From IMG/VR virus record IMGVR_UViG_3300042379_000132, positions 1 through 32,366 of that record: a stretch of 32,366 bases of DNA; one strand, written 5' to 3'. This document shows, piece by piece, positions 1-32,366 of this stretch. A program made the position numbers and the translations under genes. Every line of letters starts with the position of its first letter. Positions within the stretch are counted from its first letter, which is position 1. Under the pieces are notes generated by a model that was given only the letters and a program-made list of their open reading frames with translations, ran no database searches and had not been told where the DNA came from. This stretch comes from a virus.

Positions 1-40
1 CAAAAGCGTCTGTTATTGTTTTAAATGTTTTATTGTTCAT
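1..40 (-). CDS. Start of a gene cut by the left window edge
   Basis: Only the first 13 codons are present (MNNKTFKTITDAF). The ATG overlaps the TGA of the upstream 121-residue gene as ATGA, the same coupling used across this operon, which is the main reason to believe the start. The function cannot be judged. Confidence 0.55.
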   Translation of the reverse strand, partial: MNNKTFKTITDAF

Positions 41-402
41 TTTATTTCGTTGTTATACTCATTGAAAACTATTCTAACTTTACGTAACATGTCGTTCAAA
101 CAACTAGCGCATGAAGTTGGTCGTTCGTTTGTTTTAAAGACTCTATTGTAAACCTTTAAGAACTCTATTTGTTGACTTGGTTTAATCTTAACAGATATTT
201 GAGGTAATAGTTCCTCTAATAGCTTGTATTCAGGTTCTGTTAAACATTCTGGAGTCTTGTAAGGAAATAGTTTGTTTAATACTTCTTTACGTTTATCACA
301 TCCACAATCTTTTCCTGCAATAAATTTAACAGCTTTGTCAATTCCTGTTGCTTCAGTAAACTTAGCTACTGTATCTCCAAATCCTTTTGATCTTTTTGCC
401 AT
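37..402 (-). CDS. Conserved hypothetical phage protein with paired cysteines (121 aa)
   Basis: This is a small basic protein with an N-terminal segment GFGDTVAKFTEATGIDK, a Cys-Gly-Cys-Asp motif near residue 33, and a second Cys-Ala-Ser-Cys pair near residue 98. The four cysteines could bind a metal such as zinc; that is inference. I recall similar proteins in flavobacterial phages but know no function. The ATG lies inside the end of the sigma-like gene (37-base overlap), and its stop overlaps the next start as ATGA, so it belongs to the same transcription unit. I see no signal peptide or membrane segment. Confidence 0.75.
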   Translation of the reverse strand: MAKRSKGFGDTVAKFTEATGIDKAVKFIAGKDCGCDKRKEVLNKLFPYKTPECLTEPEYKLLEELLPQISVKIKPSQQIEFLKVYNRVFKTNERPTSCASCLNDMLRKVRIVFNEYNNEIK

Positions 403-845
403 ATCTTTAATTTTCTTTTACATTTTTTAATAGTGTGAAAAATAGAGGTCAAACTTATTTTAGTTTCCTTTTCTAATTCTCGCATTGACTTACCGCTTCG
501 TAAATATAATAAAAATAGTTGTTGGTCGAACCACTCCCATGTTTTTATTTCATCTTCAACGCTTTGGTAATATAACTCTATTTCGTATGTTTTGTTGTTT
601 TCGTCCTCTGATAGGTCAACCAGAAGGTCAATATCGACCATTGAAACATTACGCTTGCATGAATCATAAAAAGAGTTGCGCAGCATTATCCAAATGAATG
701 ACTTGGTTACTACTTGACCTTTGCCATACTTGTGAAAACGAATGTACATATCTTGCACTATGTCTTCAGCATCAGTTTTAGCACCAAATCGTTTAACAAT
801 TCGTACCCATTCATCATGATACTTCGCAATCTCTTTTAAATTCAT
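366..845 (-). CDS. RNA polymerase sigma-70-like (ECF-type) factor
   Basis: This 159-residue protein has the two-domain layout of small sigma factors. A region-2-like helix with DAEDIVQDMYIRF (residues 26-38) is followed by a segment with SFIWIMLRNSFYDSCKR. A C-terminal region-4-like helix-turn-helix contains GKSMRELEKETKISLTSIF. ECF sigma factors direct host RNA polymerase to alternative promoters. By inference this protein could turn on late phage genes, but the window shows no clear second promoter class to test this. It sits directly downstream of the MazG-type gene and overlaps the next gene by 37 bases. It could also be a sigma-like DNA-binding protein without polymerase activity. Confidence 0.72.
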   Translation of the reverse strand: MNLKEIAKYHDEWVRIVKRFGAKTDAEDIVQDMYIRFHKYGKGQVVTKSFIWIMLRNSFYDSCKRNVSMVDIDLLVDLSEDENNKTYEIELYYQSVEDEIKTWEWFDQQLFLLYLRSGKSMRELEKETKISLTSIFHTIKKCKRKLKIWQKDQKDLEIQ

Positions 846-846
846 G

Positions 847-1131
847 CTACTCTTTTATGAACGTTCCGTTTTCGGTTTTTCCTTTTCGGTATTCAATAAC
901 TTTGAATGCACGTTTTGCACAATCTTCTAATGAGTAACCCATTTGATTTGCTAATATAACAAGTGTTATGTAAGTGTCTCCAAGCGCATCAATCGTCTCT
1001 GAAATGTCTCGCTTTAGTATTGCAGAGGATAGCTCCCCAACCTCTTCCATGACCTTTGCAAGCTGTTGAAACTTATTGTCTGGGTTGTCTAACTTACGAG
1101 CCTTTGCCCAGTTGATTATTTCTCTTTCCAT
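847..1131 (-). CDS. MazG-type nucleotide pyrophosphohydrolase
   Basis: This 94-residue all-alpha protein carries the MazG/dUTPase-superfamily metal-binding pattern: E29, E30 and E33 in MEEVGEL, then E45, D48 and D52 in ETIDALGD. Such enzymes hydrolyse (d)NTPs to the monophosphate and pyrophosphate. In phages they are thought to adjust nucleotide pools or blunt alarmone signalling. I chose the ATG at 1131 because it starts one base after the stop of the membrane-protein gene. An upstream in-frame start at 1176 would extend back into that gene and adds residues without family resemblance. The substrate cannot be told from sequence. Confidence 0.82.
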   Translation of the reverse strand: MEREIINWAKARKLDNPDNKFQQLAKVMEEVGELSSAILKRDISETIDALGDTYITLVILANQMGYSLEDCAKRAFKVIEYRKGKTENGTFIKE

Positions 1132-1132
1132 A

Positions 1133-1330
1133 TTACCAATTTTTACCTGTAAACCAATTATTTTTCCATTCACCAACTAAAGAAACTAAAAACACAACAG
1201 TTCCTATAATAGGTATAAACCATATAAAAGGTTCTATTGAACCATGATACTTTTTGTAGTCTATTTTATTCAACCATCTGTTAAAAAATACGTTAGCTAC
1301 ATAAACTAAGATTATTATTATTGCTTCCAT
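1133..1330 (-). CDS. Small two-span membrane protein (65 aa)
   Basis: There are two hydrophobic segments, about residues 2-16 and 34-52, separated by a basic stretch (RWLNKIDYKKYHG). The protein ends in a Trp-rich tail (GEWKNNWFTGKNW). It overlaps the preceding gene by 13 bases and lies two bases before the MazG start. I recognise no family. A small inner-membrane protein made with early genes could alter host physiology or superinfection, but that is speculation. Confidence 0.6.
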   Translation of the reverse strand: MEAIIIILVYVANVFFNRWLNKIDYKKYHGSIEPFIWFIPIIGTVVFLVSLVGEWKNNWFTGKNW

Positions 1331-1665
1331 TCTTTTAAATATAAATCAATTAAAAATTTTGTTTTCTCAAGGTCTTGCACAAAGTTACCTTTTTTTCTAC
1401 ATCTTACCAGACGTTTAACCAAATCAAATTCCCATGAGTTTAGATCATGGTCTTCTGCAAACTTGTACAAGCTACCTTTCTCATTGTTGTAATAACCTGG
1501 TGCGTTATCGGTCACTACTTCAAAGTAGTTTTCGATAGTGTCAAACTGATGATCTTGCCCTTTGTCGTTTATCACCCAAATATAGCTCTTTGTTTGCCCT
1601 ACAACTTCGTAAACTTTACCGTATGTAAAATTAGCAAAGTGTTTTTCTATACATCTTAATTTCAT
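1318..1665 (-). CDS. DUF3310-like protein with N-terminal small beta domain
   Basis: The protein has two parts. Residues 1-52 look like a small SH3-like beta domain (FTYGKVYEV ... YIWVINDKGQDH). Residues about 60-115 carry the pattern WEFDLVKRLVRCRKKGN followed by DLEKTKFLIDLYLKEW, which resembles DUF3310, a domain common in phages beside nucleotide-metabolism genes. No biochemical role is established. The ATG overlaps the upstream TGA as ATGA. Assignment to DUF3310 is by motif memory and should be read as probable. Confidence 0.65.
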   Translation of the reverse strand: MKLRCIEKHFANFTYGKVYEVVGQTKSYIWVINDKGQDHQFDTIENYFEVVTDNAPGYYNNEKGSLYKFAEDHDLNSWEFDLVKRLVRCRKKGNFVQDLEKTKFLIDLYLKEWKQ

Positions 1666-2024
1666 AAATTATACATTTTTGATATTTCTTCATTAATACC
1701 GTAATCAATTAGGTATCTTTTACCGTTTAATTCTCCCCAGTTTGCTTTGTTATAAAGGTCGCACATATCAATATCAAGCTCTTTAATAGCTGCTTTTACA
1801 ATTGCTATGTCGTAGTGGTCAACTGCCTTAATAGGGTCGTATCGTTTCATTCTGATTATTCCACGTTTGTAACTGTAAAGCTCACCTAATATACCAAGGT
1901 CTTTGTGCTTATTCCAAAGGTCGCGTTCCTGTAAACACTGCAAGTAACCACGCACTGAAATAGGTACTTTAACAACGTGGTCCTTGAAGATGAATACTAC
2001 CCTTGTACTAACTTTTATTTTCAT
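1662..2024 (-). CDS. Hypothetical protein with protein-kinase-like fold features (120 aa)
   Basis: No family is recognised with certainty. The layout recalls a shrunken protein-kinase fold. An N-terminal strand has a conserved-looking lysine (VVKVP, K19), like the ATP-anchoring lysine. LGELYSYKRGIIRMKRYDP is followed by DLYNKANWG (89-97), placed like a catalytic loop, and LIDYGI (105-110), placed like the DFG strand. A true kinase needs about 250 residues, so this would be a degenerate or non-catalytic version. ATGA overlaps join it to both neighbouring genes. Confidence 0.6.
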   Translation of the reverse strand: MKIKVSTRVVFIFKDHVVKVPISVRGYLQCLQERDLWNKHKDLGILGELYSYKRGIIRMKRYDPIKAVDHYDIAIVKAAIKELDIDMCDLYNKANWGELNGKRYLIDYGINEEISKMYNL

Positions 2025-2242
2025 TTTAAAAAGTGTTTTATTATTTCAAATTTACTTTTTTCTATTGTTATGAACTTCCCATCTACCCTAGCAAAGATAC
2101 TATTTGTTTTTAAACTTCGCTTTATATTACACACCCTGCATACTTTTGTTTTGCCTTTTTCGGCTTTGACTTGGTATTTGGAATCGTCTTTTAAAAACAA
2201 AAACAAGGGTAAATTTCGCTTGCAGATAAAACACTTTTTCAT
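2021..2242 (-). CDS. Small zinc-ribbon-like protein (73 aa)
   Basis: Two CxxC pairs are visible, CFIC at residues 4-7 and CRVC at about 35-38, spaced as in treble-clef or zinc-ribbon folds. The rest is basic. Similar short proteins in phages are often HNH-like remnants or DNA-binding adaptors, but no HNH histidine or asparagine is evident, so I do not call it a nuclease. It overlaps its downstream neighbour by four bases and directly follows the 59-residue gene. Confidence 0.6.
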   Translation of the reverse strand: MKKCFICKRNLPLFLFLKDDSKYQVKAEKGKTKVCRVCNIKRSLKTNSIFARVDGKFITIEKSKFEIIKHFLK

Positions 2243-2422
2243 TTAACTTCCGCAGTATAAGCAATCCTCTAAATCATCATTATCTGCACTTGGATTGGTT
2301 TCTATTTCTGGATTCAGTTGTTTTTTCAACTCATAAATTTCCATCATTAACTCCCCATCTGCAAATAAATCCCCTGTTAACTTTGCTTTCAATTGCTCTA
2401 TTTCTTCTTTAATTGTTGTCAT
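2243..2422 (-). CDS. Hypothetical acidic protein (59 aa)
   Basis: A short frame with an N-terminal amphipathic, probably coiled-coil helix (TIKEEIEQLKAKL, then LMMEIYELKKQL), an acidic linker, and a C-terminal CLYCGS motif. It fills the gap between two coupled genes exactly: its stop is at 2243, next to the ATG at 2242, and its start overlaps the stop of the 51-residue gene. No family is recognised. Confidence 0.6.
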   Translation of the reverse strand: MTTIKEEIEQLKAKLTGDLFADGELMMEIYELKKQLNPEIETNPSADNDDLEDCLYCGS

Positions 2423-2564
2423 CGTACTTATTATAAAATGCTTTTCTTATCATTCTGCCTAGGTTAATTACTCCTTTTCTGTTCTCTCTAAACTTCCATC
2501 GGTCGATATCAAACTGCATTGCTATCATCCATCGTTGCCTGTTCTTGTTATTTCTTGAAATCAT
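2409..2564 (-). CDS. Hypothetical basic protein (51 aa)
   Basis: A very basic small protein rich in Arg, Asn and Lys (MISRNNKNRQRWMIAMQF). Its ATG overlaps the upstream TGA as ATGA and its end overlaps the following gene by 14 bases, which supports translation. The charge could suit nucleic-acid binding, but nothing specific is recognised. Confidence 0.58.
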   Translation of the reverse strand: MISRNNKNRQRWMIAMQFDIDRWKFRENRKGVINLGRMIRKAFYNKYDDNN

Positions 2565-2752
2565 AATTTTTCTATTTCTTCTTTAACTTCTTGCCAATAA
2601 TAAATCATTGATTCAACACACGTTTTTAGGCATTCATCAACTGCAATTAAGGCGCATTGTTTACTATGTTCATAATGCATTATACATAATGGTTTAATAG
2701 GGTCTAATTTAAATTTATCAAATAACTCGTGTGCTTTCTCTTTCGGTGTCAT
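2561..2752 (-). CDS. Small conserved phage protein, paralogue B (63 aa)
   Basis: It begins MTPKEKAHELFDKFKL, has a central segment QCALIAVDECL and ends in YYWQEVKEEIEKL. The same three blocks occur in the gene immediately upstream (2749-2982), so the two are tandem paralogues. This family is common in Bacteroidota phages and prophages by my recollection, with no known function. A helix-rich soluble fold is likely. ATGA overlap with the upstream copy implies co-translation. Confidence 0.72.
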   Translation of the reverse strand: MTPKEKAHELFDKFKLDPIKPLCIMHYEHSKQCALIAVDECLKTCVESMIYYWQEVKEEIEKL

Positions 2753-2982
2753 AATTTTTCTAGGTCTTGTTTAACTTCTCGCCAATAATTAATTTGAGTT
2801 GAAAAACCATCTACTTCTAAATAATTTATAACCTCATCAACTGCAATTAATGTGCACTGTATTGCATTTTTAGTATAGCCTTTTAATTTAATATCACAAC
2901 CAAATTCAGTTGGTATTATTTCAGGTGGCATTTTTAACATAATTTTCTCAACCAACTCTTTTGCTTTTTCTTTCGGTGTCAT
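2749..2982 (-). CDS. Small conserved phage protein, paralogue A (77 aa)
   Basis: It shares MTPKEKA, QCTLIAVDE and YWREVKQDLEKL with the downstream gene at 2561-2752, and differs in a longer middle section (residues 15-40). The paralogues sit head to tail with a four-base overlap, so duplication followed by divergence is the simplest reading. The function is unknown. The ATG overlaps the stop of the 102-residue gene. Confidence 0.72.
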   Translation of the reverse strand: MTPKEKAKELVEKIMLKMPPEIIPTEFGCDIKLKGYTKNAIQCTLIAVDEVINYLEVDGFSTQINYWREVKQDLEKL

Positions 2983-3287
2983 TGTATCTGTACTTTAATG
3001 TTTTCTTTAAATTCGTCAATCTGTTTGATAATATCCGAGTAAGTCTGAGCCATTGTCTCGTTGTTATTCTCTACAAATGTAGTGGCAAATCTTTCAACCC
3101 CATTAATGAACTGGTTAATTGTACGTTTAATTTCGTGCTTGTGAAACATATTGTCGCTTACATCATCCAGTGAATGTAGTGCAGATTGGCATAACATCAT
3201 TGCACGTGCTATGTGACTGTAGTATTCAATCGCCTTTAGGCGTTTAGCCTCACTTAAGTCAGCAAGGCTTTTAACGTCTTTCTTCAT
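2979..3287 (-). CDS. Hypothetical helical protein (102 aa)
   Basis: The reading frame is open further upstream, but the ATG at 3287 (MKKDVKSLADLSEAKRL) starts one base after the stop of the DUF3127 gene. Starting earlier would overlap that gene by over 100 bases, so I take 3287. The protein is mostly alpha-helical and charged, with an amphipathic C-terminal half (YSDIIKQIDEFKENIKVQ). No domain is recognised. Its place beside the single-strand binding and recombination genes suggests a role in DNA metabolism, by context only. Confidence 0.62.
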   Translation of the reverse strand: MKKDVKSLADLSEAKRLKAIEYYSHIARAMMLCQSALHSLDDVSDNMFHKHEIKRTINQFINGVERFATTFVENNNETMAQTYSDIIKQIDEFKENIKVQIQ

Positions 3288-3288
3288 A

Positions 3289-3585
3289 TTAAAATGGTTC
3301 TGTTGATTCAACTTTATTAACTCTCCACACGTCAATCGACGTGAAATACTTGCCTTGCCATTCGTTTGTTTTAAAGTTAAACAACACCTCAACTTCTTGG
3401 TCAACCTTGTTATACTGCAAGAACTTATCTACTTTCTCCGTTCCAAAGATTCCAAACTTTACCGCTTGAGGGTATTGGCCTTCTGTCTCTGTTACTACAA
3501 ACTCTATTTTCTTGTTTGCACCCACTTCAATCACTTCTAAAATGTTAGTGATCTTTCCGTTAAATTTCATTTCATTTTTGCCCAT
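3289..3585 (-). CDS. DUF3127 OB-fold protein, probable single-stranded DNA-binding protein
   Basis: The sequence follows the DUF3127 pattern: FNGKITNILEVIEVGANKK, FVVTETEGQYPQAVKF, a central VDQEVEVLFNF strand, and a C-terminal YFTSIDVWRV strand. DUF3127 proteins in Bacteroidota are small OB folds and are thought to bind single-stranded DNA. Here the gene lies between the exonuclease/annealing genes and small early genes, which fits a role as the phage SSB in replication and recombination. An alternative ATG five codons downstream (3570) would give the more usual family start MKFNG. No acidic C-terminal tail like that of bacterial SSB is present. Confidence 0.75.
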   Translation of the reverse strand: MGKNEMKFNGKITNILEVIEVGANKKIEFVVTETEGQYPQAVKFGIFGTEKVDKFLQYNKVDQEVEVLFNFKTNEWQGKYFTSIDVWRVNKVESTEPF

Positions 3586-3724
3586 CTTCTTTTATTTTAT
3601 TGTTTGCTATTTTAAATGCTTCCTTTACGCACTCCGTTACATTGTACTTTTTCTTTTGGTACTTTAACCGCATCCGTATCTCATCGATAGGTATGTCGCT
3701 AAAGTCAACTATACTTCTTTTCAT
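3572..3724 (-). CDS. Hypothetical basic protein (50 aa)
   Basis: A short frame, MKRSIVDFSDIPIDEIRMR at the start and lysine-rich after that, overlaps the exonuclease gene end by 20 bases and the DUF3127 gene start by 14. It fills the only gap in this part of the operon. The pattern of a short acidic helix and a basic tail does not identify a family. Confidence 0.5.
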   Translation of the reverse strand: MKRSIVDFSDIPIDEIRMRLKYQKKKYNVTECVKEAFKIANNKIKEDGQK

Positions 3725-4331
3725 TGATTTGATTTATGTATTGTTTATAATATTCAATTGCTGCCGCTGAACGCTCTAACATTTCCTGTTCAAGTTCTAA
3801 GTCACGGTCAATGGTTAACATTGTTACAAGGCTTTGAATCGGTGTGTCTCGCACTCTATGCAGCTCTTCGCTTTCGTAACCAATTAAGTCGCTTGGTGTA
3901 TCTACCATACAGTATGCAAGTGCAGCGCGATCTACTTTGTAAAGATACATATAGCCCCGTAATTGATACTCATAATCTTTTATGTTAATATCGCTTGGTG
4001 TTGCAGGGAATGTATCAAAGCTCCAAGACGTTTTAATATCTATAATTAACTCATGTGTGTAGATGTCGCATTCTCCTGTTAAAATATTAGTAGACTTGCG
4101 TACTTCGTTCTTTTCGTAGTTAGTAAATAGAACATCGTTAAGTAGTTCAATAGATTGCTCTTCGCATTGTATTCCCTTAGTTACGTACTTGTTATTTAAC
4201 TCAGTAGTATAACCAAAGTAATCTTGCTTAGCAATTGACTTGATGTATGACTTTGCTGTTTCGGACAGTGCCTCACTTTTACTTCGTGAGGCTGTCATAA
4301 TTTTCGGGAGTGATGAACATCTGATTAGCAT
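3705..4331 (-). CDS. YqaJ/lambda-exonuclease-like PD-(D/E)XK nuclease
   Basis: This 208-residue protein shows the nuclease core. An early acidic residue lies in GIQCEEQSIE (E57/E58), then D89 in GECDIY and D98-I-K100 in LIIDIKTS, followed by the Gln motif in YEYQLRGYMYLY. This matches the YqaJ or alkaline-exonuclease type, in which a ring-shaped 5'-3' exonuclease degrades one strand of duplex ends and leaves tails for an annealing protein. An ERF protein is encoded just upstream, making the classic exonuclease-annealase pair. The length is normal for the family. Confidence 0.82.
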   Translation of the reverse strand: MLIRCSSLPKIMTASRSKSEALSETAKSYIKSIAKQDYFGYTTELNNKYVTKGIQCEEQSIELLNDVLFTNYEKNEVRKSTNILTGECDIYTHELIIDIKTSWSFDTFPATPSDINIKDYEYQLRGYMYLYKVDRAALAYCMVDTPSDLIGYESEELHRVRDTPIQSLVTMLTIDRDLELEQEMLERSAAAIEYYKQYINQINEKKYS

Positions 4332-4609
4332 GATTTTTTAAATTTTAATTGATTATACTTTAATAATTCAGCTTCTTCATGTTCCGTTAAGTCTTGTGTA
4401 ACTTCACAATCAATACAAAGTGTATCCGATGTAATATTATACCATTGATGCGTTGCTTTTCCAATAAATTCAACTGATACAAATTCAACTCCTTCTGATA
4501 TTGAATCATAAAAAACAACAGAAGAACCAATAGGAGCAATATATTTTTTCCCTTTTAACGACATTAAAGGTTCGCACTCTTTATCGTATAATTCATATGT
4601 TACTAGCAT
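4325..4609 (-). CDS. Hypothetical protein (94 aa)
   Basis: Predicted beta-rich in its first half (MLVTYELYDKECEPLMSLKG), with an acidic helix near the end (LTEHEEAELLKYNQLKFKK) and scattered cysteines. It sits between the ERF and exonuclease genes with short overlaps on both sides (7 bases each), so it is co-expressed with the recombination pair. No motif is recognised and I assign no function. Confidence 0.62.
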   Translation of the reverse strand: MLVTYELYDKECEPLMSLKGKKYIAPIGSSVVFYDSISEGVEFVSVEFIGKATHQWYNITSDTLCIDCEVTQDLTEHEEAELLKYNQLKFKKSC

Positions 4610-5106
4610 AGCTCTAATTGTTTAGCGGTTAATTCAAACTTTTCTTTTAACTTTTCCATTGTGTACTCGCCTTTTTTGATTTTCTCAAGTGCAGCTTGTA
4701 AACGTTCGTCTGTAATTGTCTCTTTACGCTTGCCTGTTTGCTCGCCACTTGCATCGATGTCTTTATCTGTTACAAGTCCTAACATAGAACTCAAGGTGTA
4801 ACGTCTAAAGTAAGTAAACGCAGACCCCATAACCTGATAATCATTCATTCCTTTAAGCTGCACGTTCATTGGAATATCTGCAATGCTTTCAATAGACTCA
4901 CCGCTTTCAATGTGGAATACTATTGTTTTCATTTGATTATTTACGATTGGTTGCGTAAAACCTAATCCATGTTTTTTCATTAATGGATTGATTACTTTGT
5001 AAATCGCTGTAAGGTCCGCATAAGAATAGCCGTAACCAGCGGTGCCTTTGTGTATTGTTGGTACCTCCTGTTGGAAGTTTGCCAATGCTTTGTATAAATT
5101 TTTCAT
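4603..5106 (-). CDS. erf: ERF-family single-strand annealing protein
   Basis: This 167-residue protein has the ERF core: an N-terminal KALANFQQEVPTIHKG, a YSYADLTAIYKVINPLMKKH block, IADIPMNVQLKGMNDYQVMG, and the FTYFRRYTLSSMLGLVTDKD signature. ERF proteins form rings on single-stranded DNA and anneal complementary strands. Phages use them for circularisation and for recombination-dependent repair. The C-terminal 45 residues form a charged tail typical of the family. The gene is followed by the YqaJ-like exonuclease and the DUF3127 protein, a coherent recombination module. Confidence 0.85.
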   Translation of the reverse strand: MKNLYKALANFQQEVPTIHKGTAGYGYSYADLTAIYKVINPLMKKHGLGFTQPIVNNQMKTIVFHIESGESIESIADIPMNVQLKGMNDYQVMGSAFTYFRRYTLSSMLGLVTDKDIDASGEQTGKRKETITDERLQAALEKIKKGEYTMEKLKEKFELTAKQLELC

Positions 5107-5315
5107 GATACAATTAATTTAACATTGTTTTTCTTAAAGATTGTCATTTCTAAATCGTATTCAATTGAGTCCCAATTTATATTCAAATGGTCAATCAATA
5201 CGTCTTGTTCAAAAGCTCCGAGTACAATCGACCCGTTGTAAATGCTAATTGAAAAGAACTTTGAAGCATCGACCTTACGAAGTATCAATGCTAATTTTCT
5301 GAGGTTTGTTTTCAT
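5103..5315 (-). CDS. Hypothetical protein (70 aa)
   Basis: A small protein with a basic N-terminus (MKTNLRKLALILRKVDASK), then short beta-like segments and an acidic stretch (WDSIEYDLEMTIF). Four-base ATGA overlaps join it to the 55-residue gene before it and the ERF gene after it, so it is translated with the recombination module. No family is recognised. Confidence 0.62.
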   Translation of the reverse strand: MKTNLRKLALILRKVDASKFFSISIYNGSIVLGAFEQDVLIDHLNINWDSIEYDLEMTIFKKNNVKLIVS

Positions 5316-5479
5316 TTTACAACGTAATATTCATCTGTTTTTAAAAATTGATTCCAATCATTTTCGCTCCAATAGTAAGCGCTATCAAACTCTTGTTTTG
5401 ACATTCTGATTGTACGATACTTGTTACCATCCTTTCTGATGGTGTAAGTTCTTGCTGATTTGTTTGCTGTAGTTTTCAT
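5312..5479 (-). CDS. Hypothetical protein, first gene after an internal promoter (55 aa)
   Basis: It starts MKTTANKSARTYTIRKDG, is basic at the N-terminus and aromatic/acidic at the end (YYWSENDWNQFLKTDEYY). The ATG lies about 25 bases downstream of a Bacteroidota-type -7 box and is preceded by an AT-rich leader without a Shine-Dalgarno. As the first gene after this promoter it is likely strongly transcribed. Its stop overlaps the next ATG as ATGA. Function unknown. Confidence 0.65.
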   Translation of the reverse strand: MKTTANKSARTYTIRKDGNKYRTIRMSKQEFDSAYYWSENDWNQFLKTDEYYVVK

Positions 5480-5503
5480 TGTGTGTTTTGTTTAGTTATG
5501 TTA

Positions 5504-5533
5504 CAAATATAATCATTAATTATTAATTTGCAA
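5504..5533 (-). promoter_or_regulatory. Bacteroidota-type promoter for the recombination and early operon
   Basis: Reading the minus strand, TTG (5533-5531), a 19-base spacer and TATATTTG (5511-5504) match the Bacteroidota vegetative consensus TTG-N19-21-TAnnTTTG. The leader ATTTGTAACATAA and the downstream ACACAATG are nearly identical to those of the promoter at 13529-13558. The upstream element lies just beyond the nuclease stop codon, so this promoter can raise expression of everything from 5479 leftward. Confidence 0.78.
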
Positions 5534-5858
5534 CTATTTCTTTAAATTTTTCTAAATTTTTTATTAAATAATATTTGAAACCTTGGTTTTCAACAAGCGT
5601 TTGGAACTCTTTTTGTTTGTCTGATTGCCTTCCAACGTCTGTTTTTACTTCGATAAAATACACGTTACCAAAATGTATCATAATTAAATCAGATACACCC
5701 GAAAACAATCCTGTTGCAATTTTTCTCATTTGTTCCTTTGCATCTTTTGAATCATTAGGTACTGAAAAAATTAAATTTCGTGGATCATGTTTCTTTAAAC
5801 AATAATTATTTCTATACCACATTACTATTTCCTGTTGAATTTTGTCTTCACTTTTCAT
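5523..5858 (-). CDS. VRR-NUC-type nuclease / Holliday-junction-resolvase-like protein
   Basis: A 111-residue PD-(D/E)XK protein of the stand-alone phage VRR-NUC type: Q8 and E10 at the N-terminus, SVPND near residue 33, ATGLFSGVSDLIM with D57, FIEVK with E70 and K72, then the GRQSDKQ segment. Such phage proteins are predicted or shown to cut branched DNA. Lying directly after the helicase, it could resolve replication or recombination junctions. Its ATG overlaps the helicase TGA by four bases. Family assignment is firm; the exact substrate is inference. Confidence 0.85.
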   Translation of the reverse strand: MKSEDKIQQEIVMWYRNNYCLKKHDPRNLIFSVPNDSKDAKEQMRKIATGLFSGVSDLIMIHFGNVYFIEVKTDVGRQSDKQKEFQTLVENQGFKYYLIKNLEKFKEIVAN

Positions 5859-7270
5859 TTGTACTTTAAATTAAATTGTCTATTTGCCCATCCTTTTTTA
5901 TAGCCCATGTATTTCTCATAAGCAAAATAATCTTCTTTGGTTTTCAATTGGTGGAATATCCATGAAACTTTGTAACCTTTTGCTTTTTGTATCATTTCAA
6001 GTTCTTTAAAAGTTGCTCCTTGTATTTTAGATTTTAAAGCGTTTGAAGATAGTTTTTGTAATTCTACAATTACGTCTTCCTCTTTTTCCTTTTCGGACTT
6101 TTCAAACACGTGACCACATTCGGGACAATCCATAATTCTTGCAGGCATAAGGTAGCAACATTCGGGACATTCTTTTATTGGTGCAGCACCTTCTTTTTTT
6201 TCTTTTTTCTTTAAATTCCATTTTCTTGGTGCTTCCCAATAGTGATGTCTTTGAATGTTATTCCCAAAATCTAATATTGTAAATTCATTTTTTATTGGTG
6301 TAACCCTCGAGCCACGGCCTACCATTTGAAGGAATAAAGGCAAAGACTTTGTAGCCCTGTATAAAATTACAACTTCAATAGTTGGGCAATCAAAACCCGT
6401 TGTCAAAATTCCGTAGTTTGACAAAATTGCACCAGGTGTATTTTCAAACCATTCTATAACTTCATCTCTATTATTCATGTAACAATCCACATGCTTTGCG
6501 TTCAAGCCTTTGGTTACAAATGAATTTACAAGCTCAATGGATGAATCTCTACTTGGTGCAAATATTATTGCTTTTTTACCGTTGCAAATTTTTGTATAGT
6601 TATCGTATACACCGTGGTAAAGTTGTATCTCTGAATATTTATCTGCCATGCTTTTTTCATCGTAATCTCCAGCTTTTGTTTTTACACCTTTTAAATCGAC
6701 TTTAACACCATAAGAAACTGGAGTTGATAAATTACCACTGTCAATTAAATCGGGGGTGTCTATAACTTGTATAATATCATCGTAAAACTTTTCTAAACTT
6801 AATTGTTTCCCCTCTCGGTGTGGTGTTGCAGTTGCACCTATTACATACGTTTTTTTATTTATGTAATCAAATAATCCATCAAATATAGATTTGTGAGCTT
6901 CGTCAATTATGATTAAATCTAAACTATCAATCCATTCTTTTAATATTTCAACCCTACGCATTACCGTTTGAATCATTCCAACAAATAGATTTTCGTTTAA
7001 ATCTACTTTTGAATTTTGCTTTATCAATTGTGGCTTTAATCCTAACTTTAATAATACGCTATCTGACTGAGAAAACAATTCCTTTCTATCTGTTAAAATA
7101 AGTATTTTTTTGTTTTTTGTAAAAGCGTTTTTACACATGTAGGAAAACATAACAGTTTTTCCAGAACCTGTTGGGGCGCACAAAACTATTTTTTTGTTTC
7201 CTTTCTTAAATGAATTTTGCAATCCATCTACATATTGTTTCTGATATTCTCTAAGTTCTAAAATGGACAT
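5855..7270 (-). CDS. SF2 DEAH-box DNA helicase with C-terminal zinc ribbon
   Basis: This 471-residue protein has ordered SF2 motifs: motif I APTGSGKT (32-39), motif II DEAH (123-126), motif III TATP (147-150), and motif VI QMVGRGSR at about 315-322. It thus resembles ResIII/RadD or UvsW-like helicases. A C-terminal CPEC ... CPECGH pair at about 370-390 should bind zinc, as in RadD-type proteins. It probably remodels forked or recombination DNA. It overlaps the primase-helicase gene by 13 bases and the nuclease gene by 4, so the three act as a replication unit. Confidence 0.88.
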   Translation of the reverse strand: MSILELREYQKQYVDGLQNSFKKGNKKIVLCAPTGSGKTVMFSYMCKNAFTKNKKILILTDRKELFSQSDSVLLKLGLKPQLIKQNSKVDLNENLFVGMIQTVMRRVEILKEWIDSLDLIIIDEAHKSIFDGLFDYINKKTYVIGATATPHREGKQLSLEKFYDDIIQVIDTPDLIDSGNLSTPVSYGVKVDLKGVKTKAGDYDEKSMADKYSEIQLYHGVYDNYTKICNGKKAIIFAPSRDSSIELVNSFVTKGLNAKHVDCYMNNRDEVIEWFENTPGAILSNYGILTTGFDCPTIEVVILYRATKSLPLFLQMVGRGSRVTPIKNEFTILDFGNNIQRHHYWEAPRKWNLKKKEKKEGAAPIKECPECCYLMPARIMDCPECGHVFEKSEKEKEEDVIVELQKLSSNALKSKIQGATFKELEMIQKAKGYKVSWIFHQLKTKEDYFAYEKYMGYKKGWANRQFNLKYK

Positions 7271-9657
7271 TCTTCTTCTTTTTTAACTTCGTTATTACTT
7301 GTAATTTCAAACCATCTTTGACCATTTGAGTTGCCTTCCTTGTATGTCTTACTATAATAAGTGCAATACTTTTGAATCCAAATAGTAAAGCGTTTTGTTT
7401 TTAACCAAGTTCTAAAGTCTTTATTTTCTTGTAAAAAGTTTTCAAAACAAACGATTTTCACGTGTCGATGATCTTCTTGTATATTACCATCCCCAACCCA
7501 TTCAAGAAATTCTGAAGACGTTTCATTTATTAGTTTTCTATGCTCTAAATTTTTAAAGTCAAATGGTACTAATCCTTTTTCAAGGTAAAATTTTTGACAG
7601 TTTATCATGAAATGGTCAAACCTTGCCCACTCGTTTTCGTCCCAATCGTCGAAAAGCATGTGACCAAACTCATCTAATGGAGTATAATTTGAATTAAAAA
7701 AACTACTCATTTCAACTTCAAATTTTCTGCGTTCAAAAGAACCACCAACCCCTCCAATAGTGTAGTTTGTTGTAATTACTATTTTTGGAGACTTAGTAAC
7801 AGGAAGTTTAATTGCATCCTGGCCTTTATATTCTAAGGTTATACCCTCTGTAATTAATGAGAATAAAGATTCAAATTGAAAGTTCTTTTTAACGTCATCA
7901 AATACAAGTAACTGCGTATCAACAGGCACCGATTGATAAGGAAATGATTTAGTAAATTCAAAGGTTTTACCATCTATTGCAGAAACCTTTTTCATTTTAC
8001 CCAAAGCATTCCAAAATAAAGACTTACCCGAACCACCGTTTGGATTGTCTGAAATTGTTTCATCGTTAAATATTATTGCTTTATTATTTGCACTTGTTTT
8101 GTAGGAGTGCATCAAATAGCCAATAACAGATTTTAAACTTTCGTATTTACTTGTGTTTTCAGATGCAGCCAACCAAAGGAACCTTCTAAACTCCGACTTG
8201 TGATGGTCTGCATCTATAAAGTCACGGTCAATAACTTGTTTTTTCCAAACAAAACCCTTTAAATCTTCATAGTTCATTTTTTGGAAACCATCTTTAAAAA
8301 CTTTAATTACACAGTTACGATAGTATAAAATTGCAAAGTCTGAGCCGTCTTCCTCTATGTTGAATTTTGCTGTTTCAAGCATTGATAAATACTGAGGTGT
8401 AAATGACTTTGTTGAACCAGCAACTAAATCAAAAGGCTCCAAACTATCACTACTTAATAACTCGTTTAGTACATGGTCCTTAATTTGAAATTCTGTTACC
8501 TCGTCTACAAAATTACCTTCCTTAGTTATGAAAGTAAAAGTCTTTGATTTATCAATCGGAAAATGCTTAAAGAAGTTTTTGTTTTCTAAATAGAATTTAA
8601 ACTTGTGATGTGAAACAACTAACTTCCCTTCCTCGTTGTGGCTCCAAAATTTGTTAACGTCTATTTTACTTTTTTGTGCAATTATTTCAGCTTCTAATTT
8701 TTCAGTAGTAAGGTCAGGAAATGATTTTTTAATATAGTCGTTTGTTTTACCAACCAAAATCATATTTGAAATGGTCTTCAATTTAGACTTATCTTCAAAT
8801 TGTTTAGTCCCAAAGTTAGCTGTATGCTTATAAGCTGAATTTATTAATGCTATTATTTCTTTACTATCAAAATCCTTTTGCTCGTTTGCAAGGATGTATT
8901 TTTCAGCAATAAACCTTTCAACTCCAAAATCATTAAAAGCTAAAGCCAATTTATGGAAGGAATTGTTTCTATTTACACCGTTGTAAGACTTCTTAAACCA
9001 CACCATTAACCTGTTAGCTATTTGGTCTTGGTCGGTCAAAGGTATGTTAGTAATAACACCTAAACTGCTGTTTATTTCTACTAATTCAGTTCTTTCAAAG
9101 TCAACGTATAAATCAGAGTCTAAATTTATATAAATCTCAGGGTCGTATGATTCAAAACATAGCCGTGAAATGTCTTGACCAGATGTATCAATTGTATTAC
9201 TTCCGTAGCTTTCGTTAACCCATTGAAAATGCTTTACAATTGATTTATAATACTTGTTGTACTCGTCATTCGATTCAATGGAAGGAATCTTTATTAAAGC
9301 CTTTAAACCATCTCCCGATGGACTTATCCAAGTAGAATAAACGTAACTATTAATTTTAAGTTTTTCTTTTAATTCTAAAACTAAATCATAGCTTTTAAGT
9401 TTGTCAAAATCCAATATACATAAACCACTTGCCTTTTTTAAATTATCCTTTGACCTTGTGGTGAAGGTTCCTGCAAATGTAACAGCTGATAATTGTAGTT
9501 TAATTTTAGATTTCTTTTTTGAATCTAATTCTGACCTTACTAATTCAATTGTTTTTTTACTATCTCCATTTCTAATACGGTCTAAGTAAAACAACACGTT
9601 TTTTGGTCTTCCTATCGGTGTGTTCTGATAGGCATCTTTGTAAAAATCAACATTCAT
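7258..9657 (-). CDS. Primase-helicase (VirE/BT4734-like N-terminus, SF3-like ATPase C-terminus)
   Basis: This 799-residue protein has an N-terminal domain resembling the BT4734/VirE primase-polymerase-associated family, with LCILDFDKL (79-87) and YSTWISPSGDGLKALIKI (107-124). The C-terminal ATPase has Walker A GGSGKS (541-546), Walker B LLVFDD (583-588), a motif-C-like IVITTN (626-631) and RR at 643-644 as a possible arginine finger. It probably initiates replication by priming and unwinding. It is the first gene after a promoter and a structured leader. The adjacent non-coding repeats make this a plausible origin-proximal initiator. Confidence 0.85.
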   Translation of the reverse strand: MNVDFYKDAYQNTPIGRPKNVLFYLDRIRNGDSKKTIELVRSELDSKKKSKIKLQLSAVTFAGTFTTRSKDNLKKASGLCILDFDKLKSYDLVLELKEKLKINSYVYSTWISPSGDGLKALIKIPSIESNDEYNKYYKSIVKHFQWVNESYGSNTIDTSGQDISRLCFESYDPEIYINLDSDLYVDFERTELVEINSSLGVITNIPLTDQDQIANRLMVWFKKSYNGVNRNNSFHKLALAFNDFGVERFIAEKYILANEQKDFDSKEIIALINSAYKHTANFGTKQFEDKSKLKTISNMILVGKTNDYIKKSFPDLTTEKLEAEIIAQKSKIDVNKFWSHNEEGKLVVSHHKFKFYLENKNFFKHFPIDKSKTFTFITKEGNFVDEVTEFQIKDHVLNELLSSDSLEPFDLVAGSTKSFTPQYLSMLETAKFNIEEDGSDFAILYYRNCVIKVFKDGFQKMNYEDLKGFVWKKQVIDRDFIDADHHKSEFRRFLWLAASENTSKYESLKSVIGYLMHSYKTSANNKAIIFNDETISDNPNGGSGKSLFWNALGKMKKVSAIDGKTFEFTKSFPYQSVPVDTQLLVFDDVKKNFQFESLFSLITEGITLEYKGQDAIKLPVTKSPKIVITTNYTIGGVGGSFERRKFEVEMSSFFNSNYTPLDEFGHMLFDDWDENEWARFDHFMINCQKFYLEKGLVPFDFKNLEHRKLINETSSEFLEWVGDGNIQEDHRHVKIVCFENFLQENKDFRTWLKTKRFTIWIQKYCTYYSKTYKEGNSNGQRWFEITSNNEVKKEEECPF

Positions 9658-9671
9658 AATTTCTATAAAAT

Positions 9672-9754
9672 AAAAAACCTCGAGTATCGGTGGTGGAAGT
9701 CACTTCAACTCGAGGAATTTATAAAAAATTTCTTACTGTAGCTTCCACTCTACA
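9672..9754 (-). promoter_or_regulatory. Structured 5' leader with two hairpins and terminator-like U run before the primase gene
   Basis: On the minus-strand RNA, hairpin 1 has stem UGUAG/CUACA (9754-9750 with 9741-9737) and loop AGUGGAAG. Hairpin 2 has an 8-bp perfect stem CCUCGAGU/ACUCGAGG (9715-9708 with 9685-9678), a 22-base loop and then six U (9677-9672), the form of an intrinsic terminator. Loop 1 GUGGAAG (9748-9742) is exactly complementary over 7 bases to CUUCCAC in loop 2 (9699-9693). In loop 2, CUUC can instead pair with the nearby GAAG. The primase ATG follows 14 bases after the U run. It could be an attenuator, a kissing-loop leader or a short terminated ncRNA. Confidence 0.6.
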
Positions 9755-9758
9755 AATG

Positions 9759-9790
9759 CAAATATAGTAATTAAATTTAATTAAATACAA
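9759..9790 (-). promoter_or_regulatory. Bacteroidota-type promoter for the replication genes
   Basis: On the minus strand, TTG (9790-9788), a 21-base spacer and TATATTTG (9766-9759) fit the TTG/TAnnTTTG consensus. A start about 5-8 bases after the -7 box would place the RNA 5' end at or just before hairpin 1 of the leader. A second TATATTTG overlaps the upstream element (9795-9788) but has no TTG at the right distance. Confidence 0.7.
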
Positions 9791-9846
9791 ATATATTGTA
9801 ATTTATATTAAATCTAAATAAGGTGTATAATTATCGATGTGTACTT

Positions 9847-9870
9847 AATGTGTTGCGCAATGTGTTGCGT
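9847..9870. repeat. Tandem 12-bp direct repeat, iteron-like
   Basis: Two adjacent copies of AATGTGTTGCG followed by C or T (11 of 12 identical). The junction also forms the palindrome TTGCGCAA. It could be an initiator or repressor binding site. Only two copies are present, so an iteron array is not established. Confidence 0.6.
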
Positions 9871-10028
9871 GTAAAAGTCTATTTATCAATCTATTATACT
9901 CAATAGTACGAATCGAACACATTTTTTAGCTATTTTTTTTAAAAAAGGGGAAATAAAAAATAAATATTTTGTATAAATAAATAATATAAAATAGGGTAAA
10001 TATATTATACAATAGATATTTTTTTGAA

Positions 10029-10097
10029 AAAGCGTACTATTTTAAATTAACTCTTTGATAATTATAAAATTATATAGTACTCTTTTAAGTACGCTTT
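10029..10097. repeat. 10-bp inverted repeat with 49-base spacer
   Basis: AAAGCGTACT (10029-10038) and its exact complement AGTACGCTTT (10088-10097). Further AGTAC cores occur at 9903 and 10077. The right arm ends five bases before the A run of the terminator at 10102. It may be a protein binding site; the long AT-rich spacer argues against a simple hairpin. Confidence 0.5.
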
Positions 10098-10101
10098 ACA
10101 C

Positions 10102-10128
10102 AAAAAAACCGACTTGTTAGGTCGGTTT
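10102..10128 (-). terminator. Rho-independent terminator of the accessory operon
   Basis: On the minus strand AACCGAC, a 7-base loop and GTCGGTT form a 7-bp stem followed by a run of T. It lies seven bases beyond the lipoprotein stop codon and closes the operon that begins at about 13520. Confidence 0.85.
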
Positions 10129-10134
10129 AGTTGG

Positions 10135-10410
10135 TTAGTCATTGTAACATTCCCCTATTTTTTGACTGAATCGATTGTACTCACTTCGATAACTCCATTT
10201 CTTTTGCCAATTAGAACAGTCGTTTACTGTTATTATATCTGCAAAATATATTTCTTTTGCTTGAGTAGAGCCTTTAACTGGTATTAAAACAGTGCTACGT
10301 GGCGCGCTAACTATCCTATCACAATTACAATCTTTAATAGGTTCTTGTTTTATTTCTTCCTTTGCGCATCCGACCATTAGCAAAGATGCTGCTATAATTA
10401 TCTTTTTCAT
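10135..10410 (-). CDS. Small lipoprotein, possible lysis accessory (91 aa)
   Basis: The N-terminus MKKIIIAASLLMVGCAKEE has a basic start, a hydrophobic core and a lipobox-like LMVGC, so C15 would be lipidated after cleavage. The mature part has a CNC pair near residue 28 and two more cysteines near the end (NDCSNW, GECYND), suggesting disulphides outside the cytoplasm. Phages of Gram-negative hosts often carry an outer-membrane lipoprotein (o-spanin) near lysins. A lysin gene lies two genes upstream, but no coiled coil or inner-membrane partner is seen, so spanin remains a guess. Last gene of its operon. Confidence 0.68.
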   Translation of the reverse strand: MKKIIIAASLLMVGCAKEEIKQEPIKDCNCDRIVSAPRSTVLIPVKGSTQAKEIYFADIITVNDCSNWQKKWSYRSEYNRFSQKIGECYND

Positions 10411-10411
10411 T

Positions 10412-11024
10412 TTAAAATAGTGTTGGGTTAATTTTTTCTAATTCAGTCTTAGCAAAGCCATACTCTTCAATCTCTTGTTTTGTAGTTTTATGATTTTCTA
10501 ATAAGTTCTTTGCATCGTTATAAAAGTTCTTTTTAATCTCAAAACCATAAGCTTTGCGCCCTTTGTTTACACTTGCTAATAAAGTGCTTCCACTTCCACA
10601 ACAAGGGTCTATTACCACGTCATTTTCATCTGTAAAAATTTCAATTAATTTTTCTAATAACTTAACTGGTTTTTGAGTAGGATGTATTTTAGGAGTTGTT
10701 GTATCTCTTTCCCAATCAATACAATTCATAATCATTTTACCTTTGTTGTTGAATTTTGGCAACTTTTCTCTATAAAATAATAGACCATATTCGCAATTAC
10801 CAACAACTTTCATATTTGCTTTTAAAACTTGTGCTGAGAAGTTCTTTCTAAACACTAAATTTATATAGTTATTTAAACCGTATCTTTCCTTCATACCAAC
10901 TTGGATTTGAAGCATAAGCATTCACACCTAAATTATACGGTATATCAGCGATGATTAATTGTGCTTTTGGTATTTGATACCTTTTAAAATTCTGAAAATG
11001 GTCATTAAAAATTTCTGCTTTCAT
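10412..11024 (-). pseudogene. Broken beta-type DNA (adenine/cytosine-N4) methyltransferase
   Basis: Two frames together hold one methyltransferase. From the ATG at 11024 the first frame encodes the catalytic motif IV (ADIPYNLG, a DPPY variant) and NAYASNPSWY, then stops at 10869. A second frame (open from about 10921 to 10412) carries YGLNNYINLVFRKNF, the HPTQKP motif and the AdoMet-binding motif I (DPCCGSGST) near the C-terminus. Motif order IV then I fits the beta class. From memory of the family, roughly 60-70 residues are missing between SWY and YGLNN. An internal deletion near 10885-10895 that also shifted the frame explains this. The protein is probably inactive unless the break is a sequence error. 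Confidence 0.78.
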
Positions 11025-11025
11025 T

Positions 11026-11391
11026 TTAAAACTTTTTTAACATTTGAATATATCCTTCTTCTTCTGCGTATCCTATTTTTTGCAAGAATACATAATAATC
11101 GCCTTTAACGTATCTTTTGTCTTGCCACGTCTTATAATACTCTACACATGCTTCAACGCTCTTAAAACGCATTAAACGACCCTTATAAATGAATCCAAAC
11201 GCATTGTTATATTCGGTAAATGCTCTGCTAACTCCATTACCTGTTTCAAGCCTGTATTGTGCGTAAACAATCTCAGGATGTTTTATCCCCTTGTCCTTGA
11301 TTTGCTGTAAAGTCAATTGAGCGCCACAGATACTGCTCATCAGCAGAAAGCTCGTCATAAGTAGGGGCTTGATAAATGTAATCTTCTTCAT
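11026..11391 (-). CDS. Secreted glucosaminidase-like lysin (121 aa)
   Basis: The ATG at 11391 gives a clear signal peptide (KKITFIKPLLMTSFLLMSSI), probably cleaved after CGA before Gln-25. The mature domain matches the compact N-acetylglucosaminidase family that cuts peptidoglycan: HPEIVYAQYRLETGNGVS with the probable catalytic Glu-49, then YNNAFGFI and a C-terminal YVFLQKIGYAEEEGYI. It may act in lysis from the periplasm. An alternative start eight codons upstream (11415) also exists. The gene overlaps the HTH gene by 119 bases, and the signal peptide lies wholly within that overlap. Confidence 0.78.
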   Translation of the reverse strand: MKKITFIKPLLMTSFLLMSSICGAQLTLQQIKDKGIKHPEIVYAQYRLETGNGVSRAFTEYNNAFGFIYKGRLMRFKSVEACVEYYKTWQDKRYVKGDYYVFLQKIGYAEEEGYIQMLKKF

Positions 11392-11581
11392 TGTATGCTT
11401 GGTTTTTATGCCCAAAATATAGGCTTGTTATATACTTTTTTCCTTCCCATGTTGCGATCGCGTGACCAACTGTCGCAACAGGTACGTTTAAATGTTTAGC
11501 GATGTCTAATTGAATCCATCCAGCTTCGAGCATGTTACGTACACGCTCGTAAATGTACTCATAACTCGAAGGGCTTCTCAC
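11273..11581 (-). CDS. Helix-turn-helix protein (102 aa)
   Basis: An HTH of the LDIAKHLNVPVATVGHAI type covers about residues 24-43, preceded by a helix (YEYIYERVRNMLEAGW). The C-terminal part has APTYDELSADEQYLW. The start is GTG at 11581; the first in-frame ATG (11533) would remove part of the first helix, so GTG is preferred. It may control transcription of this operon or act as a small terminase-like DNA-binding subunit, but it lies far from the terminase. Its last 39 codons overlap the lysin gene in another frame. Confidence 0.68.
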   Translation of the reverse strand: MRSPSSYEYIYERVRNMLEAGWIQLDIAKHLNVPVATVGHAIATWEGKKYITSLYFGHKNQAYNEEDYIYQAPTYDELSADEQYLWRSIDFTANQGQGDKTS

Positions 11582-11888
11582 AATAGCAGTTTATTAAAAT
11601 GTTTTGAAATGGTGCGTCTTGGTCGTAATCCGTAACCATGTACTCACCCGAACCGCCACACGTTGTACATTGGTTAATTTCTTTGAAGTTGTCGAACTGC
11701 TCTAACTCCATCGTTGTACAGATGCGGTCTCCTATTTCATCATACACTAATCCTTCTTGTATGTAAAGGCGCTCTCTAAGGTCTTCAAATGATGCGTATA
11801 CACTATCACTATCAAGACTTACAAATTCCACGTCTGAAGGCATAATTAACGTGTCTACCTTGAATATTTTTCTAATTAACGTCCTCAT
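11559..11888 (-). CDS. Hypothetical protein with DnaJ-like CxxCxGxG motif (109 aa)
   Basis: The first 75 residues are acidic and unrecognised. The C-terminal part has CTTCGGSGEYM and, 26 residues later, CYC, which resembles half of a DnaJ-type zinc finger, so zinc binding is likely. Such single motifs are frequent in small phage proteins with no known role. It overlaps the membrane-protein gene by 17 bases and the HTH gene by 23. Confidence 0.62.
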   Translation of the reverse strand: MRTLIRKIFKVDTLIMPSDVEFVSLDSDSVYASFEDLRERLYIQEGLVYDEIGDRICTTMELEQFDNFKEINQCTTCGGSGEYMVTDYDQDAPFQNILINCYCEKPFEL

Positions 11889-12024
11889 AACTTCTACCTA
11901 TTAAATAACAACCTAATAAACCAAATGCAATCCATATTGCGGTGGATGTGTTCCAGTAGTGATTTACAAACCCTACCGAAATTATACATATTAAAATGTA
12001 AATTATTGTTTTAGCGTTTCTCAT
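11872..12024 (-). CDS. Small membrane protein, copy 1 (50 aa)
   Basis: MRNAKTIIYILICIISVGF forms a first membrane segment, and a second hydrophobic stretch (STAIWIAFGLLGCYLI) follows a NHYWN turn, so two short spans are likely. It is about 80% identical to the copy at 12576-12740 over the first 46 residues. The ATG lies inside the end of the 57-residue gene. Function unknown; being duplicated with its neighbour suggests the two act together. Confidence 0.65.
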   Translation of the reverse strand: MRNAKTIIYILICIISVGFVNHYWNTSTAIWIAFGLLGCYLIGRSYEDVN

Positions 12025-12184
12025 GTCCCATAATTTTAAGAATAAATTCATAGTTTTCTCCTACAAGTTTTTGTACTTCGGTTTTTAACTTTTCTGAATA
12101 CGGTACTTTTTCGCATTTGTTACCATAACCAAATTTTTTTCTAATTTCTGAAATTTGACTTTCAATTAAATCTGCTGTTTTCAT
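11901..12184. repeat. 284-bp direct repeat, copy 1
   Basis: This block aligns without gaps to 12617-12900 (both exactly 284 bases, offset 716). It carries a 57-residue gene and most of the following small membrane protein gene. The proteins are about 75-80% identical, so the duplication or acquisition is not recent. Confidence 0.8.
12011..12184 (-). CDS. Conserved small protein, copy 1 (57 aa)
   Basis: It begins MKTADLIESQISEIRKKFG and ends GENYEFILKIMGHEKR. The middle is basic (GNKCEKVPYSEKLKTE). About 43 of 57 residues match the copy at 12727-12900. The protein is helical and soluble with no recognised domain. The leader AATTAAAAACATAAACAC before the ATG is nearly the same as that of the gene at 13503, but no clear -7 box is seen here. 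It overlaps the membrane-protein gene by 14 bases. Confidence 0.66.
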   Translation of the reverse strand: MKTADLIESQISEIRKKFGYGNKCEKVPYSEKLKTEVQKLVGENYEFILKIMGHEKR

Positions 12185-12223
12185 GTGTTTATGTTTTTAA
12201 TTTGTTAAAAAATTAATCGGTAT

Positions 12224-12442
12224 TTAATTTTTCTCTTTAATTTTAACTATAAATGCATTGAAATTAAAAGCTATGAATGTTTTTTCAGTCAATGAAAGGT
12301 GATGTAATTCAAAATCTTCATCTTTCATTAAAGGATTTTCTAACATAGCTTTTAAGTAGCTTTCTTTAACTTTTGATACTCCTGAACCGTCTCTTTTTAT
12401 TACGCCAATAAACTCTAACTCATGCGCTTTTTTTGTTTCCAT
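12224..12442 (-). CDS. Hypothetical protein (72 aa)
   Basis: It begins METKKAHELEFIGVIKRDG, with alternating charged and hydrophobic residues, and ends in a beta-like FIAFNFNAFIVKIKEKN. No family is recognised. It lies between the two copies of the duplicated block and starts seven bases after the stop of a headless gene remnant, so it was probably the gene after that remnant before rearrangement. Confidence 0.58.
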   Translation of the reverse strand: METKKAHELEFIGVIKRDGSGVSKVKESYLKAMLENPLMKDEDFELHHLSLTEKTFIAFNFNAFIVKIKEKN

Positions 12443-12449
12443 GACTTAC

Positions 12450-12566
12450 TTATTTTGAAGCTAAAATTTCTTCTAATGTGTCTTGTAAAAATTGTTGTGT
12501 TTGGTAAGTTTTATCTAAAGATTCACCAAATAATTTTATTGCTATTGTATATCCAACGATACCGTT
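12450..12566 (-). pseudogene. 3' remnant of a gene that has lost its start
   Basis: A reading frame of about 38 codons ending in LFGESLDKTYQTQQFLQDTL plus EEILASK and a TAA at 12452-12450 looks like a real protein C-terminus. It has no ATG, GTG or TTG start: just upstream it runs into a stop within the fragment of the virion gene at 12561-12617. The 5' end appears to have been replaced by that fragment. The original gene is not recognised. Confidence 0.45.
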
Positions 12567-12617
12567 TGTATGAAGTTAGAGCTTGGGTTGTTCGTGCAGA
12601 ATATACGACCGTAAAAT
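12561..12617 (-). repeat. 57-bp fragment of the virion gene at 17757-18074
   Basis: It matches 17788-17844 at 51 of 57 positions on the same strand. It still reads FYGRIFCTNNPSSNFIQTV in the frame of the virion gene (FYGRVFCTNNPSSNFTQTV there). Four of the six differences are synonymous. It abuts the 284-bp repeat copy 2 exactly. Confidence 0.82.
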
Positions 12618-12740
12618 TAAATAACAACCTAATAAACCAAATCCAATCCATATTGCTGTGGATGCGTTCCAATAGTGATTTACAAATCCTACTGAAATAA
12701 TACAAACCAATACGTATAATAATTTTCTAGCATTTCTCAT
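12576..12740 (-). CDS. Small membrane protein, copy 2, with altered C-terminus (54 aa)
   Basis: It is homologous to the 50-residue copy at 11872-12024 through GFGLLGCYLI. After that its last residues (LRSYILHEQPKL) are read out of frame from the inserted virion-gene fragment, so the native tail (GRSYEDVN in copy 1) is lost. I chose the ATG at 12740 (MRNARKLLYVLVCIISVGF) because it matches copy 1; an upstream in-frame start would read far into the 57-residue gene. Two membrane spans are kept, so the protein may still work. Confidence 0.62.
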   Translation of the reverse strand: MRNARKLLYVLVCIISVGFVNHYWNASTAIWIGFGLLGCYLILRSYILHEQPKL

Positions 12741-12900
12741 GACCCATAATTTTAATAATAAATAAATAATTTTCTCCGACAACCTTTTGCGTTTCTGTTA
12801 CTAGCTCCTTTGAATAAGGAATTTTTTCGCTTTTGTTGCCATAACCTAAAATATCTCTGATTTCGGTAATTTGGCTTTCAATTAAATCTGCTGTTTTCAT
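12617..12900. repeat. 284-bp direct repeat, copy 2
   Basis: Gapless partner of 11901-12184. Its left edge coincides with the end of the virion-gene fragment, marking a recombination junction at a TTAAAT/AAAT-type microhomology. Confidence 0.8.
12727..12900 (-). CDS. Conserved small protein, copy 2 (57 aa)
   Basis: It begins MKTADLIESQITEIRDILG and ends GENYLFIIKIMGHEKC. It is the same length as copy 1 (12011-12184), with about 43 of 57 residues identical. Its ATG overlaps the stop of the 75-residue gene as ATGA. Differences are spread along the protein and mostly conservative, suggesting both copies have been under selection. Function unknown. Confidence 0.66.
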   Translation of the reverse strand: MKTADLIESQITEIRDILGYGNKSEKIPYSKELVTETQKVVGENYLFIIKIMGHEKC

Positions 12901-13124
12901 TTGATTTCTTCGTTTACTTGTTTTAATAACTCTACTGTTTTTTCAAATCCAATTATATCTGACACTTTACCTATAAATAATTGTTTTTTTAATTCTTCTT
13001 CTTTTTCTATTTTTTTGGCTTGATTAACTAAATCTTTACTTACAAAAGATACACCTTGTTCTCTTTTCAAACCACCATTATTAAACATTTCATTTAATAA
13101 AAATTCTACTGCTGATTTTCTCAT
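12897..13124 (-). CDS. Hypothetical helical protein (75 aa)
   Basis: It starts MRKSAVEFLLNEMFNNGG, has a charged KKIEKEEELKKQL helix, and ends VELLKQVNEEIK. I recall this layout (an N-terminal SAVEFL helix and a central charged helix with a KAK/KEME-type sequence) in many small Bacteroidota phage proteins of unknown function. The ATG at 13124 forms TAATG with the upstream stop, so it is preferred over the in-frame start at 13160. Confidence 0.64.
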   Translation of the reverse strand: MRKSAVEFLLNEMFNNGGLKREQGVSFVSKDLVNQAKKIEKEEELKKQLFIGKVSDIIGFEKTVELLKQVNEEIK

Positions 13125-13342
13125 TATCTTAATAATGTTTTTAAATTCATTTCTATACACAAACTAAAATATTTTTCAATAAGCTTCTTGTAAGATGAAA
13201 AAGTAAGAGTTTTACATCCTTGTAAGTGAGTATTAATATAAATATAATACTTTCTTCTTTTTTTATCTTCTTTCATACCTACCATCTCTGTGAATCCGTT
13301 AACTTCAGTGTAACAATATTCTGTGAATTCTAAATTTTCCAT
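13124..13342 (-). CDS. Hypothetical protein (72 aa)
   Basis: It begins MENLEFTEYCYTEVNGFTEM and has a basic, tyrosine-rich centre (KKRRKYYIYINTHLQG) with an amphipathic C-terminal helix. Looks like a small alpha/beta protein; no family recognised. The ATG at 13342 overlaps the upstream TAA by one base; an upstream TTG in the same frame is less likely. Confidence 0.58.
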   Translation of the reverse strand: MENLEFTEYCYTEVNGFTEMVGMKEDKKRRKYYIYINTHLQGCKTLTFSSYKKLIEKYFSLCIEMNLKTLLR

Positions 13343-13503
13343 TATCTGCAAAGTATTAAATAATTAGCTGAAACTTCTAAATACTCTTTATAGTATTGTT
13401 GTCTTTCTTCTTTTGATAAATTTTTATCATTCATACACTCAAATAAAGCATCCATAACTTGTTTTGCTTTGTCTTTTGCGATGTTGTTTACTACTACTTC
13501 CAT
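13342..13503 (-). CDS. Hypothetical protein, first gene of the accessory operon (53 aa)
   Basis: It begins MEVVVNNIAKDKAKQVMDAL, followed by an acidic and basic helix (LSKEERQQYYKEYLEVSANY). The ATG is 26 bases downstream of a consensus -7 box, with the same AT-rich leader that precedes other operon-leading genes of this phage. Being first in the operon and this small, it could be a regulator or a host-directed early protein; this is speculation. Confidence 0.62.
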   Translation of the reverse strand: MEVVVNNIAKDKAKQVMDALFECMNDKNLSKEERQQYYKEYLEVSANYLILCR

Positions 13504-13528
13504 TGTGTTTATGTTTTTAATTATGTTA

Positions 13529-13558
13529 CAAATTTAAACATTAATAATTAATACGCAA
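13529..13558 (-). promoter_or_regulatory. Bacteroidota-type promoter of the accessory operon
   Basis: On the minus strand TTG (13558-13556), a 19-base spacer and TAAATTTG (13536-13529) match the consensus. The 60 bases around it strongly resemble the promoter at 5504-5533, including ATTTGTAACATAA and the ACACAATG start context. It lies 11 bases downstream of the terminator of the late operon, so the two units are cleanly separated. Confidence 0.8.
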
Positions 13559-13568
13559 ACTTTTAAGC

Positions 13569-13598
13569 AAAAAAAAAGCGATTAATTTCTTAACCGCT
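13569..13598 (-). terminator. Rho-independent terminator of the morphogenesis and lysis operon
   Basis: On the minus strand AGCGGTTAA, loop GAAA and TTAATCGCT form a 9-bp stem (one G-U pair) followed by a run of nine T. It lies 22 bases beyond the endolysin-like stop codon. Confidence 0.9.
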
Positions 13599-13619
13599 CC
13601 AAAACACTCTATAAAGGTA

Positions 13620-14207
13620 CTAAAATTCTTCTAATAAACAGTATGTTATTCTATTTTGATTTTTAATCATATTGATAATCATGCTATATTGCTCTACATT
13701 GTTGCATACTTGACAACCTGCTGAATAGCCACCAATGTTTTCACCTATTTTTTTTACGGATAAATCATTTGAGATGCTATGGAAGTTGATTCCGTAACCA
13801 CTTCCCTTTATAGGTATTCCGATTTCCTCACTTTTACCATCCCTATCTCCGTCACGGTAAACAATGAATGGACCAACTTGTCTAAGCGCAGGCATCTTAC
13901 CTTGGTGTAAACCATAAGACCAAACATCGTAATACCATTCGTTTGACTTAACAACCGCGGCACCTACTTTGTTATACTTCAAATAGCCACCTTCCAATAT
14001 TGGTGTGCCGGGATTGGTTGTGCCTGTAACAACTTTTACAAATTCTTCACCATTGAATAAGTAAAACTTATCATCGTACTTGTTTGGTGCATCCTCATTT
14101 GATCTAACTCCTACTATCCAATAACCTAATGGAATAGTTTTGAATGACTTTAACTCTTCTACTCTATCGAGTAGTTGGTCTGTTGTGTAATTTCTAACGT
14201 TGCTCAT
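13620..14207 (-). CDS. Endolysin-like protein with L,D-transpeptidase-like His/Cys signature
   Basis: This 195-residue soluble protein has a C-terminal region GYGINFHSIS (H143) ... IGGYSAGCQV (S162, C165). This resembles the catalytic His and SxGC motif of YkuD/L,D-transpeptidase-like peptidoglycan enzymes, and I recall it in flavobacterial phage lysins. An upstream WYYDVWSYGLHQGKMPALRQ segment belongs to the same domain. It overlaps the holin-like gene by 14 bases and is the last gene before the terminator, the usual lysis-cassette position. It lacks a signal peptide, so export would need the holin-like protein. The exact bond cut is not known. Confidence 0.7.
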   Translation of the reverse strand: MSNVRNYTTDQLLDRVEELKSFKTIPLGYWIVGVRSNEDAPNKYDDKFYLFNGEEFVKVVTGTTNPGTPILEGGYLKYNKVGAAVVKSNEWYYDVWSYGLHQGKMPALRQVGPFIVYRDGDRDGKSEEIGIPIKGSGYGINFHSISNDLSVKKIGENIGGYSAGCQVCNNVEQYSMIINMIKNQNRITYCLLEEF

Positions 14208-14400
14208 CTACTGTCAATTGTGATAATACTCCTGCTACTGAACCAACAGCCACCATATAAGGCGCGATTGCTAAACCGAAAGGCGGTGCGATTAATACCG
14301 CTCCTAAACCTCCGATTACTATTCCAACACTTTGCACTTTTTTCCAAAAGTTTGGCGTCGGTGCATTCCATCTATTTCTTAATAACTTCAAAACTTCCAT
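14194..14400 (-). CDS. Holin-like membrane protein (68 aa)
   Basis: After a cytoplasmic WNAPTPNFWKKV segment there are two hydrophobic stretches, about residues 25-42 and 46-61 (GIVIGGLGAVLIAP, IAPYMVAVGSVAGVL), and a short charged tail. The Trp-Lys-Lys entry and glycine-rich spans recall holin candidates of Bacteroidota phages. Small size, two spans and direct overlap with the endolysin-like gene support a holin role. No biochemical proof is possible from sequence. Confidence 0.68.
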   Translation of the reverse strand: MEVLKLLRNRWNAPTPNFWKKVQSVGIVIGGLGAVLIAPPFGLAIAPYMVAVGSVAGVLSQLTVDEQR

Positions 14401-14494
14401 CTGTAAAATTTATCATGTAATTACTTGAGTCGCTCCAAACTGTTTTAACGACTTTATTATTTATTATTTGCCCTTCGTAGAACTTACGCTTCAT
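14372..14494 (-). CDS. Hypothetical small protein (40 aa)
   Basis: It begins MKRKFYEGQIINNKVVKTVW and ends FTDGSFEVIKK. A short beta-rich protein that overlaps the upstream gene by 11 bases and the holin-like gene by 29. The dense overlap and sensible composition support it, but its size keeps confidence modest. Confidence 0.5.
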   Translation of the reverse strand: MKRKFYEGQIINNKVVKTVWSDSSNYMINFTDGSFEVIKK

Positions 14495-14711
14495 GTACAA
14501 TTGGATTGTAATCTATTTCGGGTAATGTTAAAAGCCATGCATCACATGGGATAGACTCAGCTTGTTGCAATGTACATCCGTTAACCTCTTCATTTGAGAT
14601 AAACCAATTTCCGTTTGCATCTTGCAAAGGGTTAAATACTTGACCTTGGAAACCCCATACTTGACCTGTAAGGATGTTTTTTTGTTCTAATGTTAATTGT
14701 CTAACTTTCAT
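14484..14711 (-). CDS. Conserved small phage protein (75 aa)
   Basis: It begins MKVRQLTLEQKNILTGQVWG, then FNPLQDANGNWFISNEEVNG. I recall this small family, with a DxxGNWxIS motif, next to tail-fibre or lysis genes in Bacteroidota phages. It may be a virion-associated or fibre-accessory protein; unproven. It starts two bases after the LamG-type gene stop, so the two are likely co-translated. Confidence 0.66.
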   Translation of the reverse strand: MKVRQLTLEQKNILTGQVWGFQGQVFNPLQDANGNWFISNEEVNGCTLQQAESIPCDAWLLTLPEIDYNPIVHEA

Positions 14712-14713
14712 AA

Positions 14714-15460
14714 TTAATAAGGATAAAATTTACCTGTACCTGCGTTATATAATTCAGTTACTTCTGTAGCTGTTAGTTCTTTATTCCAAATGTTTAACTC
14801 ATCTATTTTTGTATTTAATGGCGCGTAATAACCATCTTGTACACCATTAGGCATTTTAATTGCTCCTATTGTTGGTGTAGTTGTATTCACTCCACTTGTG
14901 TAATACACTGGATTAACCGCATCTGTATTGCTTGCTACCAATGTGCCATTCAAATATATTCTACTTCTACCACTTGAACGTGTTACAGCAATGTGAAAAA
15001 ACGTGTTATAGCCCATAGAATAAGCTGTTGAGTATGTTAGAATAGGCGCTGTGCTTTTGTCCCCAATTCTAAACTGTATTACATCACCAAACAATGTAAC
15101 CCAAAAACCACCACCAGCATTTAACCATGATGTTGCACTCATGTTGTTAAAAACAGGAATAGCATAACCGCTAATATAACCTATTGGAAATAAAGTCCAA
15201 GCACTAACTGAAAAATCTGTTGTTAGTGAGTTAAAAGAAGCAGTTGGCAAATCAATGCGACTATTTACACCATTAAAAGTAAAAGCATTTCCACTCTTGC
15301 CTGCACTATATGTCAACCCCCCCTGCGCAGTTCCGTTTATAGTGCTAAATGAATCGTTTGCATTACTTTCAGCTTTATAAACCGCATATAAATTTGTTAA
15401 TAATGTTGAAGGTGGCACCCCACCACTGCTACTTATTATTCCGTGACTTGCTAATATCAT
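14714..15460 (-). CDS. LamG/concanavalin-like adhesin, probable receptor-binding protein
   Basis: This 248-residue protein is almost wholly one jelly-roll lectin domain of the LamG_3 type. Visible blocks are AFTFNGVNSRIDLP, DFSVSAWTLFP, FFHIAVTRSSGRSRIYLNG and the C-terminal KIDELNIWNKELTATEVTEL followed by YNAGTGKFYPY. The short N-terminus (MILASHGIISSSGG) could attach to the virion. Lectin-like domains at this position, between head-connector and lysis genes, usually bind host surface glycans. A receptor-binding role is the best inference. A 32-base overlap with a 31-codon frame precedes it. Confidence 0.8.
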   Translation of the reverse strand: MILASHGIISSSGGVPPSTLLTNLYAVYKAESNANDSFSTINGTAQGGLTYSAGKSGNAFTFNGVNSRIDLPTASFNSLTTDFSVSAWTLFPIGYISGYAIPVFNNMSATSWLNAGGGFWVTLFGDVIQFRIGDKSTAPILTYSTAYSMGYNTFFHIAVTRSSGRSRIYLNGTLVASNTDAVNPVYYTSGVNTTTPTIGAIKMPNGVQDGYYAPLNTKIDELNIWNKELTATEVTELYNAGTGKFYPY

Positions 15461-15524
15461 TTAAGTATTGTTTAAGTTTAATTATATTCTCTTCCTTTGG
15501 TTTATACTCTTTTTTCTTCTTCAT
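15429..15524 (-). CDS. Possible very small basic protein (31 aa)
   Basis: The frame begins MKKKKEYKPKEENIIKLKQY and overlaps the connector stop as ATGA, the usual coupling in this operon. It overlaps the LamG gene start by 32 bases. It may be a real micro-protein or mainly serve to carry ribosomes to the next start. Confidence 0.4.
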   Translation of the reverse strand: MKKKKEYKPKEENIIKLKQYLNDISKSRNNK

Positions 15525-16021
15525 AAATACCAATTTGTTAGATAGTTATTATGTTGTGGGTAAACATCGCCGTTTTCGTTTGTTGTATACTCTGGAAACA
15601 AACTATTGTTCTTGCAAATATAGTCTAAAAACCTTTGTGAATATGATTCTGCAATACGTTTTTCTTTTTCAATTAAGTAATCAACTTCCTCTTTTGAAAC
15701 AATTTCGCTATTCTCAGATTGGTGCTTATAAATCCCTTTATTTGAAATTGTGTAAGCGCAAAACGGTAAATATTCAACCATAGTAAAATGGATCAACATA
15801 GGCTTTAAATAGGACCTTACAAGGGTTATATAGTTGCCCGAAAGTGCGTTGTTGGTAATATCCGTTTTTATTTTATCCAATAGCTTACTCCCAGTGTATT
15901 GTTGTATCCAAATGTTTTGGGCTACAAGTACAAATTGAATCACTTTGTCAACGTCTGTGTTTGCGTTTAAAGACGTATATTCTTGTAAGTCTTTTTTCGA
16001 TATTAATAGTGCTTCTGCCAT
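15521..16021 (-). CDS. Head-tail connector/adaptor-like protein (DUF6712-like)
   Basis: A 166-residue helical protein with KKDLQEYTSLNANTD at the start, FVLVAQNIWIQQYTGSKLLD, and the central signature LKPMLIHFTMVEYLPF followed by a YKHQSENSE segment. This pattern is that of DUF6712-type proteins of Bacteroidota phages, which by position act as the gp6-like adaptor below the portal ring. It follows the portal gene by nine bases, which supports that role. Confidence 0.74.
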   Translation of the reverse strand: MAEALLISKKDLQEYTSLNANTDVDKVIQFVLVAQNIWIQQYTGSKLLDKIKTDITNNALSGNYITLVRSYLKPMLIHFTMVEYLPFCAYTISNKGIYKHQSENSEIVSKEEVDYLIEKEKRIAESYSQRFLDYICKNNSLFPEYTTNENGDVYPQHNNYLTNWYL

Positions 16022-16030
16022 GTCTTAAAA

Positions 16031-17764
16031 TTATTTAGGTAAAAATCCCTTGTTAGGCATATCAATCGGTCTTGTATAAACTTTTTTGTCGTTCACGGGT
16101 ACAATCTCACCTAGTTTGCGAGCAACCGAAGGTCTAAACTCCTTCATGTATTTTTTTGCAATTGGTGAATTAACATCCGATTTTCTTAAATAAGTTTCAC
16201 GCACCCATTTATGGTGGCAAGCTCCTCCGCCCTTATATAACCATATATCGTATGTAGTCGCTCCACGCGGCCCTAAACCACCAACTGTACCATCTGACCG
16301 TGTACGTGTTTGGTTTACAATTTCATTGCTCATTCTAATAATATCTTCCTTTCTATAAACCTTATTAGCTTGAATCATTTTCTTACAAAACAAACGTGAC
16401 TTTTCAGTTATTTCACCAACGTATCTGTAACGATGTTTGAAAAGTTTACCATCTTGAATACTGCTTGCGTTTGGTCTTGCTGTACCTGTTTTAACAAGGT
16501 TTAAAAACTTAGAAAGATTTGTAGGTTCGTTTAGTTTTTCAAGCTCTGCATCCAACTCATCTTCTAAATCATAATCGACCTCTCTGCTGTCAACTAACAC
16601 CCATTCATCTAAATCAACATCTTCACCATACTTCGCAACATCTAATTCGTCTTGTGCGCTCATTTTAACCTCTTGTACGGGTTGTGGCTCGTCACCTTGT
16701 AAAGGATTCAACGTTTTAAATTTAAGATTTAAAGACACACCGTTAAATGACAACACTTTTTTAATCATTTCAACGATCATTTGTTGTTTTGGTTTGATAA
16801 CCATGTTTTCAAATAACAACGCTCCTGTTTTCATTTCATCTGCATTACTACTAAAGCCACTTGCTGACGTCACACCGAATAACAATGGTGTAGTTACATT
16901 GTGACTACGTAATATCTTAGCTGTAGACTCATCTGATAAATAAGAATAATGGTCTGGAGCATCGTTCAAAGGTATAGTATCGACCGTTGTCTTTGTATTT
17001 TCGTTTTCGTTAAATGATATTAAAGTTTTCTTACCTTTTGACCCAGTTAACTTACCAATTACTTGAGATGAAATCTCGTCTTTCTGTTCGTCCGTTGGGG
17101 TACCATTGTTAAAGTTTACGATAGTCGTGGGAGCAAAAGAGTTACTAACCTCATTTATAAGATATTCAGCAATTTTCTCTTCCAATAACGCATAATCAAT
17201 ACCACCTTGATAGTCTACATTTGAAAAGTACTTCATCCCAGCGCTATAAGGAGCTAGATATAAAATTTCAACTTCTTTTTTTGAACTTCCAAAAGCATCG
17301 AATCTCTTAGGTACATACTTCTTTGGGTCGCTCCAATTGTCAGAATAGAAATATCCTACTATATCCCCATCTTGGTTGCACTTCTCTGGTCTTAATAATT
17401 GTATAGGCGTGTGAAAAGCCCTTGTAATCGCTTTATGTCCCTTATCGTAGTGAATCTGTAAGGCACACTGCCCAAGTGCGTACAAGTCAAATATAATACG
17501 TCTTAAATCGTCTTCCTTTAATATAGATAATAGTTGCGCCCATTCGTTGGGCTTCATCGCGCTATCCGTAGCTGTTAAGCCTTGACCGTATATTAGTCTA
17601 CAAATGTTATTAATTACAGCGTTGTTCGTTGCTGAATTACTATATCTGTCGATTAAGAATTGATAGTAGTTATTATCTTCACCATATTCAACCCATTCGT
17701 TGCGATTATTTTCGACAATTACGGGAGCTGTATAGGAAGATAGTTGTATAATGTTATTATTCAT
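16031..17764 (-). CDS. Portal protein with an extra C-terminal Cys/His domain
   Basis: Residues 1 to about 360 follow the HK97-type portal layout: an N-terminal NRNEWVEYGEDNNYYQFL, a helix-rich wing, LLFGVTSASGFSSNADEM, and a stem-like helix FENMVIKPKQQMIVEMIKK. Portals form the dodecameric DNA channel at the capsid vertex. The 577-residue length exceeds a usual portal by about 150 residues. The extra region (about 410-577) has FKHRYRYVGEITEKSRLFC, YRKEDIIRMSNEIVN and GACHHKW, which recalls the Cys/His pattern of MuF/SPP1-gp7-type minor head proteins. A fused minor-head function is possible. Starts eight bases inside the upstream gene. Confidence 0.82.
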   Translation of the reverse strand: MNNNIIQLSSYTAPVIVENNRNEWVEYGEDNNYYQFLIDRYSNSATNNAVINNICRLIYGQGLTATDSAMKPNEWAQLLSILKEDDLRRIIFDLYALGQCALQIHYDKGHKAITRAFHTPIQLLRPEKCNQDGDIVGYFYSDNWSDPKKYVPKRFDAFGSSKKEVEILYLAPYSAGMKYFSNVDYQGGIDYALLEEKIAEYLINEVSNSFAPTTIVNFNNGTPTDEQKDEISSQVIGKLTGSKGKKTLISFNENENTKTTVDTIPLNDAPDHYSYLSDESTAKILRSHNVTTPLLFGVTSASGFSSNADEMKTGALLFENMVIKPKQQMIVEMIKKVLSFNGVSLNLKFKTLNPLQGDEPQPVQEVKMSAQDELDVAKYGEDVDLDEWVLVDSREVDYDLEDELDAELEKLNEPTNLSKFLNLVKTGTARPNASSIQDGKLFKHRYRYVGEITEKSRLFCKKMIQANKVYRKEDIIRMSNEIVNQTRTRSDGTVGGLGPRGATTYDIWLYKGGGACHHKWVRETYLRKSDVNSPIAKKYMKEFRPSVARKLGEIVPVNDKKVYTRPIDMPNKGFLPK

Positions 17765-18074
17765 AGATTATAAATTCGTTTGTTGTTACCGTTTGTGTGA
17801 AGTTTGAGCTTGGGTTATTCGTACAGAATACACGTCCGTAAAATCTAATGTCGTTTGTTTTGCCAATTTTACAAACATACGTATGTCCTTCTTTTAGACC
17901 AAAGGTAGCGGTCGCAGTATGGTAATAATCACCTGTTGCGTAGGTCGTTATATTAATCGTTGCAGTGACGTTTGTCTGTTCGTCTGTAAGAAATATCTTA
18001 TCGGAGTTTCCCGAGCCTTCACGTGGCACGAAGTAAACTATTTGAGGGCTTGTGGATGTCGTTAATACTATCAT
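17757..18074 (-). CDS. Conserved small virion-associated protein (105 aa)
   Basis: A beta-rich protein with IVYFVPREG, TNVTATINITTY, FGLKEGHTYVCKI, FYGRVFCTNNP and a final NEFIIYE. I recall similar proteins with an IFCTNQ-like motif in the structural gene blocks of flavobacterial phages, where they are unassigned. Position between the capsid paralogues and the portal suggests a head or neck role. A 57-base piece of its 3' half also occurs at 12561-12617. The gene starts just beyond a terminator, so readthrough or a weak promoter must express it. Confidence 0.7.
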   Translation of the reverse strand: MIVLTTSTSPQIVYFVPREGSGNSDKIFLTDEQTNVTATINITTYATGDYYHTATATFGLKEGHTYVCKIGKTNDIRFYGRVFCTNNPSSNFTQTVTTNEFIIYE

Positions 18075-18109
18075 GTAATAGTATAACTAAAAAAGAGTGT
18101 TTTTGTTGC

Positions 18110-18139
18110 AAAAAAAAAGAGGGGTGTTTTAAGCCCCTC
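18110..18139 (-). terminator. Rho-independent terminator inside the structural operon
   Basis: On the minus strand GAGGGG, a 9-base loop and CCCCTC form the stem, followed by nine T. It sits directly after the second paralogue and before the 105-residue virion gene, and should lower expression of portal and downstream genes relative to capsid genes. Confidence 0.82.
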
Positions 18140-18145
18140 CGTGTA

Positions 18146-18742
18146 TTAACTTGTAACTATTGTGGATGCTGTTTGCCCTCCTGCTGGGTCAATGTCGTAA
18201 TAGAATGAACTTGTGCCGTTTTCAACAAATTGCGATGGTAGTAGCTCCTCGCCTTGAAACGTCAAGGAATAACCGCTAAAATCACCAAGCGCGGCTCCAT
18301 TATTGATGCTTCCTGCTGTTAAATCACAACCTCTTAAAAGTCCAACTAAGAAAAATTGCCCCTCGTTGTTTTCAACTAAAATTCTCGGCTTTGCATACGC
18401 TAAAGTTTTTACAGCGTTGTGTGTTGCAATGTCCTGTTTTTTTAGTTTTATAGTCAATGTTTGTCTAAAGAATGTCGTTCCGTTTTCACGTGAAGTAACA
18501 ATCTCTTGGTCGTAAACATTCTCGTTAGATTTCAACTCAAATTTATAAAGATACTGTACAAAGTTTACATATTCAATAGATTGACTAAAGTCAGTATCGG
18601 CTATATAAATACCACTTCCAGGAGTAGTTTCTTTATAAATAAAATTTGCTGTTAAATCTTGATTTATAAAGTAAACGTTTTTAAGCCCTCCAAGGCTATC
18701 CTTACAAGGCTCTGAACGTCCAAGTGTTATTAAACAAGGCAT
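18146..18742 (-). CDS. Structural protein, tandem paralogue 2 (198 aa)
   Basis: It begins MPCLITLGRSEPCKDSLGG, then LKNVYFINQDL; later blocks YKFELKSNENVYDQEIVTSR, TTFFRQTLTIKLKKQDIATH, RILVENNEGQFFLVGLLRG and GDFSGYSLTFQGEE. All match the gene just upstream. The ATG at 18742 aligns with that paralogue's start and sits two bases after its stop, so I reject the in-frame start at 18778. This family is common beside capsid genes in Bacteroidota phages. High position in the operon suggests an abundant virion component such as a tail-tube or decoration protein; I cannot decide which. Confidence 0.76.
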   Translation of the reverse strand: MPCLITLGRSEPCKDSLGGLKNVYFINQDLTANFIYKETTPGSGIYIADTDFSQSIEYVNFVQYLYKFELKSNENVYDQEIVTSRENGTTFFRQTLTIKLKKQDIATHNAVKTLAYAKPRILVENNEGQFFLVGLLRGCDLTAGSINNGAALGDFSGYSLTFQGEELLPSQFVENGTSSFYYDIDPAGGQTASTIVTS

Positions 18743-18744
18743 GG

Positions 18745-19287
18745 TTAAGCGGTTGTTACTGTTGCACCTGTGAAACAATCAGAAACGATAGTAGCAGCAC
18801 TTGTAATATCCGTAAATGGTGCCGGTAAAGCCTCTTCCGCCGTAAAAGTCAAACTGTAACCCGAAAAATCTGCAAGCCCCCCACCATTATTTATACTTCC
18901 TGCTGTTAAATCAGCACCTCTAAACAAGCCCATCAAAAAGAATTGACCGTTGTTGTTTTCCACAAGGACGTGAGGTCGACTATAGGCCAAAAGTTTAATT
19001 TCTTTGTGCGTCGTAGCATCTTGTTTTTTCAGTTTAATTGTTAACGTTTGACGAAAGAACGTTGTCCCTGCTTCACGGCTTGATACAATTTCTTGGTCAA
19101 ATACATTTTCGTTTGACTTTAACTCATATTTATACAAGTTGTCTACATTTATTACCGCTGTAATAAGGTCATTTGAAAATGTTACATCAGAAGGTAGTAT
19201 CTGATAGTTAATGAAGTAAACCGCTTTGAGTCCTCCGATTGCTTCTTTGCACGCCTCAGCGCGTCCTATACTTAAATTACAAGCCAT
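18745..19287 (-). CDS. Structural protein, tandem paralogue 1 (180 aa)
   Basis: It shares the full layout with its downstream partner: MACNLSIGRAEACKEAIGG, YKYELKSNENVFDQEIVSSR, TTFFRQTLTIKLKKQD, LVENNNGQFFLMGLFRGADL and DFSGYSLTFTAEEALPAPF. The two copies are clearly duplicated and diverged. The gene lies just after the capsid terminator. It is likely an abundant beta-sheet virion protein (tail tube or capsid decoration); pairs of such proteins can form mixed tubes or shells, but that is inference. Confidence 0.76.
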   Translation of the reverse strand: MACNLSIGRAEACKEAIGGLKAVYFINYQILPSDVTFSNDLITAVINVDNLYKYELKSNENVFDQEIVSSREAGTTFFRQTLTIKLKKQDATTHKEIKLLAYSRPHVLVENNNGQFFLMGLFRGADLTAGSINNGGGLADFSGYSLTFTAEEALPAPFTDITSAATIVSDCFTGATVTTA

Positions 19288-19300
19288 AAATTTAAAGTTT

Positions 19301-19331
19301 AAAAAAAAAGGAGGGAATATACCCTCCCTTT
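19301..19331 (-). terminator. Rho-independent terminator after the major capsid gene
   Basis: On the minus strand GGAGGG, loop TATATT and CCCTCC form a 6-bp stem, extended by a G-U and A-T pairs, followed by nine T. Capsid genes are often followed by a leaky terminator so that capsid is made in excess. Confidence 0.82.
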
Positions 19332-19353
19332 AATTGGTTAATTGATTAGTTAA

Positions 19354-20313
19354 TTAGTTAGCTGAGTTAGGAATGTTATAAGTTACGATGTCTGATACAG
19401 AATGGTAATTAACAGCCATACCCGCACGTAATACAAATCTTACATTTTGTGAACCGTCCAATGGGGACATGTCTAAAAGCGCGATTTCATTTGTGTCATT
19501 TAATAAACCGCAACCAAAAAATAAGTTAGAAGTTTCAGCAGCGATAGCAGTGTTAGCAGCCAATCCGTTAGCAACGAAAATTGGAATACCATCGAAAGTT
19601 AAAGCACCACCATTGTACCATTGTGTTCCCTTAGCATCTGTACCAGAGTTAGAAGTAGCAGCTACTGAGAAACCACCCAAAGCTCTAATGTAAGCCTTCA
19701 TAACACCTTGTGGCACGTAGATTTTCAAGTCAGGTGAACCGTACAAAGCAGCAGGGATTGCATCGACAATTTTTCCTAATTCAGCAATTACTGTAGCAGA
19801 TGCAGAAATAGCAGAAGAACCTGCAACCTCGTTAGCAGTTGGTAAAGCAGCATCCGCAGCCAATAATGTAGCGATACCGTCAATTTGCCCAGCAGTTGCG
19901 TTTGCACCTCTCCAAATAGAAACCTCAACAGATGAAGCAACCTTATCAGTGATGTAAGCTAACAAGTAGTCAACAAATGATTTTGCCAAAACTTTGTTTG
20001 CGCTGAATCCCATTTCTTCAGCTTGCCACGTAGCCAAAAAGTCTTTTTTACACAATTGTAAATTAACTTGAAATTGCTCTAAAGTCAAACTTCTTTCAGA
20101 AAGTGTTACAGTAGATGTAGCATCAAAATCACACGTAGCATTCTTTAAAATGTCGTCCGTTCCGATTTTAAACATTGTAGTTTTGTAAGCAATGTTTGGT
20201 ATGATAGTCATACCTCCATTTGCTAATGTGTTACCGCTTAATAAAGCAGCTTTTACCCATAACTTAGAATCCTGTCCAGCGTATGAAGTTGAAATGTTAA
20301 TTGTTGTAGCCAT
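19354..20313 (-). CDS. Major capsid protein
   Basis: A 319-residue protein with an HK97-like composition: N-terminal arm (MATTINISTSYAGQDSKLWV), a spine region TVTLSERSLTLEQFQVNLQL with a helix, an Ala-rich central part, then LKIYVPQGVMKAYIRALGG, FDGIPIFVANGL, and a C-terminal NVRFVLRAGMAVNYHSVSDI. The PxGVMxAY and FDGIPIxxxxGL blocks are typical of Bacteroidota phage capsids as I know them. It follows the scaffold-like gene by 12 bases and is followed by a strong terminator, which is the usual arrangement for the most abundant virion protein. The codon pattern is also more GC-balanced than neighbours. Confidence 0.88.
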   Translation of the reverse strand: MATTINISTSYAGQDSKLWVKAALLSGNTLANGGMTIIPNIAYKTTMFKIGTDDILKNATCDFDATSTVTLSERSLTLEQFQVNLQLCKKDFLATWQAEEMGFSANKVLAKSFVDYLLAYITDKVASSVEVSIWRGANATAGQIDGIATLLAADAALPTANEVAGSSAISASATVIAELGKIVDAIPAALYGSPDLKIYVPQGVMKAYIRALGGFSVAATSNSGTDAKGTQWYNGGALTFDGIPIFVANGLAANTAIAAETSNLFFGCGLLNDTNEIALLDMSPLDGSQNVRFVLRAGMAVNYHSVSDIVTYNIPNSAN

Positions 20314-20325
20314 TTTTTTATTTGT

Positions 20326-20883
20326 TTATTTGTTATTGTATACTTCTTCTAAAATCTTATCTCTTGTTGATTTACCTGTGTTTGTAGCCAAATCCATATG
20401 TTCAATTGGTTTTGCGTTTTCAGGGTTATACTGAATCGGTTTTGGCTCTTCAGTCAACTCGATTACTTCTGGAGTCATTGCAGCTAACTTAGTTTCAAGC
20501 TCAGCAATCTTTGTTTCCATTTCAGCAAAATGTTGTTCTGTAATTGACACAACTTTTTTAGGTTGTTTCACTTCAACCTCTGGAGTCACATCAGCTTCAA
20601 CTGGCATCTCTTCCTCTTCTGATTCAGCAGGCATTTCTTCGATTGATGCAATCATTCCAACCTCTTCAACGATTAAAACTCTACCGTCTTCAAGTTCATA
20701 ATTACCAACTTCTAAAGGAACAGGTTCACCTTCAGGAACTACAATCATAACACTTGCACCCGGCTCGAATGAATCCGCCTCTATTACCGTGTTACCATCT
20801 ACTAACTTCATCTGCTCTAACTTCACCTCCATTCCTAAGAAGGTCTTGATAGTTTTTAACGCGTCTTTTATTTCTTTAGTCAT
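20326..20883 (-). CDS. Scaffold-like capsid assembly protein
   Basis: A 185-residue acidic protein directly upstream of the capsid gene. Residues 1-75 form a small beta domain (VDGNTVIEADSFEPGASV, GNYELEDGRVLIVEEVG). Residues about 80-110 are a run of Glu, Pro and Val, and about 115-135 form a coiled-coil helix (QHFAEMETKIAELETKLAAM). Low complexity, acidity, a coiled coil and this position are all typical of phage scaffolds, which guide shell assembly and are then removed by the prohead protease. The GNYELEDGRVLxVEE block is a known Bacteroidota phage signature in my recollection. Confidence 0.76.
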   Translation of the reverse strand: MTKEIKDALKTIKTFLGMEVKLEQMKLVDGNTVIEADSFEPGASVMIVVPEGEPVPLEVGNYELEDGRVLIVEEVGMIASIEEMPAESEEEEMPVEADVTPEVEVKQPKKVVSITEQHFAEMETKIAELETKLAAMTPEVIELTEEPKPIQYNPENAKPIEHMDLATNTGKSTRDKILEEVYNNK

Positions 20884-20906
20884 ATCTTTTTTCTTTAATA
20901 ACTTTA

Positions 20907-21068
20907 TTAACCTCTTTCTGTTGTAATTTGCCTTACTTCAATAGTATGGTTTACATTACTAATTGTTTGTTGTTGTGTACTTCCAACCCCTTGAGAGTTA
21001 CCATCGCAACACTCTTTACTATACGTGCCATCTTTACATTGACAGCCTTTTTTTCCTCCTTTTCTCAT
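20907..21068 (-). CDS. Small Cys-rich phage protein (53 aa)
   Basis: It begins MRKGGKKGCQCKDGTYSKEC and continues with C, D and GNSQGVGS. The CxC ... CC motif suggests metal binding or disulphides. I recall this KGCxCKDGTYSxxCC motif in short genes near capsid genes of flavobacterial phages. Its ATG overlaps the stop of the GAF-like gene as ATGA. The role is unknown. Confidence 0.68.
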   Translation of the reverse strand: MRKGGKKGCQCKDGTYSKECCDGNSQGVGSTQQQTISNVNHTIEVRQITTERG

Positions 21069-21679
21069 AACATTAATATATTACCTATTTCGTTTGTAAA
21101 CTCTTTAAACTCCTTAAAATCAATTTCTGTACACTTATTTTCTTTTACAAAGTCTAAACCAATGTAAGCAACAAAATTTCCTTTTTTAAAATATGGTGCT
21201 ATACATATCGAGTGAATCCCTTGCCTTAATAACGATGCTTTTGTAGTCTGCTCTTTAATGCTATTCACGTCGCAATAATTCATTCTTTCTAACATTATCT
21301 GTTGTAAGAACATCGGGTACAAGCTAACGGGAATATTCTGTAAATTATGTGCTTCCGAGCTAATACCATTATTACACACTTCAAAAGTCATTGATTGATG
21401 GTTACGGTGTGTTCCATCGTAGTACTTAATTGTGTTGTGAAATTGAAATATATAAGCCCTATCAGCATTATATTTTATCATCAACTCGTTAAGCATCTGT
21501 TGAATCAAAACATTATTATTAATGTCTTTTTTCACCTCGTCAACACTTTCAATTTTTTTAACTACTACTTGAGTAACCAATGATTTGTAATAAAAAAGAA
21601 TGAAGGCAAGCAGAATTATGAGTAGCACTATTGTTTTCGTCTTTCTGATTTGCTCTAAAATGTACTTGATTTCATTCAT
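21065..21679 (-). CDS. Membrane-anchored protein with GAF-like domain (204 aa)
   Basis: Residues about 17-33 form one membrane segment (TIVLLIILLAFILFYY), followed by a short helix and a soluble domain at about 60-204. That domain has ADRAYIFQFHNTIKYYDG, FEVCNNGISSEAHNLQNIPV, LLRQGIHSICIAPYFKKG and NFVAYIGLDFV, a layout close to GAF sensor domains. GAF domains bind small ligands or mediate dimers. Such a gene inside the capsid block is unusual. It may sense host state, alter signalling, or be an injected or membrane-attached factor; all are inference. The next gene overlaps as ATGA. Confidence 0.66.
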   Translation of the reverse strand: MNEIKYILEQIRKTKTIVLLIILLAFILFYYKSLVTQVVVKKIESVDEVKKDINNNVLIQQMLNELMIKYNADRAYIFQFHNTIKYYDGTHRNHQSMTFEVCNNGISSEAHNLQNIPVSLYPMFLQQIMLERMNYCDVNSIKEQTTKASLLRQGIHSICIAPYFKKGNFVAYIGLDFVKENKCTEIDFKEFKEFTNEIGNILML

Positions 21680-21715
21680 AATTATATAACCTTGATTTAA
21701 GGTCTTTGTTGTAAA

Positions 21716-21865
21716 TTAGATGTAATCGTTTATGATAGTTTCTTGTGCTGTTATTTCTGCTGTTACATCAGCATTTAAAACCTCATTTCCTACTTTGATT
21801 ATATTCAAGTAGCTACTTTCTACATAAGTGTAAGCTCCCCTTACTTCTTGTATTACCTCTATCAT
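21716..21865 (-). CDS. Hypothetical small protein (49 aa)
   Basis: It begins MIEVIQEVRGAYTYVESSYL and ends ITAQETIINDYI. The ATG overlaps the fibre-like protein's TGA as ATGA. The repeated short strands and the position after a fibre gene suggest a fibre-associated or chaperone-like peptide, but nothing confirms this. Confidence 0.52.
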   Translation of the reverse strand: MIEVIQEVRGAYTYVESSYLNIIKVGNEVLNADVTAEITAQETIINDYI

Positions 21866-22890
21866 GATAAACAGTTTAATGTTAATTGTGAAATATCAAA
21901 ACTACAAGCGTTTGAAGACGCTCCCGAAGTTCTAACCGCTTGCATTGTTATCGGTGTAGTATCACTTGGTAAATTCGTAGTGATTGACCCCTCAACTGTT
22001 ACGTTGTTTTCCAATGAAGTAACCTTATAATAAACAGTCATTGAGTTAAAAGGGTTGTAAAGTTCAAACACAAAAAAATCAGTTGCTGCACTTCCTGTCC
22101 TATTTGCAAGAAAACTAGCCCCTAAATCTATTTTTGTAGCCGTACCAGTTGCGTCGTTATGGAATATCTGTAAGTTAGTATCAGAAGCATCCGATCCAAT
22201 ACCAACTATGTTAGTCAAACTTTCTACAGTTACAGTTGACGAAATACCTAATAAAGTTGTTGCCGATGTCATCCCATAGAATTGGCGCGCCCCTGTATTT
22301 AAGGCTGTATCTGAAACACCAAACGCAACACAAAACCTCCAACCCATATCAACAATATTGAATGCACTTGTTGACCTGTAACCACACACACCGTTAGCTG
22401 CAGGAGTTGAAACACCAATTTTTAAACGCGTCTTTTTAGTTTGAATGGAAGTTGTTGTCACCGCCACTGCTGTTGCTGTCCCTTGTAGAGTACCAACCGC
22501 GATATTTTCAGATAAAACCGTTGTTGAATTGTGTTGCGCCCTGTAGCCACGTGCGATTTCTGAACTTGCTACATTCCAATAGCCAGTCGTAACAAGTTTA
22601 GCGTCAATTTGATTTTCGACCGCCTGAGTTGTTGGGTATTTAGTGTTATTGATTGTACTGAAATTCGTAGCCTTGTTTGCTAACACTTCGAAAGCCGCAA
22701 CATCATAAATTATTTCTGAAATCCCACTTAATGTACGCGTGTATATCTTACCGTTAACGGTGTTCATGTAAAACTCACCAATGTATAAATCAGTGCTTAA
22801 CCATGTACCATCTCTATGGTCTGATGTTGCAGGAATAGTTGCAATGCCAGCCCCTTTTTTAATTATAATTCTCTTTGTTATATCGCTCAT
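21862..22890 (-). CDS. Tail-fibre-like structural protein (342 aa)
   Basis: The N-terminal 60 residues (KRIIIKKGAGIATIPATSDH, then a WLSTDLYIGEFYMNTVNGKIY block) are the attachment module seen in many phage fibres. An ALA/TKYPTTQAVENQIDA linker follows. The rest is Ser/Thr/Ala-rich beta structure, ending in SSNACSFDISQLTLNCLS. It is probably a fibre, spike or appendage protein that meets the host. It overlaps its upstream 81-residue neighbour by four bases. Confidence 0.72.
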   Translation of the reverse strand: MSDITKRIIIKKGAGIATIPATSDHRDGTWLSTDLYIGEFYMNTVNGKIYTRTLSGISEIIYDVAAFEVLANKATNFSTINNTKYPTTQAVENQIDAKLVTTGYWNVASSEIARGYRAQHNSTTVLSENIAVGTLQGTATAVAVTTTSIQTKKTRLKIGVSTPAANGVCGYRSTSAFNIVDMGWRFCVAFGVSDTALNTGARQFYGMTSATTLLGISSTVTVESLTNIVGIGSDASDTNLQIFHNDATGTATKIDLGASFLANRTGSAATDFFVFELYNPFNSMTVYYKVTSLENNVTVEGSITTNLPSDTTPITMQAVRTSGASSNACSFDISQLTLNCLS

Positions 22891-23132
22891 AAATTGTATA
22901 TATCTGAATTAATACTCGCACCAACGCCACCTGTTAAACTGTAAACATCTTCATCTGCACCAACGCCCCCAAATAGAACACCGTTATCCTCATCACTTAA
23001 ATTTGTAATTAGTATTTTTTTAGGTATGCCACTATTGAATGGTTGTATAAATAAAGAGTCACTATCCAATGCGGTAGTGACTTCTTTAAATCTTATGAAT
23101 GAAGGTGTTAAATTGCCGTTAAACTCGGTCAT
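22887..23132 (-). CDS. Small protein of the fibre cluster (81 aa)
   Basis: It begins MTEFNGNLTPSFIRFKEVTT and ends with a glycine-rich GGVGASINSDIYNL. Two copies of a GGVGA motif appear (FGGVGADEDVY and TGGVGASINSD), a small internal repeat. Likely virion-associated because it sits between two fibre genes with ATGA or one-base overlaps. No family recognised. Confidence 0.58.
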   Translation of the reverse strand: MTEFNGNLTPSFIRFKEVTTALDSDSLFIQPFNSGIPKKILITNLSDEDNGVLFGGVGADEDVYSLTGGVGASINSDIYNL

Positions 23133-23848
23133 TATAAAGCTAAATTACCAAACACATACGCTTCAGTTGCTGAAATAAACAGAATCGTCGCACTTGAATA
23201 TTGACTATTAATCTTAAGTTTGCCGCCGTCACTTCTTAACGTTACACCTGATCCAGCGATTGTAGTTTGACCTGCTCCATATTGTGTAACCAAAACTTGT
23301 TGACCTATTGTAAAAACTCCTGAAGGCACCGTCAAAGTGTTAGCAGTTGCCTTATTCATTTCAATTACTTGACCGTTATCAGTTGCTACAAGTGTGTAAG
23401 AATCTGTTTTGCGTGCTAATGTTAAATCAATTACTTTTTGAACCGTGTAAACAACCCATGCAGAACCACTCCATCTGTAAGTAGTGTTTGAGCTTGTGTT
23501 CACTACTAACGTGCCTGTTACTGCTGTTGCATTTGCAACCACATAGTTCCAAACGAAACCATTCCATTCAGCAACACCGGAAGCTAAAACTAAATAACGG
23601 TCTCCCACCGCAGCGCCACCACCTTCAGCAGGCAACAATGTTTGTACACCCAACACTGTTAAGGCGTAGTCAGTAGCAACCCCCACATCTTTAATTACAC
23701 CATCAGCATGGTATTTTAACTTACCATCAATGTAATGGATAGTTCCGTTTTCTTTTACGATTCCACTTTCGGATGCAAGTACGTCAGGTTGCACCTTCCA
23801 TGTTGCGTTGTTAATCGTTTGCGTGTTGTCAATTATTGTTACTCCCAT
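23132..23848 (-). CDS. Tail-fibre-like protein with DUF2793-type segment (238 aa)
   Basis: The middle (GDRYLVLASGVAEWNGFVWN, then SNTTYRWSGSAWVVY) matches the repeated ‘grid-like’ strands of DUF2793-type phage fibre proteins. The C-terminal part (TVPSGVFTIGQQVLVTQYG, VTLRSDGGKLKINSQ, FISATEAYVFGNL) is a common fibre-tip or tail-spike head fold. It is therefore probably a virion fibre component. It starts one base after the protease gene stop, so fibres and protease are co-expressed. Confidence 0.74.
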   Translation of the reverse strand: MGVTIIDNTQTINNATWKVQPDVLASESGIVKENGTIHYIDGKLKYHADGVIKDVGVATDYALTVLGVQTLLPAEGGGAAVGDRYLVLASGVAEWNGFVWNYVVANATAVTGTLVVNTSSNTTYRWSGSAWVVYTVQKVIDLTLARKTDSYTLVATDNGQVIEMNKATANTLTVPSGVFTIGQQVLVTQYGAGQTTIAGSGVTLRSDGGKLKINSQYSSATILFISATEAYVFGNLAL

Positions 23849-23849
23849 T

Positions 23850-24416
23850 TTATATTGATTTTAAAAGTTCCTTAATTTCGTTTATTATATCCTCGTGGCT
23901 TTCAGCTTCCAATTGGTCTAACCCATCAAATTTTCCTTCAATACTAAACCCTTTGAATTTACCATCTTTGATTTGTTGCCAAACCTCTTCATTGTAAACT
24001 TTCATCTTAACAACCCACGAGCCTTTAACAGCATTCAAATTGTAAAGGTTAGATTTATCGTGTTTCTCATCTTCAACTATCCAACTTTCGATTAAGCTAA
24101 CACCATCAACATTATGGTCGTGGTCAACTGTTACGTTGTTATTGTAATTCTTTTTAAGATAAAGTTCTTGCACCTTTGCGATTGTTTCCTCACTAAACGA
24201 AATTGTAAACTCTTTGTCTTTAATACGTCTTAAAATCTGTTTGTTAGGTACCAATGCAAGTCCCACAACTTCACGTTTCTCATCGTTGGTAACTTGTAAC
24301 TCAACATCCAATGTGCTTAGAAAAATAAAATCTTCCTCAATAGCGGGCTTGTCGACAAGTGAAATCGCGAAACACCCTTGTTCATCATCTTTAATTGTTA
24401 GCTCTATATTCTGCAT
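23850..24416 (-). CDS. XkdF-type prohead maturation protease
   Basis: This 188-residue protein follows the XkdF (peptidase S78-like) pattern: an N-terminal FAISLVDKPAIEEDFIFLS, then VVGLALVPNKQILRR, the His-rich VTVDHDHNVDGV (H99, H101), and GKFKGFSIEGKF with S158 as probable nucleophile. Such proteases cleave scaffold and capsid arms during head maturation. Here it lies between the tape measure and fibre genes and upstream of scaffold and capsid, so it can act on both. Confidence 0.85.
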   Translation of the reverse strand: MQNIELTIKDDEQGCFAISLVDKPAIEEDFIFLSTLDVELQVTNDEKREVVGLALVPNKQILRRIKDKEFTISFSEETIAKVQELYLKKNYNNNVTVDHDHNVDGVSLIESWIVEDEKHDKSNLYNLNAVKGSWVVKMKVYNEEVWQQIKDGKFKGFSIEGKFDGLDQLEAESHEDIINEIKELLKSI

Positions 24417-24437
24417 ACTTTTATAACTTAATTTATA

Positions 24438-26075
24438 TTAAAATGTTGCATTTCTTACTCTATTACGGTCTAAGGCTTGCGCTGTTGACACTTCTCCACT
24501 TACTACATACGCTTTAATAGGTTGTTGTTGCAACGCTCCTAACTGCATTTGTGGTTGCGCTTGTATAATATCAAAGGAAGGAGTACGTGGTGCTGTTGGT
24601 GTACTTGTTGCTGTATCTCCACCACCGCCACTGCTCTGAAATTGTGTGTTAGCTATCTTTGCTATGTTCAAAGCTCCTAATGTTCCAACTAAACCTGCCT
24701 GTATAATTTGCGCACCGGGAAATAAAGGCACTTGAGTTAATGCGGCTGTAACACCTTGAGCAGTGTTAACAATAGCTTGACCTAAACTTGCTGCCTTGTT
24801 TAATTGAAATGCTTTACGTTGGTCTGCTTCGTTACCTTGAGCGAATAAGTCAGCAACACTCCTAATGACATCAAAAGACATTGCTGTTAATTCTTGTTTC
24901 TTTCTGTTTTTATCTTCTTCTAATTTTAACTCAGCTTCGTTATGTGCTTCAATCTGTTTTACTTTTTCTTCATTGATAACATTTTGCGCTTCCATCAATT
25001 TACGAGCGTCTCGAATAGCTTTCTTTGTAGGGTCTTCTAATTCTTTTTTCTTTAACGTATTTTTTTCGGCTTCTTCAAGCATCTTTGCTTGATTTTCATA
25101 GAAATCTTTTTCAGCTTGTAACTGTTTTTGGGTTGCGTTTTTTCTTTTTTCGTTTGCGTCTTCTATTCTTTCTTGTTGGTTTTCTCTTAATTGTCTATTG
25201 TAAGAAGCATCTAAAGACTTAGACTCAGCATATAAATTTTTTAAATTCTCTTGAGCTTCTTTTCTTTTTTGTCTTTCAGCAGAATTATTACTTGTAAACG
25301 TATTAAAAAGAACATTTTGGTCAAATATTCGTTTATTAATTATTTCCTTCTCTTTTTTGTAAACTTCTTGCTCACTTGCACCTCTTGCCCTTAATAATTG
25401 TAATTCTCTTTCTTTATCATTTAAACCTCCTTTTGATGCGTTACGTTCCTTTTGTCTTGCATCAGCAACTTTACCTAATTCTTCAGCATATTTTTTATTC
25501 TCTTCATTTAAACGTTTTTGTTTTTGAATATTATCTTCTATCTCATCGTTGTACTTATCCATTAAATAAATAGCAGTACCAATTGCAGCAATAACTAAAC
25601 CAATACCAGTAGCCATTAACGCTCCTTTTAAAGTAGCAAATGCTGTTACAACTTGATTTTTAACAACTGAAGCTAAAGCTATCATTGAATCTTTTAAGCC
25701 TCCTAAAGACTGCAACCCCTCTGCTAAAGCCATTGCGCTTTGAACTTTCAATAATTGAGCTTCAACTTCTTTGCTTTCAACACCAATTAAACCCAAAGCT
25801 CCTTGATAAGCAGCGAACCCACTCGCAACACCTCCCAAAGATGAAGATAATGCTTTGAATTTCGCATCAGGGTTAAAGGCATCCGTTAAGGCTTTCGCAT
25901 CTTCAATTTGATCTTTTAGTTCCGCTGCTCTTTTCGCTGCATTTGCCGCTTCTTTAGATGTCACACCGAACTGCTCCGATAACTTCGCTACTTCCGCCTG
26001 TGCTTCCCTAAGCTGTGATTTTAGTGAACCTAAATTATTCTTTACCTCTAATTCAATTATTTTCTTTTCTGCCAT
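24438..26075 (-). CDS. Tail tape measure protein
   Basis: A 545-residue protein of long coiled-coil character. Residues 1-70 are charged helices (KNNLGSLKSQLREAQAEVAK), about 135-170 are hydrophobic (ATGIGLVIAAIGTAIYLM), about 180-400 are Lys/Glu/Asn-rich helices with KRLNEENKKYAEELGKV, and a second hydrophobic, Gly/Ala-rich part (about 430-470) precedes a Gln/Pro tail. Tape measures fix tail length and help DNA cross the membrane. If the rule of about 0.15 nm per residue holds, the tail would be near 80 nm. It is short for the family, and it lies after the large tail proteins. Confidence 0.8.
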   Translation of the reverse strand: MAEKKIIELEVKNNLGSLKSQLREAQAEVAKLSEQFGVTSKEAANAAKRAAELKDQIEDAKALTDAFNPDAKFKALSSSLGGVASGFAAYQGALGLIGVESKEVEAQLLKVQSAMALAEGLQSLGGLKDSMIALASVVKNQVVTAFATLKGALMATGIGLVIAAIGTAIYLMDKYNDEIEDNIQKQKRLNEENKKYAEELGKVADARQKERNASKGGLNDKERELQLLRARGASEQEVYKKEKEIINKRIFDQNVLFNTFTSNNSAERQKRKEAQENLKNLYAESKSLDASYNRQLRENQQERIEDANEKRKNATQKQLQAEKDFYENQAKMLEEAEKNTLKKKELEDPTKKAIRDARKLMEAQNVINEEKVKQIEAHNEAELKLEEDKNRKKQELTAMSFDVIRSVADLFAQGNEADQRKAFQLNKAASLGQAIVNTAQGVTAALTQVPLFPGAQIIQAGLVGTLGALNIAKIANTQFQSSGGGGDTATSTPTAPRTPSFDIIQAQPQMQLGALQQQPIKAYVVSGEVSTAQALDRNRVRNATF

Positions 26076-26229
26076 TTGTAGCTTGTTTTAAGTATAACTC
26101 CCTTTTAGCTTGTTTGTAGCTTTCACGAATAGAATTAGTAAGTTTATATTTCCCTTTAGCGATATCGATAATTTCGCTTTGTCCATAGAAATCGTTTGAC
26201 TTCAATAGTTGTATAATTGTATTAAGCAT
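26053..26229 (-). CDS. Hypothetical small protein between tail genes (58 aa)
   Basis: It begins MLNTIIQLLKSNDFYGQSEI and ends with a basic helix (KQAKRELYLKQATNGRKENN). I chose the ATG at 26229, which overlaps the tail-gene stop codon by a few bases; the in-frame start at 26262 is further inside that gene. Placed directly before the tape measure and overlapping it by 23 bases, it occupies a position often held by tail chaperones, but its sequence does not resemble one. Confidence 0.58.
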   Translation of the reverse strand: MLNTIIQLLKSNDFYGQSEIIDIAKGKYKLTNSIRESYKQAKRELYLKQATNGRKENN

Positions 26230-28438
26230 CTTGGTAAATTGTTGTGTATGGTATACCGTCACGTGTTAACGATGTCGCAACGGGTACACCAGACGTGTTG
26301 GTTGGTAAAGTAACCGATATTAATTGTTCTGCTGTATAAGTTGTGCAAGTAGCACCCACGCATATCTCTGTAGACGTTTGACCATTCTCGATAAATACAG
26401 GCACTTCAACTGTTGTTGTTGCGGCTTGTTGAATAGGTAAATTAACATTCGCGACCGCTCTAAAATCATTGATTAAAGACAAATCAACTTCACCGCTTGT
26501 TAAGTTTACTTTCATCTCATTAATTATATATCGTTTGTCACGTATAATTAACCTATCGTTTAGCTTTAAACTTGTAAGCAATGAAATTGGAAATAATGCT
26601 TTAACGTTGGTTAATCTGTTTTTAGGGTTGTATAGGTTTTGCAAGTAACCTGCATAATACTGAGAATATAAAGAGTTGTTAATTGTCACACCATTAAACG
26701 CACTAGCTTCAGGATAAAAATGATTTGAAAATATATCATTGTTATATGTTATCTGATTACATAACGGTCTGTATGCTGTTAACAATGTTGTTGTACTATC
26801 ATTGTTGAAATAAAAAGAAGTAGTTTGATACGTGCTTAAATAAAGCAAAATTGGTTTATTGTCGTAACTTTCTACAGATGTTTCTTCATTTAATATAAAC
26901 GCTCTTGCAGGTTCGTCAACATTTGATGTTGTTTCTTTTACAAATCTTATATTTTCAAATGGTAAATTAATTGTATATTCTCCACCGTCATAATTTGAAT
27001 TTAACTCTTTGTAGTTTCCAAATTCACGTGTTGCGTTTGTAGCTTCATTAAAGTATTGTTTGTTTAAATAACTTTCTGACTTCTCATAATCAAATGAAAT
27101 CTCTTTGTAAAGTTTATGTCTTTCAATTGTAATTTCATCCGTGTCAACATATTCTGTAATATCTACAACAGCCCCTTTTGTATACCAATCATCTAAAGGT
27201 TCTACTTGAAAGTTATCCACTGATGTAGCGTAACAAGTAAGATTAAACATTTTAAATATTCCACTAACAAAGTCACTAATCTTCATGTTAGGCGCATACA
27301 CCGACGGGTCAATTGTAGCAGATGCAAATACTTTACTTAAACATCTAAATTGTGCTATTTTTAAACTTCCAAACACATTGCCCGCATTTATTTTTTCAAA
27401 TTCAATTCTCATTCCTATAGATGAAACAGTACATGGAACTGATGCTCTAACTTTTAAACTTAAAGTATTTGAACCTGTTAATAATGTCCTTGGCATTATT
27501 TGTTGGCTTGTTGTTTTTAGTTCTTGAGTTTTATATAAATTTCCATTTAAATAAATGTCTAAATATATTTTTGCTGTTGCTACAGTCGGGGTGGTTGTAC
27601 TTGCTAAAATTCTAACATTTGTAGTATCTGTTAAGTTTACAGTGTCTGTGGTTGTATTTATTCTGCTATCATCATTTTGAATTACATCATCAATAGTAAA
27701 TTGAGATGTTTCTGTTAATGCTTCAAAAGTTTTAGTATTTTTTAACCATAAGAATAAATCTGTAAATAATTTTTGATTAAAGAAATTAGAATTAAATGTT
27801 ACATTATATTTTGTTTCAATAGCATCAAAAATGCGAGCTACTTTTAAAGCAGGGAACAATTCATTGTACCTTACTGCTCCTGCACTTGTATTAATGTCTG
27901 TACTTGTTGCATCTCCATAACTCCATATCCTGTTTGATGAAATTAAAGGAAATTCTAAATCGTTTGAAACCGTGTTTATAATTCTACCTTGTACATTTGA
28001 ACCGCTATAATTCATTCCGTACGAACTCAAATCTAAATCCTTTAGAGTGTCATCCCCAAACTTATCCTTTAAGCTCGTTAAATCTCCGTAAAACGTTATA
28101 GAATAGCTTTCAACTCTGCCTTTAACTACGTTGGAACTTTCAATTGATATTTTCCCACTCCTAAATGGTATCGTACCTATCTCTATAAATCCGTTGCGCT
28201 TAATGTTAGGATTGTCGTTTGCATTTACATCTGTTTGGTAAAAGTGTTCGAATAGTCTATTATTCCGTGGTGATGCAGGAATCGTAAACGACTGCGTAAA
28301 GTCAGTGTAAACCTTCGCAAGGTCTTGAACGTTTTGAATCGAACTATTAATCTGAATTTCTTCATCGTTAAACAACTCTAACTTTTCATAGTTGCCTGAA
28401 TCTGCTATCACTTCTATGTATACGTCTACCTTCCTCAT
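26222..28438 (-). CDS. Large tail protein, probable tail-tip/baseplate component (738 aa)
   Basis: The N-terminus has VDVYIEVIADSGNYEKLELF, INSSIQNVQDLAKVYTDFTQ and SFTIPASPRNNRLFEHF. These blocks are shared by large tail proteins of Bacteroidota phages. Later parts have MKISDFVSGIFKMFNLTCYA, a hub-like domain (VEPLDDWYTKGAVVDITEYV), and a C-terminal beta region ending IPYTTIYQDA. The pattern of a conserved N-terminus, a ligand-like middle and a variable C-terminus fits a tail hub or baseplate protein. It overlaps its upstream neighbour by one base. The exact role is inferred from size and position. Confidence 0.7.
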   Translation of the reverse strand: MRKVDVYIEVIADSGNYEKLELFNDEEIQINSSIQNVQDLAKVYTDFTQSFTIPASPRNNRLFEHFYQTDVNANDNPNIKRNGFIEIGTIPFRSGKISIESSNVVKGRVESYSITFYGDLTSLKDKFGDDTLKDLDLSSYGMNYSGSNVQGRIINTVSNDLEFPLISSNRIWSYGDATSTDINTSAGAVRYNELFPALKVARIFDAIETKYNVTFNSNFFNQKLFTDLFLWLKNTKTFEALTETSQFTIDDVIQNDDSRINTTTDTVNLTDTTNVRILASTTTPTVATAKIYLDIYLNGNLYKTQELKTTSQQIMPRTLLTGSNTLSLKVRASVPCTVSSIGMRIEFEKINAGNVFGSLKIAQFRCLSKVFASATIDPSVYAPNMKISDFVSGIFKMFNLTCYATSVDNFQVEPLDDWYTKGAVVDITEYVDTDEITIERHKLYKEISFDYEKSESYLNKQYFNEATNATREFGNYKELNSNYDGGEYTINLPFENIRFVKETTSNVDEPARAFILNEETSVESYDNKPILLYLSTYQTTSFYFNNDSTTTLLTAYRPLCNQITYNNDIFSNHFYPEASAFNGVTINNSLYSQYYAGYLQNLYNPKNRLTNVKALFPISLLTSLKLNDRLIIRDKRYIINEMKVNLTSGEVDLSLINDFRAVANVNLPIQQAATTTVEVPVFIENGQTSTEICVGATCTTYTAEQLISVTLPTNTSGVPVATSLTRDGIPYTTIYQDA

Positions 28439-29460
28439 TATACAATGCTATTAATTAAATCATACGCAAATTCAAATTCCAAACTATAATTAATTTGTTT
28501 TGTATTTATAGACTTGTTTAGTTCAATTGATTTAGTTTTAAGAATAGCAGGCTTTTCATCTACTAACACTTTTTCACTTAGCATTAATTGTTTTAAATTG
28601 TCCTTAAAATCCTCCTCTACCCATCCACTATTGACCTTTATACTTTGCTTTCCGTTTTGGTTATACGTTGTTCTTTGACCCCCTGTTAAGCTATAATTGT
28701 ACGGTTGCATTAAGTTGTAATCTTTATTCGTTACTTCGATATTATCATTTGACGCTTTGAAAAAGAACTCCCGTTGAAACGCTCCGTGTCTATTTATGAA
28801 GTCAACCTTAACAGGTGTATATAAACATTCTTCAATAGGGTAAAATGTCCATGTAGCTAAAACAACATTTGCTGCTGTTGTTATCTTAACAATCCAATAG
28901 TCTGTTACAAATGATAAATCATAAGCCTTTGGTATCCAATGAAATTTAGTTCCAGTTGATGAACTTGTATAGGTAGCCCCAGTTGAATCTGTCCATTTTA
29001 CCTTGTGAGTAGAATCTAAATAAGCCATTATAAAACCTGGGTTTGCTCCACTATGATAGTAATAATTCTTTTGGTCTAACAAGTAATTGCCATCGTTATA
29101 ATTAACACTATCCGCAAACTCTGAGTATCCATCCGTTGCAATGTAGTCGGTTGTATCTATTAAGGTCTCAGTAGCTACAACTGTTTTATATCTCTTTACT
29201 CTTACGTTTAAATTCTGAACACTCGTGTACGTATTTGATAAGGTTGTGATATTAGTATAAACCGTGTGATCAAAATATTCACGTATGTAAGGTGCAATGT
29301 CATAATATGTTGTTGGAGCATTCGATGCAGGAATTGCCTTGCTTAAGTTATATTGTGGTGTACCACTAAACGTTGTAGCACTAATAAATAGCTCTATTCG
29401 TGTACTAACTTGACTTGTTTCATTAATACTAATAATATACGGTGACCTTGCTCTTATCAT
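28438..29460 (-). CDS. Tail-associated protein, possibly distal tail-like (340 aa)
   Basis: A beta-rich protein beginning MIRARSPYIISINETSQVST, then RIELFISATTFSGTP, a middle with DIAPYIREYFDH and KYHSG-like loops, and a C-terminal part (GVKVDFINRHGAFQREFFFK-like block, then YNLMQPYNYSLTGGQR). This layout is common directly before the large tail protein in flavobacterial phages. By position it may form the tail tip or link tube and hub, as a distal tail protein does. ATGA overlap with the upstream gp10-like gene. Confidence 0.64.
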   Translation of the reverse strand: MIRARSPYIISINETSQVSTRIELFISATTFSGTPQYNLSKAIPASNAPTTYYDIAPYIREYFDHTVYTNITTLSNTYTSVQNLNVRVKRYKTVVATETLIDTTDYIATDGYSEFADSVNYNDGNYLLDQKNYYYHSGANPGFIMAYLDSTHKVKWTDSTGATYTSSSTGTKFHWIPKAYDLSFVTDYWIVKITTAANVVLATWTFYPIEECLYTPVKVDFINRHGAFQREFFFKASNDNIEVTNKDYNLMQPYNYSLTGGQRTTYNQNGKQSIKVNSGWVEEDFKDNLKQLMLSEKVLVDEKPAILKTKSIELNKSINTKQINYSLEFEFAYDLINSIV

Positions 29461-29999
29461 TTCGGTTGTTTAATTGAGTAGTTAAAAATCTTTTCTAAAT
29501 CTATTTTTAAGTCATTTACTAATTCTTGAGGTAAACGTTTATAAGCTGCTTCAAATGGTTTGGTAAAAAATAAAGTTGGTCGTATACCTTTCGCATAGAT
29601 GGACCGTGTGATTAACCACGCAGTTGAATCGTAGCTCATGAACTTGCCTCGCTTATCTTTGAACTGAAATTTACGCGCCTTAACCCATCGTTGTATTCCC
29701 TCCGTTAATCCTCCTTTTTTACCTTTGCCACTTCCAAACTTATAAGGTGAGTTAGGCGCTCTTGAACTTGAACGTTTACCCTTAACCCCTTTGTCTTGAT
29801 AGTTACCGTATTCCTCCATTTGAAAGTTAAGATAGTAACCTTTAGCGTAAACCTTCGCTTCACCTTTCAAAGAGTTGTATAACTTTCGTGATACATTCCT
29901 ATCACCCTTCGTTAAATTAGTACGAGCTTGTTTAATTACCGAAGTTTTGAACTTATCTAAAGCAGCTTGTAAACCCGACTCTCTTAAATCTGCTAACAT
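29457..29999 (-). CDS. HK97-gp10-like tail completion protein
   Basis: A 180-residue protein with YLNFQMEEYGNYQDKGVKG, a basic SSSRAPNSPYKFGSGKG loop, and the conserved MSYDSTAWLITRSIYAKG and FFTKPFEAAYKRL. This matches the HK97 gp10 family (head-tail joining or tail completion), in which the protein links connector and tail tube. Its N-terminus overlaps the preceding gene by 7 bases, and its stop overlaps the next ATG, so the tail genes are translated together. Confidence 0.78.
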   Translation of the reverse strand: MLADLRESGLQAALDKFKTSVIKQARTNLTKGDRNVSRKLYNSLKGEAKVYAKGYYLNFQMEEYGNYQDKGVKGKRSSSRAPNSPYKFGSGKGKKGGLTEGIQRWVKARKFQFKDKRGKFMSYDSTAWLITRSIYAKGIRPTLFFTKPFEAAYKRLPQELVNDLKIDLEKIFNYSIKQPK

Positions 30000-30451
30000 A
30001 TTGTCATTTCGTTTGGTGCTAATATGTCAAAGGTCATTGTCCAACCTGCAACAGCATCGGTAAACCTATCAACAAAAGGCTCGCAACTTGCAGTGTCGTC
30101 TAACACTTCATAGCCTGCGTCGTTAATATCTCCACGTCGAACTCTCTCAAATATCCTGTTTAGTATGCTTAAAGTAGTGTTTAACACATCGTCCTCGTTG
30201 TCGTTACCCTTGTAAATATCCGTTACATCGTCTTTACTTATATCAACTATACTCATCATAACCAATGACACATTGTACACCGTTGTATTCCCTCTAAATG
30301 CTACATCGTTAAATATAATATGACACAATGGGTACATATCTTGCTTTGCATTGGTAATCTTATCAAGGCTGCCCTTCGTTACTCTATTCACTAAAGGGTC
30401 TGCAAGTATAGAGTCATGCAATAATGTAGATAGATTATAATAGTTTTTCAT
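29993..30451 (-). CDS. Putative tail terminator/neck protein (152 aa)
   Basis: It begins MKNYYNLSTLLHDSILADPL, then VTKGSLDKITNAKQDMYPLC, VYNVSLVMMSIVDISKDDV and the C-terminal GWTMTFDILAPNEMTIC. This block order occurs in Bacteroidota phage proteins located directly before gp10-like proteins, where a tail-terminator role is plausible by synteny. The gene overlaps the chaperone extension by 17 bases. No enzymatic motif is visible. Confidence 0.66.
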   Translation of the reverse strand: MKNYYNLSTLLHDSILADPLVNRVTKGSLDKITNAKQDMYPLCHIIFNDVAFRGNTTVYNVSLVMMSIVDISKDDVTDIYKGNDNEDDVLNTTLSILNRIFERVRRGDINDAGYEVLDDTASCEPFVDRFTDAVAGWTMTFDILAPNEMTIC

Positions 30452-30701
30452 GTGATCGCTTTAATTGTTTAACCTCGATTCTGCTTTTTTGTTGTTCGAA
30501 GGTTAAAAATGTTAAGCACTGATGAAGCCCGAGCCCTGTAACTTCGTCAAATCTTCTAATGTCTCCCTGAGCGACGTGATAGATTGAGCTATACCATCCC
30601 CATTGTTTTGAGAATTGAACATTTTCGCTATATGGGTTTTGTTCTTCGTTTTCTCCAAAGAGGACAGCGTACTGCTTATTAATTCTATTCCTAAAGTCCA
30701 A
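30435..30701 (-). CDS. -1 frameshift extension of the tail assembly chaperone (88 codons)
   Basis: This frame reads LDFRNRINKQYAVLF, then QWGWYSSIYHVAQGDIRRFD and LGLHQCLTFLTFEQQKSRIE, a conserved-looking helical domain known to me from Bacteroidota tail chaperones. It has no ATG or GTG and no Shine-Dalgarno. Its only potential start is a TTG inside the slippery T run. It is best read as the C-terminal part of a 251-residue fusion made when ribosomes slip back one base at 30700-30708. It overlaps the zero frame by 190 bases and the next gene by 17. Confidence 0.72.
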   Translation of the reverse strand: MDFRNRINKQYAVLFGENEEQNPYSENVQFSKQWGWYSSIYHVAQGDIRRFDEVTGLGLHQCLTFLTFEQQKSRIEVKQLKRSHEKLL

Positions 30702-31189
30702 AAAAAAACAGATGCAGGAAGTACAACGTCTAAGGGTGCGTATTTAAGAACCTCTGAGTAACTTAAATCCCCTCGGTAAGGTTCTATTTCATATTTACCT
30801 TTAACATCCTTTACAATTGGTCTATACATTACAGCAAGTGCTTTGTGTATGTTTTGAAAGTCACCTATGTTTGCCTCGATGTCGATATATTCCCCCCAAC
30901 TTATTTCTTCTAAGTCTGGAATGAATCCAAACTCCACACCGTTCATTTTGAACCTATGTTTAAACTGTGTTTTCTCATTAAACAATTTGTCAAAGTGTTG
31001 CACCAACTCGATAACGGTCGATGCTTTCATCTTAACAACTTCCTTTAATTCAAGACCACAAAATATTTCAATCATCTTTTGAAACACAAACTCTTTATCG
31101 TCTGAGTTGTTCAAAGTAACCATGTACTTCTGATACCTATCTAAACTTATTTCGGACAGGTTGGAAGGAATATCAATTTCAATCTTCAT
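30512..31189 (-). CDS. Tail assembly chaperone-like protein, zero frame (225 aa)
   Basis: It begins MKIEIDIPSNLSEISLDRYQ, then FVFQKMIEIFCGLELKEVVK, EFGFIPDLEEISWGEYIDIE, FQNIHKALAVMYRPIVKDV and SYSEVLKYAPLDVVLPASVF. This is a helical family found in Bacteroidota phages, and the layout (short product plus -1 extension) is that of gpG/gpGT-type tail chaperones. These bind the tape measure and recruit tail tube subunits. The zero frame continues 62 codons past the slip site, ending LRETLEDLTKLQGSGFISA, so both frames are coding there. Unusually it lies next to the terminase rather than beside the tape measure. Confidence 0.72.
   Translation of the reverse strand: MKIEIDIPSNLSEISLDRYQKYMVTLNNSDDKEFVFQKMIEIFCGLELKEVVKMKASTVIELVQHFDKLFNEKTQFKHRFKMNGVEFGFIPDLEEISWGEYIDIEANIGDFQNIHKALAVMYRPIVKDVKGKYEIEPYRGDLSYSEVLKYAPLDVVLPASVFFWTLGIELISSTLSSLEKTKNKTHIAKMFNSQNNGDGIAQSITSLRETLEDLTKLQGSGFISA
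30700..30709 (-). promoter_or_regulatory. Slippery sequence for programmed -1 frameshifting
   Basis: On the minus strand the zero frame reads GTT TTT TTT TGG, a run of nine T that contains the heptamer T TTT TTT. Slipping back one base after TTT TTT continues as TTG GAC TTT in the 88-codon frame. A possible short pairing of GGAC with GTCC about 28 bases downstream is weak, so a stimulator is not shown. Confidence 0.7.
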
Positions 31190-31367
31190 AAATACTTTCT
31201 ATTTCTACTTCATAACCTAACTTTTCAAGAATGCGCTTAAGTATTGTTTCAATGTCTTGACTATCGACTACTTGCTCTCCATTTACTTCTGTTATTGTAC
31301 CGTAATCAAGACAACATCCATCACCACATGAATTGTTATAATGTTTAATTGTTATATCTACTTTCAT
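31179..31367 (-). CDS. Small Cys-containing protein (62 aa)
   Basis: It begins MKVDITIKHYNNSCGDGCCL, with cysteines at 14, 18 and 19, then a TEVNGEQVVDSQDIETIL helix and an acidic tail. The close cysteines may bind metal. It overlaps the chaperone-like gene by 11 bases and the upstream gene as ATGA. Function unknown. Confidence 0.6.
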   Translation of the reverse strand: MKVDITIKHYNNSCGDGCCLDYGTITEVNGEQVVDSQDIETILKRILEKLGYEVEIESIYED

Positions 31368-31555
31368 TTTGCTATCATTACTTTAGCCCTTACACCCTTC
31401 CAATATTTCAATGACGCTTCAGCTTTCGCTACTTCATTGTCTATTGATTCAACACATTGGAATTTCCAATTGTCTCCGTATTCGTCCTTATAAGCATCTA
31501 CAACCTTTGCGCTGCTCTCATTAATCATTTGTCTTAAACTTTTACCTGATTCCAT
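31364..31555 (-). CDS. Hypothetical protein after terminase (63 aa)
   Basis: A helical protein, MESGKSLRQMINESSAKVVD at the start and AKAEASLKYWKGVRAKVMIAK at the end. It starts 14 bases inside the end of the terminase gene and ends overlapping the next ATG. Nothing identifies it; the position invites comparison with terminase-associated or neck proteins, but no evidence supports this. Confidence 0.6.
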   Translation of the reverse strand: MESGKSLRQMINESSAKVVDAYKDEYGDNWKFQCVESIDNEVAKAEASLKYWKGVRAKVMIAK

Positions 31556-32366
31556 ATTTACCTTTGTTTGGGTTACTTAATTGATAACTAACTGCATACC
31601 TTAACGCATCTAACGCGTGGTTATATTTATCTATCGGTGTCTCAGACTTTTTTTCTAGCCAACAATAGTTATTTAATTCTTTTATCAAATCTACGGAATT
31701 TTCATCAATAATTAAGTCATAGTCTTGTAATAAACTTATTCCATATTTAACAGAATCTGCACCTTTGATTGTAGGTACAATGTTAAGCCCTTGTGACTTT
31801 AATTCGTTAATCAAACGTGGCTCTGCATTATCCGCTACTATTAAGTCACGTCCTGCAAATTGCCTATTTAGTTGTGCTAATTGTGATGTGGTTAACCCTG
31901 TTTGATAAATGTGTAATCTAACATAAATAATCTTGTTAGTTTTATCAATTGACGTTTCAACAAGTGTTGATGGGTCGTTACTAAATCCGTAATCTTGACC
32001 AAACACTGAACCATTATCTTTGTTGTATTCTCCAATCCTCCAGTTTGTAAAGATAACCCCTTCTGCTTTCTCCAACCATCCACCGAGTATTGTATGTTTA
32101 TATTTATCGGGACGTCTTTCTTTTATCGTTTTTATTTGATTTAAGAAACTTTCAGATAGGTTTGATATATTATCCTTATACGTTGTATGAATGTAAGTTG
32201 TATCGCCTTTAACTGTATTGACTCCCGCATCTACTCCTCTACTCTCGAAAAACTTTTGATAGATGAAGTGTTCTTTGGTCGCGGGGTTTAGGATAAGTAT
32301 TACCCTGTTTTGTTTTTCTTTATGTCGAATAGAGTAATCAATCTTATCAAATACATCTTCATCGGT
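31542..32366 (-). CDS. terL: Terminase large subunit, C-terminal part (cut by the right edge)
   Basis: The frame is open to the window edge, 274 codons. The upstream part reads VILILNPATKEHFIYQKFFE, then YIHTTYKDNISNLSESFLNQ and HTILGGWLEKAEGVIFTNW, the end of the ATPase domain. The nuclease domain follows: VFGQDYGFSNDPSTLVE with the first catalytic Asp, a middle LIVADNAEPRLINELKSQG with the second acidic position, and NHALDALRYAVSYQL with the third. This is the terminase that packages DNA into proheads and cuts it. A TTG at 32075 is only an internal codon, not the start. The Walker motifs are outside the window. Confidence 0.9.
   Translation of the reverse strand, partial: TDEDVFDKIDYSIRHKEKQNRVILILNPATKEHFIYQKFFESRGVDAGVNTVKGDTTYIHTTYKDNISNLSESFLNQIKTIKERRPDKYKHTILGGWLEKAEGVIFTNWRIGEYNKDNGSVFGQDYGFSNDPSTLVETSIDKTNKIIYVRLHIYQTGLTTSQLAQLNRQFAGRDLIVADNAEPRLINELKSQGLNIVPTIKGADSVKYGISLLQDYDLIIDENSVDLIKELNNYCWLEKKSETPIDKYNHALDALRYAVSYQLSNPNKGKYGIR

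Follow-up and report, generated by a model that had tools for sequence, protein, structure and literature searches.

The primase operon in a 32,366-nucleotide stretch of viral DNA (the window, which is the whole stretch analysed) begins with a leader of two hairpins whose loops are exactly complementary, and comparison of this leader with its relatives suggests a new leader-RNA family, functioning like a putative transcription-control leader. Sixty-two non-redundant elements carry about 38 different kissing sequences, complementary in every case. The intramolecular structure, in which pairing between loops ties a 5'-terminal hairpin (P1) across an A/U linker to a second hairpin (P2, with P3 as its apical stem), is almost certainly real, judging from alignments. 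The observation on which a sequence-only reading of the window had rested is confirmed and proves much larger than could be seen from one sequence; the interpretation that accompanied it is partly supported. To our knowledge, little is known of gene timing in Bacteroidetes phages. Transcripts of their replication and homing-endonuclease genes are marked by a common and compact RNA device with no Rfam entry, and its loops, co-changing yet exactly complementary, follow an unusually clean rule, which invites the question of what drives their diversity.

The whole element, its promoter and the primase gene lie on the minus strand of the window, where the RNA is read from 9754 to 9672 as P1, the A/U linker, P2 with apical P3, and six U. 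The Bacteroidetes sigma-A type promoter (9759-9791, minus strand) has TTTG at 9791-9788, a 21-nt spacer and TATATTTG at 9766-9759, a format of -33 TTTG, 21 nt and -7 box. Because in F. psychrophilum the TAnnTTTG box spans -12 to -5, counted from the start (PMC9723704), the predicted +1 is 9754, the first base of P1, in keeping with the earlier proposal that a consensus promoter should start the RNA at or just before hairpin 1. A sigma-70 promoter scan of the window was uninformative for this phylum. P1 (9737-9754, minus strand) pairs UGUAG (9754-9750) with CUACA (9741-9737), and its loop consists of A9749 and the kissing strand K, GUGGAAG (9742-9748, minus strand). An A/U-rich linker of 21 nt (9716-9736, minus strand; median 19 across elements) leads to the P2/P3 hairpin (9678-9715, minus strand), which is drawn from the sequence, RNAfold and alignment covariation. 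Its lower stem, P2, joins CCUCGAGU (9715-9708) to ACUCGAGG (9685-9678); above a 4x4 internal loop (UGAA/CGAU), P3 joins GUG (9703-9701) to CAC (9692-9690) and carries a loop composed of A9700 and the second kissing strand K', CUUCCAC (9693-9699, minus strand). K and K' are exact complements, as had been pointed out before, with a computed loop-loop duplex energy of -9.6 kcal/mol, and both are assigned from their pairing and covariation in the two alignments described below. The terminator-like U6 tract (9672-9677, minus strand) directly follows P2, and 14 nt separate it from the primase AUG (9657-9655), agreeing with the 8-bp stem, six U and 14-nt gap first read from the letters. RNAfold, which cannot represent kissing pairs, predicts P1, P2 and P3 in the window leader (z -2.55). 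The descriptor scan and the covariance model together place exactly one such element in the window.

The first gene of the operon encodes a BT4734-like_N/VirE-type primase of 799 amino acids (7258-9657, minus strand; domain match), and is followed by genes for a helicase (5855-7270) and a VRR-NUC nuclease (5523-5858). Elsewhere in the window, a hairpin resembling an intrinsic terminator (AAACCGAC, a 7-nt loop and GTCGGTTT, then a T-run; 10128-10106, minus strand) lies near the end of the ORF at 10135-10410, and GTAC-containing repeats (AGTACACA and GTACTT) are found at about 9833-9846 and 10028-10094. In related loci, 53 such GTAC repeats fall within the 20-140 nt ahead of the promoters, as against 17.6 (sd 3.9) expected, and they are probably, from this distribution, binding sites of a regulator.

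Eighty loci with related primases, inspected by eye, have the same layout with differing loop sequences: GUAGUGC/GCACUAC at L010, GUGGUGG/CCACCAC at L027, GAUCUGAC/GUCAGAUC at L043, GGUCUGAC/GUCAGACC at L045 and GCUCUGAC/GUCAGAGC at L055. L073 (AUGGAAG/CUUCCAU) and L079 (AUGCAAG/CUUGCAU) differ by a changed loop with a matching partner. Loci matched by a pattern in IMG/VR yielded 52 elements at a score of at least 48 and further kissing sequences, among them AATGGTACT, GTGCAT, CTGCAAC, GTGGACG and TCGGTCAG. The set of 62 combines the descriptor scan, the whole-IMG/VR pattern scan and the covariance model, and has TAnnTTTG at every member by construction. Its median element, about 78 nt overall, has 5 nt between promoter and P1, a P1 of 5 bp, a first loop of 8 nt, a linker of 19 nt, a kiss of 7 bp (range 6-10 bp), a P2 of 11 bp and 16 nt between P2 and the AUG. 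Elements take up the 5' UTR from about +1 to a point 8-28 nt ahead of the AUG, both in replication operons and in front of free-standing HNH-endonuclease genes. The conserved apical feature is the GUG/CAC P3 together with the 4x4 internal loop, which in many elements reads nGAn on both strands and could form tandem G-A pairs. A variant kiss, ACCGCCAAG/CUUGGCGG, with little or no P1, is present at L029:7677-7762 and the equivalent place in L028 and L030-L035, at a second promoter about 4-6 kb downstream.

All four helices covary. The sequence-only reading had set the absence of covariation in homologues beforehand as grounds for its own refutation; covariation was found. In an alignment of 16 sequences, 96.6% of cells pair, two-sided changes affect 15 of 22 pairs (three of four in P1, four of seven in the kiss, five of seven in P2 and three of four in P3), and there are 72 two-sided cells versus 20.4 after shuffling; sliding the partner by one column lowers pairing to below 48%. 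In a second alignment, of six close relatives, all 27 pairs are paired in every sequence, and two-sided changes are confined to the kissing helix (4/8 pairs), P1 and P3 being invariant and P2 changing by G-U only. Kissing cells are 100% paired in both alignments. Comparison of about 26 close and independent pairs gives 0.053 two-sided changes per pair in K and 0.017-0.027 in the stems, with one-sided changes of about 1/187 in K and about 25/279 in P2. L018 and L020, which are 95% identical outside K, have three of eight kissing pairs changed on both sides; this difference may have arisen by template switching between the inverted repeats or through selection favouring new loops.

Any single locus of this kind could arise by chance, but the notion that the elements are chance complementarity or AT-rich hairpin noise is barely credible in view of that covariation and of the scans, and the homologues rule it out. 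A first descriptor scan returned 84 matches versus 2 in shuffles; a stricter descriptor, with a promoter just upstream and a score of at least 50, returned 58 real matches versus 0 in Markov shuffles, and a stricter scan demanding a promoter and a K of at least 7 returned 122 versus 0. The IMG/VR pattern, TATATTTG N6-16 GTGGAAG N36-60 CTTCCAC, was found in 42 contigs, some of which are near relatives of the window, versus 1 for a control with the non-complementary CACCTTC, composed of the same letters. When P1 and P2 were picked by stem strength only in 101 non-redundant leaders, many of them ordinary leaders or chance promoter matches without the element, loop complementarity of at least 6 nt occurred in 20.8%, versus 1.7% after swapping loops between leaders. 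A covariance model of 16 sequences that includes P1, P2 and P3 and leaves out the kiss recovered the known elements and almost nothing else, and the kiss was present in 21 of 21 non-seed matches checked, against a swapped rate of 0.355 that is inflated because related elements have K in common.

The first genes downstream of the elements belong to more than 20 unrelated families, with replication genes and HNH endonucleases predominating: 13 of 61 first genes are HNH (NUMOD4), 12 are primases, and the rest are replication initiators, helicases, one methyltransferase and unknowns. No structural genes were recognised among the genes served, the identifiable ones being concerned with replication, DNA metabolism or HNH. 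At those related-primase loci where another gene comes first, the operon head has the element instead, mostly 12-26 nt before a helicase gene, an HNH endonuclease gene or a small ORF. The element goes with promoters, not with one gene, and heads many operons besides those of primases, unlike its placing in the sequence-only reading.

Genomes hold up to five copies. A 74-kb contig (G009, the source of L113) has five elements, no two of which share a K; four lie on the opposite strand to the neighbouring large ORFs, and two of these four head HNH genes (Pfam). Its minus-strand genes at about 25.2, 35.3, 37.2 and 44.5 kb, set among plus-strand large ORFs, each have their own promoter and kissing leader, two being HNH/NUMOD4; by arrangement they are apparently mobile promoter-leader-endonuclease cassettes. 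This distribution bears on the idea of a DNA-level feature (a split operator, a cruciform or a replication-origin hairpin), to which K and K' would contribute an inverted repeat close to replication genes. It is very improbable: elements also precede HNH genes far from replication, copies in one genome differ in K, orientation with the promoter and placement at +1 are constant, K sits in hairpin loops, and P1, P2 and P3 covary. Orientation and loop placement largely rule out the operator, cruciform and origin readings.

The element also occurs in cultured phages whose hosts are available. Of two Flavobacterium phages, mumin9-1 (NC_048837.1; host Flavobacterium sp. LMO9) has two elements, at 11679 before the gp34 endonuclease and at 12714 before gp37-helicase-primase, and elemoF_6-3D has one, which heads the gp17-gp16-gp15 replication operon. 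The descriptor scan gave no convincing element in Cellulophaga phi46:1, Polaribacter Leef_1, Maribacter Panino or lotta8-1, nor was a convincing one found near related primases in genome contigs L130-L137, and blastn of the window leader against cultured phages gave chance matches only. The GTGGAAG-type pattern, outside which other K fall, had no match in 400 genomes from the family to which a Flavobacterium host genome belongs; the covariance model had one weak match in a Flavobacterium genome (G002, E 0.006).

The most likely reading of function, put forward tentatively from sequence comparison, is a cis-acting leader that controls read-through at the P2-U hairpin. P1 would fold once the RNA emerges from polymerase, and P3, emerging next, would kiss P1 while the 3' arm of P2 was still to be transcribed. 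Polymerase would then meet a pre-organised terminator-like hairpin and U-tract just upstream of the gene, and the kiss could set the frequency of termination or pausing in either direction, promoting or preventing it. The outcome would be limited or timed expression of replication genes and endonucleases. A sharp prediction is that function lost by breaking one loop would be restored by a matching change in the other.

Several features are counted in favour of such transcription control. The window has U6 directly behind P2, as in an intrinsic terminator, and across the 62 elements a median of 6 U fall within 8 nt after P2, the frequency of U being 0.69-0.84 at positions 1-6 and below 0.4 by position 11. 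The tract is aligned to the end of P2, not to the AUG, and keeps its place behind the stem with the AUG at a distance of 19-40 nt, so that the terminator-like U run noticed at the outset holds as a feature of the family. This stem-aligned tract behind the long P2 stem is accompanied by the location of elements at the heads of operons and of HNH genes with their own promoters, and by the conventional intrinsic-terminator-like hairpin (10128-10106) in the same phage. Against it, a clade comprising L027, L036, L038, L051, L098, L116 and L127 has GGCAUUAACUUUUU or something close to it, and its U-tract is displaced by at least 3 nt, which would make a poor intrinsic terminator. Further, no conserved, mutually exclusive antiterminator pairing was noticed as the homologues were looked through, which would leave a two-state attenuator without its second state. 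The switch proposed from the window alone had opposed a kissing-loop form to a local one: covariation bears out the former, and the latter, a GAAG/CUUC pairing, is lost in the close relatives L107, L119 and L123, which carry GACG there in the 16-sequence alignment.

The position of the 5' end also argues against a terminator, which has no need of it: in 47 of the 62 elements P1 has its first nucleotide between -1 and +3, and in the P1-less variants L040 and L066, K starts exactly at +1. So strict a position suits 5'-end protection rather than transcription control, and a leader serving as 5'-end protector and translation aid is a possible, somewhat less likely, explanation. The 5' triphosphate end would be hidden in a helix that runs on through K, P3 and P2, so that decay dependent on the 5' end would be slowed, and an open U/A-rich stretch before the AUG would load ribosomes, the U-tract being a landing spacer, not a terminator. 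The AUG lies 8-28 nt after P2 in 60 of 61 elements and some U-tracts do not directly abut the stem, both consistent with this explanation, as is a related leader type with GGGG exactly at +1 (10 of 10 loci checked). The U-tract nevertheless tracks the stem, not the AUG, and a strict Watson-Crick kiss is not obviously needed for protection alone.

That related type is a second leader design upstream of primase genes (L014, L015, L016, L025, L059, L060, L065, L067, L075 and L076), in which GGGG at the predicted +1 is complementary to CCCC in a hairpin loop (e.g. ACUCGUU/AACGAGU) and a long U-run lies inside the CCCC-bearing loop. From its sequence, the design resembles a pair of alternatives, a terminator and an antiterminator pairing, of which only one could form at a time.

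The behaviour of the loops has suggested that a short terminated RNA of about 85 nt might act in trans, kissing nascent leaders that have the same loop and so exerting copy-specific feedback or superinfection immunity, like P4 CI RNA or ColE1 RNAI. Paired substitutions in K are about twice as frequent per pair as in the stems and almost never one-sided, L018 and L020 differ as described, and cross-pairing is rarer within genomes (1/68) than between them (10.6%), with a permutation P of 0.016 that is confounded by one-K fetching and locus homology (P = 0.43 in an unbiased subset). Cis pairing by itself accounts for the complementarity, however, and action in trans is unlikely. The same low standing attaches to the suggestion that the kissing loops may be specificity tags by which each promoter's short terminated RNA acts on its own leader in trans, and it is likewise doubtful that such tags would diversify to keep cross-talk from arising between co-resident leaders or between co-infecting phages. 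If tags they were, homing endonucleases would bring their own tagged promoter-leader cassette.

In accordance with the initial impression that the leader belongs to no known RNA family, no family of Rfam 15 reached its gathering score on the elements of the window and of seven other loci, and a permissive Rfam search gave noise only. Rfam 15 includes several Bacteroidetes leader motifs, none of which matches the element. An Rfam match to DUF805b RNA at L037:2293-2325 (38.8 bits) does not overlap the leaders. No description of such a leader was found in the literature that was covered, namely open-licence papers, and an unlisted description is possible.

Among known systems, trp/his-type leaders, the T-box and riboswitch terminators place a leader hairpin and U-tract shortly before the first gene. 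The element resembles these intrinsic-terminator attenuators in having a hairpin and U-tract ahead of the first gene, but neither a leader peptide nor a conserved ligand pocket or antiterminator pairing was found in it, and its terminator-like hairpin is linked through a loop with the hairpin at the 5' end. ColE1 RNAI/RNAII and phage P4 CI RNA work in trans through short loop-loop pairings whose sequences change pair-wise; the element has such pairings as well, but with both loops in one transcript. In T4, a leader hairpin hides the ribosome site of homing-endonuclease genes in early transcripts. The element, too, puts an RNA hairpin before a free-standing phage endonuclease gene, but its fold runs from the gene's own +1 and ends short of the AUG, and replication operons have it as well.

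The closest known system in place and size, compared by description, appears to be put of phage HK022. The putL and putR sites are early-transcript leaders of about 70 nt with two stem-loops, putL lying directly after its promoter, PL, and put acts on the elongation complex, binding the beta' zinc-binding domain and antiterminating in cis with an effect that persists over kilobases (PMC9378689). An element of two stem-loops and median 78 nt at the head of phage operons could by analogy be an RNA that binds the elongation complex so that downstream pauses and terminators are ignored. Such put-like antitermination is improbable, since the loops vary freely and lack the sequence conservation expected of a binding surface, and several elements apparently serve a lone short HNH gene, where there is no long operon for read-through to act on. 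Nor is put described with kissing loops or a terminator-like U-tract (PMC9378689), whereas in the phages considered here even a single short gene can have its own copy of a leader built on both.
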